64,000 bases of DNA from Mesorhizobium sp. M1E.F.Ca.ET.045.02.1.1 (GTDB lineage Bacteria; Pseudomonadota; Alphaproteobacteria; Rhizobiales; Rhizobiaceae). The position numbers and the translations under genes were made by a program. The stretch lies in NCBI RefSeq assembly GCF_003952485.1, contig NZ_CP034447.1, forward strand, positions 2,804,501 to 2,868,500. The letters run 5' to 3'. The stretch's first letter is position 1. Each line of letters starts with the position of its first letter. Under the pieces are notes generated by a model. The model worked only from the letters and a program-made list of their open reading frames with translations, did not search any database and was not told the origin of the DNA. This document shows positions 1 through 64,000 of this stretch, one piece after another.

Positions 1-709
1 TCGCTCGCTCGGCCCGGTCGTCGCCGACAAGGCGAAGGCCGCCAAGATCGGCCTGATCGCAGTCGACGACGACATCGCCTTCGCCGACGGCACGCCGGTC
101 GCCTATGTCGGCATGAACGCGCTCAACATCGGCAAGCAGGTCGGCGGCGAGATCGCCCGCATCGCCAAGGCCGAAGGTTGGGACAAGGACCTTTCCAAAG
201 TGCGTGTCGGCTCGATCGAGGACCAGAAGGCCGACACCTGCATGCGCCGCAACAAGGGCGCCGAGGAGGCACTGGTGGCGGCGATCCCGGAGATCAAGTC
301 GCGCATCGTCTCGATCCCCTACGACAACACTATGGTCAACTCGATCGACGTGGTGTCGACGACGCTGACGGCCAATCCCGACGCCGAGAAGTGGATCTTC
401 TTCTCCTGCAACGACGACGGCGTGCTCGGCGGCGTGCGCGCCACCGAGAATGCCGGCATGAAGCCTGAAAATGTCATCGGCATCGGCATCGACGGTTCCC
501 GTTCCTGCGAGGCCTTCGGCGCCGGCAAGCCCTCGGGCTTCCGCGGCACGATGTGGCTGGACAGCGCCAAGCATGGCGCGGCCGCCATCCAGGCGCTTTA
601 CGACCAGGCCAACGGCAAAGAGATGCAGAAGGACTATTTCCAGGACGCCACCCTGATCAGCGGCGAGAACTTCGCCAAGTTCAAGGATACGCTCGGATGC
701 AAGTCCTAG
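1..709 (+). CDS. Sugar ABC transporter substrate-binding protein, AraF-like (5' end missing)
   Basis: The reading frame is open from base 2 at the window edge to a TAG at 707-709, giving the last 235 or so residues of a periplasmic binding protein of the sugar-binding (Peripla_BP_4) type. The segment LGGVRATENAG followed by IGIGIDG closely resembles the hinge region of E. coli L-arabinose-binding protein AraF, and the next two genes are an AraG-like ATPase and an RbsC/AraH-like permease. The protein would capture a pentose or similar sugar in the periplasm. The signal peptide lies outside the window. Arabinose itself is an inference from similarity; other monosaccharides are possible. Confidence 0.85.
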   Translation, partial: RSLGPVVADKAKAAKIGLIAVDDDIAFADGTPVAYVGMNALNIGKQVGGEIARIAKAEGWDKDLSKVRVGSIEDQKADTCMRRNKGAEEALVAAIPEIKSRIVSIPYDNTMVNSIDVVSTTLTANPDAEKWIFFSCNDDGVLGGVRATENAGMKPENVIGIGIDGSRSCEAFGAGKPSGFRGTMWLDSAKHGAAAIQALYDQANGKEMQKDYFQDATLISGENFAKFKDTLGCKS

Positions 710-742
710 GCTTTCCTTCGGCCCCATGGCTGGTGGCTTCAT

Positions 743-772
743 GGCGGGCGGCTTCTTGCGGGGCCGCCCGCC
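743..772 (+). promoter_or_regulatory. Perfect intercistronic hairpin after the binding-protein gene
   Basis: GGCGGGCGGC (743-752) and its exact reverse complement (763-772) flank a 10-nt loop, immediately before the ATG at 774. No T-tract follows, so it is more likely an mRNA-stabilising or translation-modulating structure than an intrinsic terminator. It would favour the binding protein over the downstream ATPase and permease. Confidence 0.6.
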
Positions 773-773
773 A

Positions 774-2290
<1,517 letters not shown>

Positions 2291-2294
<4 letters not shown>

Positions 2295-3280
2295 CCGATA
2301 CCGCGACCGCCGGCCGCGAGCGCGCGCCGGCAAGTCTGTTCGGCCGCATCGGCGCGCAGAACATCAGCCTGCTGATCGCGCTGGTCGTGCTGCTGGCGAT
2401 CTTCGGCGCGCTGAGGCCCGACGTCTTCTTCACGCCGCGCAACCTCATCAATATCGGGCTCGCGGTGACCATCCTCGGCATATTGGCGATGGCGCAGACC
2501 GTCGTCATCGTCTCCGGCGGGCTCGACATCTCGGTCGGTTCCATCGTCGGCCTGAGCACCATGGTGCTTGCCGTCGTCGCCCAGGAAACCGGATCGATCC
2601 CGGCCGGCATCCTTGCCGGGCTGCTTGCCGGATTGGTGGCGGGCGCCGTCAACGGCCTGATCATCGTCTACGGCCCGGTCAACGCGGTGATCGCGACGCT
2701 TGGAACCATGTCGGCATTCCGCGGCCTCGCCTATCTGATGAACAACGGCAACTCGATCCCGATCACCGGTGACAGCCTGCGCGCGTTGGGCATCGGCACG
2801 CTCTTCGGCCTGCCTTTCGCCATCTGGTTGCTGATCGCCGCGATGGCGGCCTTCATCGTCTTCACCCGCGAGACCGTCGTCGGACGCAACATCTATGCGC
2901 TCGGCGGCAACCCGACCGTGGCGCGGCTCGCCGGCATCCCGATCCGCCGCTATCAGATCTCGATCTATGCGATGAGCGGCTTCGCCGCGGCGGTGGCGGG
3001 CCTGGTGCTCGCCAGCCGCACCATGTCGGGGCAGCCGGCCTCCGGCAGCCAGGGGCTCGAGCTCGAGGCCATCACCGCCGCGATCCTCGGCGGCTGCGCG
3101 CTGCAGGGCGGCAAGGGCACTATCATCGGCGCCATGTTGGGGGTGCTGATCATCGGCGTCCTCAACAACGGCATGATCCTGACCAGCGTGCCGACCTTCT
3201 ACCAACTGCTCGCCAAGGGCGCGCTGCTGATCCTGGCGGTCATCGTCCAGGAGCGCCAGCGGGCGCGGTCGGGAGAGTAG
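2291..3280 (+). CDS. Sugar ABC transporter permease (RbsC/AraH-like)
   Basis: A 329-residue hydrophobic protein of the BPD_transp_2 type with about ten membrane segments. The motif GGLDISVGSIVGL, typical of CUT2 sugar permeases, lies in the first third, and GGNPTVARLAGIPI with the later EAITAAILGG is the cytoplasmic loop that couples to the ATPase. The start is GTG at 2291, overlapping the ATPase stop by four bases (GTGA), so the two are translationally coupled. It is the last gene of the operon; an unrelated operon converges from the other strand 31 bp downstream. Confidence 0.9.
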
Positions 3281-3311
3281 CCCTTGCCGTTCAAGCGTGG
3301 AGATTCCGGTT

Positions 3312-4424
3312 CTATTTCAGGAACTGACGGAAGCGGCAGAGTGAGAACGCAAACAGCAGTATGCCGATGATCAACAGCGCCGCAAGCTGCGGCCAGACGA
3401 CATCGAGGCCCGCGCCGCGGAAAAGGACCGCCTGGGCCAGCATGACGAAATGCGTGTTGGGCGCGGCGAACATGATGGCCTGGATAGCGAGCGGCATGCT
3501 CTCGCGCGGAGTCACGCCGCCGGACAGCACTTGCAAGGGCAGGAGCACCATCATCAGCAGCAAGCCGAATTGCGGCATGGAGCCGGCGACGGTGGCTAGG
3601 AATATCCCCAGGCAGGTCATGGCGATTATGTCGAGGGCCGCGCCCACCATGAAGAGCGCGATCGATCCGTTGATCGGGACCGACAGCAGTCCCTGGATGA
3701 CGAAGACGAGCGCAAGGCCGGACGCTAGGAGGACAACGATGCTCATCGACCAGATTTTGCTTGTCATGATTTCGAACGGGGTAACCGGCATCACCAGGAG
3801 ATGCTCGATCGTCCCGTGCTCGCGCTCGCGTATCAGCGCCGCACCGGTGAGCACGATCGAAAGCATCGTGATGGAGGAGATCGCATCGGTGACGGCACCG
3901 AACCAGCCCTTGTTGAGTTCGGGGTTGAAGCGCGCCCGCAGGTCGAGGTTGACCGGCAGGGAAGCCTTGGAGCGGTAGTGGTTCAGGAACTCGTCCACCT
4001 CTCCGGAAACAATCGACTGGATATAACCTCCGCCGGTAAAGGCCTGCGACATACGGGTGGCGTCGATGTTGAGCTGAACCGTTGGCGAGCGGCCGGCAAG
4101 GAGATCGCGCTGGAAGTTCGGCGGAATGTCCAGCGCGAAAGTATCCGTGCCCGAATCCATGCGGCTGTCCATCTCGGGCTGGGAGATAAGCAGCGGCGCG
4201 GTGAAGTAAGGCGGATAAAATGCCGTGACGATACGCGATGAAACCGGCGACTGATCCTCGTCGACGATGGCGATCGGAGCGTGATTGAGCGTCTCCGGCA
4301 TCGCCTTGGAAGCGGTGTAGATGGCGGCGGTGAAGGCATAGACGATCAGCACAAGCATCATCGGGTCCCGCACAAGGCCGCGCAGTTCCTTTATGCCGAG
4401 GTTGTATATGTTGGCGATGCGCAT
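3312..4424 (-). CDS. ABC-2 type transporter permease (YhhJ/YbhR-like)
   Basis: A 370-residue inner-membrane protein. One N-terminal membrane segment is followed by a large periplasmic domain (about residues 45-170), then five C-terminal helices with the ABC-2 feature REREHGTIEHLLVMPVTP. This is the YhhJ/YbhS/YbhR architecture, in which the permease works with a paired permease-ATPase and a periplasmic HlyD-like adaptor to export drugs or other compounds. Its ATG shares one base with the stop of the upstream gene (TAATG). Substrate unknown. It is the last gene of a three-gene export operon. Confidence 0.88.
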   Translation of the reverse strand: MRIANIYNLGIKELRGLVRDPMMLVLIVYAFTAAIYTASKAMPETLNHAPIAIVDEDQSPVSSRIVTAFYPPYFTAPLLISQPEMDSRMDSGTDTFALDIPPNFQRDLLAGRSPTVQLNIDATRMSQAFTGGGYIQSIVSGEVDEFLNHYRSKASLPVNLDLRARFNPELNKGWFGAVTDAISSITMLSIVLTGAALIREREHGTIEHLLVMPVTPFEIMTSKIWSMSIVVLLASGLALVFVIQGLLSVPINGSIALFMVGAALDIIAMTCLGIFLATVAGSMPQFGLLLMMVLLPLQVLSGGVTPRESMPLAIQAIMFAAPNTHFVMLAQAVLFRGAGLDVVWPQLAALLIIGILLFAFSLCRFRQFLK

Positions 4425-7204
4425 TAGCGGGCCTGTTTTCTCAAGAAGGCCGCTCCGAGGCCGAGCAGCACCGGAATGGCGACGAGCAGCGGCACGAACG
4501 AGCCGGACAGGTCGGCAAAGCTGAGCGCCTTGGAAAAGACGCCGCGCGAGATCGTCACGAAATAGGTGGTCGGATAGATTCGGCCGATCAACGCGCCCGC
4601 ACCCTGAAGCGACGACACCGGATCGATCATGCCCGAATATTGGGTGGCGGGGATCATGGTAAGCAGCGCGGTTCCGAAGATTGCCGCGATCTGGCTCCTC
4701 ATGAAGGTCGACAGAAAAAGCCCCATTGCCGTCGTGGCCATCACATAGAGAAGGGCCGCGGCGGCGAAAGCCGGAAGGCTGCCAGTCAGCGGCACGCCGA
4801 AAATGAAGGCGGCAAAGATCGTCAGCAGCACGAAGTTCAGCATTGCGAGGACGACATAGGGGATTTGCTTGCCGACCAGGAACTCGAGCCGGGTGACCGG
4901 CGTGACGTAGAAATTGATGATGGAGCCGAGTTCTTTCTCCCGCACCACGCTCAGCACGGCCAGCATCGCCGGGATCAGCAGGAGAAGCATCGGGATAACG
5001 GCCGGAACGATGGCGTCGAGGCTGCGGACGTCGGGGTTGTAGCGGTAGCGGATATCGAGCTGGAAGGCGCTGGCCGTGGCGGCGTCGCCGTAGAGCTCGC
5101 GCGCCTTCTGCGTAAGCCAGCCGGCATGCATTCCCGAGACGTAGCCCAGAACGGTCTCGGCACGCGCGGGCATGGCTCCGTCGATCCAGGCGCCGATCGT
5201 GACCTGGCGGCCGCGCGCAAGATCGCGCCCGAAGCCGGGTGGGATTTCGATGGCGAGGCTGAGTTCCCCGTTCTCCATGCGCCGGTCGAGATCGGCATAG
5301 TCGGCGATGGGTGTCTTCTCGGTGAAATAGCGAGAGCCGGCGATCTGCAGCGTATAATCCCGGCTGATCGTCGTGTCGTCGCGATCGAGGACTGCGAAGG
5401 AGAGATTCTCGACGTCCATGTTGATGCCGTAGCCCACGACGAACATCAGGATGAGGCTGCCGATGGTAGCCAGCGTGGCACGGATCGGATCGCGTACGAG
5501 TTCGAGCGCTTCGCGCCGGGTGTAGGCGAACATGCGGCGCAGATCGAAGAAACGGTCGGCGCGGCTCTTTTTGGGGCGGCTGTGCGGCGTGCTTTCGGTG
5601 AGCGGGGCTGTTTCAGCGGCTGAGCCCCCGGGTTGCTCGGGCCCTGTCGCCTCCTCCAGATATCCGACAAAGGCTTCTTCCAGCGTTGCCGCCGAGCGGC
5701 TCCCGACAATGCCTCCTGGCGTGTCGCTGATCAGGACCTTGCCGGCGTGCATGAGCGAGATGCGATCGCAGCGCTCCGCCTCATTCATGAAATGCGTGGA
5801 GACGAAGATCGTCACGTTCCCCTTGCGGGAGAGGTCGGCAAGGATCCGCCAGAACCCGTCGCGGGCCACCGGATCGACGCCGGAGGTCGGCTCGTCGAGG
5901 ATCAGTATCTCCGGAGAATGGATCATCGCCACCGCCAGCGACAGCCGCTGGCGGATGCCGAGCGGCAGCGCTTCGGGCAGCGTGTCGACATTGTCGGCCA
6001 GACCGAACTGCCGCGCGACCTCCTCGACGCGGGATGGGATCGCGGCGTCGGCCATGCCGAAGAGGCGGGCATGCAGATCGAGGTTTTGCCGAACCGTCAG
6101 TTCCGAGTAGAGGGAGAATCCCTGAGACATGTAGCCGACACGCCGCCGCACTTCGATGTCGCGCGGGTCGATCTCGCGTCCGAACAGCCGTGCCTTGCCC
6201 TCGCTCGGCTCGAGCAGCCCGGTCAGCATCTTCATGGTGGTCGTCTTGCCGCAGCCATTCGAGCCCAGGAAGCCGAAGATTTCGCCTCGGCCGATGCGGA
6301 AGCTCACGTCGTCGACAGCGGTGAAATCGCCGAAGCGCATGGTAAGATGTTCAGCCTCGATGGCGGATACACCGTCGGCACCGGCGGGCCGCGGAGGGAT
6401 CACGACAGCCTCATGTCCGTCGCGTTTCTCCGGAGGGAGCAGGGCGATGAAAGCCGCGTCGAGATCGGGTGTGCCCGTCCTTTCGAGCAGGTCGGACGGG
6501 GTTCCGGACGCGAGCACCCGGCCTCCATCCATGGCCACCAGCCAGTCGAAGCGGGATGCCTCCTCCATATAAGCCGTCGCGATGATGACGCTCATGCCGT
6601 CGCGGCTCTTGCGAATCTCGCCGATCAGTTCCCAGAACTGGCGGCGCGACAACGGGTCGACGCCGGTGGTCGGCTCGTCCAGGATCAAGAGGTCCGGATC
6701 GTGGATGAGGGCGCAGCAGAGGCCGAGCTTCTGCTTCATGCCGCCCGAAAGCTTGCCGGCCTGGCGATCGGCGAAAGGCGCAAGCCCGGTGCGCCTCAGA
6801 AGCTCGCCGATGCGGCGCTCCCGCTCCTGCCGGTCGTGTCCGAAAAGGCGGCCGAAGAAATCGATGTTGTCGAAGACCGACAGCGTCGGATAGAGGTTCT
6901 TGCCGAGACCTTGCGGCATATAGGCGATCCTGGGGTAGACGCTCTGCCGGTGGCGGAGGTCGGCCATGTCGCCGCCCAGCACCTCGATATGCCCCTGCTG
7001 TATCGTCCGCGCTCCGGCGATCAGGGAAAGCAGGCTGGATTTGCCGACGCCGTCCGGCCCGATCAGGCCGACCATGCAGCCGGCGGGGAAGTCGAGCGTT
7101 ATGGCATCGAGAGCCCTGACTTTTCCAAAGACCTGGCCGACATTCTCCAGCCGCGCGACCTGCCCTGACGAGAAGGCTGCGGCGCTGTCAGCCAGAGCAT
7201 TCAT
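4424..7204 (-). CDS. Fused ABC ATPase - ABC ATPase - ABC-2 permease (RbbA/YhiH-like)
   Basis: A 926-residue fusion. ABC domain 1 has Walker [10 protein letters not shown], signature LSGGMKQ and [15 protein letters not shown] domain 2 has [10 protein letters not shown], a degraded signature PLGIRQR and [12 protein letters not shown]; the C-terminal 380 residues form an ABC-2 permease paralogous to the next gene. The order matches E. coli RbbA (YhiH), known as a ribosome-associated ATPase, though its neighbours here (HlyD, permease) point to export. The chosen ATG at 7204 overlaps the HlyD stop as ATGA; a longer start at 7237 would lie inside hlyD coding sequence. The degenerate second signature suggests one of the two ATP sites is weak. 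Confidence 0.88.
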
Positions 7205-8268
7205 TGCACAAGCTTTCCTTGGACGCCGGCCGGCCATTGCGCCTGCGGATCGAGCTGCACATAGGCCACGCCGGGCAGCCCGGTCTTGACCTGCTGGATA
7301 TATTTGCGAAGCAGCTCCGGTGAGATGTGCGCCTTGACCCGGAACATGAGTTTCAGGCGCTCTTCCTCCGTCTCGACAGTCTTGGGCGTGAACTGCGCGA
7401 CGTCCGCGACGAAGGTTACCTTGGCGGGGATGATGTATTGCGGCGCCGCATCGAGCACGAGGCGCACCTCAGAGCCGATCGCGACGCGTCCAGCCTGCGC
7501 GGTCGACAGGAAGAAGGTCATGTAGACATCGCCAAGGTCGACGAGGTTGAGCACGCGTCCGCCGCCAGCGAGCACCTCGCCGGGTTCCGCTACCCGGAAT
7601 TGGACGCGTCCGTCGCGCGGCGATTCCAGCGTGGCGTCGTCGATATCGGCGGCAATGCTTTCGATCGCGGCCTGCGCGGCGTCGACCGCGGCCTTGGCAT
7701 CGACCACCTGTGCCCGCGCCGCGTTGATTGCCGCCTCGCTGGCGGCGAGCTGGGCCTGCGCCGCGGCAACGGCGGCCTTCGCGCTCTGTTCGGCGGCACG
7801 GTCGTTGTCCAGGACTTGCTGGGAGACGGTGTTGTTGACCGCGAGCTGCTGAGAGCGCGCCAGGGTCCGCTCGGCGGCGTCGAGCTCGGCTTCGCGCTGC
7901 GCGACGACAGCGGCCGCTGCCGTCTTTTCGGCTTCGCGTTGCGTCACCAGGCTGCCGGCGGTCTCGACCCCGATGGTGGCGCGCTGAAGCTGCGCCTCGG
8001 CTTGGCGGCGCTGCGCCTCGAGCTGCACGGTATCCATGCGGGCAAGCACTTGGCCGGCTTTGACCAAATCGCCTTCGCCGACCAGGATCTCCTTGATCCG
8101 CCCCGCGGCCTTCGTCGAGACGTCGATTTCAACCGCCTCGATGCGGCCGTTGCCGCTGGCGATGCCTTGCGGCAACGCCCCGTCCTCGGACCGCTGCCAT
8201 GCGTAGTAGCCGGCTGCCGCGAGGGCGATCAGAATAATGGGAGGCAGCCACCGCCGAGCGCCCTTCAT
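7201..8268 (-). CDS. HlyD-family periplasmic adaptor (membrane fusion protein)
   Basis: A 355-residue protein with one N-terminal membrane anchor (about residues 6-24), a lipoyl/barrel-sandwich half ([20 protein letters not shown]), a long Ala/Glu/Gln-rich coiled coil of about 130 residues, the second lipoyl half ([19 protein letters not shown]) and a beta-barrel domain. This is the adaptor that links an inner-membrane exporter to an outer-membrane channel; no outer-membrane factor is encoded nearby, so a TolC homologue elsewhere would be needed. It is the first large gene of the export operon and is coupled to the ATPase-permease fusion by ATGA. Confidence 0.9.
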
Positions 8269-8354
8269 AGGCTGCCTCCCGCGTTGCGCGACGCGCCGAA
8301 GAGCGCGGGCGGCGCTGAATGGATCTGTTCAGGGCTCAACTTGATGCCGACCAT
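8265..8354 (-). CDS. Possible 29-residue leader ORF coupled to the HlyD gene
   Basis: Seen directly: an ATG at 8354 opens a 29-codon frame whose TGA (8265-8267) overlaps the hlyD ATG as ATGA. The predicted peptide begins MVGIKLSPEQIH and ends in AGGSL. An in-frame TAG lies eight codons upstream of this ATG. I recognise no family. It could be a leader peptide that couples translation into hlyD, the tail of a lost upstream regulator gene, or chance. A GGAGG-like sequence within its last codons would serve as the hlyD ribosome site. Confidence 0.25.
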   Translation of the reverse strand: MVGIKLSPEQIHSAPPALFGASRNAGGSL

Positions 8355-8506
8355 GGCGAGGGACTCCGTTCGGGGCTACGAGGCGAACGAGACCAAAACA
8401 GAGGCCCGGCATGGCGACCTTGATCCGCATCAATCGCGGGAGAAAGCATAGCGGCGGTGCGGAACGGACCTTTGAGGGAAGTGCCCGATGCGCCGTGGGA
8501 GCCGGC

Positions 8507-8614
8507 TTAAAGCGCGTCGCGACGAAACGGATTCAGGCGACGCGCTTTTAAGTCTTTGGTTTGATGCATGTCGTTCTCCCAAAACCGCTGCGCACTTTTG
8601 GGCGACATACATTA
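8507..8614. repeat. Dispersed palindromic repeat, family A, copy 1 (two hairpins)
   Basis: Two adjoining inverted repeats: AAAGCGCGTCGC (8509-8520) with GCGACGCGCTTT (8537-8548), then TGATGCATGTCG (8562-8573) with CGACATACATTA (8603-8614), with an inner CCCAAAA/TTTTGGG stem. A near-identical copy is at 62438-62540. It supplies the TAA stop of the minus-strand gene at 8612. The form matches short palindromic intergenic elements common in rhizobial genomes. The remaining intergenic bases 8355-8506 show nothing recognisable. Confidence 0.85.
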
Positions 8615-9967
8615 GACGCTTTCGAGATAGGTCTCGATCTCGAAGTCGCTGACATTGAGCGCGAAGGTATTGAGTTCCTGGCGCTTGCAGGCAACGAAGG
8701 CGTCGCGCAGCACGGCCGGGAAGATTTCGGCGACGCGCTTGCCGGTCTCGAAGGCGGCGATGGCCGAGGCCCAATCCGGCGGCAGCTTGGCGAGCGTCAG
8801 CCCTTGTCCCTCGCCGCCGGTCGGCTCGCCGGGCGAGAGCTGCCGCTCGATACCGATCAGCGCGGCGCCCAGGATGGCCGCCAGCACCAGATAGGGGTTG
8901 GCGTCGGCGCCGGAGACGCGATGCTCGATGCGGCGCGCGGCGGACGGGCCGCCCGGAATGCGAATCGCCACCATCCGGTTTTCGTAGCCCCAGGCAACGG
9001 CGGTCGGCGCGTAGGAACGTGGACGCAGCCGCCGGTAGGAATTGAAATGCGGCGCGAACACCAGCGTGCTTTCGGCCATGGCTGCGAGCAGGCCGCCGAC
9101 GGCATGGCGCATGGTTTCCGAGCCCTGGTCGCTGCCGTCGTCGAAGATATTGCGGCCTTCCTTGTCGAGGACGCTGAAATGGACGTGAAAACCGTTGCCG
9201 GCGCGTTCGCCATAGGGCTTGGCCATGAAGCAGGCGGCAAAGCCGTGCTTGCGGGCGATGCCCTTCACGGTGCGCTTGAAAAGCACGGCGTCGTCCGCGG
9301 CCCGCAAGGCGTCCGGCACATGGTTGAGGTTGATCTCGAACTGGCCGACGCCGTTCTCGGCGATCGCGGTGTCGACCGGAATTCCCTGCATGCGGCAAGC
9401 TTCGTAGATGTCGTGGATGAAGGCCTCGAAATCGTCGATCTCGTCGATCGAAAGCGCCGCGTCGGAATCGAGACGCCGCCCGGTGACCGGTGAAACCGGA
9501 CCGACAGGCCGCTGCGACGTCAAGTCGACGAGGTAGAATTCCAGCTCGGTGGCGGTAACCGGCGTCAGGCCAAGCGCGGCATAGCGGTCGAGGATGCGGG
9601 CCAGCGCGCGGCGCGGGTCGCCGAGATAGGGCGCGCCGGCATCGTCCGCCAGCCATAGCGGCAACAGCGCCGTCGGATGCGCTGTCCAGTTGACCGGCAG
9701 GATGCCGCGTCCTGTCCACTGGCAAAGCCCGTCGGCGTCGCCGGTCGAGAAGACCTGGGCGTTGCCTTCGATGTCCTCGCCCCAGATGTCGAGCCCGATC
9801 GCCGAATAGGGCATGCGCAGCTTGCCTTCGAGTGCCTTGCGCGCCTGCTCGACCGGAATGCGCTTGCCGCGCATGATGCCGTTCAGGTCGCACACAGCCG
9901 CCCGCAGGCTCTGGATGTCGTTCCTGCTTTCAAGCCAGTTCAAAACGTCCGCAATTGCATCGCCCAA
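8612..9967 (-). CDS. Glutamine synthetase family ligase (gamma-glutamylputrescine synthetase-like)
   Basis: A 451-residue protein of the class I glutamine synthetase fold, carrying the N-terminal beta-grasp segment (CDLNGIMRGKRIP), ATP/metal motifs (TATELEFYLVD, GQFEINLNH, GFHVHFS) and the C-terminal substrate loop (NRMVAIRIPGGP...RIEHRVSGADANPY). It resembles PuuA, which ligates glutamate to putrescine, rather than housekeeping GlnA. The start is TTG at 9967 preceded by AGGGG; no in-frame ATG lies upstream. It stands alone between repeat elements, unlike the second paralogue at 26828, which sits in the putrescine operon, so its amine substrate may differ. Confidence 0.82.
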   Translation of the reverse strand: MGDAIADVLNWLESRNDIQSLRAAVCDLNGIMRGKRIPVEQARKALEGKLRMPYSAIGLDIWGEDIEGNAQVFSTGDADGLCQWTGRGILPVNWTAHPTALLPLWLADDAGAPYLGDPRRALARILDRYAALGLTPVTATELEFYLVDLTSQRPVGPVSPVTGRRLDSDAALSIDEIDDFEAFIHDIYEACRMQGIPVDTAIAENGVGQFEINLNHVPDALRAADDAVLFKRTVKGIARKHGFAACFMAKPYGERAGNGFHVHFSVLDKEGRNIFDDGSDQGSETMRHAVGGLLAAMAESTLVFAPHFNSYRRLRPRSYAPTAVAWGYENRMVAIRIPGGPSAARRIEHRVSGADANPYLVLAAILGAALIGIERQLSPGEPTGGEGQGLTLAKLPPDWASAIAAFETGKRVAEIFPAVLRDAFVACKRQELNTFALNVSDFEIETYLESV

Positions 9968-9988
9968 TTTCCAGCCCCTGGTTCTTCT

Positions 9989-10005
9989 GTAGCCATTTCG
10001 GCTAC
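9989..10005. promoter_or_regulatory. Small inverted repeat upstream of the glutamine-synthetase-like gene
   Basis: GTAGCC (9989-9994) and GGCTAC (10000-10005) separated by five bases lie 22 bp upstream of the TTG start at 9967. Position suggests an operator, but six-base arms can arise by chance. The rest of 9968-10202 shows no gene. Confidence 0.3.
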
Positions 10006-10202
10006 GATATCCATTTTGCAGCTTATGAGTTCCTGAAGACCGTCCTGGAGGGGATCCAGGCGAGGTTCCTTCATTTTTTCAATTCACTAGCTGGGATATC
10101 GGGCGGCATTTCGGGTCCATATTGTGCGATCTGCGATCGCAACATAGCTGGCGAGTGAAGGAAAGCCAAGTCAGGATTTGAGAATTGGGCCGAAGCCTTA
10201 TC

Positions 10203-10388
10203 TTCGTCATTCTCGGGCGGAGCAAGGAGCGCAGCGACGCGGCGCAGACCCGAGAATCCATGCCGTGACATAAAGGCGCCGCTGCGTTCCAGAATTCTGC
10301 TCCGCTGTACTCCACGGCCAAGGTAACGGCATGGATTCCAGGGTCTCCGCGACGGAGCTGCGCTCCTGCTCCGCCCTGGAATGACGAG
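10203..10388. repeat. Dispersed palindromic repeat, family B (about 186 bp)
   Basis: The left part (CGTCATTCTCGGG...ATCCATGCCGTGAC) and the right part (TAACGGCATGGATTCCAGGG...CTGGAATGACG) are imperfect reverse complements of about 65 bases each around a central 50 bases. It fills most of the gap between the GntR gene and the ligase gene and has no coding capacity. The sequence pattern (TGGAATGACG, GCATGGATTC) is characteristic of a repeat that I associate with Mesorhizobium and relatives. Confidence 0.75.
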
Positions 10389-10422
10389 GTTGGCGCGCTT
10401 TCACCCAAATCTCGAAGGCTTC

Positions 10423-11112
10423 CTAATGAGGGAACCTGATCTGCTTGAGAATATGCGCGGCCCCCTCGTCGATGTCGCGCACGATGGCCGCGCGTGCCCG
10501 CTTGCCGTCGCCAGCCTCGATCGCCGCGACGGCTTCCTCGTGATAGTCGATGCCGAGAATGCCGGCGAGGTCGTCCTCGAAGCCGATGCGCAGGTTCCGG
10601 AGGAAAGGCCCCACCTGCATCCACACCGTCTCGATCAGGAAGATCATCTGCTCATTGCCGCAGTGGCGGTAGATCGAGAATTTGAAGTCGTGGTTCTTGC
10701 GCAGATAATCGTCGATGTCGCCGCTGCGGGCGGCCTGGGTGAGCTCGGTGCAGTGGCGACGGATGGCGCGCAGATTGTTGCCGTTGATGCGTTTTGTCGC
10801 GAGTTCGGTGGCCGTGCCTTCGAGGATCGTGCGCACATCGGTCAACTGCTGGAAACGATCGGCCGAGATCATCGGCACCTCGACGCTGCCGTTCGGCATC
10901 GGGCTCAGCGCCCTGAGTGCCTGCAGCCTCATGAAGGCGCTGCGCACCGGCATGTCGCTGGTGCCGAGCTCCTTGGCGAGCTTGCGCGAAGTCAGCTTCT
11001 GGCCGGGCTGGAACTGACCCGACATCAGCGCCCGCACCAGTTCCAGATAGACTTTCTCATGCAGGGGTATCGTGTCGAGGGCAGTCAGTCCGAATTGTGT
11101 TTTGTCGGCCAT
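10423..11112 (-). CDS. GntR-family (FCD domain) transcriptional regulator
   Basis: A 229-residue regulator with an N-terminal winged helix (about residues 15-80: KLTSRKLAKELGTSDMPVRSAFMRLQALR) and a C-terminal FCD ligand domain (about 90-220) with the metal-type pattern of Asp and His residues (FKFSIYRHCG). It lies downstream of the allophanate hydrolase gene on the same strand, 277 bp away, so it may belong to the triuret/biuret operon and sense one of its intermediates. A second GntR gene (20005) is divergent at the operon head, and either could be the main regulator. Confidence 0.88.
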   Translation of the reverse strand: MADKTQFGLTALDTIPLHEKVYLELVRALMSGQFQPGQKLTSRKLAKELGTSDMPVRSAFMRLQALRALSPMPNGSVEVPMISADRFQQLTDVRTILEGTATELATKRINGNNLRAIRRHCTELTQAARSGDIDDYLRKNHDFKFSIYRHCGNEQMIFLIETVWMQVGPFLRNLRIGFEDDLAGILGIDYHEEAVAAIEAGDGKRARAAIVRDIDEGAAHILKQIRFPH

Positions 11113-11389
11113 TGGCTATGCGCTGCTTCGTCCGCCCTGAAATCCGTTTCGTCAAGCAATCCGCCGCCGGGGATGCTTGGCTGGCGATTTTCGAGCCGCA
11201 CGATAGACGGTTAACGCGCGCCGCGGCAAGTGAGGCCAGGGCGGTGTCCCGGCTGACCCAACGGAGCGGGCATCATGCGTGCGAAGCGATTCCAGGTGAC
11301 CCGGACCTCGAAGCGCCTGCCGGCAAGGCGCACCTCGACCTCCGAGCCGACGAGATTCCCGTCGTTCAGCTGGAAGGAAGGCTTTCCGG
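11113..11389. other. Gap between atzF and the GntR gene, weak coding remnant at most
   Basis: No complete gene was seen. On the minus strand a frame reading SFQLNDGNLVGSEVEVRLAG runs for about 60 codons without a start codon at its head, which could be a decayed domain. Nothing else stands out. Confidence 0.3.
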
Positions 11390-13198
11390 CTATCGTTGCG
11401 CTTGCTGGGTCCTGGCGAGGAAGCTGCGCCAGCCGCCATAGGCGGAGATATCCGTTGCCGCCGACAGACCGGCGGTCTCGGCCAGAAAACCCTTCGCCGA
11501 TGTTCCATCGTCGAGCTCGATGGTGCCGATGCCGAGCGGTGGCGGGATGGCGGCGACGAAGCGGCCGAACGCCTCGGCAGGAAGCCGCCAGACCTCGACC
11601 TCGATCGCGGTGCCGCCGCCCGCGACGCGGATCAAGCCCGGCTTTGGCGTGGTCTGGCCGGCAAGCTCGTAGAGCTTGTAGGAAGGCGTCGTCGTCGTCG
11701 CCCGGCAGAAACGCGCGCCGGCTTCCTTAAGCTGGCAATTGAGCGGCATCCCCGACAGATGCGCACCGACCACAACCATTTCGATCGTGCCGTCCTCGGC
11801 CGATGCGTTGGCTGGCCGCGCGCTCGACTGCCGCCACCCGGTCGCGCCGAGGACGAGGCCGCTCGCCGAATGCAGGTCCCGTGCGGCCGCCGCGACGAGG
11901 CCGTCCCGGCCGGCGGCGGCCAAAAGCGTAACGCTCATCGGCAGGCCGTCGTCGCGCGTGCCGGCCGGCACGGCGATGCCGCACATGTCGAGCAGATTGA
12001 CGAAATTCGTGTAGGTGCCAAGCCGGCTGTTGGTTGCGATCGGATCGGCAAGCACGTCGTCGACCGTGTAGTGGGTCGGCGCGGTCGGCACACAGAAGAG
12101 ATCGACGGAGGCGATGACAGGGGCAAGCCGCGCCTTGTAGGCCTGCAAGGCATAGAGTCCGCGGAAGGCGTCGGCGGCCGACAGGTTTCTGGCGCCGCCG
12201 ATGATCTTGCGCGTCACCGGGTGGAGCGCTGCTTCGTTTGCCTCGAAGAAATCGCGGATCGCCGCATAGCGCTCCGCCACCCAGGCGCCTTCGTAGAGAA
12301 GGTCGGCCGTGGCGTAGAAGTCGCCGAACGGGATCTCGACGAGCTTGGCGCCCGACGCTTCCAGCGCGGCAAGAGCGGCTTCGAAGCCGGCCTGCATCGA
12401 TGCGTCACCGAAGAATTTCAGATCGGCCTTGGCCGGGATGCCGACGTTCAGCGCCGGCGGGCGGGCGGCGAGTGGCCGGACGGCGATGTCGTGAGAGTAA
12501 GGGTCGGCGGCATCGTACGCCGCAGCGACCGATAGCACCGCATAGGCGTCGTCGACTGTCAGCGCGAAAACCGAGACGCAGTCGAGCGTCCGGCAGGCCG
12601 GGACCACGCCCGCCGTCGACAGCGCGCCGACGGTTGGCTTCAGCCCGACGACGTTGTTGAGGCCGGCCGGGATGCGCCCCGAGCCGGCGGTGTCGGTGCC
12701 GAGCGCGAAGGAGACGATGCCGCGCGCCGTCGCCACCGCGGAGCCGGAAGAGGAGCCGCCCGGCACCAGCCTCGGATCGATCGCATTCCTTGGGATCGGC
12801 CAGGGCGTGCGCACACCGACGAGGCCGGTGGCGAACTGGTCGAGATTGGTCTTGCCGACGACCAGGGCGCCCGCCGCCTTGAGTTTCGCCACGACCGTCG
12901 CATCCCTGTCCGGCGTGTAGGCATATTCGGCGCAGGCGGCCGTGGTCGGCATGCCGGCGACATCGATGTTGTCCTTGACGGCGAAGGGGATACCCCAGAG
13001 CGGCTTGGCCACGGGGTCGAACGAACCAAGCGCTTCGGCCTCGGCCAGCATCGCGGCTTTCGTCGCAAGGTGGATGAAGATGCCGGGATCGCCCGCCGCC
13101 TCGATGCGGGCCAGCACCCTATCGATCACCTCGGCTATGCCGGTGCCAGCCTGGTAAGCCGCATGCAGGCTGCCGATGTCGAAGCGGATGTCGCTCAT
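11390..13198 (-). CDS. atzF: Allophanate hydrolase
   Basis: A 602-residue amidase-signature enzyme that splits allophanate to two ammonia and CO2 (EC 3.5.1.54). The Ser-cisSer-Lys triad is visible: Lys75 in AVKDN, a serine in GGSSSG (149-151) and Ser173 in DTAGSGR. The C-terminal 160 or so residues form the extra domain found in AtzF and in the allophanate hydrolase half of urea amidolyase, which separates it from plain amidases. ATG at 13198 overlaps the cupin gene stop (ATGA). Its partners here are trtA and biuH, whose pathway ends in allophanate, which makes the assignment firm. Confidence 0.92.
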   Translation of the reverse strand: MSDIRFDIGSLHAAYQAGTGIAEVIDRVLARIEAAGDPGIFIHLATKAAMLAEAEALGSFDPVAKPLWGIPFAVKDNIDVAGMPTTAACAEYAYTPDRDATVVAKLKAAGALVVGKTNLDQFATGLVGVRTPWPIPRNAIDPRLVPGGSSSGSAVATARGIVSFALGTDTAGSGRIPAGLNNVVGLKPTVGALSTAGVVPACRTLDCVSVFALTVDDAYAVLSVAAAYDAADPYSHDIAVRPLAARPPALNVGIPAKADLKFFGDASMQAGFEAALAALEASGAKLVEIPFGDFYATADLLYEGAWVAERYAAIRDFFEANEAALHPVTRKIIGGARNLSAADAFRGLYALQAYKARLAPVIASVDLFCVPTAPTHYTVDDVLADPIATNSRLGTYTNFVNLLDMCGIAVPAGTRDDGLPMSVTLLAAAGRDGLVAAAARDLHSASGLVLGATGWRQSSARPANASAEDGTIEMVVVGAHLSGMPLNCQLKEAGARFCRATTTTPSYKLYELAGQTTPKPGLIRVAGGGTAIEVEVWRLPAEAFGRFVAAIPPPLGIGTIELDDGTSAKGFLAETAGLSAATDISAYGGWRSFLARTQQAQR

Positions 13199-13545
13199 TT
13201 CGTCTCCCCCAGAATGATAACCGGCAGGTCCCATTGGATCAGCACGACGCAACCGTCCTTCGTCCACACCGAATGCTCGGTGCCGACCGGATTGAGGATC
13301 ACGCTGCCCGCCGGATAGTCACCGTTCTCGTCGCTCTGGGTGCCTTCCAGCACGACGATGGTTTCCAACCCGGCATGGCGGTGGCGCGGAACGCCGGCGC
13401 CTGGCTGATATTTAAGGACGGCCACACTCGGCTCGACCGGCCCGCCCCTGAGAAGCCAGTGCACCGTCACGCCGTCACGGAAAGGCACGAACGCCAGATC
13501 GCGCCAGCCACCGTCGACGAGGCCGGCAAAGGCAAGATTAGGCAT
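13195..13545 (-). CDS. Small cupin-domain protein in the triuret/biuret operon
   Basis: A 116-residue single-domain cupin with the metal-binding pattern [21 protein letters not shown] and a second motif near NPVGTEHSV. The ATG at 13545 overlaps the end of trtA by eight bases; a TTG at 13551 is an alternative. The product is cytoplasmic with no signal peptide. The location between trtA and atzF suggests a role in ureide breakdown or in sensing a pathway compound, but the reaction is unknown. Confidence 0.8.
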
Positions 13546-14206
13546 TCGCAATTCCCTTGAGCACCTGATTGGTGGTCGCCGTCCAGCCGACGATCGCGCC
13601 CTGCGCCCTGATCATGGCGAGCGCGGCGGCCTTGAATTCGGGAAAGTAGCTCTCCGTCGCGTCTTCGGCGACCAGACACTCATAGCCGCGGTCGTTGGCC
13701 TCGCGCATGGTCGTCTGCACGCAGACTTCTGTCGTCACTCCGGCAAAGACCAGTTGCCGGGCGCCGATCCGCTTCAGGTCATCGCCGAGGCCGGTCGCGT
13801 AGAAGGCGCCCTTGCCGGGCTTCTCGATGACGATCTCGCCGGGCAAAGGCGCGAGCTCATCGAGGATCGCCGTGCCTGGCTCGCCGGCGATCAGCACGCG
13901 GCCCATCGGGCCGGCATCGCCGATGCGGATCGACGGATTGCCGCGGTTGCGCTTGGCTGGCGGCAGGTCCGAAAGGTCGGGCCTGTGGCACTCCATGGTG
14001 TGGATCACCGGCAGGCCAGCGGCGCGAAAGCCTTCGATCAGCTTTTTCACCGTCGGCACGATCGCCGTCACCCGGCTGACGTCGTTGCCGAGGCTGGCGC
14101 CGAAGCCGCCGGGCTCGGCGAAGTCGCGCTGCATGTCGATGACGATAAGTGCCGTGGTCTCGGGCCTGAAAGCAAAGGCGAAAGGCAGCGCTTCGATTTT
14201 TGCCAT
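13538..14206 (-). CDS. trtA: Isochorismatase-fold hydrolase, probable triuret hydrolase
   Basis: A 222-residue cysteine hydrolase with the Asp-Lys-Cys triad of the isochorismatase-like family: Asp24 (VIDMQRDF), Lys129 (IEKPGKGAF) and Cys162 ([17 protein letters not shown]). It is a paralogue of the biuret hydrolase two genes upstream and matches the TrtA type that converts triuret to carboxybiuret, which decays to biuret. In R. leguminosarum the trtA-like and biuH genes are adjacent. The ATG at 14206 shares one base with the ATPase stop (TGATG). Substrate assignment rests on sequence type and context. Confidence 0.78.
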
Positions 14207-15738
14207 CAATGGTGCCCCGCCATGTGCTCGCCGATCGTCTGCACGCTCGCTTGCGCGATCGGCGTCTCGTAGACGAGGGCGCCGTCGGACATGACGAGGA
14301 TGCGGTCCGAAAGCTCCAGGAGCTCGTCCAGATCTTCCGACATCAGGAGCACCGCGGCCCCCGCGTTGCGCGCCTTCATGATGCGGGCGCGGATTTCGGC
14401 GACGGCAGAGAAGTCGAGGCCGAAGCAGGGGTTGGAGACGATCAAAAGGTCGACCTCGCCGGTCAGCTCGCGGGCGAGCACGGCGCGCTGCACGTTGCCG
14501 CCCGACAGCGAGGCGATCGGCGAGGAGAGCGATGCGGTCTTCACCTTGAACTGCTCGACCAGCCGGGCGCTGAAGGATTTGATGGCGCTAGCGCTGATCC
14601 AGCTCACCGGCCTGCCGTTGCCATCGACGTCGAAGGTGCGGAAGGCGATGTTCTCGGCGACCGTCATTCTCGGCGCGCAGGCATTCTTCAATGGCTCTTC
14701 CGGGATGAGGCGGACGTTGAGCGCACGCGCCTCGGCGCGCGTCGCGGCATAGGCCGCGCCGCGAACCATGACTTCCCCTTGATCGCGAGCGCGCTGTCCG
14801 GCCAGCACTTCCAGGAACTCCTTCTGACCGTTGCCCGAGATGCCGGCGATGCCGACGATCTCGCCGGAGCGCACGCCGAGATCGGTGATGTTGATCGATT
14901 TGAGGCCGGTTCGGTCCGGAGCCTTCAGCGCCTTGACCTCGAGCACGATCTCGGCATCCGGCTTCGGCTCGGCGCGGCTGTCGAGCGCGGCGATCGGCTG
15001 GTCGCCGATCATCATCGCCGCCATTTCCCTATGCGAAAGATCCGAGACCTTCCCGGCTCCGGTGAGCCTGCCCTTGCGCAGCACCGTGATGTCGTCGGCG
15101 AATGCCGTGACCTCGTGGAACTTGTGCGAGATCATCAGCACGGTGAGGTCGCCTGCCTTCGTCATGCCGCGCACCAGGCCGAGCACTTCCTGCGCCTCGC
15201 CCGGGGTCAGCACGGATGTCGGCTCGTCCAGCACCAGGAAATTGCGGCCGAGATAAAGCTGTTTGATGATCTCAAGCTTCTGCTTCTCGCCGGCGGCGAG
15301 CTCGGCCACCTTGACGTCGAGCGGCAGCTTGAACGGCATGCCGTTCATGAAGGCCGCAAGCGCTGTGCGCTCCTTGCGCCAGTCGATGACGCCGGGCACC
15401 TTCTCACGCGAGATGACCAGGTTCTCGGCGCCGGTCAGCGAAGGCACGAGCGTGAAATGCTGATAGACCATGCCGAGGCCGAGCGCCGAGGCATCTCTCG
15501 GGCTGGCGATCGTCACCTCGCGTCCGTCGACCAGCATGTCGCCCGCCGTCGGATGGTAAAAACCCATCATGCATTTGACCAGCGTCGACTTGCCAGCGCC
15601 GTTCTCGCCGAGCAGCGCGTGGAAAGAGCCTGCAGGCACCTTGATGGAGACGTCGTCGAGCGCGGTGAAAGCGCCGAAGCGCATGGTCATGCCGATGGTC
15701 TCGACGCCGATCGCCTTGCGATGGAGAGTTCCGCTCAT
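14206..15738 (-). CDS. ABC transporter ATP-binding protein, two ABC domains, BMP-type importer
   Basis: A 510-residue double ABC protein. The first domain has GENGAGKST, an atypical signature ([11 protein letters not shown]) and [13 protein letters not shown]; the second has a divergent Walker A (GISGNGQKE), signature [14 protein letters not shown] and a degenerate Walker B ([12 protein letters not shown]). The degenerate second site is usual in the nucleoside/BMP importers (NupA-like). It lies between biuH and trtA, with its permeases and binding protein upstream, so it energises uptake of the operon substrate, presumably biuret, triuret or a related ureide. Confidence 0.88.
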
Positions 15739-15748
15739 CGCCGGTTCC

Positions 15749-16450
15749 TCATGGCAGCTGCGCGACGAGGGCGGCGGAATTCGAGACGGCGCCGAAGACG
15801 CCGCCCTGCATCTTGATCATCTTGATCGCCGCCAGGTGGTTGCCGTAGTCGGTCGCGCCGCAGCAATCCTCCAGCATCACGCATTCGAAGCCGCGGTCGT
15901 TGGCCTCGCGCATGGTGGTGTGCACGCAGACATCGGTTGTGATTCCGGTGAGCACGATGTTTTCGATGCCGCGCTGGTTGAGGATCAATTCGAGATCGGT
16001 GGCGCAAAACGAGCCTTTGCCCGGCTTGTCGATGATCGGCTCGCCCTCGGCCGGATAGAGGTCGGGGATGATGTCCCAGCCAGGCTCGCCGCGCACCAGG
16101 ATGCGCCCGCAAGGGCCGGGATCGCCGATGCCGGCATTGATGCGGCGCGAGCGCCAGCGCTTGTTGGCGGGCAGGTCGGCGAGGTCGGGACGATGGCCCT
16201 CGCGCGTGTGGATGATGGTGTAGCCCTTGTCGCGCATGGCGGAAAGCACAGCCTTGATGGGCTCGATCGGCGCCCTGACCAGCGACAGGTCGTAGCCCAT
16301 ATGGTCGACATAGCCACCCGGCCCGCAGAAATCGGTCTGCATGTCGATGATGATCAGCGCCGTGTTGTCCGGCCTCAACTCGCCATTGTAGGGCCAGGGG
16401 TAGGGATCGGCGTTGATGTAGCGCTGGGTGATCTCGGCTCTGGCGTTCAT
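15749..16450 (-). CDS. biuH: Biuret amidohydrolase
   Basis: A 233-residue isochorismatase-fold cysteine hydrolase that converts biuret to allophanate and ammonia (EC 3.5.1.84). Catalytic Asp36 (IIIDMQTDF), Lys142 ([10 protein letters not shown]) and Cys175 (TGITTDVCV) fall at exactly the numbers known for R. leguminosarum BiuH, and Gln215 (KMQGGVFG) is also kept. The N-terminal [12 protein letters not shown] matches that protein almost word for word. It sits between the transporter genes, and its product is the substrate of AtzF encoded downstream. This is the anchor for the pathway assignment. Confidence 0.95.
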
Positions 16451-16490
16451 GGCAAAAACTCCGGTCTCGCGAGCGGTTCCTGGGCGACGG

Positions 16491-17417
16491 TCATTTGGTG
16501 ATCGACAGTTCGCCGGGCGCGCCGGCGAGCGTGCGGCTCGGCGACGAGGTGGCGATCATGATGATGAGGGTGAGGATGTAAGGGGCGGCGTAGAACAGGT
16601 AGTAGCCCTGCGTGACGCCCACCGACTGCAGCGCCGGGCCGAGCGCGCCGGCGCCGCCGAACAAAAGCGCGGCAGCGAAGCAGCCGAGCGGGTTCCAGCG
16701 CGCGAAGATGACCAGCGCCACCGCCATCAGTCCCTGGCCCGACGAGATGCGCTCGGTCCAGCTGCCGGGATAATAGAGCGACAGGTAGGCGCCGCCGATA
16801 CCGGCGAGCGCTCCGCCGGTGCCGGTGGCCAGCAGGCGCACCGCGTTCGGGTCGAGGCCCATGGCGCGAGCTGCATCGGCGCTGTCGCCGACCACGCGCA
16901 CGATCAGGCCGACACGGGTGTTGCGGAACGCCCACCAGAGGAAGATGGCGAGAGCAGCGCCGATCAGGAACAGCACGTTGACGTTGAGCGCCGCCTGCAC
17001 CTGCGGGATGTCGGACCAGGCGCCGAACGGGATCGCCGGCAGATCGGGCGCGGAGGGCTGGATGAAGGGCTTGCCGAAGAAGAAGGCGAGGCCTGTGCCG
17101 AACAGCATCAGGGCGATGCCGATGGCGATGTCGTTGACCTTCGGGAACTTGCAGATCCAGCCATGAAAGAGGCCGAAGCAGAGGCCGGCGGCCGCCGCCG
17201 CCAAAAGGCCGAGCCATGGCGAGCCGGTCATCACCGCCACCGCATAGGCACTCATGGCGCCGAACACCAGCGTGCCTTCGAGGCCGAGATTGATGCGGCC
17301 GGAGCGTTCGGTGATGGCTTCGCCGAGCGAGACGAAGATGAAGGGAGTGGACACGCGGATGGCGCCGCCCAGCATGGCGAGCGGCACCCCCCACAGCCCG
17401 ATATCGGTCGCGTCCAT
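16491..17417 (-). CDS. BMP-type ABC transporter permease, second subunit
   Basis: A 308-residue hydrophobic protein of the BPD_transp_2 family (NupQ/YufQ-like) with about eight membrane segments. [21 protein letters not shown] is the family motif near residue 38. The ATG at 17417 shares one base with the stop of the partner permease; a GTG at 17420 is possible. Together with the 17417-18559 product it forms the membrane channel of the biuret-operon importer. Confidence 0.9.
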
Positions 17418-18559
17418 CACGCGACCCCCTTCAGGAGATCGGGCCTCTGCCAGAGGTCGGGATTAAAGAGCTTGAACCGGCCGTAGAAGGTCTCGCTGAA
17501 CAAGATGACGATGAACAGCATGCCCTGCAGCACCAGCACGGTTGCATCAGGCAGGTCCATTCGGCGCTGAATCAGCCCGCCGGACGCGTCGATGCCGCCA
17601 AGCAGAACGGCGACGGGGATGATGGCAAGCGGATTGTGGCGGGCAAGGAAGGCGACGAGGATGCCGGTATAGCCGTAGCCGGCGGCCAGCGAGCCGTTGG
17701 CGCTGCCCTGCACGGCCGCGACCTCGAGCATGCCGGCAAGTCCTGCGAAGCCGCCCGCCAGCGCCGTGAAGCCGACGATCAGCGGACCGACGGCCAACCC
17801 CTGCACCTGCGCCGCCCTGACATTGCCGCCGGCGATGCGGGCGGCGAAGCCCCAGCGGGTCTTCTCGATCAGCAGCCAGGAGAGCGCGCAGGCAAGGATG
17901 CCGACGACGAGGCCCCAATGCACCTCCATGCCCGGGATGTCGCCGACGCGGTAGAGGTCGGCCAGCGGCTGGGTCGAGGGTTTGTTGAGCGAGGCCGGAT
18001 CGCGCAGCGGCCCTTCCACCAGATGGTTCATCAGGGCAATCGCGATGTAGGCCATCAGCAGGCTGGAGATGGTCTCGTTGACGGCCCGGTAATGGCGCAG
18101 CGCGCCGACGACACCTATCCAGATGCCGCCGGCGGCCGCGCCCCCCACGCCCATGAGGAGGATGACGAGAAAAGACGGCGCGCCGTTCAGCGCCACGCCG
18201 ATAGCGGCTGCGGCGACGCCGCCGAGCACGATCGCGCCCTCGCCGCCGATGACGACCAGGCCGAGGCGCGCCGGTAGAGCCACGCAGAGCGCCGCAAGCA
18301 AGAGCGGCGCTCCGCGCGACAGCGAGTTCTGGATCGAGAACCAGGAACCGAAGCCGCCGCGCCACATCGTCTCGTAGAGCTGGGCCGGCGACTTGCCGAC
18401 AGCCAGGATGAACAGGCTGAACAGCACCATGCCGGCGACCAGCGCCGCGAGTGGAATGACGAAGGCCTCAGCCCGCCTGGCGATCCATTCGAGCGCCGCC
18501 CGATATCCCCTCGCATCGAGGATGGTCCGCACGTCCGGGCCGCTCACGGTGTCCGTCAT
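17417..18559 (-). CDS. BMP-type ABC transporter permease, first subunit
   Basis: A 380-residue permease of the BPD_transp_2 (NupP/YufP-like) type with an N-terminal cytoplasmic extension of about 35 residues before the first membrane helix. GLVVIGGEGAIVLGGVAAAAIG and MAYIAIALMNHLVEGPLRDP are typical of nucleoside-type permeases. ATG at 18559 chosen; a TTG further upstream adds only five residues. It follows the binding-protein gene by 27 bp with no strong hairpin in between. Confidence 0.9.
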   Translation of the reverse strand: MTDTVSGPDVRTILDARGYRAALEWIARRAEAFVIPLAALVAGMVLFSLFILAVGKSPAQLYETMWRGGFGSWFSIQNSLSRGAPLLLAALCVALPARLGLVVIGGEGAIVLGGVAAAAIGVALNGAPSFLVILLMGVGGAAAGGIWIGVVGALRHYRAVNETISSLLMAYIAIALMNHLVEGPLRDPASLNKPSTQPLADLYRVGDIPGMEVHWGLVVGILACALSWLLIEKTRWGFAARIAGGNVRAAQVQGLAVGPLIVGFTALAGGFAGLAGMLEVAAVQGSANGSLAAGYGYTGILVAFLARHNPLAIIPVAVLLGGIDASGGLIQRRMDLPDATVLVLQGMLFIVILFSETFYGRFKLFNPDLWQRPDLLKGVA

Positions 18560-18586
18560 GTCTCCGTTTCCCAAGGCCCGCGCCCC

Positions 18587-19714
18587 TTAGGCCGTCGAGC
18601 CGACGACGCCGTCGACGAGATAGTCCATGCTTTCGAGCTCGATGGCGGTCTCGACGAAGGCTTGGCCTTCGGTAGCGACGACGGCGCCCTTGTTGCTCTT
18701 CAATGGGCCCTTGATGACGGAGAAGCCGCCTTTCATCATTTCGGCCAGCGTGGCGTCGAACTGCTTGCGCGCCGCTTCGCCGACGGCGGGACCGAGCGGG
18801 CTCATCTTGACGAAGCCGTCGGCCAGGCCGCCGCGCGTGAAGTTGGGCAGCGGCTTGCCGGCGATGAGGTCGTCGACGAACATCTTGTAGACCTTGGCCC
18901 AGTTCCACTCCGCGCCGGTCAGGTATTTTTCCGGCGCCAGCGGGCTCTGGTTGGCGTGGTAGCCACAGACGAAGGCGCCGCGGCCGGCGGCCGTCTCGAC
19001 CACCACCTTCGGGCTGTCGACATGGCAGGTGACGACGTCGGCACCTTGGTCGACCAGCGCGTTGGTGGCCTCGGCTTCCTTGACCGCCAGCGACCATTCG
19101 CCGGTGAAGATCACCTGGCAGGTGATCGCCGGATCGACCGAGCGCGCGCCCAGCAGGAAGGAATTGATGTTGAGCAGAACCTGCGGGATCGGCTTGGCGG
19201 CGACGAAACCGAGCTTCTTCGACTTGGTGGCGTGGCCGGCGACGACGCCGTTGAGGTACTGGCCCATGCCGATATAGCCGAAATAGGAACCGGCGTTCAT
19301 CGGGTGCTTGTCCTTGTTCCACATGCCGCCGCAATGGCGAAACTGCACGTCAGGGAACTTCGCGCACATGGCCAGCATATGCGGATCGAAGTAGCCGAAC
19401 GAGGTCGGAAAGATCAGCGAGGCGCCGTCGAGATTGATCATCGATTCCATCGTCTTCTGGACGTCGACCGTTTCGGGAACATTTTCCTCCTCGACGATGG
19501 AAATGCCTTCGATGCCCTTCAGCGACGCAGCCCCTTCGGCATGCGCCTGGTTGTAGCCATAGTCGTCCTTCGGGCCGACATAGATGAAGCCGACGGTAGC
19601 GGCGGCGGCGCGCGCCGCGCGGATCGGAAAGGCTGCCGAGGCAAGGCCCAGCGCCGCTCCGGCGGCGGAGGTCTTGAGCAGATCGCGGCGGCTAAGCATG
19701 AATCTCTCGGTCAT
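18587..19714 (-). CDS. BMP-family substrate-binding protein, Tat-exported
   Basis: A 375-residue periplasmic binding protein of the basic membrane protein (BMP/Med) family. The N-terminus has a twin-arginine signal (SRRDLLKTSAAGAALG, cleavage near AARA), so it is probably exported folded. The sequence VGFIYVGPKDDYGYNQAHAEG is the BMP ligand-binding start. The ATG at 19714 is preceded by GGGGAG. BMP proteins are known mostly for nucleosides, but related rhizobial operons pair them with ureide hydrolases; here biuret or triuret is the likely ligand by context. First gene of the operon. Confidence 0.9.
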   Translation of the reverse strand: MTERFMLSRRDLLKTSAAGAALGLASAAFPIRAARAAAATVGFIYVGPKDDYGYNQAHAEGAASLKGIEGISIVEEENVPETVDVQKTMESMINLDGASLIFPTSFGYFDPHMLAMCAKFPDVQFRHCGGMWNKDKHPMNAGSYFGYIGMGQYLNGVVAGHATKSKKLGFVAAKPIPQVLLNINSFLLGARSVDPAITCQVIFTGEWSLAVKEAEATNALVDQGADVVTCHVDSPKVVVETAAGRGAFVCGYHANQSPLAPEKYLTGAEWNWAKVYKMFVDDLIAGKPLPNFTRGGLADGFVKMSPLGPAVGEAARKQFDATLAEMMKGGFSVIKGPLKSNKGAVVATEGQAFVETAIELESMDYLVDGVVGSTA

Positions 19715-19770
19715 ATCGAATGCTCCCCTTTCTTGGACCCGGCACGGGTCGGTTGATCTCCTATCAAGAA

Positions 19771-19780
19771 AGTGCATGCA
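19771..19780. promoter_or_regulatory. Second copy of the AGTGCATGCA operator-like motif
   Basis: AGTGCATGCA repeats the core of the perfect palindrome at 19861 and lies in the 5' leader of the binding-protein gene, 90 bp from the first. Two copies around one promoter suit a dimeric repressor. Confidence 0.4.
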
Positions 19781-19860
19781 ATCGCTATGCCAGTTCCGCC
19801 GCGAGGTTTTCCGTAATAAAATCAACAGATCACTTTAGAAGGCCTGCATAAAGGCAAGGC

Positions 19861-19874
19861 AAGTGCATGCACTT
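19861..19874. promoter_or_regulatory. Palindromic operator candidate for the triuret/biuret operon
   Basis: AAGTGCATGCACTT is a perfect 14-bp palindrome in the 290-bp divergent region between the operon head (19714) and the GntR gene (20005). On the minus strand it is followed by a weak promoter-like pair (TTGCCT, 17 bp, TCTAAA). A further dyad TTTGAC-N6-GTCAAA lies at 19895-19912, nearer the GntR gene. A GntR-type dimer is the natural candidate to bind here. Confidence 0.5.
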
Positions 19875-20004
19875 TATGCCTGAAAAATGATCAGTTTGAC
19901 ATAAGGGTCAAAATCTAGGCATACAGACGCGCAGCCTGAGTCGAAATCAGCCCGTGAGCCGTCCAGGTCGCGGGTCCGGATCCAAAAAACTGGACGGAGG
20001 AGAC

Positions 20005-20703
20005 GTGTCGGGAAGGCGCTTGGTCAGGTCGGGCACGACCGTGGATCAGATGGTGAGGGCGATCGCGGACCGCATCGTCACCGGCTATCTGCGCCCTGGC
20101 GAAAGGCTCGACGAGGGCTCGCTCGCCGCCCGTTTCGACGTCTCGCGCACGCCCGTGCGGGAGGCGCTCGGCCATTTGAGCGCCATGGGCCTGGTCGAAA
20201 GGCGGCCCAACCGGGGCGCCATCGTCGCCGTGATTACGCAGGAACATCTCGCCTCGATGTTCGAGAGCATGGCCGAACTGGAAGCGATCTGCGCGCGCTT
20301 CTCGGCCGAGCGCATGACCGGCGCCGAGCGCCGTTCGCTGGAGATGGAGCATCAGGCCTCGGCGCGGCTCGTGCAGCTCGGCGCCGAGGAGGACTACGAG
20401 TTTTTCAACACCGAGTTCCACAGCAGGCTCTATCGCGGCGCGCACAATACGCATATCCACGATTTGACCGTGGCGACCCGCAGCCGCCTGGCGCCGTTCC
20501 GGCGCGCGCAGTTCATGCTGCCAGGCCGACTGGCCAAGTCCTGGCAGGAGCATGATGTGATCGTCACCGCGATCATGCGCGGCGATGCGGCGGCTGCCGG
20601 CAAGGCCGCCCGCGATCATGTGTCGATCGTCAGCGAGGCGAGCGCTGTGTTCGCGGCCGTCGACCCGATGGAACCGAAGGTCAGCCGATCCGGGCGTCGA
20701 TGA
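20005..20703 (+). CDS. GntR-family (FCD) regulator divergent from the triuret/biuret operon
   Basis: A 232-residue regulator: winged helix at about residues 10-75 (SLAARFDVSRTPVREALGHLSAMGLVERRPNRG) and an FCD ligand domain at about 85-220. GTG at 20005 is preceded by GGAGGAG and is preferred to an upstream GTG at 19954 that lacks a good ribosome site. It is transcribed away from the BMP operon across a 290-bp region holding the palindromes, the classic layout of a local repressor. Its 3' end overlaps the convergent LuxR gene by 23 bp. Confidence 0.88.
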   Translation: MSGRRLVRSGTTVDQMVRAIADRIVTGYLRPGERLDEGSLAARFDVSRTPVREALGHLSAMGLVERRPNRGAIVAVITQEHLASMFESMAELEAICARFSAERMTGAERRSLEMEHQASARLVQLGAEEDYEFFNTEFHSRLYRGAHNTHIHDLTVATRSRLAPFRRAQFMLPGRLAKSWQEHDVIVTAIMRGDAAAAGKAARDHVSIVSEASAVFAAVDPMEPKVSRSGRR

Positions 20704-21493
20704 TCTCGACGAAGCGCGCGAAGAGCCCCGCCTGCGACTTGATTTTGAGCTTGCGATAGATGTTGCGGCGGTGGACCTTCACGGTCCCCGGCACGATCCT
20801 GAGCGCCCTGGCGATCGATTCCGTGGAATGGCCCTGAAGCACCAGGTCGACGACCTGTTTTTCGCGCGACGTCAGCGACAGGCTCTTCCAGATATGCGCG
20901 CGATCGAGCTCGTTGGCCATGGCGACAGTTTCGCCCGGCGGCGGGAGCCCAGCCTCGTCGGCGGGCAGGGCCGGCCAGCGTTGCCGGCAGAAACCGATCA
21001 CCGCTGGCGCCATGTCGCGCAGCAGCCTGGCGTCGGCTGTTCCGAACGGCCCCGAGGCGCGCAGCCGCATCAGCGACAACACCAGCGCATCCTTGCCGGC
21101 CAGCGGCACGAAAAAGCCGACCTCCTCGGCGAGCCGGGTCTGGCTGTAATAGGAACGGTAGTATTCGCTGGCATAGAAGCGGTCCGGCGCCAGCTCGCGC
21201 ATGCGCCAGAAACCCTCCTTGCGCTCGACCGCGGCATGGTGGAACGGGTCGAGCAGATAGGGCCCCTCCTGATAGAGCGCGACGAAGATGTGGCTTTCGG
21301 CCGGCGAGAAGGTCTCGAACAGGAGCGGCGGCCGCGCAGCTCCCCGATAGCCGAAGATCACGCAGTGATCGAAGCGCACATGCCCGCGCAGCCAGCCGAC
21401 GATCGCCTTGCCGAAATGATCGCCGCCGCTCTCGCGCGTCGCGGCGATCACGGCGGCAAGCGCGTTGTAGTCGTCACTGCGGGAGACGGCCAA
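20681..21493 (-). CDS. LuxR-family transcriptional regulator
   Basis: A 270-residue protein with a C-terminal LuxR/GerE helix-turn-helix (about residues 205-260: SLTSREKQVVDLVLQGHSTESIARAL...GTVKVHRRNIYRKL). The N-terminal 190 residues are rich in aromatic residues, GAF-like at most, and not a clear autoinducer-binding domain. The start is TTG at 21493 with AGAGGGG upstream; no usable in-frame ATG is near. It is divergent from the putrescine transport operon with a shared 22-bp dyad, so it probably activates that operon in response to polyamine or nitrogen status. Confidence 0.85.
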   Translation of the reverse strand: MAVSRSDDYNALAAVIAATRESGGDHFGKAIVGWLRGHVRFDHCVIFGYRGAARPPLLFETFSPAESHIFVALYQEGPYLLDPFHHAAVERKEGFWRMRELAPDRFYASEYYRSYYSQTRLAEEVGFFVPLAGKDALVLSLMRLRASGPFGTADARLLRDMAPAVIGFCRQRWPALPADEAGLPPPGETVAMANELDRAHIWKSLSLTSREKQVVDLVLQGHSTESIARALRIVPGTVKVHRRNIYRKLKIKSQAGLFARFVEIIDARIG

Positions 21494-21525
21494 TTCATAC
21501 CCCTCTGAACGATTAAATCAGCTAA

Positions 21526-21547
21526 ATATACCACCTGCGAGGTATAT
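21526..21547. promoter_or_regulatory. 22-bp dyad between the LuxR gene and the polyamine operon
   Basis: ATATACC (21526-21532) and GGTATAT (21541-21547) are exact reverse complements separated by eight bases. The size and symmetry resemble LuxR-type binding sites, and the dyad lies in the short divergent region, close to where either promoter would be. Confidence 0.5.
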
Positions 21548-21620
21548 ACTAGTCGCCATTGGCTCTGCTAGCGTCACGACATTGCCTCACGCTGTCGCTG
21601 GAGCCCGTGGCTTGACTGCA

Positions 21621-22748
21621 GTGCCCGATATCGAGTTTCGCGCGGTCACCAAGCGCTATGGCGCGGTCACCGCGGTGAGCGGCATCGACCTTGCCATCCC
21701 GCCTTCCGCTTTCGTTGCGCTGCTCGGGCCCTCCGGCTGCGGCAAGACGACCTGCCTGCGCATGATCGGCGGCTTCGAGCAGCCGAGCGAAGGCCAGGTG
21801 CTGATCCGCGGCCGCGACATGGCCGGAACGCCGCCCTACCGGCGCCCGGTCAACATGGTGTTCCAGCAATACGCGCTGTTTCCGCATCTCGATGTCGAGG
21901 AAAACATCTCGTACGGCCTGCGTCAGGCGAGGCCGCGGATGTCGTCACGCGAGATCGCCTCAAGGGCCGGCGAGGCGCTGGCCATGGTGCAGCTCGCCGG
22001 CTACGGGCGCCGCAAGATCCACGAACTCTCCGGCGGGCAGCAACAGCGCGTCGCGCTGGCCCGCGCACTGGTCAACAAGCCGGCGGTGCTTCTGCTCGAC
22101 GAGCCGCTGGCGGCGCTCGACAAGAAGCTGCGCACCGACATGCAGATCGAGCTGCAGAACCTGCAGCGCGACATCGGCATCACCTTCGTGCTGGTCACCC
22201 ACGACCAGGAGGAAGCGCTGTCGATGAGCGACTTCGTCTGCGTTATGAATGGCGGCCGCGTCGTCCAACTCGGCCAGCCGAGCGAGATCTATGACGAGCC
22301 GGCGGACCTGTTCGTCGCCGATTTCGTCGGCAAGACCAATCTTTTGAGCGGCAAAGTGGCGGGTCTTTCCGGCGACCTCGTCGACGTGGCGCTCTCCGAC
22401 GGCACGGTCATCGCTGCCCGCAAGCGGGCGCCGCTCAGCAGGGGTGAGGCCGTATCCGTCAGCCTGCGGCCGGAATCGCTCAGCCTCTCCGCGCCCGGAG
22501 GCGGCAGCCTGAAGGGCATCGTCCGCAACCGGATTTTCCTCGGCTCGACCGCCGAATACGCGGTCGAGGTCCAGGGCATCGGATCACTGCTCGCCAAGGC
22601 CGATCACGTGATCGGCCAGGGCAACCTCTTCAAGCCGGGCGAACCCGTCGCCATCGGCTTTGCCGCCGGAGCGCCGCTGGCGTTTCCGCAGCCTAAGAAC
22701 AACGGGACCAACCAGAGGGAAGACCAACATGTCGAAATCCTATCGTGA
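21621..22748 (+). CDS. Spermidine/putrescine ABC transporter ATP-binding protein (PotA/PotG-like)
   Basis: A 375-residue single-domain ABC ATPase: Walker A GPSGCGKTT, Q-loop VFQQYALFPHL, signature LSGGQQQRVALARA, Walker B VLLLDEPLAALD, switch histidine in THDQEEALSMSD, and a C-terminal TOBE domain (about 280-360). This is the PotA length and layout. GTG at 21621 begins the conserved part; a TTG at 21582 is an alternative and neither has a strong ribosome site. It overlaps the next gene by 20 bases. Confidence 0.9.
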   Translation: MPDIEFRAVTKRYGAVTAVSGIDLAIPPSAFVALLGPSGCGKTTCLRMIGGFEQPSEGQVLIRGRDMAGTPPYRRPVNMVFQQYALFPHLDVEENISYGLRQARPRMSSREIASRAGEALAMVQLAGYGRRKIHELSGGQQQRVALARALVNKPAVLLLDEPLAALDKKLRTDMQIELQNLQRDIGITFVLVTHDQEEALSMSDFVCVMNGGRVVQLGQPSEIYDEPADLFVADFVGKTNLLSGKVAGLSGDLVDVALSDGTVIAARKRAPLSRGEAVSVSLRPESLSLSAPGGGSLKGIVRNRIFLGSTAEYAVEVQGIGSLLAKADHVIGQGNLFKPGEPVAIGFAAGAPLAFPQPKNNGTNQREDQHVEILS

Positions 22749-23892
22749 CGGACTACCGATAAGCCCCGAGAAATTCGTCGACCAATTGATGCGCCTGAAG
22801 CGCGGCTCGATCAGCCGGCGCGACTTCCTCGGCCTCACTGGCCTTGGCGTCGCCACCGCAGTGATGGCGCGCGAGCTTGGCATCATGCCGACACCGGCCC
22901 TTGCCGCCGAAAACCTCGGCGACCGCATGTCGATCGCTACCTGGCCGAACTATCACGACCCGCAAACCTTCGAGAACTTCAAGGCCGAGACGGGCGTCGC
23001 CGTCGAGGTCAATGTCTTCGGCTCGAACGAGGAGATGCTGGCCAAGCTGCAGGCCGGCGGCTCGGGCTGGAGCCTGTTCGTGCCGACCAACTACACCATC
23101 TCGACCTATAAGAAGCTCGGCATCATCGAGCCGCTGGACATGGCAAAGCTCGGCAATTTCGATGGCTCGCAGGAGGACGCGCGCTTCACCGCCGAAGGCA
23201 CGATCGACGGGACGATCTACGCCGTGCCGAAGAACTGGGGTACGACCGGCTTTGCGGTCAACACCAAGAAGCTCGCCAAGCCGATGTCGAGCTGGAAGGA
23301 GTTCTGGGACACGGCCATGGCGGAAGGCGACGGCCGCACCATGGTGCATGACTACCAGCTCACCACGATCGGCAACGCGCTGAAATATTACGGCTACTCG
23401 TTCAACTCGCTGAAGCAGGACGAACTCGCCAAGGCCGAGGAACTGCTGCTCAAGGTCAAGCCGCATCTGTTCGCGGTGTCGAGCGACTACCAGCCGTCGA
23501 TGCGCTCGGGCGACGCCTGGATGACGATGTGCTGGACCAATGACGGAGCGCAGCTCCATCGCGACATTGCCGAGATCGCTTATGTGCTCGGTAAGGAAGG
23601 CGGCGAGATCTGGACCGACTTCTACGCCATCCCGAAGGATGCGCCGAACAAGCCGGCCGGCTATGCGCTGCTCAACTACCTGATGAACCCGAAGGTGGCG
23701 GTGAAGGAGCATCTGGCCAATGGCGCGCCCTCGACCGACGCGCGGGTCAACGCGCTGCTGCCGAAGGAGGTACTCGACAATCCGATCCTCTATCCGGCCG
23801 CCGACCTTTTGAAGCCGCTCGAATTCGGCGCCGCCGCGACGCTCACCGATCCGGGCCGTGCCGAGCTGATGGCGCGCTTCAAGTCGGCTTGA
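22729..23892 (+). CDS. Polyamine-type ABC substrate-binding protein (PotD/PotF-like), Tat-exported
   Basis: A 387-residue periplasmic binding protein (SBP_bac type 2) with a late twin-arginine signal (SISRRDFLGLTGLGVATAVMA) and cleavage near ALAAE. MSIATWPNYHDPQTFENFKAETG and the LQAGGSGWSLFVPTNYTI region match PotD/PotF. ATG at 22729 is preceded by AGAGGGA and lies inside the end of the ATPase gene. Putrescine is the likely ligand because gamma-glutamylputrescine enzymes follow in the same operon. Confidence 0.9.
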   Translation: MSKSYRDGLPISPEKFVDQLMRLKRGSISRRDFLGLTGLGVATAVMARELGIMPTPALAAENLGDRMSIATWPNYHDPQTFENFKAETGVAVEVNVFGSNEEMLAKLQAGGSGWSLFVPTNYTISTYKKLGIIEPLDMAKLGNFDGSQEDARFTAEGTIDGTIYAVPKNWGTTGFAVNTKKLAKPMSSWKEFWDTAMAEGDGRTMVHDYQLTTIGNALKYYGYSFNSLKQDELAKAEELLLKVKPHLFAVSSDYQPSMRSGDAWMTMCWTNDGAQLHRDIAEIAYVLGKEGGEIWTDFYAIPKDAPNKPAGYALLNYLMNPKVAVKEHLANGAPSTDARVNALLPKEVLDNPILYPAADLLKPLEFGAAATLTDPGRAELMARFKSA

Positions 23893-23928
23893 GACCGGCC
23901 GGCCACAAATCCGATCCAGACAAATCGA

Positions 23929-23950
23929 CCGGCGGGCAGATGCCCGCCGG
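23929..23950 (+). promoter_or_regulatory. Perfect hairpin after the polyamine-binding-protein gene
   Basis: CCGGCGGGC (23929-23937) and GCCCGCCGG (23942-23950) enclose an AGAT loop. The A and T of one possible permease start codon (ATG 23940) fall in this loop. No T-tract follows. It likely stabilises the upstream mRNA and limits entry into the permease genes. Confidence 0.55.
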
Positions 23951-24833
23951 CGCCCAAACGGCTGTTTCGATGCGCGGCAATCTTGTTCGCAAAAACCTAC
24001 TGACCGCGCTGCTGCTCGCTCCGGCGACGCTGTGGCTTGTTGTCTTCCTGGTCCTGCCGTTCATAGCCATCGCCATCTTCAGCGTCGGCGAGCGGGCGCC
24101 CGAGGGTGGATACCAGGCTGCGCTGACGTTCGCGCAATATGCCAATCTGCCGGCGCGGGCGACCGCGTTCTGGAACACGATGGTGCTGGCGCCGGTCGGC
24201 GCGTTCGCCTGCCTGCTCGTCGCTTACCCCGTCGCCTACTATCTGGCGCTGCGCGCGCCGCAGCGCTGGCGGTTGATCCTGCTCGCGCTGATCGTCATCC
24301 CGTTCTGGACCAGCCTTCTGATGCGCACCTATGCCTGGATGTACATCCTTGGCGGGCGCGGCATCCCGGCCCTGCTCGCCTATGTCGGGATCGAGGATCT
24401 CAGGCTGATCAACACGCCGGGCGCGGTGCTGCTCGGCATCGTCTACGGCTATCTGCCGCTGATGATCCTGCCGATCTATGTCAGCCTGGAGCGGCTTGAC
24501 CGCCGGCTGCTGGAGGCGTCCGCCGATCTCGGCGCTACGCCTTTGTTCACATTCCTCGGCGTGACGCTGAGACTTTCGCTGCCCGGCGTGATGACCGGCT
24601 TCTCCCTGGTGATGATCCTGCTGCTCGGCGAATATCTGATCCCGACGCTGCTCGGCGGCGGCAAGGTGTTCTTCATCGGCAACGCGCTGGTCGACCTCTT
24701 CCTGCAGTCGCGCAACTGGCCGTTCGGATCGGCGATCGCCATCACCCTGGTGCTGGTCTCGGTGGCGGTGCTGATCGTCGCCAACCGCATCTCGACCCGG
24801 TTGTCGGGCGCACGCCGGGTGGATCTGATCTGA
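23940..24833 (+). CDS. Spermidine/putrescine ABC transporter permease (PotB/PotH-like)
   Basis: A permease of about 297 residues with six membrane helices. The cytoplasmic coupling loop LEASADLGATPLFTFLGVTLRLSLPG (the EAA motif) is typical of PotB. The start is uncertain: ATG 23940 lies in a hairpin loop, ATG 23970 (MRGNLVRKNLL) gives a more family-like N-terminus, and neither has a clear ribosome site. The stop overlaps the next ATG as TGATG. Confidence 0.88.
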   Translation: MPAGAQTAVSMRGNLVRKNLLTALLLAPATLWLVVFLVLPFIAIAIFSVGERAPEGGYQAALTFAQYANLPARATAFWNTMVLAPVGAFACLLVAYPVAYYLALRAPQRWRLILLALIVIPFWTSLLMRTYAWMYILGGRGIPALLAYVGIEDLRLINTPGAVLLGIVYGYLPLMILPIYVSLERLDRRLLEASADLGATPLFTFLGVTLRLSLPGVMTGFSLVMILLLGEYLIPTLLGGGKVFFIGNALVDLFLQSRNWPFGSAIAITLVLVSVAVLIVANRISTRLSGARRVDLI

Positions 24834-25645
24834 TGCGCGCCTTCGTCGTCGCCGTCTTTGCCTTCCTTTATCTGCCGATCGCGCTGGTCGTGCTGTTCTC
24901 CTTCAATGCCGGCCAGCATGCCAGCGAGTTCACCGGCTTCTCGGTGCAATGGTACGGCAAGGCGCTGTCGAATCCGTTCCTGGTCGAGGCGCTGAAGAAC
25001 AGCCTGTTCATCGCCGCTACCAGCGCGCTGCTCGCGGCCGTTTGCGGCACGGCCGCCGCGCTTGGGCTGCAACGCGTCGGCGTGCGGACACGGGCGCTGT
25101 TCGATGCGCTGCTGGGCGCCGCGATCGTGGTGCCGGGCGTCGTCATCGGCATTTCGACGCTGGTCGCGCTGGTGCAGCTCTTTGCCGTCGTCAATCCGTT
25201 CCTCGCTTCGCTGTGGCCGACCGACCAGCCGCCGCGGCTTGCGCTCGGCTATGGCTCGATCATCGCTGCACACGGCCTGTTCTCGATGGCGCTGGTGACG
25301 ATGATCGTCGGCACGCGGCTCAGCAGCCTCGACCGCAACCTGGTCGAGGCGTCGAGCGACCTCTATGCCACGCCGCTGACGACGTTCCGTTCGATCGTGC
25401 TGCCGCAGATCATGCCGGCGGTGATCGCCGGCTTCCTGCTTGCCTTCACCTTCTCCTTCGACGATTTCATCATCGCCTTCTTCGTCGCCGGCGCGCAGAC
25501 GACACTGCCGATCTATGTCTTTGCCTCGATCCGGCGCGGCGTGACGCCGGAGATCAATGCCGTCGCGACGATCGTGCTCGCCGCCTCGGTCCTGCTCGTC
25601 CTGCTCGCCCAGTGGCAGCTCGGCCGACGAAAGCCATCGCCTTGA
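24833..25645 (+). CDS. Spermidine/putrescine ABC transporter permease (PotC/PotI-like)
   Basis: A 270-residue permease with six membrane helices; the coupling loop VEASSDLYATPLTTFRSIVLPQIMP is the PotC-type EAA motif. ATG at 24833 shares a base with the stop of the PotB-like gene, so the two subunits are made in step. It completes the ATPase, binding protein and two-permease importer. Confidence 0.92.
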   Translation: MRAFVVAVFAFLYLPIALVVLFSFNAGQHASEFTGFSVQWYGKALSNPFLVEALKNSLFIAATSALLAAVCGTAAALGLQRVGVRTRALFDALLGAAIVVPGVVIGISTLVALVQLFAVVNPFLASLWPTDQPPRLALGYGSIIAAHGLFSMALVTMIVGTRLSSLDRNLVEASSDLYATPLTTFRSIVLPQIMPAVIAGFLLAFTFSFDDFIIAFFVAGAQTTLPIYVFASIRRGVTPEINAVATIVLAASVLLVLLAQWQLGRRKPSP

Positions 25646-25656
25646 AAGACAAATCC

Positions 25657-26418
25657 ATGATTTTGAAAGATCGCATCGCCGTGGTGACGGGCGCGGGGTC
25701 GGGCATCGGGCGCGCCGGCGCCATGATCATGGCAAGCGAGGGGGCGGTCGTGGTGATCGCCGACCGGGACCGGACGGCCGGCGAAGCCACCGCGTCCGAC
25801 ATCCGCCAAGCCGGCGGCCGCGCCGAAGCGGTCGCCGCCGATGTAGGCAGCGACACGGCGGTCGAGGGTCTGATCGCGGGAACGCTGGACAAGCATGGCC
25901 GGATCGACATCCTGCACAGCCACGCCGGCATCCAGGTCGGCGGCACGCTGACCGAAGTGAGCACCGACGGCATGGACGCCTCGTGGCGGATCAATGTGCG
26001 GGCCCAGTTCCTCGCTGCCAAGACGGTAATGCCGGCGATGATCGCGCAGGGCGGCGGCGTCATCCTCAACACCGCTTCGAATTCCGGCGTTTTCTACGAT
26101 CGCGAGATGATCGCCTACGCCACGTCGAAGCACGCCGTGGTGGCGATGACCAGGCAGATGTCGCTCGACTACGCCAAGCACAATGTGCGCATCAACGCGC
26201 TCTGCCCGGGCTGGGTCGACACGCCGTTCAACGAGCCGTTCATCGCCCAGATGGGCGGGCGCGATGCGATCGAAAACTATGTCCGCACCAAGATCCCGAT
26301 GGGGCGCTGGGCGAGCGCGCAGGAGATCGCCGAAGCGATCCTGTTCCTCGTCTCCGACCGCTCGTCCTTCATGACCGGCCAGGCGCTGGTCGTGGACGGT
26401 GGCGAGAGCATCGGCTGA
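25657..26418 (+). CDS. Short-chain dehydrogenase/reductase (SDR family)
   Basis: A 253-residue classical SDR: TGAGSGIG cofactor motif at residues 11-18, catalytic Ser near 141-143 (NTASNSG), Tyr154 and Lys158 (YATSK), and the usual C-terminal TGQALVVDGGES. The NNAG motif is replaced by SHAG. The start 12 bp after the permease gene puts it in the polyamine operon. It could oxidise or reduce an intermediate of putrescine degradation, such as a hydroxy or semialdehyde compound; the standard pathway would use an aldehyde dehydrogenase here, so the substrate is unknown. Confidence 0.88.
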   Translation: MILKDRIAVVTGAGSGIGRAGAMIMASEGAVVVIADRDRTAGEATASDIRQAGGRAEAVAADVGSDTAVEGLIAGTLDKHGRIDILHSHAGIQVGGTLTEVSTDGMDASWRINVRAQFLAAKTVMPAMIAQGGGVILNTASNSGVFYDREMIAYATSKHAVVAMTRQMSLDYAKHNVRINALCPGWVDTPFNEPFIAQMGGRDAIENYVRTKIPMGRWASAQEIAEAILFLVSDRSSFMTGQALVVDGGESIG

Positions 26419-26827
26419 GGCGCCGGCCCGGAAGTGCGATGAGCCTGTTCGGCGAAGCGTGCTTGCGCCGGAAGCAACGATCGGTCAAACCATAGGTCAG
26501 GTTCCTAGACGAGGCTTGCCGTACAAGTGGCAAAAAGGCTCTCCCGCTCTCGGCCGTTTTCAATTCCGGCCGCAAGAAACCGCGCTTCGGCGGGATATCA
26601 CTGATCATGCGCTGCTGCCGGCACGAGAATTTGCAACGCGCGGAGGAGACCAAGGTCGGCTCGCATGTCGTTCGTGATGGTTGGACCGAAGGGGTAGCGA
26701 GGACGCTCAATCCGGCCTCCGGGCCGGCCATCAGGCGGGCGTCCTTCGGATAGCGCAGCTTACATAAACATCTGCCCGGAACGGACGTGCCCGCCGAAGC
26801 GATCTCTCCTTCGTACGGACATGACCG
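26419..26827. other. 409-bp gap before the PuuA-like gene, nothing recognised
   Basis: No convincing open frame or repeat. It may hold a promoter for the ligase and oxidase genes downstream, since the gap breaks the tight spacing seen upstream, but no clear -35/-10 pair or dyad was found. Confidence 0.4.
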
Positions 26828-28204
26828 ATGCTTGATAAACAGGACTTTTCACCCTCCAGCAGCGCCGATCCGCAAAGCTGGCTGACAACGCATGGGATAA
26901 ACGAGGTCGAATGCCTCGTGCCCGACGTCAACGGCGTGCTGCGCGGCAAGGCCTTGCCGGCGGCCAAGTTCCTCAAGTCGCTCGAGGACCGGGCGCTTTG
27001 CCTGCCGAGCAGTGCCTTCCTGGTCGCCATCGACGGCCGCTATTCCGGCTCCATCGATGAGGGCTTTGCCTATCAGGACCCCGACATGCGCATGGTGCCG
27101 GACCTGTCGACGCTTTGCCATGCGCCGGGCGCCGGCGCCGGCAAGGCCTATGTCTTTGCCGACACATTCCACATGGACGACCGGCCATGGATGGCCTCGC
27201 CGCGCCATGTGCTGCGGGCCGTGCTCGATCTCTACCGTCGGCGCGGCTGGCGCGCGGTGATGGCGCCGGAGCTGGAATTCTATCTCACGGCGCCAAACCC
27301 CGATCCGGACCGGCCGCTGACCGCGCCGGTTGGGCGCAACGGCCGTCCGGAAAACGTGCAGCATCCTTACGACATGCAGGCGCTGGAGGAGTTCGAGCCG
27401 GTTATCCAACGCATCTATGCGCATTCGGCGGCGGCTGGGTTGCCGCTCGACACGCTGATCCATGAATCCGGCACGGCGCAGTTGGAAATCAACTTCCTGC
27501 ATGGCGATCCGCTGGCGCTGGCCGACAAGGCGCTGCTGTTCAAACGTATTGCGCGGCAGGCGGCGCAGGCGAACGGCATGCACGCCACCTTCATGGCGAA
27601 ACCGATCGCGGCGCAGGCCGGCAGCTCGATGCACCTGCATATGTCGATCGTCGACGAGAGCGGCGAGCCCTTGTTCGCCGGCAAAGACGGCGAGGACAGC
27701 GAGATGTTCGCGCACTTCATCGGCGGCCTGCAGAAATACATCCCGGAGGTGATGCCGCTGTTCGCGCCCAACGTGAACTCGTATCGCCGCATCCGGCCCG
27801 GGCACAGCGCGCCGGCCAATATCGAATGGTCGCACGACAACCGTTCCTGCGGCCTGCGCGTGCCGATGGGCGGGCGCGCGGCGCGGCGGGTGGAGAACCG
27901 GCTTCCCGGCGCCGACGCCAATCCGTATCTGGCCATGGCCGGCTCGCTGATCGCCGGCTATCTCGGCATCGAGGAGAAGCTTGCCCGCTCGCCGGAGGCC
28001 TCCGGCAATGCCTATCGCAGCCAGAGCACGCTGCCGAAAACCATGGAGGAAGCGCTCGACCGCTTCGCTGCCTGCGAGCCGGTGCGGGCGCTGCTCGGCG
28101 AGGATTTCTCCCAGACCTATCTGCGCGTGAAGAGCGTCGAGCTCGACCTGTTCCAGACCGTGGTGACGGCGTGGGAACGCGACCATCTGCTGCTCAAGGT
28201 GTGA
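26828..28204 (+). CDS. puuA: Gamma-glutamylputrescine synthetase (glutamine synthetase family)
   Basis: A 458-residue glutamine-synthetase-fold ligase: N-terminal ECLVPDVNGVLRGK, ATP/metal motifs (APELEFYLT, TAQLEINFLHG, SSMHLHMS) and the C-terminal NRSCGLRVPMGG...RVENRLPGADANPY. PuuA attaches glutamate to putrescine, the first step of the Puu pathway. The adjacent FAD oxidase (PuuB type, 2-bp gap) and upstream polyamine importer support that reading. It is a paralogue of the 8612 gene in this window. Confidence 0.87.
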   Translation: MLDKQDFSPSSSADPQSWLTTHGINEVECLVPDVNGVLRGKALPAAKFLKSLEDRALCLPSSAFLVAIDGRYSGSIDEGFAYQDPDMRMVPDLSTLCHAPGAGAGKAYVFADTFHMDDRPWMASPRHVLRAVLDLYRRRGWRAVMAPELEFYLTAPNPDPDRPLTAPVGRNGRPENVQHPYDMQALEEFEPVIQRIYAHSAAAGLPLDTLIHESGTAQLEINFLHGDPLALADKALLFKRIARQAAQANGMHATFMAKPIAAQAGSSMHLHMSIVDESGEPLFAGKDGEDSEMFAHFIGGLQKYIPEVMPLFAPNVNSYRRIRPGHSAPANIEWSHDNRSCGLRVPMGGRAARRVENRLPGADANPYLAMAGSLIAGYLGIEEKLARSPEASGNAYRSQSTLPKTMEEALDRFAACEPVRALLGEDFSQTYLRVKSVELDLFQTVVTAWERDHLLLKV

Positions 28205-28206
28205 CT

Positions 28207-29508
28207 ATGGCTTCCAGTTCGACGGGTTTCAATTCCGGTCTCGATATCGGCAAATCCTACTATGTCGCCACCGCCAATCCGGCGCCGGACCATCCGGCGC
28301 TCGCCAGCGATGTCGAAGCTGACCTGGTGGTCGTCGGCGGCGGCTGCACAGGTTTGTCGGCGGCGCTTCATGCCGCCGAACGCGGCCTGAAAGTGGTGCT
28401 GCTCGAAGGCGGCAAGATCGGCTGGGGCGCATCAGGGCGCAATGGCGGCCAGATGATCCCCGGCCTTCGCAAGGGCGCCAAGGGGTTGGTCAAGGCGTTC
28501 GGACCGGAACGGGCGAAGGCGCTGTTCGACCTCGCCTTCGAGGCGCGGGGTCTGGTGCTCGACATCATCGAGCGCCACGGCATCGACTGCGATCTTCGCC
28601 TGACCGGTCATCTGGTCGGCGCGGTCAACGGCTCGGACATGCGAGACTTCGAGGAGGAGGCCGAGTGCCTCGCCAAGGTGATGAACTTTCCGCATGTCGA
28701 GATCCTGTCGGCGGCGGAGGCGCGGCGAATGGTCGACACGCCCTATCACGGCGCATCCTTCGAAAAGCTCGGCGGCCACATGCACCCGCTGAACTACACG
28801 CTGGGCCTCGCGCGCGCCGCTTCCGCCGCAGGTGTTGCCATCCACGAGAACTCGGTTGCGGTGCGCCTCGAGCGCGAGCCGTCCATCCGCGTGTTCACCG
28901 ACAAGGGCTCGGTCCGCGCCCGGCATGTCGTGCTGGCAGGCGATGCGCTGCTCGAGGGACTGGAGCCGCGCGTCAACAGCCGCATCATGCCGATCGGCAA
29001 CTACATCGTCGCCACCGAACCACTGGAGGGCGAACGCAATGTCATCCCGTCCAATGTCGCGGTTTCCGACACGCTCTTCGTGGTCAACTACTACCGCATG
29101 TCGGCGGACGGCCGCCTGCTGTTCGGCGGCGGCGAGCGCTATACGCCGTCGCCGCCGGCCGATATCGCCGGCTTCGTTCGGCCGCATATGGAAAAGACCT
29201 TTCCACAGCTCAAGGGCTGCCGGATCGATCACGCCTGGGGCGGCCTGGTGTCGGTGACGACATCGCGCCTGCCGCATGTCGGGCACTATGGCGAGGTCTA
29301 TTTCGCGCATGGCTATTCCGGCAAGGGCGTCATCCTGTCGACGCTGTCGGGCAAGCTGCTCGCGGAAGCGATCACGGGCGACGCCTCGCGGCTCGACCTG
29401 TTCTCGACGCTGACGCCACTGCCGTTCCCAGGCGGCACCGCGTTGCGCGGGCCGCTCTATGTGCTGGGCATGTTGTGGTACGCCATGCGCGACCGGCTGA
29501 GGCATTGA
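28207..29508 (+). CDS. puuB: FAD-dependent oxidoreductase, gamma-glutamylputrescine oxidase type
   Basis: A 433-residue DAO-family flavoprotein with the dinucleotide motif VVVGGGCTGLSAA near residue 41, followed by GASGRNGGQ, the PuuB-type signature, and a C-terminal YFAHGYSGKGVILSTLSGKL flavin-contact motif. PuuB oxidises gamma-glutamylputrescine to the aldehyde with release of ammonia and hydrogen peroxide. ATG at 28207 lies 2 bp after the puuA stop, so it is co-transcribed. No PuuC or PuuD gene is present here; those steps must be encoded elsewhere or replaced. Confidence 0.88.
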   Translation: MASSSTGFNSGLDIGKSYYVATANPAPDHPALASDVEADLVVVGGGCTGLSAALHAAERGLKVVLLEGGKIGWGASGRNGGQMIPGLRKGAKGLVKAFGPERAKALFDLAFEARGLVLDIIERHGIDCDLRLTGHLVGAVNGSDMRDFEEEAECLAKVMNFPHVEILSAAEARRMVDTPYHGASFEKLGGHMHPLNYTLGLARAASAAGVAIHENSVAVRLEREPSIRVFTDKGSVRARHVVLAGDALLEGLEPRVNSRIMPIGNYIVATEPLEGERNVIPSNVAVSDTLFVVNYYRMSADGRLLFGGGERYTPSPPADIAGFVRPHMEKTFPQLKGCRIDHAWGGLVSVTTSRLPHVGHYGEVYFAHGYSGKGVILSTLSGKLLAEAITGDASRLDLFSTLTPLPFPGGTALRGPLYVLGMLWYAMRDRLRH

Positions 29509-29550
29509 TGCGCCGGCTTTCCCGGCCGCGTCGGCATGGCTAATGTCCTG

Positions 29551-29573
29551 GCGCCGGGGATGAATCCCGGCGC
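29551..29573 (+). terminator. Hairpin after the PuuB-like gene
   Basis: GCGCCGGG (29551-29558) and CCCGGCGC (29566-29573) with a 7-nt loop lie 42 bp beyond the puuB stop. There is no T-run, so it may need Rho or simply protect the 3' end. Confidence 0.45.
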
Positions 29574-29626
29574 GGTTGGCGTTCGTCATTGTGGGTCGGT
29601 GACAGGGTCGCGGCAAAGGAAGAGCG

Positions 29627-30412
29627 ATGAATATCGAGCCGGGCAAACTGACCAAGAAGCAGCGACACGAGCTTATCCTGTCGGAGGTCAGGCGCTCGGC
29701 ATCGATCCGCATCTCCAAGCTCGCCCGGCGCATCGGAGTCGCCGGCGAGACCATCCGCCGCGATCTCATCGAGCTCGGCGAGGCCGGGCTGATCAACCGC
29801 ACCTATGGCGGCGCGACGATCTCGCTGATGACGTCCGAGCCGGTGATCGCCGAACGCGGCCTCACCATGGTCGAGGAGCGCGCCCGCATCGGGCGGGGCG
29901 CTGCCGGCCTGATCGAGAAAGGCGGCATCGTGATGATCGATGGCGGATCGACCACCTACGAGGTCGCGCGCGGCCTCTCCCTGCTCGGCCGGGAACTCAC
30001 GATCATCACCAACTCCATCGGTGTCGCCTCGGTTGCCGGCGCCAATCCGGGCTTTCGCGTGATCCTTTGCCCCGGCACCTATGACAGCCGCGAGGCCGCC
30101 GTGCTCGGTGAGGACACGGTCGAATTCGTACACCGCTACAATGCCGACATCGCCATCATTGGCGCTTCGGCCGTGAATGCCGAAGGGCCGAGCGATATGA
30201 TCTCCGGCGCGGCGGCGGTGAAGCGGGCGATGATGGCGCGATCGCTGTCGACGATGCTGGTCGTCACCAACGACAAGTTCGGCCGCAGCAGCCTAGAACG
30301 GGTCTGCGCTTTGAGTGAGCTTTCCGATGTCGTCACCGACAGCGAGCCGGCGCCGGAACTCCGCGCCGCGATCGAGGAGGCGGGCGCCGAGCTTCACGTC
30401 TTTGCCGGCTGA
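29627..30412 (+). CDS. DeoR-family transcriptional regulator
   Basis: A 261-residue regulator: N-terminal DeoR helix-turn-helix (about residues 10-65: QRHELILSEVRRSASIRISKLARRIGVAGETIRRDL) and the C-terminal sugar-phosphate-sensing (DeoRC) domain with DGGSTTYEVAR and TNDKFGRSS motifs. ATG is preceded by AGGAAGAG. It lies after the polyamine operon and converges on an ABC operon, so its target is not clear; DeoR proteins usually sense phosphorylated sugars. Confidence 0.88.
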   Translation: MNIEPGKLTKKQRHELILSEVRRSASIRISKLARRIGVAGETIRRDLIELGEAGLINRTYGGATISLMTSEPVIAERGLTMVEERARIGRGAAGLIEKGGIVMIDGGSTTYEVARGLSLLGRELTIITNSIGVASVAGANPGFRVILCPGTYDSREAAVLGEDTVEFVHRYNADIAIIGASAVNAEGPSDMISGAAAVKRAMMARSLSTMLVVTNDKFGRSSLERVCALSELSDVVTDSEPAPELRAAIEEAGAELHVFAG

Positions 30413-30437
30413 CGGAGCCGGCGCAGCCAATCGGACT

Positions 30438-31517
30438 TCAAGCCGGAAACAGGAATGCCGAAGCGGGATCGAAGAAGATCTGCCGGCCCGAAGCGGCATC
30501 GGCGCTGTCCGGCTCCGCGGCGTCCGAGGTCGGCCTGACGTCGATCTCGTCGCCCGACGCGGTGCGCGCCACGACGCGGCGGCGGTCACCGAAGAAGGCG
30601 GCGTCGACGATCTCGACGGCGAGCGACGCGTTTCCCGGCACTCCCGCCAGGCGGAAGGCTTCCGGCCGCACCATCAGCCTGGCCTTCTGACCGCGGTCGA
30701 GCTTGTGGGTCGCTTTCACACCCTTGACGATCGAGCCATCGGACAGCCGCACCACGGCAGCGCCATTCTCGGTTTCGAGATGCTCGACGGCCAAGAAATT
30801 GGAATTGCCGATGAAGCCGGCGACGAATTCGTTCGCGGGCCTCAGATAGAGGTCCTCGCCGGTGCCGATCTGCGCGATGCGTCCGCTCCTGAACAGGGCG
30901 ATCCGATCGGAAAGATGCAGAGCCTCCTCCTGGTCGTGCGTGACATAGAGGATGGTGACGCCTGTCTCGTGGTGGATGCGGCGGATCTCGGCCTGGATTT
31001 CCTGGCGCAGCTTCTTGTCGAGCGCCGACAGCGGCTCGTCCATCAGAAGGATCGGCGGATCGTAGGCGAGCGCGCGGGCAAGCGCCACGCGCTGCTGCTG
31101 GCCACCCGACAGCGCGCCCGGATAGCGGTCGGCGAAACTGTCGAGGCGCACCAGCGCGAGCATGTCGGCGACCTTGCGCTTCACCTCGCTGTCCGGCCTG
31201 CGGCGCACGCGCAGCGGAAACGCCACATTCTCGGCAACGCTCAGATGCGGGAACAGCGTGTAGCGCTGGAAGACCATGCCGATGTTGCGTTTGTGGGAAG
31301 GCACTGCGAGCAGTGACTTGTCTTCAAGCAGCACGTCGCCGGAGGTCGGGTCCTGGAAACCGGCGATCGCATAGAGCGTCGTCGACTTGCCGGAACCCGA
31401 GGGTCCCAGGAACGTCAGGAATTCGCCCTTGGGCACGTCGATGGTGACGTCATGGACGGCGACGAAGCCGCCGAACGTCTTTCTCACCGCGCGTATGGAG
31501 AGGAATGGCCGGGTCAT
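30438..31517 (-). CDS. Spermidine/putrescine-type ABC transporter ATP-binding protein
   Basis: A 359-residue ABC ATPase: Walker A GPSGSGKSTT, VFQRYTLFPHLSV Q-loop, signature LSGGQQQRVALARALA, Walker B ILLMDEPLSALD, THDQEEALHLSD, and a C-terminal TOBE domain. ATG at 31517 overlaps the permease stop as ATGA. It is the last gene of a long minus-strand operon that starts near 39193, so it presumably energises uptake of the compound degraded by the enzymes encoded upstream. Confidence 0.9.
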   Translation of the reverse strand: MTRPFLSIRAVRKTFGGFVAVHDVTIDVPKGEFLTFLGPSGSGKSTTLYAIAGFQDPTSGDVLLEDKSLLAVPSHKRNIGMVFQRYTLFPHLSVAENVAFPLRVRRRPDSEVKRKVADMLALVRLDSFADRYPGALSGGQQQRVALARALAYDPPILLMDEPLSALDKKLRQEIQAEIRRIHHETGVTILYVTHDQEEALHLSDRIALFRSGRIAQIGTGEDLYLRPANEFVAGFIGNSNFLAVEHLETENGAAVVRLSDGSIVKGVKATHKLDRGQKARLMVRPEAFRLAGVPGNASLAVEIVDAAFFGDRRRVVARTASGDEIDVRPTSDAAEPDSADAASGRQIFFDPASAFLFPA

Positions 31518-32314
31518 CTGGACAGTTTTCTGCGAAGGAGTGCGGTCACGATCATCAGGCATAAGGTGAGGCCGACGAGCAGGCTGGAGGCGGCGGCGAC
31601 GACCGGGCTGAGGTCGGCGCGCAGGCTGCACCATATCTTGACCGGCAAGGTGTGCAAGGTGGGGCTTGCCATGAAGATCGCCACCACCACCTCGTCCCAC
31701 GAGGCGAGGAAGGAAAAGATCGCGGCCGAGAAGATGCCGATGCGGATCGAGGGCAGCGTGATCCTCAGCCTCGCATGCAGCGGGCTGGCGCCGCAGACGA
31801 TCGCCGCGTCCTCGATGGATTTGTCGAAGCCTTCGAGCGCGGTTGCGATCGGAATGATGGCGAAGGGCAGCGCCAGGATGGTGTGGGCGATGACAAAGCC
31901 GATCGTGGTGCCGGCAAGGCCGATGCGCAGGAAGAAGGCGTAGATGGCGATGGCGAAGACCACGACCGGCAGCACCATCGGTGTCAGCAGCAATCCGCGC
32001 AGCAATTGCCGCCCGGGAAACTCGCCCCTGACCAGGCTGAAGGATGCAAGCAAGCCGATCAGCACCGACAAGATTGCGGCCATCGCAGCGATGCGCGCGC
32101 TGGTCAGCGCCGCGTCGATCCAGGCCGGGTCGGCCAGCAATTCCTGGTACCATTTCAGCGTCCAGCCGGGCGGCGGGAAGGCCAGCCAGCGCGACGAGCC
32201 GAACGACAAAAGGACGATGAAGACCACCGGCAGCAGGAGGAAAGCGGCGACCAGCGCGGTGAAGCCGGCAAGTGCTGCGCGCAGCCATCCAAGCCGGTCG
32301 TAATCGAGCAGCAT
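31514..32314 (-). CDS. ABC transporter permease (PotC-like)
   Basis: A 266-residue permease with six membrane helices and the EAA-type loop IEDAAIVCGASPLHARLRITLPSIR. ATG at 32314 follows the stop of the partner permease by one base (TGAGATG), indicating coupled translation. Longer starts upstream would overlap the partner gene deeply and are not family-like. Confidence 0.9.
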   Translation of the reverse strand: MLLDYDRLGWLRAALAGFTALVAAFLLLPVVFIVLLSFGSSRWLAFPPPGWTLKWYQELLADPAWIDAALTSARIAAMAAILSVLIGLLASFSLVRGEFPGRQLLRGLLLTPMVLPVVVFAIAIYAFFLRIGLAGTTIGFVIAHTILALPFAIIPIATALEGFDKSIEDAAIVCGASPLHARLRITLPSIRIGIFSAAIFSFLASWDEVVVAIFMASPTLHTLPVKIWCSLRADLSPVVAAASSLLVGLTLCLMIVTALLRRKLSR

Positions 32315-32315
32315 C

Positions 32316-33176
32316 TCAGAGCCCTCCGGCCAGACGTCGGGCGCCGACGAGGCGAAGCTGGATCGCATAGAGCGCCATGGTGACGACAAGCAGCACGAAG
32401 GCGGTCGCGCTGCCCAGCCCCCAGTTGAGCAGCGACTGCACCGTCTGGGCGATCATCTCGGCGAGCATCATGTTCGACGTGCCGCCGAGCAGCGCAGGCG
32501 TCACGAAATAGCCGAGCGACATGACGAAGACCATCAGCCCGCCGGCGGCGATGCCGGGCAGCGACAGCGGCAGCAGGATGCGGCGGAAGGCCTGGAGAGG
32601 GCTTGCGCCGCAAAGGGCTGCGGCGCGCAGCGTCATCGGGTCGATGGCGCGCAGCGTGCCGACCAGCGGCAGGATCATGAAGGGCAGCATGATGTAGACC
32701 ATGCCGATGGTGACGCCGGTCAGATTGTTGATGAGCGGCAACGGCTCATGGATGATGCCGAGGCTCATCAAGGCACGGTTGATCACGCCGGTACGCTGCA
32801 GCAGCACCATCCAGGCATAGGTTCGGGTCAGCAGATTGGTCCACATCGAGAGGATGATGATGCCGAAGACGACCGAGCCGAGCGCCGGCGGCATGATCGC
32901 CAGCATCCATGCGACAGGAAACGCCACGACGATAGTAACGATCGTAACGACGGCGGCGACGAGAAAAGTGTTGAGGAACACCCGTACATAGGTGCCGCTG
33001 CCGAAAAGGGCGGCGTAGTTCTGCAGCCCGGGCTCAGGCTCAGTGACGCTGCGCAGCAGCAAGGCGACCACCGGCACGATGAAGAACAGGCCGACCAGCG
33101 TCAGGGCCGGCAAGGCGCCGCCGCTGCCGGCCGGCAGGCCGGCAAAGGATTGGCGTCTGAAAGCAGTTCCCGTCAT
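32316..33176 (-). CDS. ABC transporter permease (PotB-like)
   Basis: A 286-residue permease, six helices, with coupling loop LRAAALCGASPLQAFRRILLPLSLPG. ATG at 33176 (MTGTAFRRQ) chosen; the ribosome site is weak. A strong hairpin separates it from the binding-protein gene upstream. Confidence 0.9.
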   Translation of the reverse strand: MTGTAFRRQSFAGLPAGSGGALPALTLVGLFFIVPVVALLLRSVTEPEPGLQNYAALFGSGTYVRVFLNTFLVAAVVTIVTIVVAFPVAWMLAIMPPALGSVVFGIIILSMWTNLLTRTYAWMVLLQRTGVINRALMSLGIIHEPLPLINNLTGVTIGMVYIMLPFMILPLVGTLRAIDPMTLRAAALCGASPLQAFRRILLPLSLPGIAAGGLMVFVMSLGYFVTPALLGGTSNMMLAEMIAQTVQSLLNWGLGSATAFVLLVVTMALYAIQLRLVGARRLAGGL

Positions 33177-33195
33177 GGAAACGTCCCGTCTTTCA

Positions 33196-33222
33196 AGCGG
33201 GGCGCTGTTGCCGCGCCCCGCT
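33196..33222 (-). promoter_or_regulatory. Perfect hairpin between binding-protein and permease genes
   Basis: AGCGGGGCGC (33196-33205) and GCGCCCCGCT (33213-33222) enclose a 7-nt loop, 13 bp past the stop of the binding-protein gene on the minus strand. No T-run follows in that direction. It matches the hairpins found after three other binding-protein genes in this window. Confidence 0.6.
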
Positions 33223-33235
33223 CTTGTCATGGCGG

Positions 33236-34240
33236 CTACTTGGTCTGCCAGGCGTACCAGCGCGTGGCGATCTCGTCGCGATGCTCGGCCCAGTAGTTCA
33301 TGTCGAGATTGATCTGGCCGTCGACATGGGCGTCGGGCAGGCCCTTGACCACGTCCGCGGCCATCTCGGCCTTGGCCTTGGTGTTGATCGGCGCGTAGCC
33401 GCTCGCTTCGGCGAACTTCGCCTGGCCGGTCGGGCTGGTGGCGGCGGCGAGGAACTTCATGGCGCTGTCCTTGTTCTTGGCGCCCTTCGGGACGACGAGA
33501 ACGTCAGCGGCGGTGAGGTTCTGGTTCCAGGAGACGCCGACATCGGCGCCGTCCTTCTCCAGCGCGAAGACACGTCCGTTCCAGAGCTGGCCGAAGGCAG
33601 CCTCGCCCGAAGCGATGAGCTGCTGCGACTCGGCGCCACCACCCCACCAGACGATGTCCGACTTGATGGTGTCGAGCTTCTTGAAGGCGCGGTCGAGGTC
33701 GAGCGGGTAGAGCTTGTCGGCGGGCACGCCGTCGGCGAGCAGCGCGATCTCGATCACGCCCGGCGCCGACCATTTGTAGAAGGTTCGTTTGCCGGGAAAC
33801 TTCTTGGTGTCGAACATGTCGGCCCAGCCCGTCGGTTCGCCCGAAACGGTGCCCTTGTTCCAGGCGAGAACGAAGGAATAGTAGAAGCTGCCGACGGCGT
33901 GCTCGTTGCTGAAGCGCGGGTCGAGATCGGCCTTCGGCACGGCGGCGAAGTCGATCGGCTCGAGCAATCCGTCCTTCGCCGCCTTGATGGCGAAGTCCAT
34001 CTCGACGTCGACGACGTCCCAGGTGACGTTCTTGGCGTCGACCATGGCCTTCAGCTTGCCGTAGTCGGTCGGGCCGTCCTGCAGCACCTTGATGCCGGAC
34101 GAGGCCGCGAACGGCTCCGCCCAGGACTTGGTCTGCGCCTCCTGCGTGGTGCCGCCCCAACTGGTGAACACCATTTCGTCGGCCTTGGCGGCGGTTGCCG
34201 CCAGCAGTCCGGCGAGAACGCCGGCTAAGATCAGTTTCAT
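33236..34240 (-). CDS. ABC transporter extracellular solute-binding protein (PotD-type)
   Basis: A 334-residue periplasmic protein with a classical Sec signal peptide (about 20 residues, cleavage at AKADE). EMVFTSWGGTTQEAQTKSWAEPF is the start typical of putrescine-type binding proteins whose ligands are often not polyamines. ATG at 34240 is preceded by AGAGGAG. The gene sits between a catabolic gene block (aldehyde dehydrogenase, flavin monooxygenase) and its permeases, so it likely binds the substrate or precursor of that pathway. Confidence 0.9.
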   Translation of the reverse strand: MKLILAGVLAGLLAATAAKADEMVFTSWGGTTQEAQTKSWAEPFAASSGIKVLQDGPTDYGKLKAMVDAKNVTWDVVDVEMDFAIKAAKDGLLEPIDFAAVPKADLDPRFSNEHAVGSFYYSFVLAWNKGTVSGEPTGWADMFDTKKFPGKRTFYKWSAPGVIEIALLADGVPADKLYPLDLDRAFKKLDTIKSDIVWWGGGAESQQLIASGEAAFGQLWNGRVFALEKDGADVGVSWNQNLTAADVLVVPKGAKNKDSAMKFLAAATSPTGQAKFAEASGYAPINTKAKAEMAADVVKGLPDAHVDGQINLDMNYWAEHRDEIATRWYAWQTK

Positions 34241-34306
34241 GTCATTCTCCTCTGATTTCTCTGTTCCGTTTCTTGTTCTTGTCAGTGCATCCTCGTCATG
34301 CCGTTC

Positions 34307-35779
34307 TCAGCGCATGACGAAGGGATCAGGGATCGGCTCGTCCGAGGTCTTGATCCAGACCGATTTCGAGCGCGTGTAATCGCGGATGGCGTCCAGCCCG
34401 CCTTCGCGGCCGAGGCCCGACAGGCCGTAGCCGCCGAAGGGCACGAGCGGCGAGACCGCCCGGTACGTGTTAACCCAGACGACGCCGGCATGGATGTCGC
34501 GCGCCATGCGGTGCGCCTTGCCGAGATTGGAGGTGAAGACGCCGGAGGCGAGGCCGAAGGGCGTGTCATTGGCGAGCGCGAGCGCCTCGGCCTCGGTGTC
34601 GAAGGCAAGCACGCTGAGCACCGGGCCGAACAGTTCCTCGCGCACGCAGGGCAGGTTGATGTCGCCGGCATCGATGATGGTCGGCGCGTAGTAGAAGCCC
34701 GCGCCGATGTCCGGGCGCTTGCCTCCGGTCACGAGCGTGCCGCCCGCGGCGAGGCTCTCGGCCACGACCTTCTCGATCCAGTCGCGCTGGCGCAGCGTGG
34801 CTAAAGGCCCCATTTCGGTGGCCGGATCCTGTGGGTCGCCGATGCGGATCGCTTCGGCTTTTTGCTTCAGCCGACCGAGGAACTCCTGCCTCACCGAACG
34901 CTCGATGAGCAGCCGCGAGCCGGCGACGCAGCTCTGCCCGGTCGCGGCGAAGATACCGGCGACGACCGCATTGGCGGCGCTGTCGAGATCGGCGTCGGCG
35001 AAGACGACGACGGGGCTTTTGCCGCCAAGCTCAAGCGTCGTAAAGGCGAGGTTCTCCGCCGTGTTCCTGACGATGGCGCGCGCCGTCGACGGGCCGCCGG
35101 TGAAGGCGACGCGCGAGACCAGCGGATGGCTGGTCAGGCGCCGCCCGCATTCCTGGCCGAAGCCGGTGAGGATGTTGACAGCGCCGGCTGGAAAGCCGGC
35201 TTCGCTGACCAACTCGGCAAAGGCGAGCAGCGGCGCCGGGCCGTCCTCGGAGGCTTTGAGCACCACCGTGCAGCCGGCGGCCAGCGCCGGACCGAGCTTG
35301 ACCGCCGAGAGGAAGAGCTGCGAGTTCCACGGCACCACCGCGGCAACGACGCCGATCGGCTCGCGGCGGATGGTGACGTCGAGATCCGCCTTGTCGATCG
35401 GCACATGCGCGCCTTCGTGCTTGTCGGCGAGCCCACCATAGTAGCGGTAGTAGTCGCCGACATAAGCGATCTGGGCGCGGGTCTCGCGGATGATCTTGCC
35501 GGTGTCGCGCGTCTCCAGCTCGGCCAGGCGCCCGGCATTGGCGGCGACGAGATCGCCGAGTTTCACCAGCAGCTTGCCACGCGCGGTTGCCGTCATCGAC
35601 GCCCAAGGTCCGGAGCGCAGCGCGCGGTGCGCCGCCTCGACGGCGCGGTCGACGTCGACTTCGGTCGCCGCCGGCATCTTCGCCCAAGGCGCGCCGGTCG
35701 ACGGATCGATGCTGTCGAAGGTCGCGGACGGCTCGTCGAAGCGGCCGTCGATGAAGTTCCTGAAAAGAGCGTCGGTCAT
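34307..35779 (-). CDS. NAD(P)-dependent aldehyde dehydrogenase
   Basis: A 490-residue ALDH superfamily enzyme with complete catalytic residues: Asn152 (PWNSQ), Glu250 (LELGGK) and Cys284 (GQSCVAGSR). The N-terminal FIDGRFDEPS is typical of substrate-broad aldehyde dehydrogenases. The gene lies 13 bp from the LLM monooxygenase gene in the same operon, so it probably oxidises an aldehyde released by that monooxygenase. The exact aldehyde is unknown. Confidence 0.92.
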   Translation of the reverse strand: MTDALFRNFIDGRFDEPSATFDSIDPSTGAPWAKMPAATEVDVDRAVEAAHRALRSGPWASMTATARGKLLVKLGDLVAANAGRLAELETRDTGKIIRETRAQIAYVGDYYRYYGGLADKHEGAHVPIDKADLDVTIRREPIGVVAAVVPWNSQLFLSAVKLGPALAAGCTVVLKASEDGPAPLLAFAELVSEAGFPAGAVNILTGFGQECGRRLTSHPLVSRVAFTGGPSTARAIVRNTAENLAFTTLELGGKSPVVVFADADLDSAANAVVAGIFAATGQSCVAGSRLLIERSVRQEFLGRLKQKAEAIRIGDPQDPATEMGPLATLRQRDWIEKVVAESLAAGGTLVTGGKRPDIGAGFYYAPTIIDAGDINLPCVREELFGPVLSVLAFDTEAEALALANDTPFGLASGVFTSNLGKAHRMARDIHAGVVWVNTYRAVSPLVPFGGYGLSGLGREGGLDAIRDYTRSKSVWIKTSDEPIPDPFVMR

Positions 35780-35791
35780 GGAGGCTCGCGA

Positions 35792-36829
35792 TCAGATAAA
35801 GGCCGGCATCACCCGGTCGATGAACAGTTGCAGAGATTTCTTCTTGCGCTCGTGCGAAAGGCCGCTGTCGATCCAGATCGAGTACTGGTCGTAGCCGAGC
35901 GTCTCGTAGGCCTTCAGCCGGCCGATCACCTCATCCGCCTCGCCGATCACCAGGTTCTGGCGCATCTTGTCCGGCGCGTATTGCGGCATGGCGGCAATCT
36001 CGTCGGCGGTCAGCGGCTCCAATATGCCCTGATGCACCGGCTTCTTGTTCTGGAACCAGGCGCCGAACTGACAGTAGAAGGTCGATAGATCCTGGCTGAG
36101 CCGATCGGCGTCGGCCGCATTCTCGGCGACGAATGTGTGCATCAAAAGCATGATCTCCGGCCGTTCGATGTCCGGATGCGCGGCGCAGGCGGCGTTGAAG
36201 CGCTGCATCAGGCTTGCGACCTCGTCGTCGCCGGAGGCCAGCGGCGTCACCTGCACCTTGCATCTGTTGGCGACGGCAAAGTCGTGCGAGTTCGGGTCGC
36301 GGGCAGCCACCCAGATCGGTGGGTAGGGTTTCTGCAAGGGCTTGGGCGAGGAGGTGGTCGGCGGGAACTGCCAGAACTCGCCGGCGTGCTCGTAGTCGCC
36401 GTCCCAGAGGCCGCGGATTGCGGGTATGATCTCGCGCATGCGCTGGCCGGCGCCCCAGGCATCGAGCCCCGGGAAGACGCGCTGATATTCGTAGCTGTAA
36501 GCGCCGCGCGCGATGCCGACATCCAACCTGCCGCCGGTGACGAGGTCGGTCATGGCCGCCTCGCCCGCAAGCTTGATGGGGTGCCAGAAGGGCGCGATGA
36601 TGGTTCCGGTGCCGAGGCGGATGCGGTTCGTTTTGGCCGCCAGATAGGCGATGTTGATGAACGGATTGGGCGAGATGGTGAATTCCATCCCGTGATGCTC
36701 GCCGATCCAGGCCGTCTCGAAACCGGCCTCTTCGGCGAGCAGCACCAGCTCTCCCAGCTCGTCCAGCAGCTCCGAATGCGGCTTGGCGAGATCCGAGCGT
36801 TCCATATGCACGAAGAGCGAGAACTTCAT
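35792..36829 (-). CDS. LLM-class flavin-dependent monooxygenase (luciferase-like)
   Basis: A 345-residue bacterial-luciferase-family protein. KFSLFVHMERSD, WIGEHHGMEFTISPNP, RLGTGTIIAPFWHP and GRLDVGIARGAYSYEY form the TIM-barrel flavin site. Such enzymes use reduced FMN from a partner reductase to oxygenate amines, thioethers or heterocycles. The next gene encodes a flavin reductase domain, so the two form a two-component monooxygenase. ATG at 36829 overlaps the stop of that gene (ATGA). It resembles RutA in role, not in clear sequence identity. Confidence 0.9.
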   Translation of the reverse strand: MKFSLFVHMERSDLAKPHSELLDELGELVLLAEEAGFETAWIGEHHGMEFTISPNPFINIAYLAAKTNRIRLGTGTIIAPFWHPIKLAGEAAMTDLVTGGRLDVGIARGAYSYEYQRVFPGLDAWGAGQRMREIIPAIRGLWDGDYEHAGEFWQFPPTTSSPKPLQKPYPPIWVAARDPNSHDFAVANRCKVQVTPLASGDDEVASLMQRFNAACAAHPDIERPEIMLLMHTFVAENAADADRLSQDLSTFYCQFGAWFQNKKPVHQGILEPLTADEIAAMPQYAPDKMRQNLVIGEADEVIGRLKAYETLGYDQYSIWIDSGLSHERKKKSLQLFIDRVMPAFI

Positions 36830-38613
36830 CCCTGGTCACCTGGATTGAGCGAAGCGACTTCGGCCCGAGCGAGCGGCCGCACTTCGCCTTCGAGTTCGTT
36901 GCCGACATAGACGCCGAATGCATCTTCAGTGCATTCGCGCACATAACGGGCCAGCATCGAGCGAATCGCCGGGTCGGCGATCTTCAACCCGTCGATCGCG
37001 TCGATGTCGATCAGCCGAATGCCGCGATCGCTCGACGCCGGCACATCGAACGTGCCACGATAGTAGACATGGGTGCGCGAAGCGTTGCCTGCATCGTCCC
37101 AGACGGCGTACAGGAAGCCGAGATGGGCCTCGATGGCCTTTGCGGCAAGAAGTCCGTTGAGGCTCTTGCCGTCGCTTGCCGAGCCAAGGCCCCGGCCACG
37201 CGGCAGGTCAAGGAAGCCATCCGCCGTTTCGAGAAACAGGATGCGGCCGCCATTCTCGAGGATGGCGCCGACATCGGTGCCGGGCTGGGCGGCGGCGAGC
37301 GCCTCCTGGCTGAGGCCGGGCGTGATGTAGGCGCCGCGGCAATAGCCGAGGGGCTGCGCGGAATTGTGCTGGAAATCGCGGACACGGCCGATGAGGATCG
37401 AATGATCCCCCGCGTCGACCAGCCGCTCCATGTCACAGTCGAAGCAGGCGACCGAGCCGTCCAGAATGGGGCTGCCGGTCTGTCCCGGGCGCCAGTCGAC
37501 CGAGGCGAACTTGTCCGGCGCTTTCGAGGCGAAGATGCCGGAGGCCGCTTTCTGGCCCTCGTTCAAGATATTGATGGCGAAGCTCTTCGAGGTCGCGAAC
37601 ACCGGGTGCCCCAGCGCCTTATGGGCGATGCAGACGAGCACCAGCGGCGGATCGAGCGATACCGAGGTGAAGGAGTTGGCGGTGAAGCCGCGCGGCTCGC
37701 CTTCCAGACCGATGGTGGTGACGATGGTGACGCCGGTCAGGAAGGAGCCGAGCGCGCGCCGGAACTCGCCACTGTCGAAATCGGTGACCGCCTCCGCGAC
37801 TTCGCGTTCCTGAAGGAAGTCGGCGATGTGGCGTGTGGTCAGATCAGGCGCCGCCACCGCCATCATATGCCTTTCACCAGGCAGCACGGTGCAGCGGCCA
37901 TGCGGCGCGAGCCTGGCCATGGCGGCCGACATCGCCGGCGAGGAGTTTTTGTCTTCCGAGCCGGTGATGAACAGGGCCGGCACGGCCAGCGTCGGCAGGC
38001 GCTCGGCGTGGTCGGCATCGGCACGGGCGAATAGGCGGTAGGTGCGGGCATAGCCTTCGGGGTCGACCTCGCCCAGCGCCGCCGCCGTCTTCTCGGCCGC
38101 CGCGGTGAGTCCGGCCGGAACCGGATCGCCAAACCAGCGCGCGATGGTCTGCGCAGCGCCTGCCGCGTCGCCGCGACCGGTGAGCGCGGCGGCGCGCTCG
38201 CGAACGGCATCGGCGAGTTCAGGCGGCCGGCGGAACACGGCGTTGAGCGAGACGATGCGGCCGACGCGCTCCGGCGCGAGCAGAGCAAGCTCCTGCGCGA
38301 CGAGCGCGCCCATGGAGTGGCCGACGACCGACACGCTTTTTAAGCCGAGATGATCGAGCAGCCGGATCGCCTGCCCAGCATAGTCGGCCAGTTCCGGTGT
38401 CTGCGGCGGCAACGGCGAGCGGCCATGACCAAGCATATCGATGGCGATGACGTCCCAGCGATCCGCCATCCGCTCGATCTGCGGCCGCCAGATCGCCGCG
38501 TTCATGCCGACGCCGTGAATGAAGAGCACCGGCGCGCCCGATCCGGCGCGGATGAAGCTGGTGCCGTCGGGCGCGGTACCCTCAGTCCACTCAGCTGCGA
38601 CGGCGTCAGCCAT
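36826..38613 (-). CDS. Alpha/beta hydrolase fused to a flavin reductase with extra C-terminal domain
   Basis: A 595-residue fusion. Residues 1-270 are an alpha/beta hydrolase: oxyanion-type FIHGVGMN, nucleophile Ser100 in VGHSMGA, acid near GSEDKNSS, His249 in GERHMMA. Residues about 281-430 are a flavin reductase (RRALGSFLTGVTIVTT...GFTANSFTSVSLDPPLVLVCI). Residues 431-595 are an extra domain, Nudix-like at best. The two main activities correspond to RutD and RutF of uracil breakdown, here in one chain beside a LLM monooxygenase. ATG at 38613 overlaps the DUF1185 gene end by eight bases. The fused form could channel reduced flavin and hydrolyse the oxygenated product. Confidence 0.88.
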   Translation of the reverse strand: MADAVAAEWTEGTAPDGTSFIRAGSGAPVLFIHGVGMNAAIWRPQIERMADRWDVIAIDMLGHGRSPLPPQTPELADYAGQAIRLLDHLGLKSVSVVGHSMGALVAQELALLAPERVGRIVSLNAVFRRPPELADAVRERAAALTGRGDAAGAAQTIARWFGDPVPAGLTAAAEKTAAALGEVDPEGYARTYRLFARADADHAERLPTLAVPALFITGSEDKNSSPAMSAAMARLAPHGRCTVLPGERHMMAVAAPDLTTRHIADFLQEREVAEAVTDFDSGEFRRALGSFLTGVTIVTTIGLEGEPRGFTANSFTSVSLDPPLVLVCIAHKALGHPVFATSKSFAINILNEGQKAASGIFASKAPDKFASVDWRPGQTGSPILDGSVACFDCDMERLVDAGDHSILIGRVRDFQHNSAQPLGYCRGAYITPGLSQEALAAAQPGTDVGAILENGGRILFLETADGFLDLPRGRGLGSASDGKSLNGLLAAKAIEAHLGFLYAVWDDAGNASRTHVYYRGTFDVPASSDRGIRLIDIDAIDGLKIADPAIRSMLARYVRECTEDAFGVYVGNELEGEVRPLARAEVASLNPGDQG

Positions 38614-39193
38614 GCAGGTCGCCCACTTCCTTGAGATCCTGATAGCGATCGCCGATGCGGTGATGCGGACGGCCGCCGATGGACGCGCCAAGCGCTACCA
38701 CCAGCTCGTCCGGCGCCGGCGCGTCGCCTATCTGGAAATGCACGGTCAGATAGTGCGAGCGCCGGCCTTCGTCATTCTTGTCCATCAGCGGGATCATGAT
38801 CGGCGTGTTCGGCCCGCCGCGCAGATTGGTGAAGGCAAGATAGGTCTTGGCGCCGACGGTGCGGCGATAGTGGTTGCCGAAATGCAGCGTGTGGATCAGG
38901 GCCGAGGCGTGCTCGATCTCACCCGACGTGCCGCAGATGGCGGCCTTGCCGTAGCCCTCGATCGCCTCGCCCGAGCCGGCGACGGCAAGGATCTCACGGG
39001 TCAGGGTCTCTCCCAGCACCGGCGCACAGGCGCGGATTTCGGGCGAAAGATCCTCGGTGAAGCCGCGTCCTGCCCAGGGGTTCGTCAGCACTGCGGCGAC
39101 GCCGATCAGGCGCAGCGGCCTGGGCGCCGCCTTGCCGCCTTCGATCAGCGTGTTTTCGGTGTAGGTGACGATCTTGCGAATGGCCGGCTGCAT
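38606..39193 (-). CDS. DUF1185 / AA_synth family protein
   Basis: A 195-residue protein of the AA_synth (PF06684) family, seen from IRKIVTYTENTLIEGGK, NPWAGRG, GKAAICGTSGEIEHASALIH and the C-terminal GGRPHHRIGDRY. The family has been structurally likened to chorismate-mutase-type trimers; no reaction is established. It is the first gene of the operon, directly downstream of the GntR operator, and its stop overlaps the hydrolase-reductase start. Its constant company with LLM enzymes suggests a ring-opening or amide-hydrolysing step; that is inference. Confidence 0.85.
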   Translation of the reverse strand: MQPAIRKIVTYTENTLIEGGKAAPRPLRLIGVAAVLTNPWAGRGFTEDLSPEIRACAPVLGETLTREILAVAGSGEAIEGYGKAAICGTSGEIEHASALIHTLHFGNHYRRTVGAKTYLAFTNLRGGPNTPIMIPLMDKNDEGRRSHYLTVHFQIGDAPAPDELVVALGASIGGRPHHRIGDRYQDLKEVGDLHG

Positions 39194-39242
39194 GGAAACC
39201 TCTGTCGAGCGGCGCTGCGGAATAGCGTCACCTTCTGTGTCT

Positions 39243-39256
39243 TATGGTATACCATA
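39243..39256. promoter_or_regulatory. GntR-type operator in the divergent region
   Basis: TATGGTATACCATA is a perfect 14-bp palindrome with the GGTATACC core typical of FadR/VanR-type GntR operators. It lies 50 bp upstream of the DUF1185 gene and 71 bp upstream of the GntR gene, so one repressor could control both directions. Confidence 0.7.
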
Positions 39257-39326
39257 CTATGGAGCACCAAATACCTTGTCAACCGGCCATGGAATCTGTT
39301 TTTGTGGCGACGCAGGGAGCAAGCAC

Positions 39327-40001
39327 ATGCAGGACGACACCCTTCGCATCGATCGCAGCGCCAAGACCTTGAGAACATTGGCTCTCGAGCGCATGCGCGA
39401 GGCCATAATGGATTTTCATTTCCAGCCCGGCGAAAGGCTGGTCGAGCGGCCGCTTTGCGACCAGCTCGGCGTCAGCCGCTCAGTCGTGCGCGAGGTCTTG
39501 CGGCAATTGGAGGCCGAGGGACTCGTGCAGATGATCCCCGGACACGGGCCGGCGGTGGCGCGGCCGGATCTCGGCCGCACTGACGAGATCTACGAGCTCA
39601 GGGCTCTTCTCGAAGGGATCGCGGCGCGCGCCTGCGCGCTGTCGGCAACCAATGGGCAACTAGCGATACTGGAGCATGCTCTCAGCGAGCTCTTCGAAGC
39701 CTGGGCCTCGGGCAAGCCGCCGGCGGTGATGCGCGCGACGACGAAGTTCTACGAAGCGCTGTTTGAAGCCGCGGACAAGCGCGTCGCCTGGGAGATCGTG
39801 AGCGGGCTCAACGTGCGCATCAACCAGCTGCGCTCGATGACGATCGCCTCGGCGAACCGGCGCGAGCCGGCGATCGCCGAAATGAACGCGATCATGAATG
39901 CGATCAGGGCGCGCAAGCCCGAGGAGGCCGAAGCGGCGGCGCGGCGGCATGTCGAGTCCGCGTGGAAGATCGCCCGCACGGCGCTGCAGCCGAATGGTTA
40001 G
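39327..40001 (+). CDS. GntR-family (FCD) transcriptional regulator
   Basis: A 224-residue regulator with an N-terminal winged helix (about residues 15-80: RPLCDQLGVSRSVVREVLRQLEAEGLV) and an FCD domain (about 90-215). ATG at 39327 has GGGAG seven bases upstream; longer frames upstream would run through the operator. Divergent from the LLM operon, so it is likely the local repressor, with release by the substrate or an intermediate. Its stop overlaps the stop of the convergent gene at 39998. Confidence 0.9.
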   Translation: MQDDTLRIDRSAKTLRTLALERMREAIMDFHFQPGERLVERPLCDQLGVSRSVVREVLRQLEAEGLVQMIPGHGPAVARPDLGRTDEIYELRALLEGIAARACALSATNGQLAILEHALSELFEAWASGKPPAVMRATTKFYEALFEAADKRVAWEIVSGLNVRINQLRSMTIASANRREPAIAEMNAIMNAIRARKPEEAEAAARRHVESAWKIARTALQPNG

Positions 40002-40504
40002 ACTGTGTCCCGGTTGGTCAGCGCGATGTGGCAGCAACCGGAGCCGTGGCCTGGCGTCCAGGTGACGTTGGCGAAGCGCACGCCGGTCGCTTCGAACAGG
40101 CCGCGGTCGAAGGCGCCGGCGATGCGGCAGAGCGTGGCGAGCTTTTCCTCGCCGACACCGGCCTCGACCCAGGCATCTTTCAGCGGGCAGCGCTTCACCT
40201 TGAAGGCGATGTGGTCCGGTCCGTGCTCGACATGGGTCGGGTACATGCGACCGCCATCCGGGCTTACGGCGAGGAACGCCTCGCCGATCGCCAGCGCGTC
40301 GTTGGGGCCGAAGCCGGCGAAGGCCGTCGCAGCGACCTCCCGGCCGCGCTTTTCGATGGTGCGGATCATGACCGCCTCGGCCTTCTCAGCGCCTAGCTCG
40401 GTGGTCAGCTCATCCAGGAAGAGGCGATAGAGATCGGCCCGGTTGCGGAAGGCGGAATCGAGCTCACGCGACAGTTTTTCGGCTCTGGTTGCGGGGTCGG
40501 TCAT
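39998..40504 (-). CDS. L-2-amino-thiazoline-4-carboxylate hydrolase-like protein
   Basis: A 168-residue protein resembling the ATC_hydrolase family (PF14196): RELDSAFRNRADLYRLFLDEL, IEKRGREVAATAFA, KRCPLKDAWVEAG and a C-terminal GHGSGCCHIAL with a Cys-Cys pair. Family members open the thiazoline ring of L-2-amino-thiazoline-4-carboxylate on the way to cysteine, but many homologues have unknown substrates. ATG at 40504 chosen. It ends a peptide-type ABC operon, so the transporter may bring in its substrate. Confidence 0.75.
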   Translation of the reverse strand: MTDPATRAEKLSRELDSAFRNRADLYRLFLDELTTELGAEKAEAVMIRTIEKRGREVAATAFAGFGPNDALAIGEAFLAVSPDGGRMYPTHVEHGPDHIAFKVKRCPLKDAWVEAGVGEEKLATLCRIAGAFDRGLFEATGVRFANVTWTPGHGSGCCHIALTNRDTV

Positions 40505-40526
40505 GATGCGTCCTGATTTACTGCTT

Positions 40527-40575
40527 GACCATGATCTTGTCCGCAAACCGGGTCCCACTTTGCGGGATCATGGTC
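40527..40575. repeat. Short palindromic repeat, family E, overlapping a stop codon
   Basis: GACCATGATC (40527-40536) and GATCATGGTC (40566-40575) are exact reverse complements around a centre with CAAACCGGGTCCCACTTTG. This resembles a palindromic repeat common in Rhizobiales. The TGA stop of the ATPase gene (40568-40570) lies inside its right arm. Confidence 0.7.
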
Positions 40576-41344
40576 GGGTCCCGTCTAGTCTCGGCGTTGC
40601 CGCCACCAGCGCCTTGCCGATCGCCGATTGCGGCGACGCGATCACGGTGCGGGCATCGCCGCTCTCGGCAACCCGGCCGGCATCGAGGATGACGACGCGA
40701 TGTGCGACGGCGCGGATGACGCCGAGGTCGTGCGAAATGAAGAGATAGGCGATCCGTTCCTGTCTTTGCAGGTCGAGCAGCAATTCCAGGATCTGCCCGC
40801 GCACCGATACGTCGAGCGCCGATACCGCTTCGTCCAGCACGATGAGCGATGGCCGCGTGGCGATGGCGCGGGCGATCGCCACGCGCTGCCGCTGTCCGCC
40901 GGAAATCTCGTGGATGGCGCGTCTGGCGAGGCCGGCGTCCAGACCGACGCGCTCCAGAAGCGCGGCGATGCGGCGAGGGCGCTCGGCGCGCGAGGCGATG
41001 CCGTGGATGCGCAGGGGATCATCCAGCACGCGCGCCACCGTGGCGCGCGGGTTGAAGGCGGCGTGCGGATCCTGGAACACCATTTGCAGACGGGCGCGGC
41101 GAGCGCGCAGCGCACCGCTTGAGAGCGAAAGGAAGTCCGCGCCTTCGAACTCGATACGCCCGGCGTCAGGCTCGATCAGCCGCAGCACCAGCCGCGCGAT
41201 GGTCGACTTGCCGCTGCCCGACGGACCGGCGAGCGCGAGCGTCTCGCCCGGCCCGATCTCGAAGGAAACGTCGTCGACCGCCGCAAAAGGCTTGCCGCCG
41301 CGCCGATAGCGTTTGGTGAGATTGGAGACGGCCAGCACGCTCAT
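40568..41344 (-). CDS. Peptide-type ABC transporter ATP-binding protein (DppF-like)
   Basis: A 258-residue ABC ATPase: Walker A GPSGSGKST, VFQDPHAAFNPR, signature ISGGQRQRVAIARA, Walker B LIVLDEAVSALD (Ala in place of the usual Pro), SHDLGVI. It lacks the oligopeptide C-terminal extension with cysteines, so it is short for DppF. ATG at 41344 overlaps the stop of the partner ATPase (ATGA). With the partner gene disrupted, this may be the only intact ATPase of the importer. Confidence 0.9.
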   Translation of the reverse strand: MSVLAVSNLTKRYRRGGKPFAAVDDVSFEIGPGETLALAGPSGSGKSTIARLVLRLIEPDAGRIEFEGADFLSLSSGALRARRARLQMVFQDPHAAFNPRATVARVLDDPLRIHGIASRAERPRRIAALLERVGLDAGLARRAIHEISGGQRQRVAIARAIATRPSLIVLDEAVSALDVSVRGQILELLLDLQRQERIAYLFISHDLGVIRAVAHRVVILDAGRVAESGDARTVIASPQSAIGKALVAATPRLDGTRP

Positions 41345-42353
41345 GCCGAAGCGCCCTGCCGGTCAAGCAGCGGCTCGGCGTCGAGGCCGAGATGGGCATC
41401 GAGCAGCGCGCGGGTGTAGGCATGGCGCGGCGCTTCGATAGTCTGGCGAGTCTCGCCGAACTCCACCAATTCGCCACGGCGCAGCACCGCGATGCGCTCG
41501 GCAAGCGTGGCTGCGAGCGCAATGTCGTGGCTGATGAAGAGCAGCGTCATGCCGTCCTCCGCCACCAATTGGCGGATCAAGGCGACGATCTCGGCCTGCA
41601 CGATGGTGTCGAGCGCGCTGGTCGCCTCGTCGGCGATGAGCAGTTTCGGTCCGGCCGCGATTGCCGCCGCGATCGCCACGCGCTGCTTCTGGCCGCCGGA
41701 AAGCTGGTGCGGATAGGCGCGCAGCGCGGATTCTGGGTCGGGGAGGCGGACGCGTTCGAGCAGGGTTTTGGCCTTGGCATAGGCTTCAGGCCAGGTCAGG
41801 CCGAGATGGGTATGCGCAACTTCCGCGATCTGCTTGCCGATCGGCATGACGGGGTCGAGGCTGGAGGCGGGGTCCTGGAAGACGAAGCCGATGTCGCGGC
41901 CGAGGAGGGGGATGTTGTTATCGCCAATCGCGGATAATCGGCGTTCCGTCACACCCCCTCTGCCCTACCGGGCATATCCCCCGCAAGGGGGGAGATTAGG
42001 TCGTCATCTCCGCCTTCGCCAATCTCCTGCGTCGCAGCGAGAGGGCCGGCAGTGGAACTGCCAATCTCCCCCCTTGCGGGGGAGATGTTCGGCAGGACAG
42101 AGGGGGGTGCGAAGGAACGAGGCCTCTGTAATCGGCTTGTTGGCCATTCGATCGCTCCGCCCACAAGGGCTGACCTCGCCAGCAACCCCGCCACCGCCAG
42201 CGCCAGCGTGCTTTTGCCCGAACCGCTTTCACCGATGATCGCCAGCCGCTCGCCTGCTTCAACATCGAGGCTGATGCCGTTCAGCGCCGCCACCTCGATG
42301 TTGTCGCGACGGTAGCGCACCGTCAGATCGCGGATCGACGGCAGCGCCGTCAT
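41341..42353 (-). pseudogene. Peptide-type ABC ATPase (DppD-like) split by a palindromic insertion
   Basis: The N-terminal part (42353-41949, 134 codons) has Walker A GESGSGKST up to GGAIEWPTSR, then reads through repeat sequence to a TGA at 41949. The C-terminal part (GTG 41952 to 41341, 203 residues) has Q-loop FVFQDPASSLDP, signature LSGGQKQRVAIAA, LLIADEATSALD and SHD. The two frames differ. Removing 194 bp (element plus one copy of the flanking TAATCGGC repeat) joins PTSRL to SAIGDNN in frame and gives a normal 272-residue protein. The GTGA overlap between the halves leaves open re-initiation and a split but assembled ATPase. Confidence 0.85.
41943..42128. repeat. Palindromic insertion element, family C, copy 1, with 8-bp target duplication
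   Basis: A 186-bp element with inverted ends. The core arms run from CACCCCC (41952) and to GGGGGGTG (42109), each with CTCTG.CC and an inner CTCCCCC...GCAAGGGGGGAGATT-type hairpin; a GTTCC motif extends both ends. It is flanked by direct repeats TAATCGGC at 41935-41942 and 42129-42136. It has no coding capacity, so it would move in trans. A second copy is at 44211-44376. Confidence 0.8.
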
Positions 42354-43180
42354 GACAGGCTCCTGCGTACCGCGGTGCTTTCGACCACGCCTTCTCCGGC
42401 GAGATAGACGCCGAGCACGGTCAGCACGAGTGCCACGCCCGGAATGATCGACAGAAAAGGCGCGGTGCGCAGCACCGCTCGGCCCTCGGCGATCATGCCG
42501 CCCCACGTGACGCGGTTGGGGTCGCCGAGGCCGAGGAAGGAAAGCGCGGCCTCGGTGAGGATCGCCGCGGCGACGATCACCGAGGACAGCGCCAACACCG
42601 GCGGCAAGGCGTTGGGCAGCACCTCGCGAAAGGCAATTTCCAACGGATGCATGCCGATGACGCGGGCGCCGGCGACATAATCGCGCTCGCGGATCGACAG
42701 CACATCCGCGCGCGCAACGCGAGCAGGGCCGGTCCAAGCGCCGAGCGCGATAGCGGCCACGACGACGCCGAGCGAGGGGCCGACGATGCTGACGAGAGCC
42801 AGCGCGAGAAGAAAGCTCGGCACGGTCTGGAAGGCGTCGGTGACACGCATCAGCACTTCGTCGACGAGGCCTCCGGCAAAGCCAGCCAGCGTGCCGATCA
42901 CAGCTCCGATGAGCAGCGCCGCGGCGGCGGCCGCCAAGCCGACGGCCAGCGAGGTGCGGGCGCCGTGAAACAGCTCGGCCAGCACGTCGCGGCCCAGCCG
43001 GTCGGTGCCGAGCGGCAGCGACCAGTCCTGGAACGGCGGCAGCAGCGCCGGACCGGCGATCGCCTGCGGATCGCGCGGGAAAAGTAGCGGCGCCGCCAGC
43101 GCCATGGCGACGAGCAAGGCGAGGATTGCCGCGCCGGCAACCGCTTCCGGCGTGCGGAAGATGCGGCGTAACCGGCTCAT
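42350..43180 (-). CDS. Peptide-type ABC transporter permease (DppC-like)
   Basis: A 276-residue permease with an N-terminal cytoplasmic segment and six helices; coupling loop YVAGARVIGMHPLEIAFREVLPN, and the PLGTDRLGRDVLAELFHGART signature of DppC-type subunits. Both ends overlap neighbours by ATGA. It pairs with the DppB-like product. Confidence 0.92.
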   Translation of the reverse strand: MSRLRRIFRTPEAVAGAAILALLVAMALAAPLLFPRDPQAIAGPALLPPFQDWSLPLGTDRLGRDVLAELFHGARTSLAVGLAAAAAALLIGAVIGTLAGFAGGLVDEVLMRVTDAFQTVPSFLLALALVSIVGPSLGVVVAAIALGAWTGPARVARADVLSIRERDYVAGARVIGMHPLEIAFREVLPNALPPVLALSSVIVAAAILTEAALSFLGLGDPNRVTWGGMIAEGRAVLRTAPFLSIIPGVALVLTVLGVYLAGEGVVESTAVRRSLS

Positions 43181-44163
43181 AGGCCGGCCTCGCTGGCGCC
43201 GACGCGTGGATCGAGGAAGGCGTAGGCGAGGTCGACAAGGAGATTGATGACGACGACGAGAACGGCGCTGACCAAAATGATGCCGAGCAGCAGCGGCGTG
43301 TCGCGTCCGGCGACGGCTTCCTGCGCCAGCCGGCCGAGGCCGGGAACGGCAAAGACGCTTTCGATGACGACGCTGCCGCCGAGCATCTGCGCCGATTGCA
43401 GGCCGAGCATGGTGACCAGAGGCAAGAGCGCGTTGCGGGCGACATGCGCAAGCACGATGCGGCGGCGCGCCAGGCCCCTGGCGCGGGCGGCGAGGATAAA
43501 ATCCTGACGCCAGGCTTCCGCCATGCCGGCGCGCATCATGCGCAGATAAAGCGCGAGATAGATGAAGCCCAGCGCCGCCACCGGCAGCACGAGATGGGTG
43601 GCGACGTCGGCGGCCCGTGCCAGCCCGGTCTTGGCCGATGCGATGGTCTCGATGCCGCCGATCGGCAGCCAGCGCAGGTCGACGGCGAAGACGACGATCA
43701 GCACAAGGCCGAGCCAGAAGCCGGGCACGGCGTAGAGCGCCAGCGAGCCGATCGAAAGCAAACGGTCGCGGAAGCCGCCCGGTCTGGCGCCGGCATAGAT
43801 GCCGAGCGCCGAGCCGAGGCCGAAGGAGAGCGCGGTGGCGCTGCCCATCAGGATGAGCGTTGTCGGCAGGCGTTCGAGGATGACGTCGCGGATAGGTCGC
43901 GAGAAGGTGACGGACTGGCCGAGGTCCAGATGCAGCAATGCCCAGAGGTAGTTGGCGAGGCGCGTCAGTTCCGACTGATCGAGGCCCCAGCGGTGGCGCA
44001 GCAATTCGATCATGCCGGCGTCGCCGCCGGTCGAGACGATATAGGCGTCGACCGCATCACCGGGTGCTGCCTCGAGCAGCAGGAAGCTGCCGATGATGAC
44101 GATGAGGAGAACGAAGACGCTGCCGACGAGACGGCGGCGAAGAAGGGTGAGGGCGCGCGTCAT
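43177..44163 (-). CDS. Peptide-type ABC transporter permease (DppB-like)
   Basis: A 328-residue permease: first helix near residue 15, periplasmic loop (APGDAVDAYIVSTGGDAG), then five helices with loop DFILAARARGLARRRIVLAHVARNALLP. ATG at 44163 is used; upstream in-frame sequence belongs to the palindromic element and is not coding. It opens the membrane part of the operon after the element-filled gap. Confidence 0.92.
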   Translation of the reverse strand: MTRALTLLRRRLVGSVFVLLIVIIGSFLLLEAAPGDAVDAYIVSTGGDAGMIELLRHRWGLDQSELTRLANYLWALLHLDLGQSVTFSRPIRDVILERLPTTLILMGSATALSFGLGSALGIYAGARPGGFRDRLLSIGSLALYAVPGFWLGLVLIVVFAVDLRWLPIGGIETIASAKTGLARAADVATHLVLPVAALGFIYLALYLRMMRAGMAEAWRQDFILAARARGLARRRIVLAHVARNALLPLVTMLGLQSAQMLGGSVVIESVFAVPGLGRLAQEAVAGRDTPLLLGIILVSAVLVVVINLLVDLAYAFLDPRVGASEAGL

Positions 44164-44210
44164 GCGCGTCTCGGCCACATGAGGCGACAATATGAAATGT
44201 CGCGCCCAGG

Positions 44211-44376
44211 CACCCCCCTCTGTCCTGCCGGACATCTCCCCCGCAAGGGGGGAGATTGGCAGCGTCGCCGACGGCACCCCTCCTGCCGCGGGACAGCGTT
44301 GGAGATTGGCGAAGGCCGAGATGAAATCCGATCTCCCCCCTTGCGGGGGAGATGTCCGGCAGGACAGAGGGGGGTG
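44211..44376. repeat. Palindromic element, family C, copy 2
   Basis: Arms from CACCCCCCTCTGTCCTGCC (44211) and to its reverse complement ending at 44376, each followed inward by CATCTCCCCC...GGGGGGAGATT-type stems. Centre about 70 bases. It fills the 276-bp gap between binding-protein and first permease gene, so it may act as the intercistronic hairpin there. No clear target duplication was found. Confidence 0.8.
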
Positions 44377-44439
44377 GGCGGGAACTCGGCCTTTGGCCAA
44401 GTTCCCATTCTATTGCGAACTCTCATCCGCCTGAGTGTG

Positions 44440-46050
44440 TCACGATTCCAAATAGGTGTCCGCCCAGTTCGACACCGCCCAGCGCGGGTTGTCGGCGATG
44501 TTGCCGACGGTGTCTCGGGCGACGGAAATGAAGCTCCATTCGGCGACGTTGATCAGCGGCAGGTCGGCCGCGACCTTTTTCTGGAACTCCTTGTAGAGCT
44601 CGGTGCGGGCGGCGGTGTCGAGCGTCTCCGAGGCTTTCGCGATCAGCGCGTCCAGGTCGGCGTTCTTGTAGCCGCCCTGGTTGGAGAAAGGCACGCCGTC
44701 CGGAATGCCGCTCTGCACCAGGATTGTGGTCGAGATCGCCGGATCGCCGCGGAACACCGGCGGGCCGACCGCGAGGTCGAAGGCATGGTCGGTGTAGACA
44801 GCCTTGATGTGGGCCGCGGAGTCGTTGTTGACGATCTCGGCGTCGATGCCGATCGCGGCCAACGCCTGGCGCAGATAATCGCCGAATTGTTTCGTCTCGT
44901 TGAAGTAGGGCGCCGGCAGCAGCTTCAGCGCAAAACGCTTGCCGTCGTCCGCGCGCTTGTAGCCGGCCTCGTCCAGCATCTCGTTGGCCTTGGCGACGTC
45001 GAAGGGGTAGGTCGGCACGTCGGCGGTGTAGAACTGCGGATCGTTCTTCGGCACCGGGCCGGTCGCGGTCGCGGCATAGCCGAGGAAGATCGTCCTGACG
45101 ACGAAGTCCTTGTCGATGGCATGGGCGATCGCCTGTCGCACCTTGAGATCGGCAAGCTCCTTGCGGCGATGATTGATCTCGACGACGAGCTGGTAGGTCA
45201 ACCCCTCATAGCCCTTGGTGACGACCTTGAGGCCCGGCACCTTGGAAATGCGGTCGAGATCGGCGAGCGGCACGGCGGAAAAAGCGGCGAGCTGGATCTC
45301 TTCCGCCTCGAGCGCCGCGGCGGCAGACGTACGATCGGGGAGAACCTGATAGACGATCTCGTCGAGATAGGGCTCGTCCTTGCCCCAATAGTCGTCGTTT
45401 CTCGCCAGCCGATAGTACTGGCCGGCCTTGTATTCGGCGAATTTGAACGGACCGGTGCCGACCGGCGCGTTGTTGGCAGGATTGTCCTCGATCTTGCCGT
45501 TCTCGTAGACATGCTTCGGCACGACGCTCGACAGCGCCGGCAGAGCGTTGCGGATGAGCTGGAGCGGCGTCGGTTTGGCGAATTTGAATACGGCGGTGAG
45601 ATCATCGGGCGTGTCGACCGCAGCAAGGTCCTTGAACACGGTGCGGCCGAGATTCTGCAGCGGCTTCCAGATCTGCAGCGCCGAGAAGGCGACGTCGGCG
45701 GAGGTGAAGGGCTTGCCGTCATGCCATTTGACGCCGTCGCGCAATTTGAAGGTCACCGACAGCCCGTCCGCCGCACCTTCCCAGGAGAGCGCGAGCCGCG
45801 GCTCAAGCCCATCCTTGCCGTCGAAGGAGGCCTCGGCCAGGGTCTCGACGACCTTGCTGGAAATGAAGAAGACGCCGTTTGAGGCGACGATCGCGGGGTT
45901 GAGGTTGCGCGGCTCGGAGTCGGCGGCGACGATCAGCCTGCCACCCTTCTTCGGCGTCTGCGCCATGCCGATGGTCGGCAGCGCGGTCGAGGCCAGAAGC
46001 AGCGCCGAACCGGCAAGCAGGCCGCGGCGTGAAATCGTCAATTCGGACAT
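44440..46050 (-). CDS. ABC transporter substrate-binding protein, peptide/nickel family (SBP_bac_5)
   Basis: A 536-residue periplasmic protein with a twin-arginine-like signal (ISRRGLLAGSALLLASTALP, cleavage near GMAQ) and the SBP_bac_5 pattern: RNLNPAIVASNGVF, LSVTFKLRDGVKWHDGKPFTSADV, NNAPVGTGPFKF, DLKVRQAIAHAIDK. Ligands of the family include peptides, opines and sugars, so the substrate here is open; the ATC-hydrolase-like gene at the operon end hints at a small sulfur or nitrogen compound. First gene of the operon, divergent from the M24 peptidase. Confidence 0.92.
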   Translation of the reverse strand: MSELTISRRGLLAGSALLLASTALPTIGMAQTPKKGGRLIVAADSEPRNLNPAIVASNGVFFISSKVVETLAEASFDGKDGLEPRLALSWEGAADGLSVTFKLRDGVKWHDGKPFTSADVAFSALQIWKPLQNLGRTVFKDLAAVDTPDDLTAVFKFAKPTPLQLIRNALPALSSVVPKHVYENGKIEDNPANNAPVGTGPFKFAEYKAGQYYRLARNDDYWGKDEPYLDEIVYQVLPDRTSAAAALEAEEIQLAAFSAVPLADLDRISKVPGLKVVTKGYEGLTYQLVVEINHRRKELADLKVRQAIAHAIDKDFVVRTIFLGYAATATGPVPKNDPQFYTADVPTYPFDVAKANEMLDEAGYKRADDGKRFALKLLPAPYFNETKQFGDYLRQALAAIGIDAEIVNNDSAAHIKAVYTDHAFDLAVGPPVFRGDPAISTTILVQSGIPDGVPFSNQGGYKNADLDALIAKASETLDTAARTELYKEFQKKVAADLPLINVAEWSFISVARDTVGNIADNPRWAVSNWADTYLES

Positions 46051-46214
46051 CGCTCAAACTCCCCTCTTCACCCGCGGCAGGCACGGGCAACCTCGAAATG
46101 AGCGGGATTATGGCCCTTGGCAAAGGTTTCGCCAGAGACGGATTTGGCGCATGCTGGCTTGGCTTTGAAATTTTCGTCCGCTGGACCAGTTATATTTCGG
46201 GCTGTGGGCGCGGC

Positions 46215-46233
46215 AATCTGGTAAGACCAGATT
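46215..46233. promoter_or_regulatory. GntR/PdhR-type operator, site 1
   Basis: AATCTGGT (46215-46222), spacer AAG, ACCAGATT (46226-46233): a perfect 19-bp dyad in the divergent region between the binding-protein and peptidase genes. It fits the TTGGTNNNACCAA-type pattern of the FadR subfamily. The same dyad with spacer TCG is at 51082-51100. A weaker relative (TCTGG-N5-CCAGA) lies at 46292-46306. Confidence 0.65.
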
Positions 46234-46269
46234 AAAGAGAATAGCTCCTACGAGCCTTTCGGCTAGGTT

Positions 46270-46293
46270 GAATTGGCAATGCTCTGCCAATTC
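46270..46293. promoter_or_regulatory. 24-bp inverted repeat upstream of the peptidase gene
   Basis: GAATTGGCA (46270-46278) and TGCCAATTC (46285-46293), exact complements with a 6-nt spacer, 100 bp before the peptidase start. It could be an operator or an attenuating hairpin in the leader. The rest of 46051-46393 is non-coding. Confidence 0.45.
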
Positions 46294-46393
46294 TGGCTGG
46301 ACCAGAGTGGTCAAAAAGATGCAGATTTGACCGACAACCAACCGTTCAAAAAGATTGGCCGCTGCAGCGGCCGGAAAATTCAGGGAGAGGCAG

Positions 46394-47584
46394 ATGAACA
46401 TCGCTCCGGGCAAGGCCGACGTCAGCAGTATCCCGTTCGATCAGGCGCGGGTAGACCGGCTGATGGAGGAGGCCGGCATCGACGTGCTCTTCACCACTTC
46501 CAAGCACAACACGCAGTACCTGCTCGGCGGCTACAAGTTCATCTTTTTCGCGGCGATGGATGCGATCGGCCACAGCCGCTATCTGCCGATCGTCCTCTAT
46601 GAAAAGGGCGGGCCGGAGCACGCCGCTTATATCGGCAACCGGATGGAAGGCGGCGAGCACCAGAACCATCCGTTCTGGACGCCGACATTGCATGCCGCCT
46701 GCTGGGGCACGCTCGACGCCGCCAACCTTGCCGTCGAACATCTGCAGAAGATCGGCAAGCAGGCTGCCCGCATCGGCATCGAGCCGGGCTTCCTGCCTTC
46801 GGACGCCTATACGCTGATCCGCAGGGCGCTGCCGGACGCCAAGCTCATCGACGCGACCGGCATGCTGGAGACCATGCGCGCGATCAAGACCGAAGCGGAA
46901 CTCGAGAAACTGCGCATCGCCTCCGAGTTGATCACCGATTCCATGCTGGCGACTATTGCCCGGGCGCGTGAGGGCACGACCAAGACCGACATCATCGAGC
47001 AGCTCAGGCGCGAGGAGACCAATCGCGGCGCGCATTTCGAATACTGCCTGCTGACGCTGGGCTCCAGCCACAACCGCGCCGCCTCAGACCAGGCGTGGAA
47101 GAAGGGCGAGGTGCTGTCGATCGATTCCGGCGGCAACTATCACGGCTATATCGGCGACCTTTGCCGTATGGGCGTGCTTGGCGAGCCGGATGCCGAGCTG
47201 GAGGATCTGCTGGCCGAAGTCGAGGCGGTGCAGCAGGCGGCCTTCTCCAAGGTGAAGCCGGGCACGCTCGGCGGCGACATGATCGCCCATGCCGAGAGCG
47301 TGCTGAAGGCCTCGAAGGTCGCGGCCTACACAGATTTCTTCGCCCACGGCATGGGGCTGATCACCCATGAGGCGCCGTTCCTGATGACCAACCATCCGGT
47401 CGCCTACGAAGGCACCTACGCGGCAAAGCCGCTGGAAAAGAACATGGTGCTCTCGGTCGAGACGACGATGCTCCACCCGACGCGCGGCTTCATCAAGCTG
47501 GAGGACACGGTAGCGGTGACCGATGCCGGCTATGTGATGTTCGGCGACCGCGGGCGGGGGTGGAACAGGGGCGGGGCTTCATAA
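46394..47584 (+). CDS. M24-family metallopeptidase (Xaa-Pro aminopeptidase/creatinase type)
   Basis: A 396-residue protein with a creatinase-like N-terminal domain (about 1-155) and a pita-bread C-terminal domain. Probable metal ligands are Asp244 (SIDSGG), Asp255 (YIGD), His318 (FAHGMG), Glu356 (SVET) and Glu370 (KLED), all present, so it should be an active metallo-hydrolase rather than a metal-free creatinase. The ATG at 46394 has GGGAGAGG just upstream. Divergent from the peptide-type transporter and sharing its regulatory region, so it may cleave the imported compound. Confidence 0.9.
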   Translation: MNIAPGKADVSSIPFDQARVDRLMEEAGIDVLFTTSKHNTQYLLGGYKFIFFAAMDAIGHSRYLPIVLYEKGGPEHAAYIGNRMEGGEHQNHPFWTPTLHAACWGTLDAANLAVEHLQKIGKQAARIGIEPGFLPSDAYTLIRRALPDAKLIDATGMLETMRAIKTEAELEKLRIASELITDSMLATIARAREGTTKTDIIEQLRREETNRGAHFEYCLLTLGSSHNRAASDQAWKKGEVLSIDSGGNYHGYIGDLCRMGVLGEPDAELEDLLAEVEAVQQAAFSKVKPGTLGGDMIAHAESVLKASKVAAYTDFFAHGMGLITHEAPFLMTNHPVAYEGTYAAKPLEKNMVLSVETTMLHPTRGFIKLEDTVAVTDAGYVMFGDRGRGWNRGGAS

Positions 47585-47596
47585 AGCGGAAGGTTG

Positions 47597-47754
47597 GCGC
47601 TACCCCTCATCCGCCTGCCGGCACCTTCTCCCCGTCCTGGACGGGGAGAAGGGAGCCGCTGTCAGGTCGGCATTGAAAATTGGCGAATGAAAGCGTCTTT
47701 CTCCCCGTCACTTTACGGGGAGAAATGTCCGGCAGGACAATGAGGGGCAGCGCT
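47597..47754. repeat. Palindromic repeat, family D
   Basis: Outer arms GCGCT.CCCCTCAT...CCTGCCGG in inverted orientation at both ends, and a perfect inner hairpin CCTTCTCCCCGTC (47624-47636) / GACGGGGAGAAGG (47640-47652). This CCCCTCATCCG/CTTCTCCCCGT pattern is characteristic of a repeat abundant in Mesorhizobium. It separates the convergent peptidase and cupin genes and may serve as a two-way terminator. Confidence 0.8.
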
Positions 47755-47777
47755 GCCCTGACAGAAGAATCAACTTA

Positions 47778-48194
47778 TCACTGTCCCGCCGGCAGCAGCC
47801 TGAAATCCGGTAGTTCCCGCAGCACGAGCTCCGGGCCGGCCGGCGAATAGACGACGAAAAGCTGCATCGGCTGGTCGCCGGTGTTGAGCGTCGAGTGGAA
47901 GCGGCTTTCCGGTACGTAGATGGTGCAGCCGGGACCGACCTTCGCGACCACCGGATTGCCCTTCTCGTCCTCGACCATCTGCTCGCCATTACCGGAGATG
48001 ACGAAGATGATCTCCTCCGCGCCCGGATGGTTGTGCCGGGTGTGGCCCTTGCCTGGAGGCAGGTCGACGACGCCGCCGGAAAAGCGGGCGGCGCCGTTCA
48101 CTTCCGGCGCGACGGTGAGCGCCAGCCTGCCCCAGTCGAAGCCGAAGGCGCTGACATCCTTCGGGTAGACGAATACTTTGCTCTTGTCGGCCAT
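47778..48194 (-). CDS. Cupin-domain protein next to the TIM-barrel/Tm-1-like pair
   Basis: A 138-residue single cupin with metal motif GHTRHNHPGAEEIIFVISGNGE and a second motif VPESRFHSTLN. ATG at 48194 has a strong AGGGAGGGATG upstream region. It follows the TIM-barrel gene by 14 bp. Likely an isomerase, epimerase or sensor in the same pathway; the reaction is unknown. Confidence 0.85.
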   Translation of the reverse strand: MADKSKVFVYPKDVSAFGFDWGRLALTVAPEVNGAARFSGGVVDLPPGKGHTRHNHPGAEEIIFVISGNGEQMVEDEKGNPVVAKVGPGCTIYVPESRFHSTLNTGDQPMQLFVVYSPAGPELVLRELPDFRLLPAGQ

Positions 48195-48208
48195 TGCCTC
48201 ATCCCTCC

Positions 48209-49063
48209 CTAGTTGCTGGCGGTGTTCGCTTTGCCGACTGCCGCGGCCTTGAAATCCGCCGTCTGCCTGGCGATCGCCGCCTCGGCCGGCAATCGCTCCA
48301 TCGAGCTTGCGCCGTAGAAGCCGTGCAGTCCCTCGCAGCGCTCGAGAATGTAGCGCGCGTCGTCGGGCATCGAGATCGGCCCGCCGTGGCACAGCAGGAT
48401 GACGTCCTTGCGCACCGAACGCGCGGCCTCGGCAATGGCGTCGATTTCCGTCACGCAAGCATCGAGCGACTTCGCAGAGGTCGCGCCGATCGAGCCGCCC
48501 GTCGTGACGCCCATATGGGCGACGATGATGTCGGCGCCGGCCTTTGTCATGGCGCGCGCTTCGTCGGGGTTGAAGACGTAAGGCGTGGTGAGCAGGTCGA
48601 GCTCGTGCGCCTTGGCAATCATGTCGACCTCGAGGCCGAAGCCCATGCCGGTCTCCTCAAAACTCTGGCGCATGGTGCCGTCGAACAGGCCGATGGTCGG
48701 AAAATTCTGCACGCCGGAAAAGCCCATCATCTTCAGCTCGGCCAGGAACAGCGGCATGATGACGAAGGGATCGGTGCCGTTGACGCCGGCCAGCACCGGC
48801 GTCTTCTTCACCACCGGCAGCACCTCATAGGCCATTTCCTTGACGATCTCGTTGGCGTTGCCATAGGCGAGCAGGCCGGCCGCCGAGCCGCGTCCGGCCA
48901 TGCGGTAGCGGCCGGAATTGTAGATGATGATGAGGTCGATGCCGCCGGCCTCCTCGGCCTTGGCCGACAGGCCGGTGCCGGCGCCGCCGCCGACGATCGG
49001 CACGCCGTCGGCGATCATCTTGCGGAACTTCTCCAGGATTTCCTTGCGCGGAATGGCGGCCAT
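48209..49063 (-). CDS. TIM-barrel protein of the phosphoenolpyruvate hydrolase-like family
   Basis: A 284-residue protein with the pattern [40 protein letters not shown] broken over its first barrel strands, then [37 protein letters not shown] and LLCHGGPIS. This family (PF09370) is annotated as phosphoenolpyruvate hydrolase-like or IGPS-like, and nearly always neighbours Tm-1-like genes; no physiological reaction is established to my knowledge. It is 12 bp downstream of the Tm-1-like gene. Confidence 0.87.
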
Positions 49064-49075
49064 GCTTGTCGGGTC

Positions 49076-50272
49076 TCACTTCTTGGCAATGTCGAGGAAG
49101 GCCTCGGTGGCGGCCTTGGCGAACGCGGGATCGTTGATGTGCAGCGGCAGGCGCGTCACGGTGCGGTTCCTGGTCGGCTTGATGGTGCGCTCGATCGCCT
49201 CGAAAAGCGCTGCGTCGGCTTCCGGGTCGAAGAAAGCGCCGCCTTCGATGTCGAGCGCCGATACGCCCTTTTCCGGGATCAGGAAGCGGACCGGGCCGTC
49301 GCAGTTGGCGAGGCGGCCGCCGATCCATTCGCCGATCCGGCGGCACTCCTCAGCCGTCGTGCGCATCAGGGTCACGTTTGGATTGTGCTCGTAGAACAGG
49401 CGTCCACGATATTTTTCGGGGATGGTTGGCGGCGCCCAGAAGTTGACCATATCGAGCGCGCCGACCGAGCCGACATAGGGCAGCTTGGTGCGGGCAATCG
49501 CGCCGAAGCGATCCTCGGTCGCTGGCAGCACGCCGCCGAACAGGAGATCGCAGACTTCGGTGGTGGTGATGTCGATGACGCCGGCGAGCAGGCCGCTGTC
49601 GGCGAGCTTCTCCATCGAGCGACCGCCGGTGCCAGTGGCGTGGAAGACCATGCAGTCATAGTCGGCGCGCAACCGCTCGACGATTGCCGTCACGCATGGC
49701 GTGGTGACGCCGAACATGGTCAAGCCCAGCGCCGGCTTGCCGGCGGCGATTGGTGCGGGCCTCGCGGCCATGCCCGATATCGCCTGGGCGGCGTTGTGCA
49801 GCACGACGCGTGACAGCCGGTTGAGGCCGGCCATGTCGGTCACCGACGGCATCATGACGATGTCGGAGACGTCGACATAAGGCGCGGTGTCGCCGGAAGC
49901 GAGCGTGGAAACCATGATCTTCGGCAGGCCGAGCGGCAGCGCGCGCATGCCGGCGGTGATGATCGAGGTGCCGCCGCCGCCGCCGATGCCGATCACGCCG
50001 GCGACGTCGTCGCGGGACTGGATGAAGCGGGCAAACGCGACGCCCATGCCGGCAACGGCGGTGCCGCGATCGTCGATGCCGAGAACCGCGCCGGCTCCAT
50101 CCGGATGATGCGCCGCGACCTCGCTTGCCGGAACATCCACCGGCACGGTTGCGCCGCGCGTGCCGATGTCGACGCGGGCGGCCGTGCCGCCGGCAGCGGC
50201 GACTGCGTCGGCTAGGAAGGCAAGCTCCTCACCCTTGGTGTCGGCCGTGCCGACCACGTAGATGCGCTTCAT
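49076..50272 (-). CDS. Tm-1-like ATP-binding domain protein (UPF0261)
   Basis: A 398-residue protein: N-terminal [20 protein letters not shown] is the nucleotide-binding start shared with tomato Tm-1, a resistance protein; the second half starts near [19 protein letters not shown] with [14 protein letters not shown]. Bacterial members are of unknown function and are paired with the PEP-hydrolase-like TIM barrel. In plants these two are fused in Tm-1, so the bacterial pair is probably one functional unit. Divergent from a TetR gene. Confidence 0.9.
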
Positions 50273-50386
50273 TGGCGTTCCCCGTTGTCTCTAGCGTTGT
50301 CCGGCGCGCCCCCCGACACTGCCACCCGCCGCTTCCTGCCCGGCACGATGCCTTGCAATTTTTTGAGACGCGCGTATCGTATTGAC

Positions 50387-51082
50387 ATGGATGTCTCACG
50401 TCAACAAGCCGCATCGAACGATGATGCCGAGCAAGTGCCGCCAGCCGAAAAGGGGGCACGCGCACGAACGAGGCGGCTGATGCTGGAGACGGCGACGCGG
50501 CTGATGCAGGCCGGCGTGACGCCTTCGGTCAGCGAGGTTGCCGAGGCGGCGGAAGTGTCGCGCGCCACGGCGTATCGCTACTTCCCCAGTCAAGCGGCGC
50601 TGGTGCACGCCGTCGTCGACGAGGGGCTCGGTCCGATCCTGACCTGGAAATCGGCTTCGGCCGACCCGGAGCGGCGGGTTGCGGATCTCTTCGCCACCGC
50701 CATGCCGCGCATCGAGGCTTTCGAGGCGACGTTCAAGGCGGCGCTCAAGCTTTCGCTCGACCAGTGGGCGCGTCGGCAGGCCGGTACGCTGGGCGCCGAG
50801 CCGGCCTTCAAGCGCGGCCATCGCGTCGATCTCCTGAAGGATGCGATCGCGCCGCTCAAGGGTCGCCTGAAGCCGCGTCAGTTCAAGCGCTTGGCTCAGG
50901 CGCTGTCGATGATGTTCGGTGTCGAGGTGCTGATCGTGCTGAAGGACATATGGGGGCTGGACAGCCGTGACATGATGTCGGTCGCCGAGTGGGCAGCAGG
51001 TGCGCTGGTGCGTGCCGCGATGGCGGAATCCGGAGCGAGAGCGGGTGGGGGCTCGGCGGCTTCAGATGCGGGAATGTCTTAA
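50387..51082 (+). CDS. TetR-family transcriptional regulator
   Basis: A 231-residue protein with a TetR helix-turn-helix at about residues 25-70 (RLMLETATRLMQAGVTPSVSEVAEAAEVSRATAYRYFPSQ) and an all-helical ligand domain. ATG at 50387. Divergent from the Tm-1-like operon across 114 bp; a small dyad TGAGAC (50364-50369) / GTCTCA (50393-50398) spans its own start. It likely represses the Tm-1/TIM/cupin genes. Confidence 0.87.
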   Translation: MDVSRQQAASNDDAEQVPPAEKGARARTRRLMLETATRLMQAGVTPSVSEVAEAAEVSRATAYRYFPSQAALVHAVVDEGLGPILTWKSASADPERRVADLFATAMPRIEAFEATFKAALKLSLDQWARRQAGTLGAEPAFKRGHRVDLLKDAIAPLKGRLKPRQFKRLAQALSMMFGVEVLIVLKDIWGLDSRDMMSVAEWAAGALVRAAMAESGARAGGGSAASDAGMS

Positions 51083-51100
51083 ATCTGGTTCGACCAGATT
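51082..51100. promoter_or_regulatory. GntR/PdhR-type operator, site 2
   Basis: AATCTGGT, spacer TCG, ACCAGATT: a perfect dyad starting on the last base of the TetR stop codon, same arms as at 46215. It is 336 bp upstream of the sugar-type binding-protein gene, whose leader region is 51083-51435. Confidence 0.6.
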
Positions 51101-51258
51101 GGGAGGTGGTCTTCTAATATTAGCAGTGACAGGAGGGTTGAAACAAGGGCTGCCCCTATCAAGGAGTAGGAAAAACAAGATAAAACAGGCAGATACCGTT
51201 GCAATTGGCTTGTGAGGCCGTTTCTGATCGCCCAAGAAAGAGCTTGACGGCCATCTTG

Positions 51259-51276
51259 AATTGGTAATACCAGATC
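51259..51276. promoter_or_regulatory. GntR/PdhR-type operator, degenerate site 3
   Basis: AATTGGT, spacer AAT, ACCAGATC lies 160 bp upstream of the binding-protein start. It differs from the perfect sites by a few bases and is closer to the PdhR form. Together with site 2 it could support looping. No gene is present in 51083-51435. Confidence 0.5.
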
Positions 51277-51435
51277 AATACACATGATGCGGATCGAAAG
51301 TGAGGGCTGCGATCCGTTTTTCCGGCAGGGCGAGGAGGCTCGAAGCCGGAAAGTGCCATCACTGGAGGAACTACCAGGGCCGACCACGCTGCCGGCTCGC
51401 ATGACACGGTAGAATGCGCACAAGGGAGGAAAACT

Positions 51436-52752
51436 ATGCGCAAGATAGTGACCAGCGTGATTGCTGGTATCGGGCTGGCGCTTGCCTGCGGGACATCCGT
51501 CCGCGCGCAGGACAAGGAACTCACCATCTTCTGGGCGGAATGGGATCCGGCGAACTATCTGCAGGAGCTCGTCAACGACTACACGGCCGAGACCGGCGTG
51601 AAAGTCACGGTGCAGACCACGCCGTGGCCGGACTTCCAGACCAAGGCCTTCACCGAGTTCAACGCGCATGGCGACGCCTACGACATGGTCGTCGGCGACT
51701 CGCAGTGGCTCGGCGCCGGTTCGACGCAGGGCCACTATGTCGACCTCACCGACTTCTTCAATCAGCACAAGCTCACCGACGTGATGGCGCCCGCGACCAT
51801 CAAGTACTACGCCGAATATCCCGGCGGTTCCGGCAAATACTGGGCGATCCCGCTGGAAGGCGACGCGATCGGCTGGTCCTACCGCAAGGACTGGTTCGAG
51901 GATCCGAAGGAGAAGGAAGCCTTCAAGGCGAAGTACGGCTACGACCTCGATATCCCGAAGACCTATGCGCAGCTGCGCGATATCGCCGAATTCTTCCACC
52001 GTCCGGACCAGAAGCGGTACGGCGTCGCCATCTATACCGACAACTCCTATGACGCGATGGCGATGGGCGTCGAAAGCGCGATCTTCAGCTATGGCGGCGA
52101 TCTCGGCGACTATGCGACCTACAAGGTCGATGGGATCACCAATTCGAAGGAGGCCATCGCCGGCCTCGACATGTACAAGGAGCTCTACAAGTTCACGCCT
52201 CCCGGTTGGGGCAAGACCTTCTTCGTGGAAGACAACCAGGCGATCACCGGTGGCCTCGCCGCGATGAGCATGAACTTCTTCGCCTTCTTCCCGCCGCTGG
52301 TGAACAAGGCCACCAACCCCTATGCCGACGTCACCGGCTTCTTCGCCAACCCGGCCGGTCCGGATGGCAAGCGTTTCGCGGCTCTCGGCGGCCAGGGCAT
52401 CTCCGTCGTCTCGTACTCGAAGAACAAGGACGAGGCGATGAAGTTCCTGGAGTGGTTCATCAAGGACGAGACCCAGAAGAAGTGGGCCGAGCTCGGCGGC
52501 TACACCTGCAGCCAGGCTGTGCTGAAGTCGGAAGCCTTCCAGAACGCCACGCCATACAACAAGGCGTTCTACGACACGATGTTCATGGTCAAGGATTTTT
52601 GGGCAACGCCTGAATATGCCGAAGTGCTCGATCAGCTGAACCAGAACATCTATCCGTTCGTGGTCGGCGGGAAGGGCACCGCCCAGGAAGCGCTCGACAA
52701 GACCGCCTCCGACTGGAAGGCGACGTTCACCAAGTACAATCGCTACAAGTAA
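51436..52752 (+). CDS. ABC transporter sugar-type substrate-binding protein
   Basis: A 438-residue extracellular binding protein (SBP_bac_1) with a Sec signal peptide (about 24 residues, SVRAQ). ELTIFWAEWDPANYLQELVNDY, MVVGDSQWLGAG and VVSYSKNKDEAMKFLEWF are typical of CUT1 sugar or polyol importers. ATG has GGGAGGAAA upstream. First gene of a six- or seven-gene operon; the ligand is unknown. Confidence 0.92.
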   Translation: MRKIVTSVIAGIGLALACGTSVRAQDKELTIFWAEWDPANYLQELVNDYTAETGVKVTVQTTPWPDFQTKAFTEFNAHGDAYDMVVGDSQWLGAGSTQGHYVDLTDFFNQHKLTDVMAPATIKYYAEYPGGSGKYWAIPLEGDAIGWSYRKDWFEDPKEKEAFKAKYGYDLDIPKTYAQLRDIAEFFHRPDQKRYGVAIYTDNSYDAMAMGVESAIFSYGGDLGDYATYKVDGITNSKEAIAGLDMYKELYKFTPPGWGKTFFVEDNQAITGGLAAMSMNFFAFFPPLVNKATNPYADVTGFFANPAGPDGKRFAALGGQGISVVSYSKNKDEAMKFLEWFIKDETQKKWAELGGYTCSQAVLKSEAFQNATPYNKAFYDTMFMVKDFWATPEYAEVLDQLNQNIYPFVVGGKGTAQEALDKTASDWKATFTKYNRYK

Positions 52753-52764
52753 GCATCACAGTCA

Positions 52765-52797
52765 GAATGCCGGAGGAGGGCTTCCCCTCCGGCATTC
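52765..52797 (+). promoter_or_regulatory. Perfect 12-bp-stem hairpin after the binding-protein gene
   Basis: GAATGCCGGAGG (52765-52776) and CCTCCGGCATTC (52786-52797) with a 9-nt loop, 13 bp after the stop. No strong T-tract follows. It most likely stabilises the binding-protein mRNA and lowers permease expression. Confidence 0.65.
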
Positions 52798-52818
52798 CTG
52801 TTTCAGGGAGAACGACCG

Positions 52819-53724
52819 TTGGCTTCGGTAGCCCTCACACATCTTGATCCCGCCTCCAGGGCCGCCGCGCGCGGCTGGTCGGATCTGACCATCCGCAACA
52901 TGTTCATCATCCCGACGCTGGTTTTCCTGATCGTCTTCAATATTTTTCCGCTGATCTATTCGCTGGGCTATTCCTTCACCAACTTCGCCGCGAACCGCAG
53001 CGAGCCCTGGCAGTTCGTGGGCTTGCAGAATTATCGCGAGCTGCTCACCGACGACCACATCTGGTCGAACTTCGTCATCACCGCCAAATACGTGATCGTT
53101 TCGGTGGCGGGCCAGATGATCGTGGGCTTCGGCCTTGCGCTGCTGCTCAACCGCAGCTTTCCGATGAAGGGCCTGATCACCACGCTTTTGCTGTTGCCGA
53201 TGATGATGTCGGCGGCGGTCGTCGGCCTGTTCTGGCAGCTGCTCTACAGCCCGTCCTGGGGCCCGATCAACTACGTCTTCGGCCTGGGCGACTTCGCCTG
53301 GCTCTCCAATCCCGACAGCGCGCTTTACGCGGTCGCGATCACCGACATCTGGATGTGGTCGCCCTTCGTCATGCTGCTCTCGCTCGCGGGCCTCTCGGCC
53401 GTGCCGCAGCATCTCTACGAGGCCGCCGCGATCGACCGCGCCAGCTGGTGGTACACTTTCACCCGCATCACCTTGCCGCTGGTCTCGCCGATCCTTCTGA
53501 TCGCGCTGATCTTCCGCACCATGGAGGCCTTCAAGACCTTCGACATCGCCTACACGATGACGACCCAGCCGACCGCCGAACTGATCGCGATCCGGCTCTA
53601 CAAGCAGGCTTTCCAGCAGTGGGACACAGGCAAGTCCTGCGCGCTGGCCTACATCGTGCTGATCATGGTGCTGGCCATCACCAACCTCTACGTGAAGTAT
53701 CTCAACAAGGTGAAGGAGCGCTGA
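52819..53724 (+). CDS. Sugar-type ABC transporter permease (MalF-like)
   Basis: A 301-residue CUT1 permease with six helices; coupling loop YEAAAIDRASWWYTFTRITLPLVSP. The start is TTG at 52819 with AGGGAGA eight bases upstream; no earlier in-frame ATG exists. It pairs with the next permease. Confidence 0.9.
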   Translation: MASVALTHLDPASRAAARGWSDLTIRNMFIIPTLVFLIVFNIFPLIYSLGYSFTNFAANRSEPWQFVGLQNYRELLTDDHIWSNFVITAKYVIVSVAGQMIVGFGLALLLNRSFPMKGLITTLLLLPMMMSAAVVGLFWQLLYSPSWGPINYVFGLGDFAWLSNPDSALYAVAITDIWMWSPFVMLLSLAGLSAVPQHLYEAAAIDRASWWYTFTRITLPLVSPILLIALIFRTMEAFKTFDIAYTMTTQPTAELIAIRLYKQAFQQWDTGKSCALAYIVLIMVLAITNLYVKYLNKVKER

Positions 53725-53725
53725 G

Positions 53726-54682
53726 ATGGCTGCCGTCCGCACTTCTTCCGAAGTCGCGCTCAATCGCATCGCCATCGTCGCGGTGCTGATCGCCACCTTG
53801 ATCTTCCTGGCGCCGATCTACTGGATCGCCTCCACGGCCTTCAAGCCGAAGGAACTCGCCGTCAGCGTGCCGCCGACCGTGCTGTTCGAGCCCGAGGTGA
53901 CGCCGTTCGTGCGGCTCTTCACCAAGCGCGTGCAGATGCAGAAGACCGTCGACCCGCAAGTCTACGAAGCCGCGCCCTGGTGGGAAAAGCGCATCTATGA
54001 CGGCGGCGAGCGGGTGTTGAAGGTCGGCAAGGACGTGCAGCTTTCGCAATATCCCGACCGCTTCATGAACAGCCTTATCGTGGCCGTGATCAGCACCGTG
54101 CTCGCGGTGGGCATGGGAACCTTTACCGCCTATGGCTTCTCGCGCTTCAAGATCGCCGGCGAGGCGGATCTCCTGTTCTTCATCCTGTCCACGCGCATGC
54201 TGCCGCCGGTGGTGGTCGCGATCCCGATGTTCCTGATGTACCGGGCGGTCGGCCTCAACGATTCGCATATCGGCCTGATCATCCTCTACGTCGCCTTCAA
54301 CCTGTCCTTCTCGGTCTGGCTGATGAAGGGCTTCATGGACGAGATCCCGAAGGAGTATGAGGAGGCGGCGCTCGTCGACGGCTATACGCGCATGCAGGCC
54401 TTCTTCAAGATCGTGCTGCCGGAAGCGGCGACCGGCATCGCCGCCACCGCCGTGTTCTGCTTCATCACCGCCTGGAACGAGTACGCCTTCGCGCTGATCA
54501 TGACCAACCGGCGCGCCCAGACGGCGCCGCCCTTCATCCCCAGCCAGATCGGTTCCGGCCTGCCGGACTGGACCACGATCGCGGCGGGCACGTTCCTGTT
54601 CCTGCTGCCGGTGGCGATCTTCACCTTCCTGCTGCGCAACCACCTGCTTCGCGGCGTGACGTTCGGAGCGATCCGCAAATGA
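53726..54682 (+). CDS. Sugar-type ABC transporter permease (MalG-like)
   Basis: A 318-residue permease. A periplasmic insert of about 60 residues follows the first helix (KRVQMQKTVDPQVYEAAPWW), unusually long for MalG types. Coupling loop YEEAALVDGYTRMQAFFKIVLPEAATG. The ATG is one base after the previous stop, and its own stop overlaps the next gene (ATGA). Confidence 0.9.
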   Translation: MAAVRTSSEVALNRIAIVAVLIATLIFLAPIYWIASTAFKPKELAVSVPPTVLFEPEVTPFVRLFTKRVQMQKTVDPQVYEAAPWWEKRIYDGGERVLKVGKDVQLSQYPDRFMNSLIVAVISTVLAVGMGTFTAYGFSRFKIAGEADLLFFILSTRMLPPVVVAIPMFLMYRAVGLNDSHIGLIILYVAFNLSFSVWLMKGFMDEIPKEYEEAALVDGYTRMQAFFKIVLPEAATGIAATAVFCFITAWNEYAFALIMTNRRAQTAPPFIPSQIGSGLPDWTTIAAGTFLFLLPVAIFTFLLRNHLLRGVTFGAIRK

Positions 54683-54900
54683 GTTTTCGCGCCGTCAACG
54701 AGAAGTACCTTTTGCCGGCATCGCAGGTCCTGATGGTGCTGGGCATCATTGCGCTCTGCCAGCCATGGAGCCTCAGCCTGCATTCCTATGGTGTGACGAT
54801 CATCCTAATCGGCCTGATCGGCTTCAACATTACGTCCAAGATTGCGCCGGAGCAGACCGAGGAAACCGGCGCAGCGACGCATGAGGGGGCCGGACAGTGA
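54679..54900 (+). CDS. Small membrane protein inside the ABC operon
   Basis: A 73-residue protein with two predicted membrane helices (about residues 10-27 and 36-52) and an acidic, Gly-rich C-terminal tail. Overlaps by ATGA and GTGA with the genes on either side show it is a true operon member. I do not recognise the family; the rhizobial glycerol ABC operon likewise has a small membrane gene (DUF2160) beside two ATPases, so it may be an accessory transporter subunit. Confidence 0.7.
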   Translation: MSFRAVNEKYLLPASQVLMVLGIIALCQPWSLSLHSYGVTIILIGLIGFNITSKIAPEQTEETGAATHEGAGQ

Positions 54901-56003
54901 CGCAGATCGAACTTCGCGGCATCGAGAAATTCTTCGGTGCCGTCCAGGTCATCCACAATCTCAACCTCGCCATCGCCGACAACGAGTTCATCGTGCTGCT
55001 CGGACAGTCGGGCTGCGGCAAGACCACGACGCTGCGCGCGATAGCAGGGCTGGAGACGATCGACCAGGGCGACATCCTGATCGACGGCAAGGCGGTCCAG
55101 CACCTCAAGGCTGCCGACCGCGACATCGCCATGGTATTCCAGTCCTTCTCGCTCTACCCGCATATGACGGTGTTCGAGAACATCGCCTTTCCGCTGCGCG
55201 CCACGCGTATGAGCAGCAGCGAGGTCGACACCTCGGTGCGCGAGATAGCAAGGGTGTTGCGCATCACCGACCTGCTCGACAAGAGGCCGTCGGCGCTCTC
55301 CGGCGGCGACATGCAGCGCGTAGCGATCGGCCGAGCGTTGGTGCGGCGCCCGAAGGCGATGCTGATGGACGAGCCGATCGGCGCGCTGGACGCCAAGCTG
55401 CGCGAGGAGATGCGGGCCGAGATCAAGCGACTGCACGTCAAGCAGGGATCGACCACGATCTACGTCACCCACGACCAGATCGAGGCGATGAGCCTGGCCG
55501 ACCGCATCGTCATCATGCATGAGGGCTTCATCCAGCAGGTCGGCACGCCTGACGAGGTCTACTCGCATCCGGCCAACCTGTTCGTGGCGCAATTCGTCGG
55601 CAGCCCGGTGATGAACATCGCCGAGGCCAGCGTGGCCGACGAGGCCGGGGCGGCCACCGTTGCGGTCGGCGGCGCGCCCAAAGGTTTCGAGTTCCCGCGT
55701 GAGCTTCTCGCCAAGCTCAACGGCCACGCCGCCAATGGCGGTCTGACGCTCGGTATCCGTCCGGAGGGCGTGCTGGTCCGGCACGATGCCGCGCCCGGCT
55801 ATCTACCTGTCGAGGCGCACATCATCGAGCCGCTCGGCTCCTTCGACATCGTCGATCTTCAGGTCGGCTCCAAGATGCTGCGCGCCCGCACCAAGGCCGG
55901 CTACGTCTCGGGTCCGGGCGAGAAAGTTCATGCCCGCATCGATCCGGAGCAGGCGCATTTCTTCGACACGGCAAGCGGCAAGTCGCTGGGAGTGAGATTG
56001 TGA
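54897..56003 (+). CDS. ABC transporter ATP-binding protein (UgpC/MsmK-like), first of two
   Basis: A 368-residue ATPase: GQSGCGKTT, VFQSFSLYPHMTV, signature LSGGDMQRVAIGRA, LMDEPIGALDAKLRE, THDQIEAMS, then a TOBE/OB regulatory domain (about 240-368). The signature has GGDMQ in place of GGQ/EQ. The start is GTG, overlapping the small membrane gene. Its stop overlaps a 34-codon ORF that leads to the second ATPase, and the two probably form a heterodimer. Confidence 0.92.
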   Translation: MTQIELRGIEKFFGAVQVIHNLNLAIADNEFIVLLGQSGCGKTTTLRAIAGLETIDQGDILIDGKAVQHLKAADRDIAMVFQSFSLYPHMTVFENIAFPLRATRMSSSEVDTSVREIARVLRITDLLDKRPSALSGGDMQRVAIGRALVRRPKAMLMDEPIGALDAKLREEMRAEIKRLHVKQGSTTIYVTHDQIEAMSLADRIVIMHEGFIQQVGTPDEVYSHPANLFVAQFVGSPVMNIAEASVADEAGAATVAVGGAPKGFEFPRELLAKLNGHAANGGLTLGIRPEGVLVRHDAAPGYLPVEAHIIEPLGSFDIVDLQVGSKMLRARTKAGYVSGPGEKVHARIDPEQAHFFDTASGKSLGVRL

Positions 56004-56107
56004 TGGCCGAAGGACACGAGAGGCCAACGATTTGGCCTTTCGAACAATCGAACGCCCGAAGCCATAGCGGAGGGCAGGTCGCCCTCGAAACGAAATTGAG
56101 ACGGTAG
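56003..56107 (+). CDS. Possible 34-residue ORF bridging the two ATPase genes
   Basis: ATG at 56003 overlaps the TGA of the first ATPase (TGATG), and its TAG ends 2 bp before the ATG of the second. The peptide (MAEGHERPTIWPFEQSN...) is hydrophilic and unknown. Two small hairpins (AGGCCAA/TTGGCCT at 56021-56038; GAGGGC/GCCCTC at 56070-56086) lie within it. It may carry ribosomes across the gap; the fit to both neighbours is the main support. Confidence 0.35.
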   Translation: MAEGHERPTIWPFEQSNARSHSGGQVALETKLRR

Positions 56108-56109
56108 AC

Positions 56110-57195
56110 ATGGCCCATATCGAGCTGAAGAACATCACCAAGAAGTTCGGCACTCACACCGCGCTGACCGGCCTCAATCTCGAGATCGCCGATGGCGAAT
56201 TCTTCGTGCTGCTGGGCGAGACCGGCGCCGGTAAGACGACGACGCTGCGCCTGATCGCCGGGCTGGAGAAGCCGACCGAAGGACAGGTCTTTATCGACGG
56301 GGTCGACGTTGCAGGATGGGGTGCGGCCGAGCGCGATGTGGCGCTGGTGCTGCAGCAGTATTCGCTCTATCCGCGTTATACGGTGCGCGAGAACCTCGAA
56401 TTCCCGCTGAAGCCGAAGATCCGGCGGTTGCCGGATGCCGAGATCAAGGACCGCGTCGCGCGCGCGGCCCGCACGCTCAGGATCGAGCACCTGCTCGACC
56501 GCAAGACCGACCGGCTTTCCGGCGGCGAGATGCAGCGCGTGTCGATCGGCCGGGCGATCGTGCGCAAGCCACGCGTGTTCCTCATGGACGAGCCGCTTTC
56601 GGCGCTCGATGCCAAGCTGCGCGAGGCGCTGCGAACTGAACTCAAGAACCTGCAGATGCAACTCGGCGCCACCTTCCTGTTCGTCACCCACGATCAGATC
56701 GAGGCGATGTCGATGGGCGACAAGGTCGGCGTGCTCAACCATGGCCGCATCGTCCAGACCGGCACGCCGCATGAGATCTACAACAATCCGCGCGACACCT
56801 ATGTCGCCAGCTTCGTCGGCTCGCCGCCGATGAACCTCATCGACGGCAAGCTGGTCGAGAACCGCGCGGTGATGGCGCCGATGAATTTCGAATTGCCGGT
56901 TACTGGGGGAGCCAGGACGGGCGGAGCGACCGACGGTCGCCCGCTCGTCTTCGGCATCCGTCCGGAAGACGTCTATCTGGAAGGCGGCGCGCCGGTCGAG
57001 GCGCAGGTCCACGACGTCGAAAACCACGGCGTCGAGAAGATCGTGACGCTGAGGGTCGGCGACACGATGCTGAGAGCCACCGTGCCGGCCAGGACCGCCG
57101 TCGAGATCGAGCAGCCGGTGCGCTTCGCCTGGAATCCGGACAAGGTGGTGATGTTCGACAAGGGCAGCGGGGTGAGCTTGCGCCACGCCGGATAG
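56110..57195 (+). CDS. ABC transporter ATP-binding protein (UgpC-like), second of two
   Basis: A 361-residue ATPase: GETGAGKTTT, LQQYSLYPRYTV, signature LSGGEMQRVSIGRA, VFLMDEPLSALDAKLRE, THDQIEAMSMGD, and a C-terminal TOBE domain (about 240-355). The pairing of two different ATPases resembles the GlpS/GlpT pair of rhizobial glycerol importers. Last gene of the operon. Confidence 0.92.
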   Translation: MAHIELKNITKKFGTHTALTGLNLEIADGEFFVLLGETGAGKTTTLRLIAGLEKPTEGQVFIDGVDVAGWGAAERDVALVLQQYSLYPRYTVRENLEFPLKPKIRRLPDAEIKDRVARAARTLRIEHLLDRKTDRLSGGEMQRVSIGRAIVRKPRVFLMDEPLSALDAKLREALRTELKNLQMQLGATFLFVTHDQIEAMSMGDKVGVLNHGRIVQTGTPHEIYNNPRDTYVASFVGSPPMNLIDGKLVENRAVMAPMNFELPVTGGARTGGATDGRPLVFGIRPEDVYLEGGAPVEAQVHDVENHGVEKIVTLRVGDTMLRATVPARTAVEIEQPVRFAWNPDKVVMFDKGSGVSLRHAG

Positions 57196-57556
57196 GGCAT
57201 GGCCCGAAAACCGGAACGGTTTCGACCTATGTTGAACCCGACATAAGCCGAATTATGCGGAGTGGGATTATGTTGGCCGGCAGCTTCGCCGCGCCTCCTA
57301 TCAGGTTGCGCGACACGTCGTGGTGTTCGGCCAGAGCCACTCAGCGCTTCCTCACACGATCTATCCAGGCCGGGGGCACCCAATAGGGGAAACCGATTCG
57401 ATGCTCTGATTGACACACCAGCCGGACTACCACCGCGTTGGTCTCGATCGCGCGGCTCGTGATGTCGATAAGCCGCGGAATAATTTGGCGGCTCCAGTCG
57501 TTAACTTGGCAGACGGTGGGCATACGCGATGACGCCTGCCGCCACGGAGCTAACCC
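57196..57556. other. 361-bp gap, no gene; repeated TTATG-type motifs
   Basis: No supported gene. Bases 57240-57271 hold ACATAAGCC, ATTATGCGG and GATTATGT in close succession, a pattern reminiscent of recombinase-associated ends in rhizobia, but no recombinase is near. Base use is less GC-rich than in neighbouring operons, suggesting older debris. Confidence 0.3.
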
Positions 57557-58034
<478 letters not shown>

Positions 58035-58255
58035 GGTGTAGACGGATAGCGGAAGTGCCGTCGATCGCTGTCGGTCGCGGCGACGAAGGGCTGCCTGATC
58101 TTCGGCCTGCGTGGCAAGCATGCGCACCTTGCTGCAGGCGATGAAGCGCCGATGATCAGGGCAGCCCGGCGTTTCTGCTTGGATCCAACCATCCAATCAA
58201 GCTGGCTGACGAGCCTGCCTTTTCGCCCGCGGAGACTCCGCGGGCCATTGCTCGG

Positions 58256-58687
58256 TTACTTCGGCAGATACGTCTCGTAGGGCGTGTCGTTGATCAGCAG
58301 GATCACGCATTCGGTGTCCGAGAGGCAGGCATCGTCATGCATCTCGTCGGCCTTCTGGGTCCAGTAGGAGCCCGGCGGCAGTTCCACCTTGGTCGCTTCG
58401 CCGCCCTGCATTTGCCAATGGGCCCAGAGCCCCTTTATCACCACCGCGCGGTAGTCGGCGGTGTGGGCGTGGACGGGCGCGTGCCAGTTGCCGGGAACTT
58501 TCAGCAGCGTGCCGGCCGGACCCTTGGCCCGCTCGCCCCATAGCGGACCGAGGCGCTGCGGCTGATCCGGTGCCTCGACGACGTAAGGGATCTTGTCGGC
58601 GGGCAGGTAGCTGTCTTCGAGCGCGAATGCCCGTCCCGGAAGGATGGCAAGCGCGGCAAGCGCAAGCGATGCAAGGTGATTGGCCAT
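58256..58687 (-). CDS. Exported cupin-like protein
   Basis: A 143-residue protein with a signal peptide (LASLALAALAILPGRAFA, then LEDSY) and a cupin-like body: GNWHAPVHAHTADYRAVVIKG, LPPGSYWTQKADEMH with a Cys pair DDACLSDTEC that could form a disulfide. It resembles DUF4437-type periplasmic cupins of unknown function. ATG at 58687 has GGAGGAAA upstream. It lies 101 bp downstream of an AraC gene on the same strand. Confidence 0.75.
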   Translation of the reverse strand: MANHLASLALAALAILPGRAFALEDSYLPADKIPYVVEAPDQPQRLGPLWGERAKGPAGTLLKVPGNWHAPVHAHTADYRAVVIKGLWAHWQMQGGEATKVELPPGSYWTQKADEMHDDACLSDTECVILLINDTPYETYLPK

Positions 58688-58788
58688 AGCGGTTTCCTCC
58701 GCCGGCGAGCTTATGCGGTCCCTGCCGACGGAGAATGGCGTGTCGTCCAAAAGACTTGGCAATTCCTCCAGGGGGAACCGGACAGGAT

Positions 58789-59766
58789 TCAAGCGCCCGG
58801 TCTGTCCTCGCCGTCCGCGGTGTTGCGCAGATGGCTCGGCGCGACGCCCATCACCCGCTTGAAGGCGCGGCTGAAGGAAGCTTCCGAATCATAGCCGAGC
58901 TTGCTCGCGGCCACCGAAACGCGCATCCCGTCGCGAGCCAGCCATTGCCGCGCCTGATGCATGCGCACGCGCAACACATATTTAGCCGGCGTCTCGCCGA
59001 CCACGGTGGCGAAACGCTGCGCAAAGGCGGAGCGCGACGCTCCCATCAATCGCGCCAGCGCCGCCACCGTCCAGTCGCGATCGGGCTGCAGATGAATGGC
59101 GGCGAGCACCTTGCCGACGTCCGGATTGCGGACGGCGGCGATCCATCCGGTGGCGTCGCCGCAGCCATTCTCCACCCAGGAACGGATGATGGTGGCGGCG
59201 AGCACGTCGGCCAGCCGGGCAAGAATGCCACCGGAACCGACGCGGTCCATCGTCACCTCGCCGGCCATCACATCGAGCAGATGCTGGATGCCCGGCGCGT
59301 TCGCCATCAGCTTATGCGCCTGCATCAGGTCGGGCATCATGTCGAGCAGCGGATGCGAGCCGTCGAGGTTGAAATGCATGCTGCCGCAAAACAGCAAGGT
59401 CTTGCAGCCGTCGCAGCCGTTGGAGACGTCGTAGATGTTCTCGCACACTGGCTCGATGGTGTAGCGGCCGATCGGCACGGGCGGCACGCCCGGCGCGCTG
59501 GCCAGCACATGCTCGTCGCCGCGCGGGATCAGCAGCGCATCGCCCACCGAGAGCTCGATCCATTCCCTGGCCGGCGACAGCAGCCAGCAGCCCTGTTGGC
59601 CGATGAAATGGAAGCGCGCCGCCTTCTGCGCGGGGAAGGAAACAGCCCAGGGTTCGCCCAGCACGCAGCGGCCGTAATCGACACCGTCGAGCCGCAATCC
59701 ACGCAGCATGTCGGTCAGCGGATCGCCGGACGCAGGCAATGTGGTTTTGGACGAATTGTAATTCAT
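58789..59766 (-). CDS. AraC-family transcriptional regulator with N-terminal cupin
   Basis: A 325-residue regulator: N-terminal cupin_6-type sensor (about 15-170) with CDGCKTLLFCG, and a C-terminal AraC double helix-turn-helix (about 220-315: TVAALARLMGASRSAFAQRF and VSVAASKLGYDSEASFSRAFKRVMG). ATG at 59766 is chosen; a GTG at 59802 is an alternative. Divergent from an MFS exporter gene, which it probably controls; this pairing is common in rhizobia. Confidence 0.9.
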   Translation of the reverse strand: MNYNSSKTTLPASGDPLTDMLRGLRLDGVDYGRCVLGEPWAVSFPAQKAARFHFIGQQGCWLLSPAREWIELSVGDALLIPRGDEHVLASAPGVPPVPIGRYTIEPVCENIYDVSNGCDGCKTLLFCGSMHFNLDGSHPLLDMMPDLMQAHKLMANAPGIQHLLDVMAGEVTMDRVGSGGILARLADVLAATIIRSWVENGCGDATGWIAAVRNPDVGKVLAAIHLQPDRDWTVAALARLMGASRSAFAQRFATVVGETPAKYVLRVRMHQARQWLARDGMRVSVAASKLGYDSEASFSRAFKRVMGVAPSHLRNTADGEDRPGA

Positions 59767-59827
59767 TTCGGCGTTTCTAGCATGGAAACTCCAGCCAGTC
59801 ACTCCCTATGTTGCACTGCAGCCAAAT

Positions 59828-59840
59828 GTTGCGGCGCAAC
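59828..59840. promoter_or_regulatory. Small dyad between the AraC and MFS genes
   Basis: GTTGC (59828-59832), GGC, GCAAC (59836-59840), 18 bp before the MFS start. Possible operator in a 91-bp divergent region; short arms keep confidence low. Confidence 0.3.
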
Positions 59841-59857
59841 CTTTCCGGGGATTTCCC

Positions 59858-61072
59858 ATGACCGAACCCGCCACGGGCGTCATCGACGCCGCCGTTCTCG
59901 ACAGGACCGAACCCGAGGAGCGAACCGAGCCTGTGTGGGGCGCGGTGGTTTCGCTGGCGCTCGGCGTGTTCGGCCTGGTGACCGCGGAATTCCTGCCCGC
60001 CAGCCTGCTGACGCGGCTGGCGCAGGATCTCGGCGTCAGCGAAGGCGCCGCCGGCCAGGCGGTGACGGCGACGGCCGTCGTCGGCGCGATCGCAGCACCC
60101 ACCATGGCCATTGTAACCAAGCGGCTCGACCGCAGGCTGGTCATGTGGATGCTCACGGTGCTTCTCATCGTCTCCAACCTGCTCGCCGCCTTCGCATCCT
60201 CGCTCACGATGCTGCTTCTGGCCCGCGTGGTTCTGGGCGTAGCGCTTGGCGGTTTCTGGTCGATGTCGGCCGCCATGGCGATGCGGCTGGTGCCGATGCG
60301 GCTGATGCCGCGCGCCATGTCGATCATCCTGACCGGCGTTTCGGTGGCGACCGTCACCGCTGCGCCCGTGGGCGCCTATGTCGGCGACATCTGGGGCTGG
60401 CGCACGGCCTTCATGATCGCGGCCGTCGTCGGCGCGCTGACCTTGCTGGTGCAGCTTGCCACCATTCCCAGTCTGCCGCCGACGGCCGTGGCAAGCTTCC
60501 GGACCCTGATCGAGGTGCTGAAGCGGCCGACGATCCGCGTCGCCCTGCTGGTCGTGCTGCTCGTCGCCTCCGGGCAGTTTGCCGGCTTCACCTATGTGCG
60601 GCCGTTCCTCGAGACTGTGCCGGTGATGCCGATCGAGACGATCTCGCTGGTGCTGCTCGCCTACGGCATCGGCGGCTTCTTCGGCAATTTCGCCGGCGCC
60701 TTCCTGGCCGAGCGCAACCTGAAACTTGCCGTCGGGCTGGCGCCGCTTCTGATCGCGCTGTCGGCGCTCGCCATGCTCGCGCTCGGCGCCGCGCCGGTGA
60801 TCGCGGCCATCGCGGTTGCCGCCTGGGGCTTTGCCTTCGGCGCGGTGCCGGTCGGGCTGCAGACCTGGCTGGTGCGTGCCGCGCCCGACCAGGCCGAGAG
60901 CGCCGGCGGCCTGATGGTCGCGACGTTCCAGGTGGCGATCGCGCTGGGTGCGGTGTTCGGCGGCCTGCTGGTCGACCACGCCGGCGTGGCGAGCGCCTTC
61001 GCCTATGGTGCCGTGGCGACGCTGCTCGCGGCTCTGGTAACGTTCGCGATGGGGCCGAGACAGGCTGAGTAG
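59858..61072 (+). CDS. MFS transporter (DHA1 family, NepI/AraJ-like)
   Basis: A 404-residue membrane protein with twelve predicted helices in two halves. LGVFGLVTAEFLPASLLTRLAQDLGVSEGAAGQAVTATAV is the DHA1 start, and a motif-A-like loop (KRLDRRLVMW) follows helix 2. Members export sugars, nucleosides or drugs with proton exchange. Divergent from the AraC regulator. Substrate unknown. Confidence 0.9.
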   Translation: MTEPATGVIDAAVLDRTEPEERTEPVWGAVVSLALGVFGLVTAEFLPASLLTRLAQDLGVSEGAAGQAVTATAVVGAIAAPTMAIVTKRLDRRLVMWMLTVLLIVSNLLAAFASSLTMLLLARVVLGVALGGFWSMSAAMAMRLVPMRLMPRAMSIILTGVSVATVTAAPVGAYVGDIWGWRTAFMIAAVVGALTLLVQLATIPSLPPTAVASFRTLIEVLKRPTIRVALLVVLLVASGQFAGFTYVRPFLETVPVMPIETISLVLLAYGIGGFFGNFAGAFLAERNLKLAVGLAPLLIALSALAMLALGAAPVIAAIAVAAWGFAFGAVPVGLQTWLVRAAPDQAESAGGLMVATFQVAIALGAVFGGLLVDHAGVASAFAYGAVATLLAALVTFAMGPRQAE

Positions 61073-61098
61073 TCTGGTCGCTATGATCTCTCTCGTGT

Positions 61099-61127
61099 CG
61101 GCCCGGAGCCTCCAGAGCTTCGGGCCG
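61099..61127 (+). terminator. Hairpin after the MFS gene
   Basis: CGGCCCGGAGC (61099-61109) and GCTTCGGGCCG (61117-61127) pair with one mismatch around a 7-nt loop, 27 bp after the stop. No T-run, so Rho-independent action is uncertain. Confidence 0.45.
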
Positions 61128-61210
61128 ATGCCGTCATGATGGCCGCTGCGAAAAGTCGATGATTTGGCCAACGGAGAAGCTGCCGCCGGCGGCACTCAGG
61201 CTCGACACCA

Positions 61211-62293
61211 TCATGCGATCACCGAAGCCACCGGCCTTCTTGGCGAAAACGGCAAGGTCGGTCCATAGCCGAACCGCATTACAAGATCAGGTCTGCGGGT
61301 CTCGCCGATGATCGCCGCCAGGTCGGCGCGCAGACGCGCGACCTCGACGGGCTGATTGATAAAGGCGGTCTTGAGCCCCAACTTGGTCGCTGCCAAAGCG
61401 AAGCGCTGGCATGCCTGGCCGACCCTGATCCAGTGATCATGGTCCGGTCGCTCGCCAAAAAAGATCGCGACCCCGGCGGATGAGTCGATTTGACGGGCGT
61501 AGTTCTGATTTTCTTGCGCGACGTTGAATAGCTGGTCGAACGCGACCCAACCCAAGCCGGTCGGCAACGCCGGGTTGCCGCTCGAGGCGGAGAAGAGCCC
61601 ATCGCCGCTTGCCATCGCGCTGCGCGGGTTGAATCGTATCCACTGTTTCAACTCATGCATGAACGCGGGGTCGTTCATCTGATCCTCGTTGCCGGCAAGG
61701 GCAAGATCCCGCACCTGCTTCATCCGCTCCTGGTCCGTAACGAGCGCCAGGCTCACGCCCGGCATCGCCGCTGTCCGCTCAAGTTCAACGAGATCCGCCG
61801 GAGGGATGGCGCGACCGTCGTATTCGGCACGCGTCGATTGGCGTTTCGAAATGGCATCGACAAGAGGGTCCGCCTTCGGCGCGCCCATGACATAGTCGTA
61901 ACGGACTCCGTTACCATCCGCCGTGAGCGAGGCCTCGCCGGAACGGCCAGTCGCCGCCGCTGCGAGCGCGAGGTTGGCCGCGGCGCATCCCAGGCTGACA
62001 TAGAGATGATGGTCGTCAGGATCGACGACGGGAGTTCGTCGCCGGAAGTCAGGCCGGATCTCGATTGCCTGCCCTTCAAGCCGGAATTGCCAGGGCTGCG
62101 TATTGTGACTGTTGGCCGCCAGGGTTGCGTAACGGATCACGGCTTCAAGATCGGGCGTCAGCCGGTCGCGCAATCCGGCGGCGAAGGCCTGATACTGGAC
62201 CATCGACCCGACCGCCGATCGCCAAGCGGCGACACCGGCGCCCGCCGCGACAAGCGCCGCGCCTGCGCCCACGAGCATCGTTCGCCTGTTCAT
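61211..62293 (-). CDS. Acg-family FMN-binding nitroreductase-like protein
   Basis: A 360-residue protein with a Tat-like N-terminus (MNRRTMLVGAGAALVAAGAGVAAW) and duplicated nitroreductase-like halves: ANSHNTQPWQFRLEG is the Acg-type flavin motif. Mycobacterial Acg (Rv2032) relatives bind FMN and lack normal reductase activity. An exported flavoprotein of unknown substrate. ATG at 62293. Confidence 0.85.
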   Translation of the reverse strand: MNRRTMLVGAGAALVAAGAGVAAWRSAVGSMVQYQAFAAGLRDRLTPDLEAVIRYATLAANSHNTQPWQFRLEGQAIEIRPDFRRRTPVVDPDDHHLYVSLGCAAANLALAAAATGRSGEASLTADGNGVRYDYVMGAPKADPLVDAISKRQSTRAEYDGRAIPPADLVELERTAAMPGVSLALVTDQERMKQVRDLALAGNEDQMNDPAFMHELKQWIRFNPRSAMASGDGLFSASSGNPALPTGLGWVAFDQLFNVAQENQNYARQIDSSAGVAIFFGERPDHDHWIRVGQACQRFALAATKLGLKTAFINQPVEVARLRADLAAIIGETRRPDLVMRFGYGPTLPFSPRRPVASVIA

Positions 62294-62437
62294 CGCGCCC
62301 TCTCGAATAAGCTCGCAGGCAAGATAGTGCCGGTCCGAGAATCGCCCTTGATCTCAATCAAGGCCCCGTTGGTCGACCATGCCGGCGTGGGGCAATGGTC
62401 GCCTTTGCTTGCTCGGGCTTGGCGTTCTGGCGCTGCT

Positions 62438-62540
62438 AAAGCGCGTCACGCTGAAACGAATTCAGGCGACGCGCTTTAAATCTTGTTTGATGCATGTCGT
62501 TGTCCCAAAACCGCTGCGCACTTTTGGGCGACATGCATCA
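62438..62540. repeat. Dispersed palindromic repeat, family A, copy 2
   Basis: AAAGCGCGTC... (62438) with GCGACGCGCTTT (62466-62477), then TGATGCATGTCG (62488-62499) with CGACATGCATCA (62529-62540), a perfect 12-bp outer stem. Near-identical to 8507-8614. Its last three bases give the TGA stop of the GFA gene on the minus strand. Confidence 0.88.
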
Positions 62541-62885
62541 GGCGGCGCGGCCGTCGAACTCGAAGACCTGCACTGCGGGTAGGTTGACGCCCTCGAGGCA
62601 GTTGAAGTTGATGTAGGCGCTGCGCTCGCTGCCCTGGCCGACATCCTCGGCGAAGGGATGGATGCCGCAGGTCCGGCAGAAACGATGCGCGATCGCACCC
62701 CTGCCAAAGGTGTATTTGCCGAGATCGTCTCCCCAGGCGACCAGGCGCATGCTTTCGTGCGGCACGGCCCAAAGCAACGCGCCCTTGCGGCCGCAGATCG
62801 AGCAGTTGCAGCGCACGGCGCCGCCAAGCTCGCCTTCGACCTCGAACGCCACCTTGCCGCAGTGGCAACTGCCTTTGTACAGCAT
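62538..62885 (-). CDS. GFA-family zinc protein (glutathione-dependent formaldehyde-activating type)
   Basis: A 115-residue protein with seven candidate zinc ligands: Cys7, Cys9 (SCHCGK), Cys26, Cys28, Cys31 (CNCSIC), Cys70 and Cys73 (FCRTCG). The family (CENP-V/GFA) includes enzymes said to form S-hydroxymethylglutathione, but most members have no proven activity. Its stop codon comes from the repeat element. Confidence 0.9.
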   Translation of the reverse strand: MLYKGSCHCGKVAFEVEGELGGAVRCNCSICGRKGALLWAVPHESMRLVAWGDDLGKYTFGRGAIAHRFCRTCGIHPFAEDVGQGSERSAYINFNCLEGVNLPAVQVFEFDGRAA

Positions 62886-62978
62886 CAGTCTTTTCCTATC
62901 GCTGGCAGGTGCACAGGCACGCTTGCCGGGTTATCCCTTGCGCTGGCCTAGCCGACCGCATCAAGTCTTTGTTTTCAC

Positions 62979-63022
62979 GCAATTCCGGACGGAAAACCGC
63001 TACACACTTTTCCTGGAATTGC
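62979..63022. repeat. Short palindromic repeat, family F
   Basis: GCAATTCC (62979-62986) and GGAATTGC (63015-63022), with inner AAAA/TTTT stems and a CCGCTACACAC centre. The layout (AAAACCGCT...CACTTTT) echoes the centre of family A, so both may derive from one type of rhizobial palindrome. It lies 38 bp upstream of the amidase start. Confidence 0.65.
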
Positions 63023-63060
63023 TTTAAAGACGTTGCATCCTTGCGGAGTCCGACATCGAC

Positions 63061-64000
63061 ATGCAATCCGTTCGCGACCGCCTCGAAATCATCCTGTCAC
63101 GTCTTGCCAATCGCGCCGCGGACGAGAAGGTGTACACAAAGCTCTATGTCGAGGCCGCGCGGGCAGCAGCCACCGGGGCCGACGCCCGCCATAAGGCCGG
63201 CGTAAGCCTCGGCCCGCTCGACGGCACGATCGTCTCGATCAAGGACTTGTTCGACGTCGCCGGCGAGCCGACCCGGGCGGGTTCGCTGATGTTCGCCAGT
63301 GCCCAGCCTGCCGCGCGGGACGCGGCGATCGCGCGCAGGCTGCGCCAGGCCGGCGCCGTGATCCTCGGCAAGACCAACATGACCGAATTCGCCTTCACCG
63401 CGATCGGCGACAATCTGCATTACGGCACGCCGGGCAACGCCGCCGATGCCAGCCTGATTCCGGGCGGCTCCTCGTCCGGAGCCGCGGTCGCCGTCGGCGA
63501 GGGCAGCAGCGATATCTCGATCGGCTCGGACACCGGCGGCTCGGTGCGCATTCCGGCCTCGCTCAACGGCGTCGTCGGCTTCAAGCCGACGGCGCGGCGC
63601 GTGCCTTTAGCCGGCGCCTTTCGCTTGTCGGCGACACTGGATTCGATCGGGCCGCTCGCCCGCAGCGTAGCCGATTGCATGGCTGCCGACGCGATCATGG
63701 CGGGCGAGGAGCCGACTTCTCTCCAGCCCATCCCGCTCGCCGGCCTGCGTGTCGGCATCCCGCGCGGCGTGCTCTTCGACGAGACGCAAGCCGAGGTCGC
63801 CGCAGCCTTCGAGCAGTGCATCGGCAAGATCGGACAAGTCGGCGGACGCGTCGCCGACTTGCCGATCGACGATCTCATCGCCGAGATGCGCGCAGCGACA
63901 AAAAGGGCTTCGATCGCGTCGATGGAAGGTGCGGAAGTGCATGCCGATTGGCTGGCTGCCGGCGCGTCGGTGCCGGTCGATCCGCATGTCAGCGGGCCTT
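63061..64000 (+). CDS. Amidase (amidase-signature family), 3' end beyond the window
   Basis: The frame opens at ATG 63061 and runs to the window edge, giving the first 313 residues of an enzyme usually about 440-470 long. The Ser-cisSer-Lys triad is visible: Lys61 (SIKDLFD), the serine cluster in PGGSSSGAAV and a serine in DTGGSVRIP. It hydrolyses a carboxamide in the cytoplasm. Related genes are annotated as aspartyl/glutamyl-tRNA amidotransferase subunit A, but as a lone gene it is more likely a catabolic amidase. Confidence 0.88.
   Translation, partial: MQSVRDRLEIILSRLANRAADEKVYTKLYVEAARAAATGADARHKAGVSLGPLDGTIVSIKDLFDVAGEPTRAGSLMFASAQPAARDAAIARRLRQAGAVILGKTNMTEFAFTAIGDNLHYGTPGNAADASLIPGGSSSGAAVAVGEGSSDISIGSDTGGSVRIPASLNGVVGFKPTARRVPLAGAFRLSATLDSIGPLARSVADCMAADAIMAGEEPTSLQPIPLAGLRVGIPRGVLFDETQAEVAAAFEQCIGKIGQVGGRVADLPIDDLIAEMRAATKRASIASMEGAEVHADWLAAGASVPVDPHVSGP

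Follow-up and report, generated by a model that had tools for sequence, protein, structure and literature searches.

Trigonelline gene clusters in other bacteria

The closest described parallel to the locus considered here is the tgn pathway for the breakdown of trigonelline (N-methylnicotinate), whose chemistry was reportedly described by Perchat et al. 2018. This chemistry is partly borne out by the gene product names in the record of Acinetobacter sp. PK01 (NZ_CP094644), where RefSeq labels one gene tgnC, the oxygenase gene tgnB and the reductase gene tgnA, and a succinic-semialdehyde dehydrogenase (SSADH) is encoded nearby. The order in PK01, a GntR gene followed by those for a DUF1185 protein, a hydrolase, a reductase, an LLM oxygenase and an aldehyde dehydrogenase, is identical in all five Acinetobacter-assigned loci that were compared, of 24 found; the genus of the 24 matching genomes was taken as Acinetobacter because the nearest-sequence matches of one locus were five records, all from that genus. 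Our Acinetobacter comparisons comprise these five loci and PK01.

A related cluster on pSymA of S. meliloti is presumably the region that earlier publications connect with trigonelline. In the pSymA record of strain 1021, no LLM match other than its oxygenase reaches E<=1e-20, and pSymA of another S. meliloti strain contains a second match of 31% identity. According to the growth data given in PMC4207669, the wild type grows on 10 mM trigonelline and the delta-pSymA strain does not, which links the trait to the whole plasmid rather than to single genes.

Gene content and predicted pathway of the Mesorhizobium operon

We analyzed a 64,000-nucleotide window of Mesorhizobium sp. M1E.F.Ca.ET.045.02.1.1 (NZ_CP034447.1, positions 2,804,501–2,868,500; coordinates below are those of the window), which contains a tight minus-strand operon with a divergent GntR gene. 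The latter codes for a TgnR-like protein with GntR and FCD domains (39327..40001, plus strand) and lies 133 bp from the DUF1185 gene; its reading frame opens at 39165, and the start at 39327 was chosen from homologues. On the minus strand, the catabolic genes code for a DUF1185/AA_synth protein (TgnF-like; 38606..39193; PF06684, E=4.7e-67), a single reading frame uniting an alpha/beta hydrolase and a flavin reductase (36826..38613; by Pfam; 8 nt overlap with the DUF1185 gene), an LLM flavin-dependent oxygenase (TgnB-like; 35792..36829; PF00296 Bac_luciferase; 4 nt overlap with the fusion gene), and an aldehyde dehydrogenase (TgnC-like; 34307..35779; PF00171 Aldedh; 12 nt gap to the LLM gene). 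They are followed on the same strand by a four-gene ABC importer comprising a substrate-binding protein (33236..34240; PF13416 SBP_bac_8; 66 nt gap to the Aldedh gene), a PotB-like permease (32316..33230; PF00528, PotB model below cut-off; 5 nt gap to the preceding gene), a PotC-like second permease (31514..32314; PF00528, PotC model below cut-off; 1 nt gap), and a PotA-like ATPase (30438..31517; PF00005 and TOBE_2, potA model below cut-off; 4 nt overlap with the second permease). For the genes of the fusion, the second permease and the ATPase, start codons were likewise assigned by homology. Domain searches thus recovered every part of the eight-gene operon with overlaps, importer and divergent GntR that the initial annotation had described, and its reading of these as a route built on a two-component flavin monooxygenase and served by a dedicated importer and GntR holds.

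As judged from their sequences, the products include an LLM of the TgnB kind, a reductase of the TgnA kind, an aldehyde dehydrogenase of the TgnC kind, a hydrolase of the TgnD kind, a DUF1185 protein of the TgnF kind and a GntR regulator, and we consider it very likely that this is a tgn-type operon for the import and breakdown of trigonelline. The earlier statement that no described pathway has this gene set was mistaken: the set is that of the Acinetobacter tgn pathway. The operon shares with the Acinetobacter clusters five catabolic functions in kind and order, the divergent GntR and the operator, with identities across the six loci of 64–66% for the aldehyde dehydrogenase (annotated tgnC included), 60–65% for the LLM (annotated tgnB included), 60–66% for the DUF1185 protein and 40–41% for the GntR protein in the same position. 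However, in Acinetobacter the hydrolase and reductase are separate, a cytosine-permease-type transporter takes the place of the ABC importer, and the SSADH gene is part of the cluster and has a separate copy of the operator. The S. meliloti pSymA cluster resembles the operon in gene order and in having an ABC importer (identities: GntR 50%, DUF1185 70–71%, LLM 62%, aldehyde dehydrogenase 70–71%, substrate-binding protein 65%), but has a separate hydrolase and reductase, additional NIPSNAP and SSADH genes and an operator one mismatch off. M. ciceri WSM1271 carries the entire operon, fusion and importer included, at 84–94% identity (GntR 90%; MESCI_RS31230–31270), although there it is borne on a plasmid (pMESCI01) and annotated in generic terms only.

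From the gene set and order, the regulator, the candidate operator and the kinship of the proteins, we infer the following reactions for this strain. GntR would repress transcription from the palindrome ATGGTATACCAT until an inducer binds it, and the PotABCD-type importer would take up trigonelline. Reduced flavin supplied by the reductase half of the fusion would enable the LLM oxygenase to open the pyridinium ring; the aldehyde dehydrogenase would then convert the 5-hydroxybutyrolactone product to (N-methylformamido)methylene-succinate, from which the hydrolase half would release CO2, methylamine, formate and succinic semialdehyde. Succinate would then be formed by a semialdehyde dehydrogenase from another locus, aided by the DUF1185 protein, and the methylamine would be handled by GmaS-type enzymes.

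With respect to these last steps, no SSADH (TgnE) is encoded in the operon, and model searches placed six SSADHs over the cut-off elsewhere in the genome, along with two type-III glutamine synthetases (GmaS). SSADH genes adjoin the clusters of Acinetobacter, S. meliloti, two Rhizobium-type loci and Psychrobacter (a genus assigned from the names of the nearest LLM relatives), but none was found beside the clusters in the Ruegeria and Leisingera stretches, indicating that SSADH is not a constant neighbor of tgn-type clusters. Contrary to an earlier claim, DUF1185 does have a described role: a passage of PMC7913881 reports that its member TgnF stimulates the SSADH TgnE, with no such stimulation visible there for that study's own DUF1185 protein, HcdD.

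The candidate operator ATGGTATACCAT (39244..39255) lies in the promoter between the GntR and DUF1185 genes, and the rest of the 7.35 Mb Mesorhizobium genome contains no further exact copy. Its exact 10-base core recurs in 13 of 15 chosen tgn-type GntR/DUF1185 intergenic regions, the other two being one mismatch off the 12-mer, and a further copy (0–2 mismatches) is present upstream of the SSADH gene in four Acinetobacter loci. These occurrences point to a GntR regulator with an operator common to tgn-type clusters, with the candidate site as its predicted binding site. FadR-subfamily GntR operators are described in PMC4494728 as TKGT/ACMA boxes with a GT-AC spacing of 3, or in several groups 2; as the palindrome matches this known type, its sharing across phyla is supportive rather than proof of a single regulon.

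Oxygenase clades and the choice of substrate

In the LLM tree, the oxygenase of the operon falls in a clade, A1 (10 rows, 100/98), that is sister to A2 (19 rows, 100/99), which includes the S. meliloti and Acinetobacter oxygenases. Of the 127 residues that do not vary among 18 clade-A2 rows it retains 117, as against 84 in a divergent LLM of the same genome (group B, see below). The initial annotation had named orthologous operons with a known substrate as grounds against its own reading; such operons largely exist, with the reservation that the oxygenase here belongs to the sister clade. This placement makes a close trigonelline analogue the alternative substrate: the A1 clade, with its fusion, might have shifted to another N-alkyl pyridinium, such as homarine or N-methylnicotinamide, processed by the same chemistry. 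The separateness of the two clades, ten class-specific LLM positions (including residue 42, adjoining the EHH motif) and the weak conservation of the hydrolase and reductase relative to A2 speak for such a shift. Nevertheless, we regard it as unlikely, because A1 and A2 share their operator and importer kind and were not found in one genome: among 146 Mesorhizobium genomes, 81 have A1, two have A2 and none has both, and of the family's 394 genomes 71 had matches, none of them with the two together (at most five candidates scored per genome). This distribution fits the expectation for stand-ins of one another, in numbers too small to serve as proof. Further, PMC8269262 argues that, for steric reasons, homarine is an improbable substrate of the TgnA/TgnB machinery.

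The initial annotation had instead suggested a Rut-like pyrimidine or cyclic-amide pathway without known equivalent. The Rut pathway indeed shares the logic of an LLM, a flavin reductase and an alpha/beta hydrolase (here RutD-like), and the earlier remark that the logic is Rut-like and the proteins different is correct, the likeness being one of outline between remotely related proteins. To our knowledge, the Rut pathway has no such aldehyde dehydrogenase, DUF1185 protein or GntR. On family scores we rejected it: the similarity to RutA chains is remote (E about 1e-5), the RutD and RutF models score far under their curated cut-offs (85 bits of 238.5 and 97.6 of 254.75, respectively), and RutA, RutB, RutC and RutE models are absent from the best 25 per protein (for the LLM, the best 25 of 30). 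Together with the gene-for-gene match to the tgn clusters, this renders a Rut-like pathway very improbable; the broader suggestion of an N-heterocycle as substrate was probably right.

The trigonelline reading supplies a likely substrate for an operon type present in 81 of 146 Mesorhizobium genomes and generically annotated in M. ciceri. Trigonelline is reported in PMC12489286 from Medicago nodules, where it is thought to be of plant origin; accordingly, the operon is relevant to the nutrition that rhizobia draw from their hosts. The pathway is most likely one already known from other bacteria; what sets the operon apart is modest and lies in the fused hydrolase and reductase and in the lack of an SSADH gene.

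The hydrolase-reductase fusion and a second cluster

Residues ~1–270 of the fusion form the TgnD-like hydrolase and ~280–595 the TgnA-like flavin reductase. S100, D221 and H249, invariant in all 10 aligned fusions, are probably the catalytic triad of the hydrolase half, by analogy with its family. The fusion is not a sequencing accident, since 81 stop-free matches covering at least residues 10–583 of 594 occur in 79 of the 146 Mesorhizobium genomes, its own included. Hydrolase and reductase form one polypeptide in all 81 genomes with an A1-type oxygenase (one copy is cut by a contig end and one is frame-broken), and the same fusion is seen in one genome of another family. Its halves are 32–43% identical to the separate A2 proteins: the hydrolase half 36–38% to that of the six Acinetobacter loci and 39% to that of S. 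meliloti, and the reductase half 38–40% and 38–39%, respectively.

Among known structures, the fusion matches PDB 3kxp and 3rh7, the latter being the S. meliloti counterpart of the reductase half, for which a likely function is now available. The hydrolase half recovers 3kxp with E=3e-20 as the third-best row, esterase chains 4uhc/4uhh scoring slightly better. 3kxp is the E2AMS hydrolase of vitamin B6 breakdown, whose substrate is an analogous aminomethylene-succinate; it is kin in sequence to the hydrolase half, but is unfused and belongs to another pathway. Predicting the structure of the fusion with an alignment of 10 rows gave a mean pLDDT of 54. The fusion raises the question of why the reductase of the oxygenase should be joined to the hydrolase of a later step. 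By joining the step-1 reductase to the step-3 hydrolase, it might build a multi-enzyme complex with the LLM that channels the reactive ring-opened intermediate, A1 then being a functionally distinct tgn branch acting on a legume-supplied N-alkyl pyridinium other than trigonelline; this we hold to be a decidedly long shot.

Our analysis also revealed a second, divergent ring-opening cluster (group B) in the same genome, whose aldehyde dehydrogenase is 46% identical to that of the operon. The label 'trigonelline monooxygenase' is attached to six of 120 listed group A rows (all JGI) and to six of 120 listed group B rows (five JGI, one NCBI); as it occurs on both group A and the divergent group B, we set JGI and NCBI product names aside as evidence.

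A probable trigonelline-type operon and its counterparts

The operon lies on the minus strand of window G000:C1:2804501-2868500 in a 7,348,390-base single-contig genome. The initial annotation's description of it, an importer and a two-component flavin oxygenase route under a divergent GntR, holds, as we re-found both the gene set and its arrangement (DUF1185, a hydrolase-reductase fusion, LLM oxygenase, aldehyde dehydrogenase [ALDH], substrate-binding protein [SBP], two permeases and an ATPase). Neighboring genes overlap by 4-8 nt or are separated by gaps of 1-12 nt, the exception being the 66 nt between ALDH and SBP. The GntR gene most likely starts at 39327 rather than at the first ORF start, 39165, because comparison with GntR homologs places it there. 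With DUF1185 as the starting clue, we consider it highly probable that this is a trigonelline-type (tgn) operon, in a Mesorhizobium variant with hydrolase and reductase fused.

In the pathway of the original tgn paper (Perchat and co-workers, PNAS, 2018), a two-component flavin oxygenase reportedly splits the C5-C6 bond of trigonelline, the lactone from ring opening is said to be then oxidized, and a hydrolase step reportedly yields CO2, methylamine, formate and succinic semialdehyde. The last step is said to be carried out by a succinic semialdehyde dehydrogenase (SSADH) aided by a conserved hypothetical protein. The gene product names in Acinetobacter sp. PK01 are consistent with the first two of these steps (ring cleavage and lactone oxidation): RefSeq labels three of its genes tgnC, tgnB (oxygenase) and tgnA (reductase), with an SSADH close by, and the sarcosine-oxidase-like genes, folD and purU that adjoin the cluster would fit methylamine and formate as products. 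The literature assigns ring opening to the TgnA/TgnB oxygenase system (PMC8269262). PMC7913881 names the tgn pathway proteins and relates that the DUF1185 member TgnF stimulates the SSADH TgnE, an effect that its authors failed to see with their own DUF1185 protein; a trigonelline monooxygenase is mentioned once in PMC11354265. Judged by title, no paper found in the open literature on trigonelline and Mesorhizobium deals with this operon.

Of 398 genomes sampled across the phylum, 23 have an LLM relative at E<=1e-45. At the same threshold, the family to which a Psychrobacter-type genome belongs has such relatives in 40 of its 348 genomes, namely 24 in genus g310 (identity 60-65%) and 16 in the Psychrobacter-type genus. 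We take g310 to be Acinetobacter because one of its loci near-matches five plasmid-collection records, all Acinetobacter. Gene order was examined at five of the 24 g310 loci, and all five carry a GntR and DUF1185-hydrolase-reductase-LLM-ALDH colinear with the window. Sinorhizobium meliloti pSymA likewise has the window's gene order and a like ABC importer, followed by an SSADH. The strain-1021 pSymA record has a single match to the window's LLM at E<=1e-20, which is the tgn-type cluster; that of strain ml21 has a second LLM match (31% identity), and there nodL and noeA are no more than 5 kb from the tgn-type cluster. With 10 mM trigonelline as the only source of carbon, wild-type S. meliloti grows and the delta-pSymA strain does not (PMC4207669).

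The window's operon lacks an SSADH gene. Six SSADHs exceed the curated cut-off in the same genome, one of them in the stretch of a more divergent LLM cluster (L005). Two type-III glutamine synthetases, members of the GmaS family, also exceed their cut-off and could offer a route for methylamine uptake. At window 27062-28189 there is a glutamine-synthetase-like gene under the TIGR03105 cut-off, followed by an ORF (27826-29508) that by eye resembles FAD oxidoreductases; the two are perhaps a polyamine-use cluster adjoining the operon. Directly past GntR, at 39998-40558, a PF14196 protein (L-2-amino-thiazoline-4-carboxylic acid hydrolase) is encoded, its stop overlapping the GntR end, and it adjoins ORFs that by eye resemble ABC-importer genes.

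Kinship of the oxygenase and the fusion

A tree of 45 LLM proteins, in which the long branches of loci L035 and L121 leave details unsure, recovered a clade termed group A (29 rows; support 100/99), which splits in two. A1 (10 rows; 100/98) contains the window's LLM and those of M. ciceri, Azospirillum, Labrys and further genomes, and A2 (19 rows; 100/99) contains S. meliloti, Acinetobacter tgnB and the roseobacter and Psychrobacter types. Group B (9 rows) lies outside both. Among the matches listed, the window LLM's closest relatives are Mesorhizobium by name, at up to 94% identity. Of 127 residues invariant across 18 A2 rows (L121 left out), the window LLM keeps 117 and the same genome's group-B LLM 84; ten positions separate A1 from A2. 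At E<=1e-60 the LLM matches in 94 of 146 Mesorhizobium genomes, with A1 in 81 (G1158, a partial match, being assigned through its fusion), A2 in two and both in none, and group B, assigned by identity (41-43%), is found in 35 of the 146, 24 of them also with A1. A family survey (394 genomes, 71 matching, up to five candidates scored per genome) found no genome with two group-A matches. These small numbers would suit A1 and A2 sharing one job and group B having another.

Both halves of the fusion are matched in the same 81 Mesorhizobium genomes as A1. In 79 of them a stop-free match spans residues 10-583 or more, and as two of these genomes have two such matches, the total is 81; in the other two, the fusion runs across a contig end (G1128) or its frame is broken (G1105). 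In a different family, an A1 genome (G091, locus L154) likewise carries the fusion in a single frame. The reductase part alone is matched in both A2 genomes and in three group-B-only genomes, and hydrolase and reductase are separate genes in the A2 loci inspected (L007, L008, L011, L119, L131, L133, L135, L136); in a Leisingera record the hydrolase stretch has no listed gene. Hydrolase residues S100, D221 and H249 are invariant in all ten aligned fusions; structure prediction of the fusion gave a poor model. The S. meliloti pSymA cluster's flavin reductase (L007 9069-10004) corresponds to PDB 3rh7, entered there as 'Hypothetical oxidoreductase', with four differences over 311 residues. The reductase part of the fusion has at window 36826-37326 a C-terminal stretch of ~165 residues without a Pfam match, largely common to 3rh7.

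A candidate GntR operator

The 133-bp GntR/DUF1185 intergenic region contains a palindromic 12-mer at 39244, ATGGTATACCAT, a candidate operator. This is its only exact copy in the whole genome, which has three one-mismatch sites and none for the reversed control pattern; mononucleotide shuffling of the region produced it with up to one mismatch in 3 of 20,000 shuffles. Its exact core, TGGTATACCA, occurs in 13 of 15 chosen GntR/DUF1185 intergenic regions, the remaining two (Acinetobacter L131 and S. meliloti L137) being one mismatch from the 12-mer. When one mismatch is allowed, the 12-mer is present in 22 of 23 group-A stretches scanned whole, including pSymA of two strains (the other, L124, has two-mismatch sites only), and in 78 of 80 Pseudomonas loci. 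No site within two mismatches was found in group-B clusters L005 and L010 or at the genome's third DUF1185 place, L004. The four Acinetobacter loci with SSADH placed (L131, L133, L135 and L136) have a second copy within ~100 bp upstream of it (0, 2, 2 and 1 mismatches, respectively), and L121 has an exact copy ahead of its importer. The common 12-mer supports a single regulon but does not prove it, because FadR-type GntRs usually have such palindromes (PMC4494728).

Two group-A LLM clusters, in Pseudomonas and a Pseudomonas-like genome (L037 and L123), have the 12-mer at 0-1 mismatch. Both encode a flavin reductase, a transporter of the cytosine-permease type and a RibBA-like protein for riboflavin synthesis, and neither stretch yielded a DUF1185, hydrolase or ALDH gene.

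Other clusters in the same genome

A second, parallel ring-opening set occupies ~407-18869 of L005 (G000:C1:680501-700499): ABC importer parts, hydrolase, LLM, ALDH, flavin reductase, a PucR-type regulator, a divergent DUF1185 and, further on, SSADH. Identity to the window's proteins is 42% for LLM, 46% for ALDH, 41% for flavin reductase and 52% for DUF1185. Positions 9340-17275 of L004 (G000:C1:1518001-1537999) hold the third DUF1185 gene together with a MarR regulator, molybdopterin/xanthine-dehydrogenase-type subunits and an isochorismatase-fold protein, and this locus is perhaps another N-heterocycle route.
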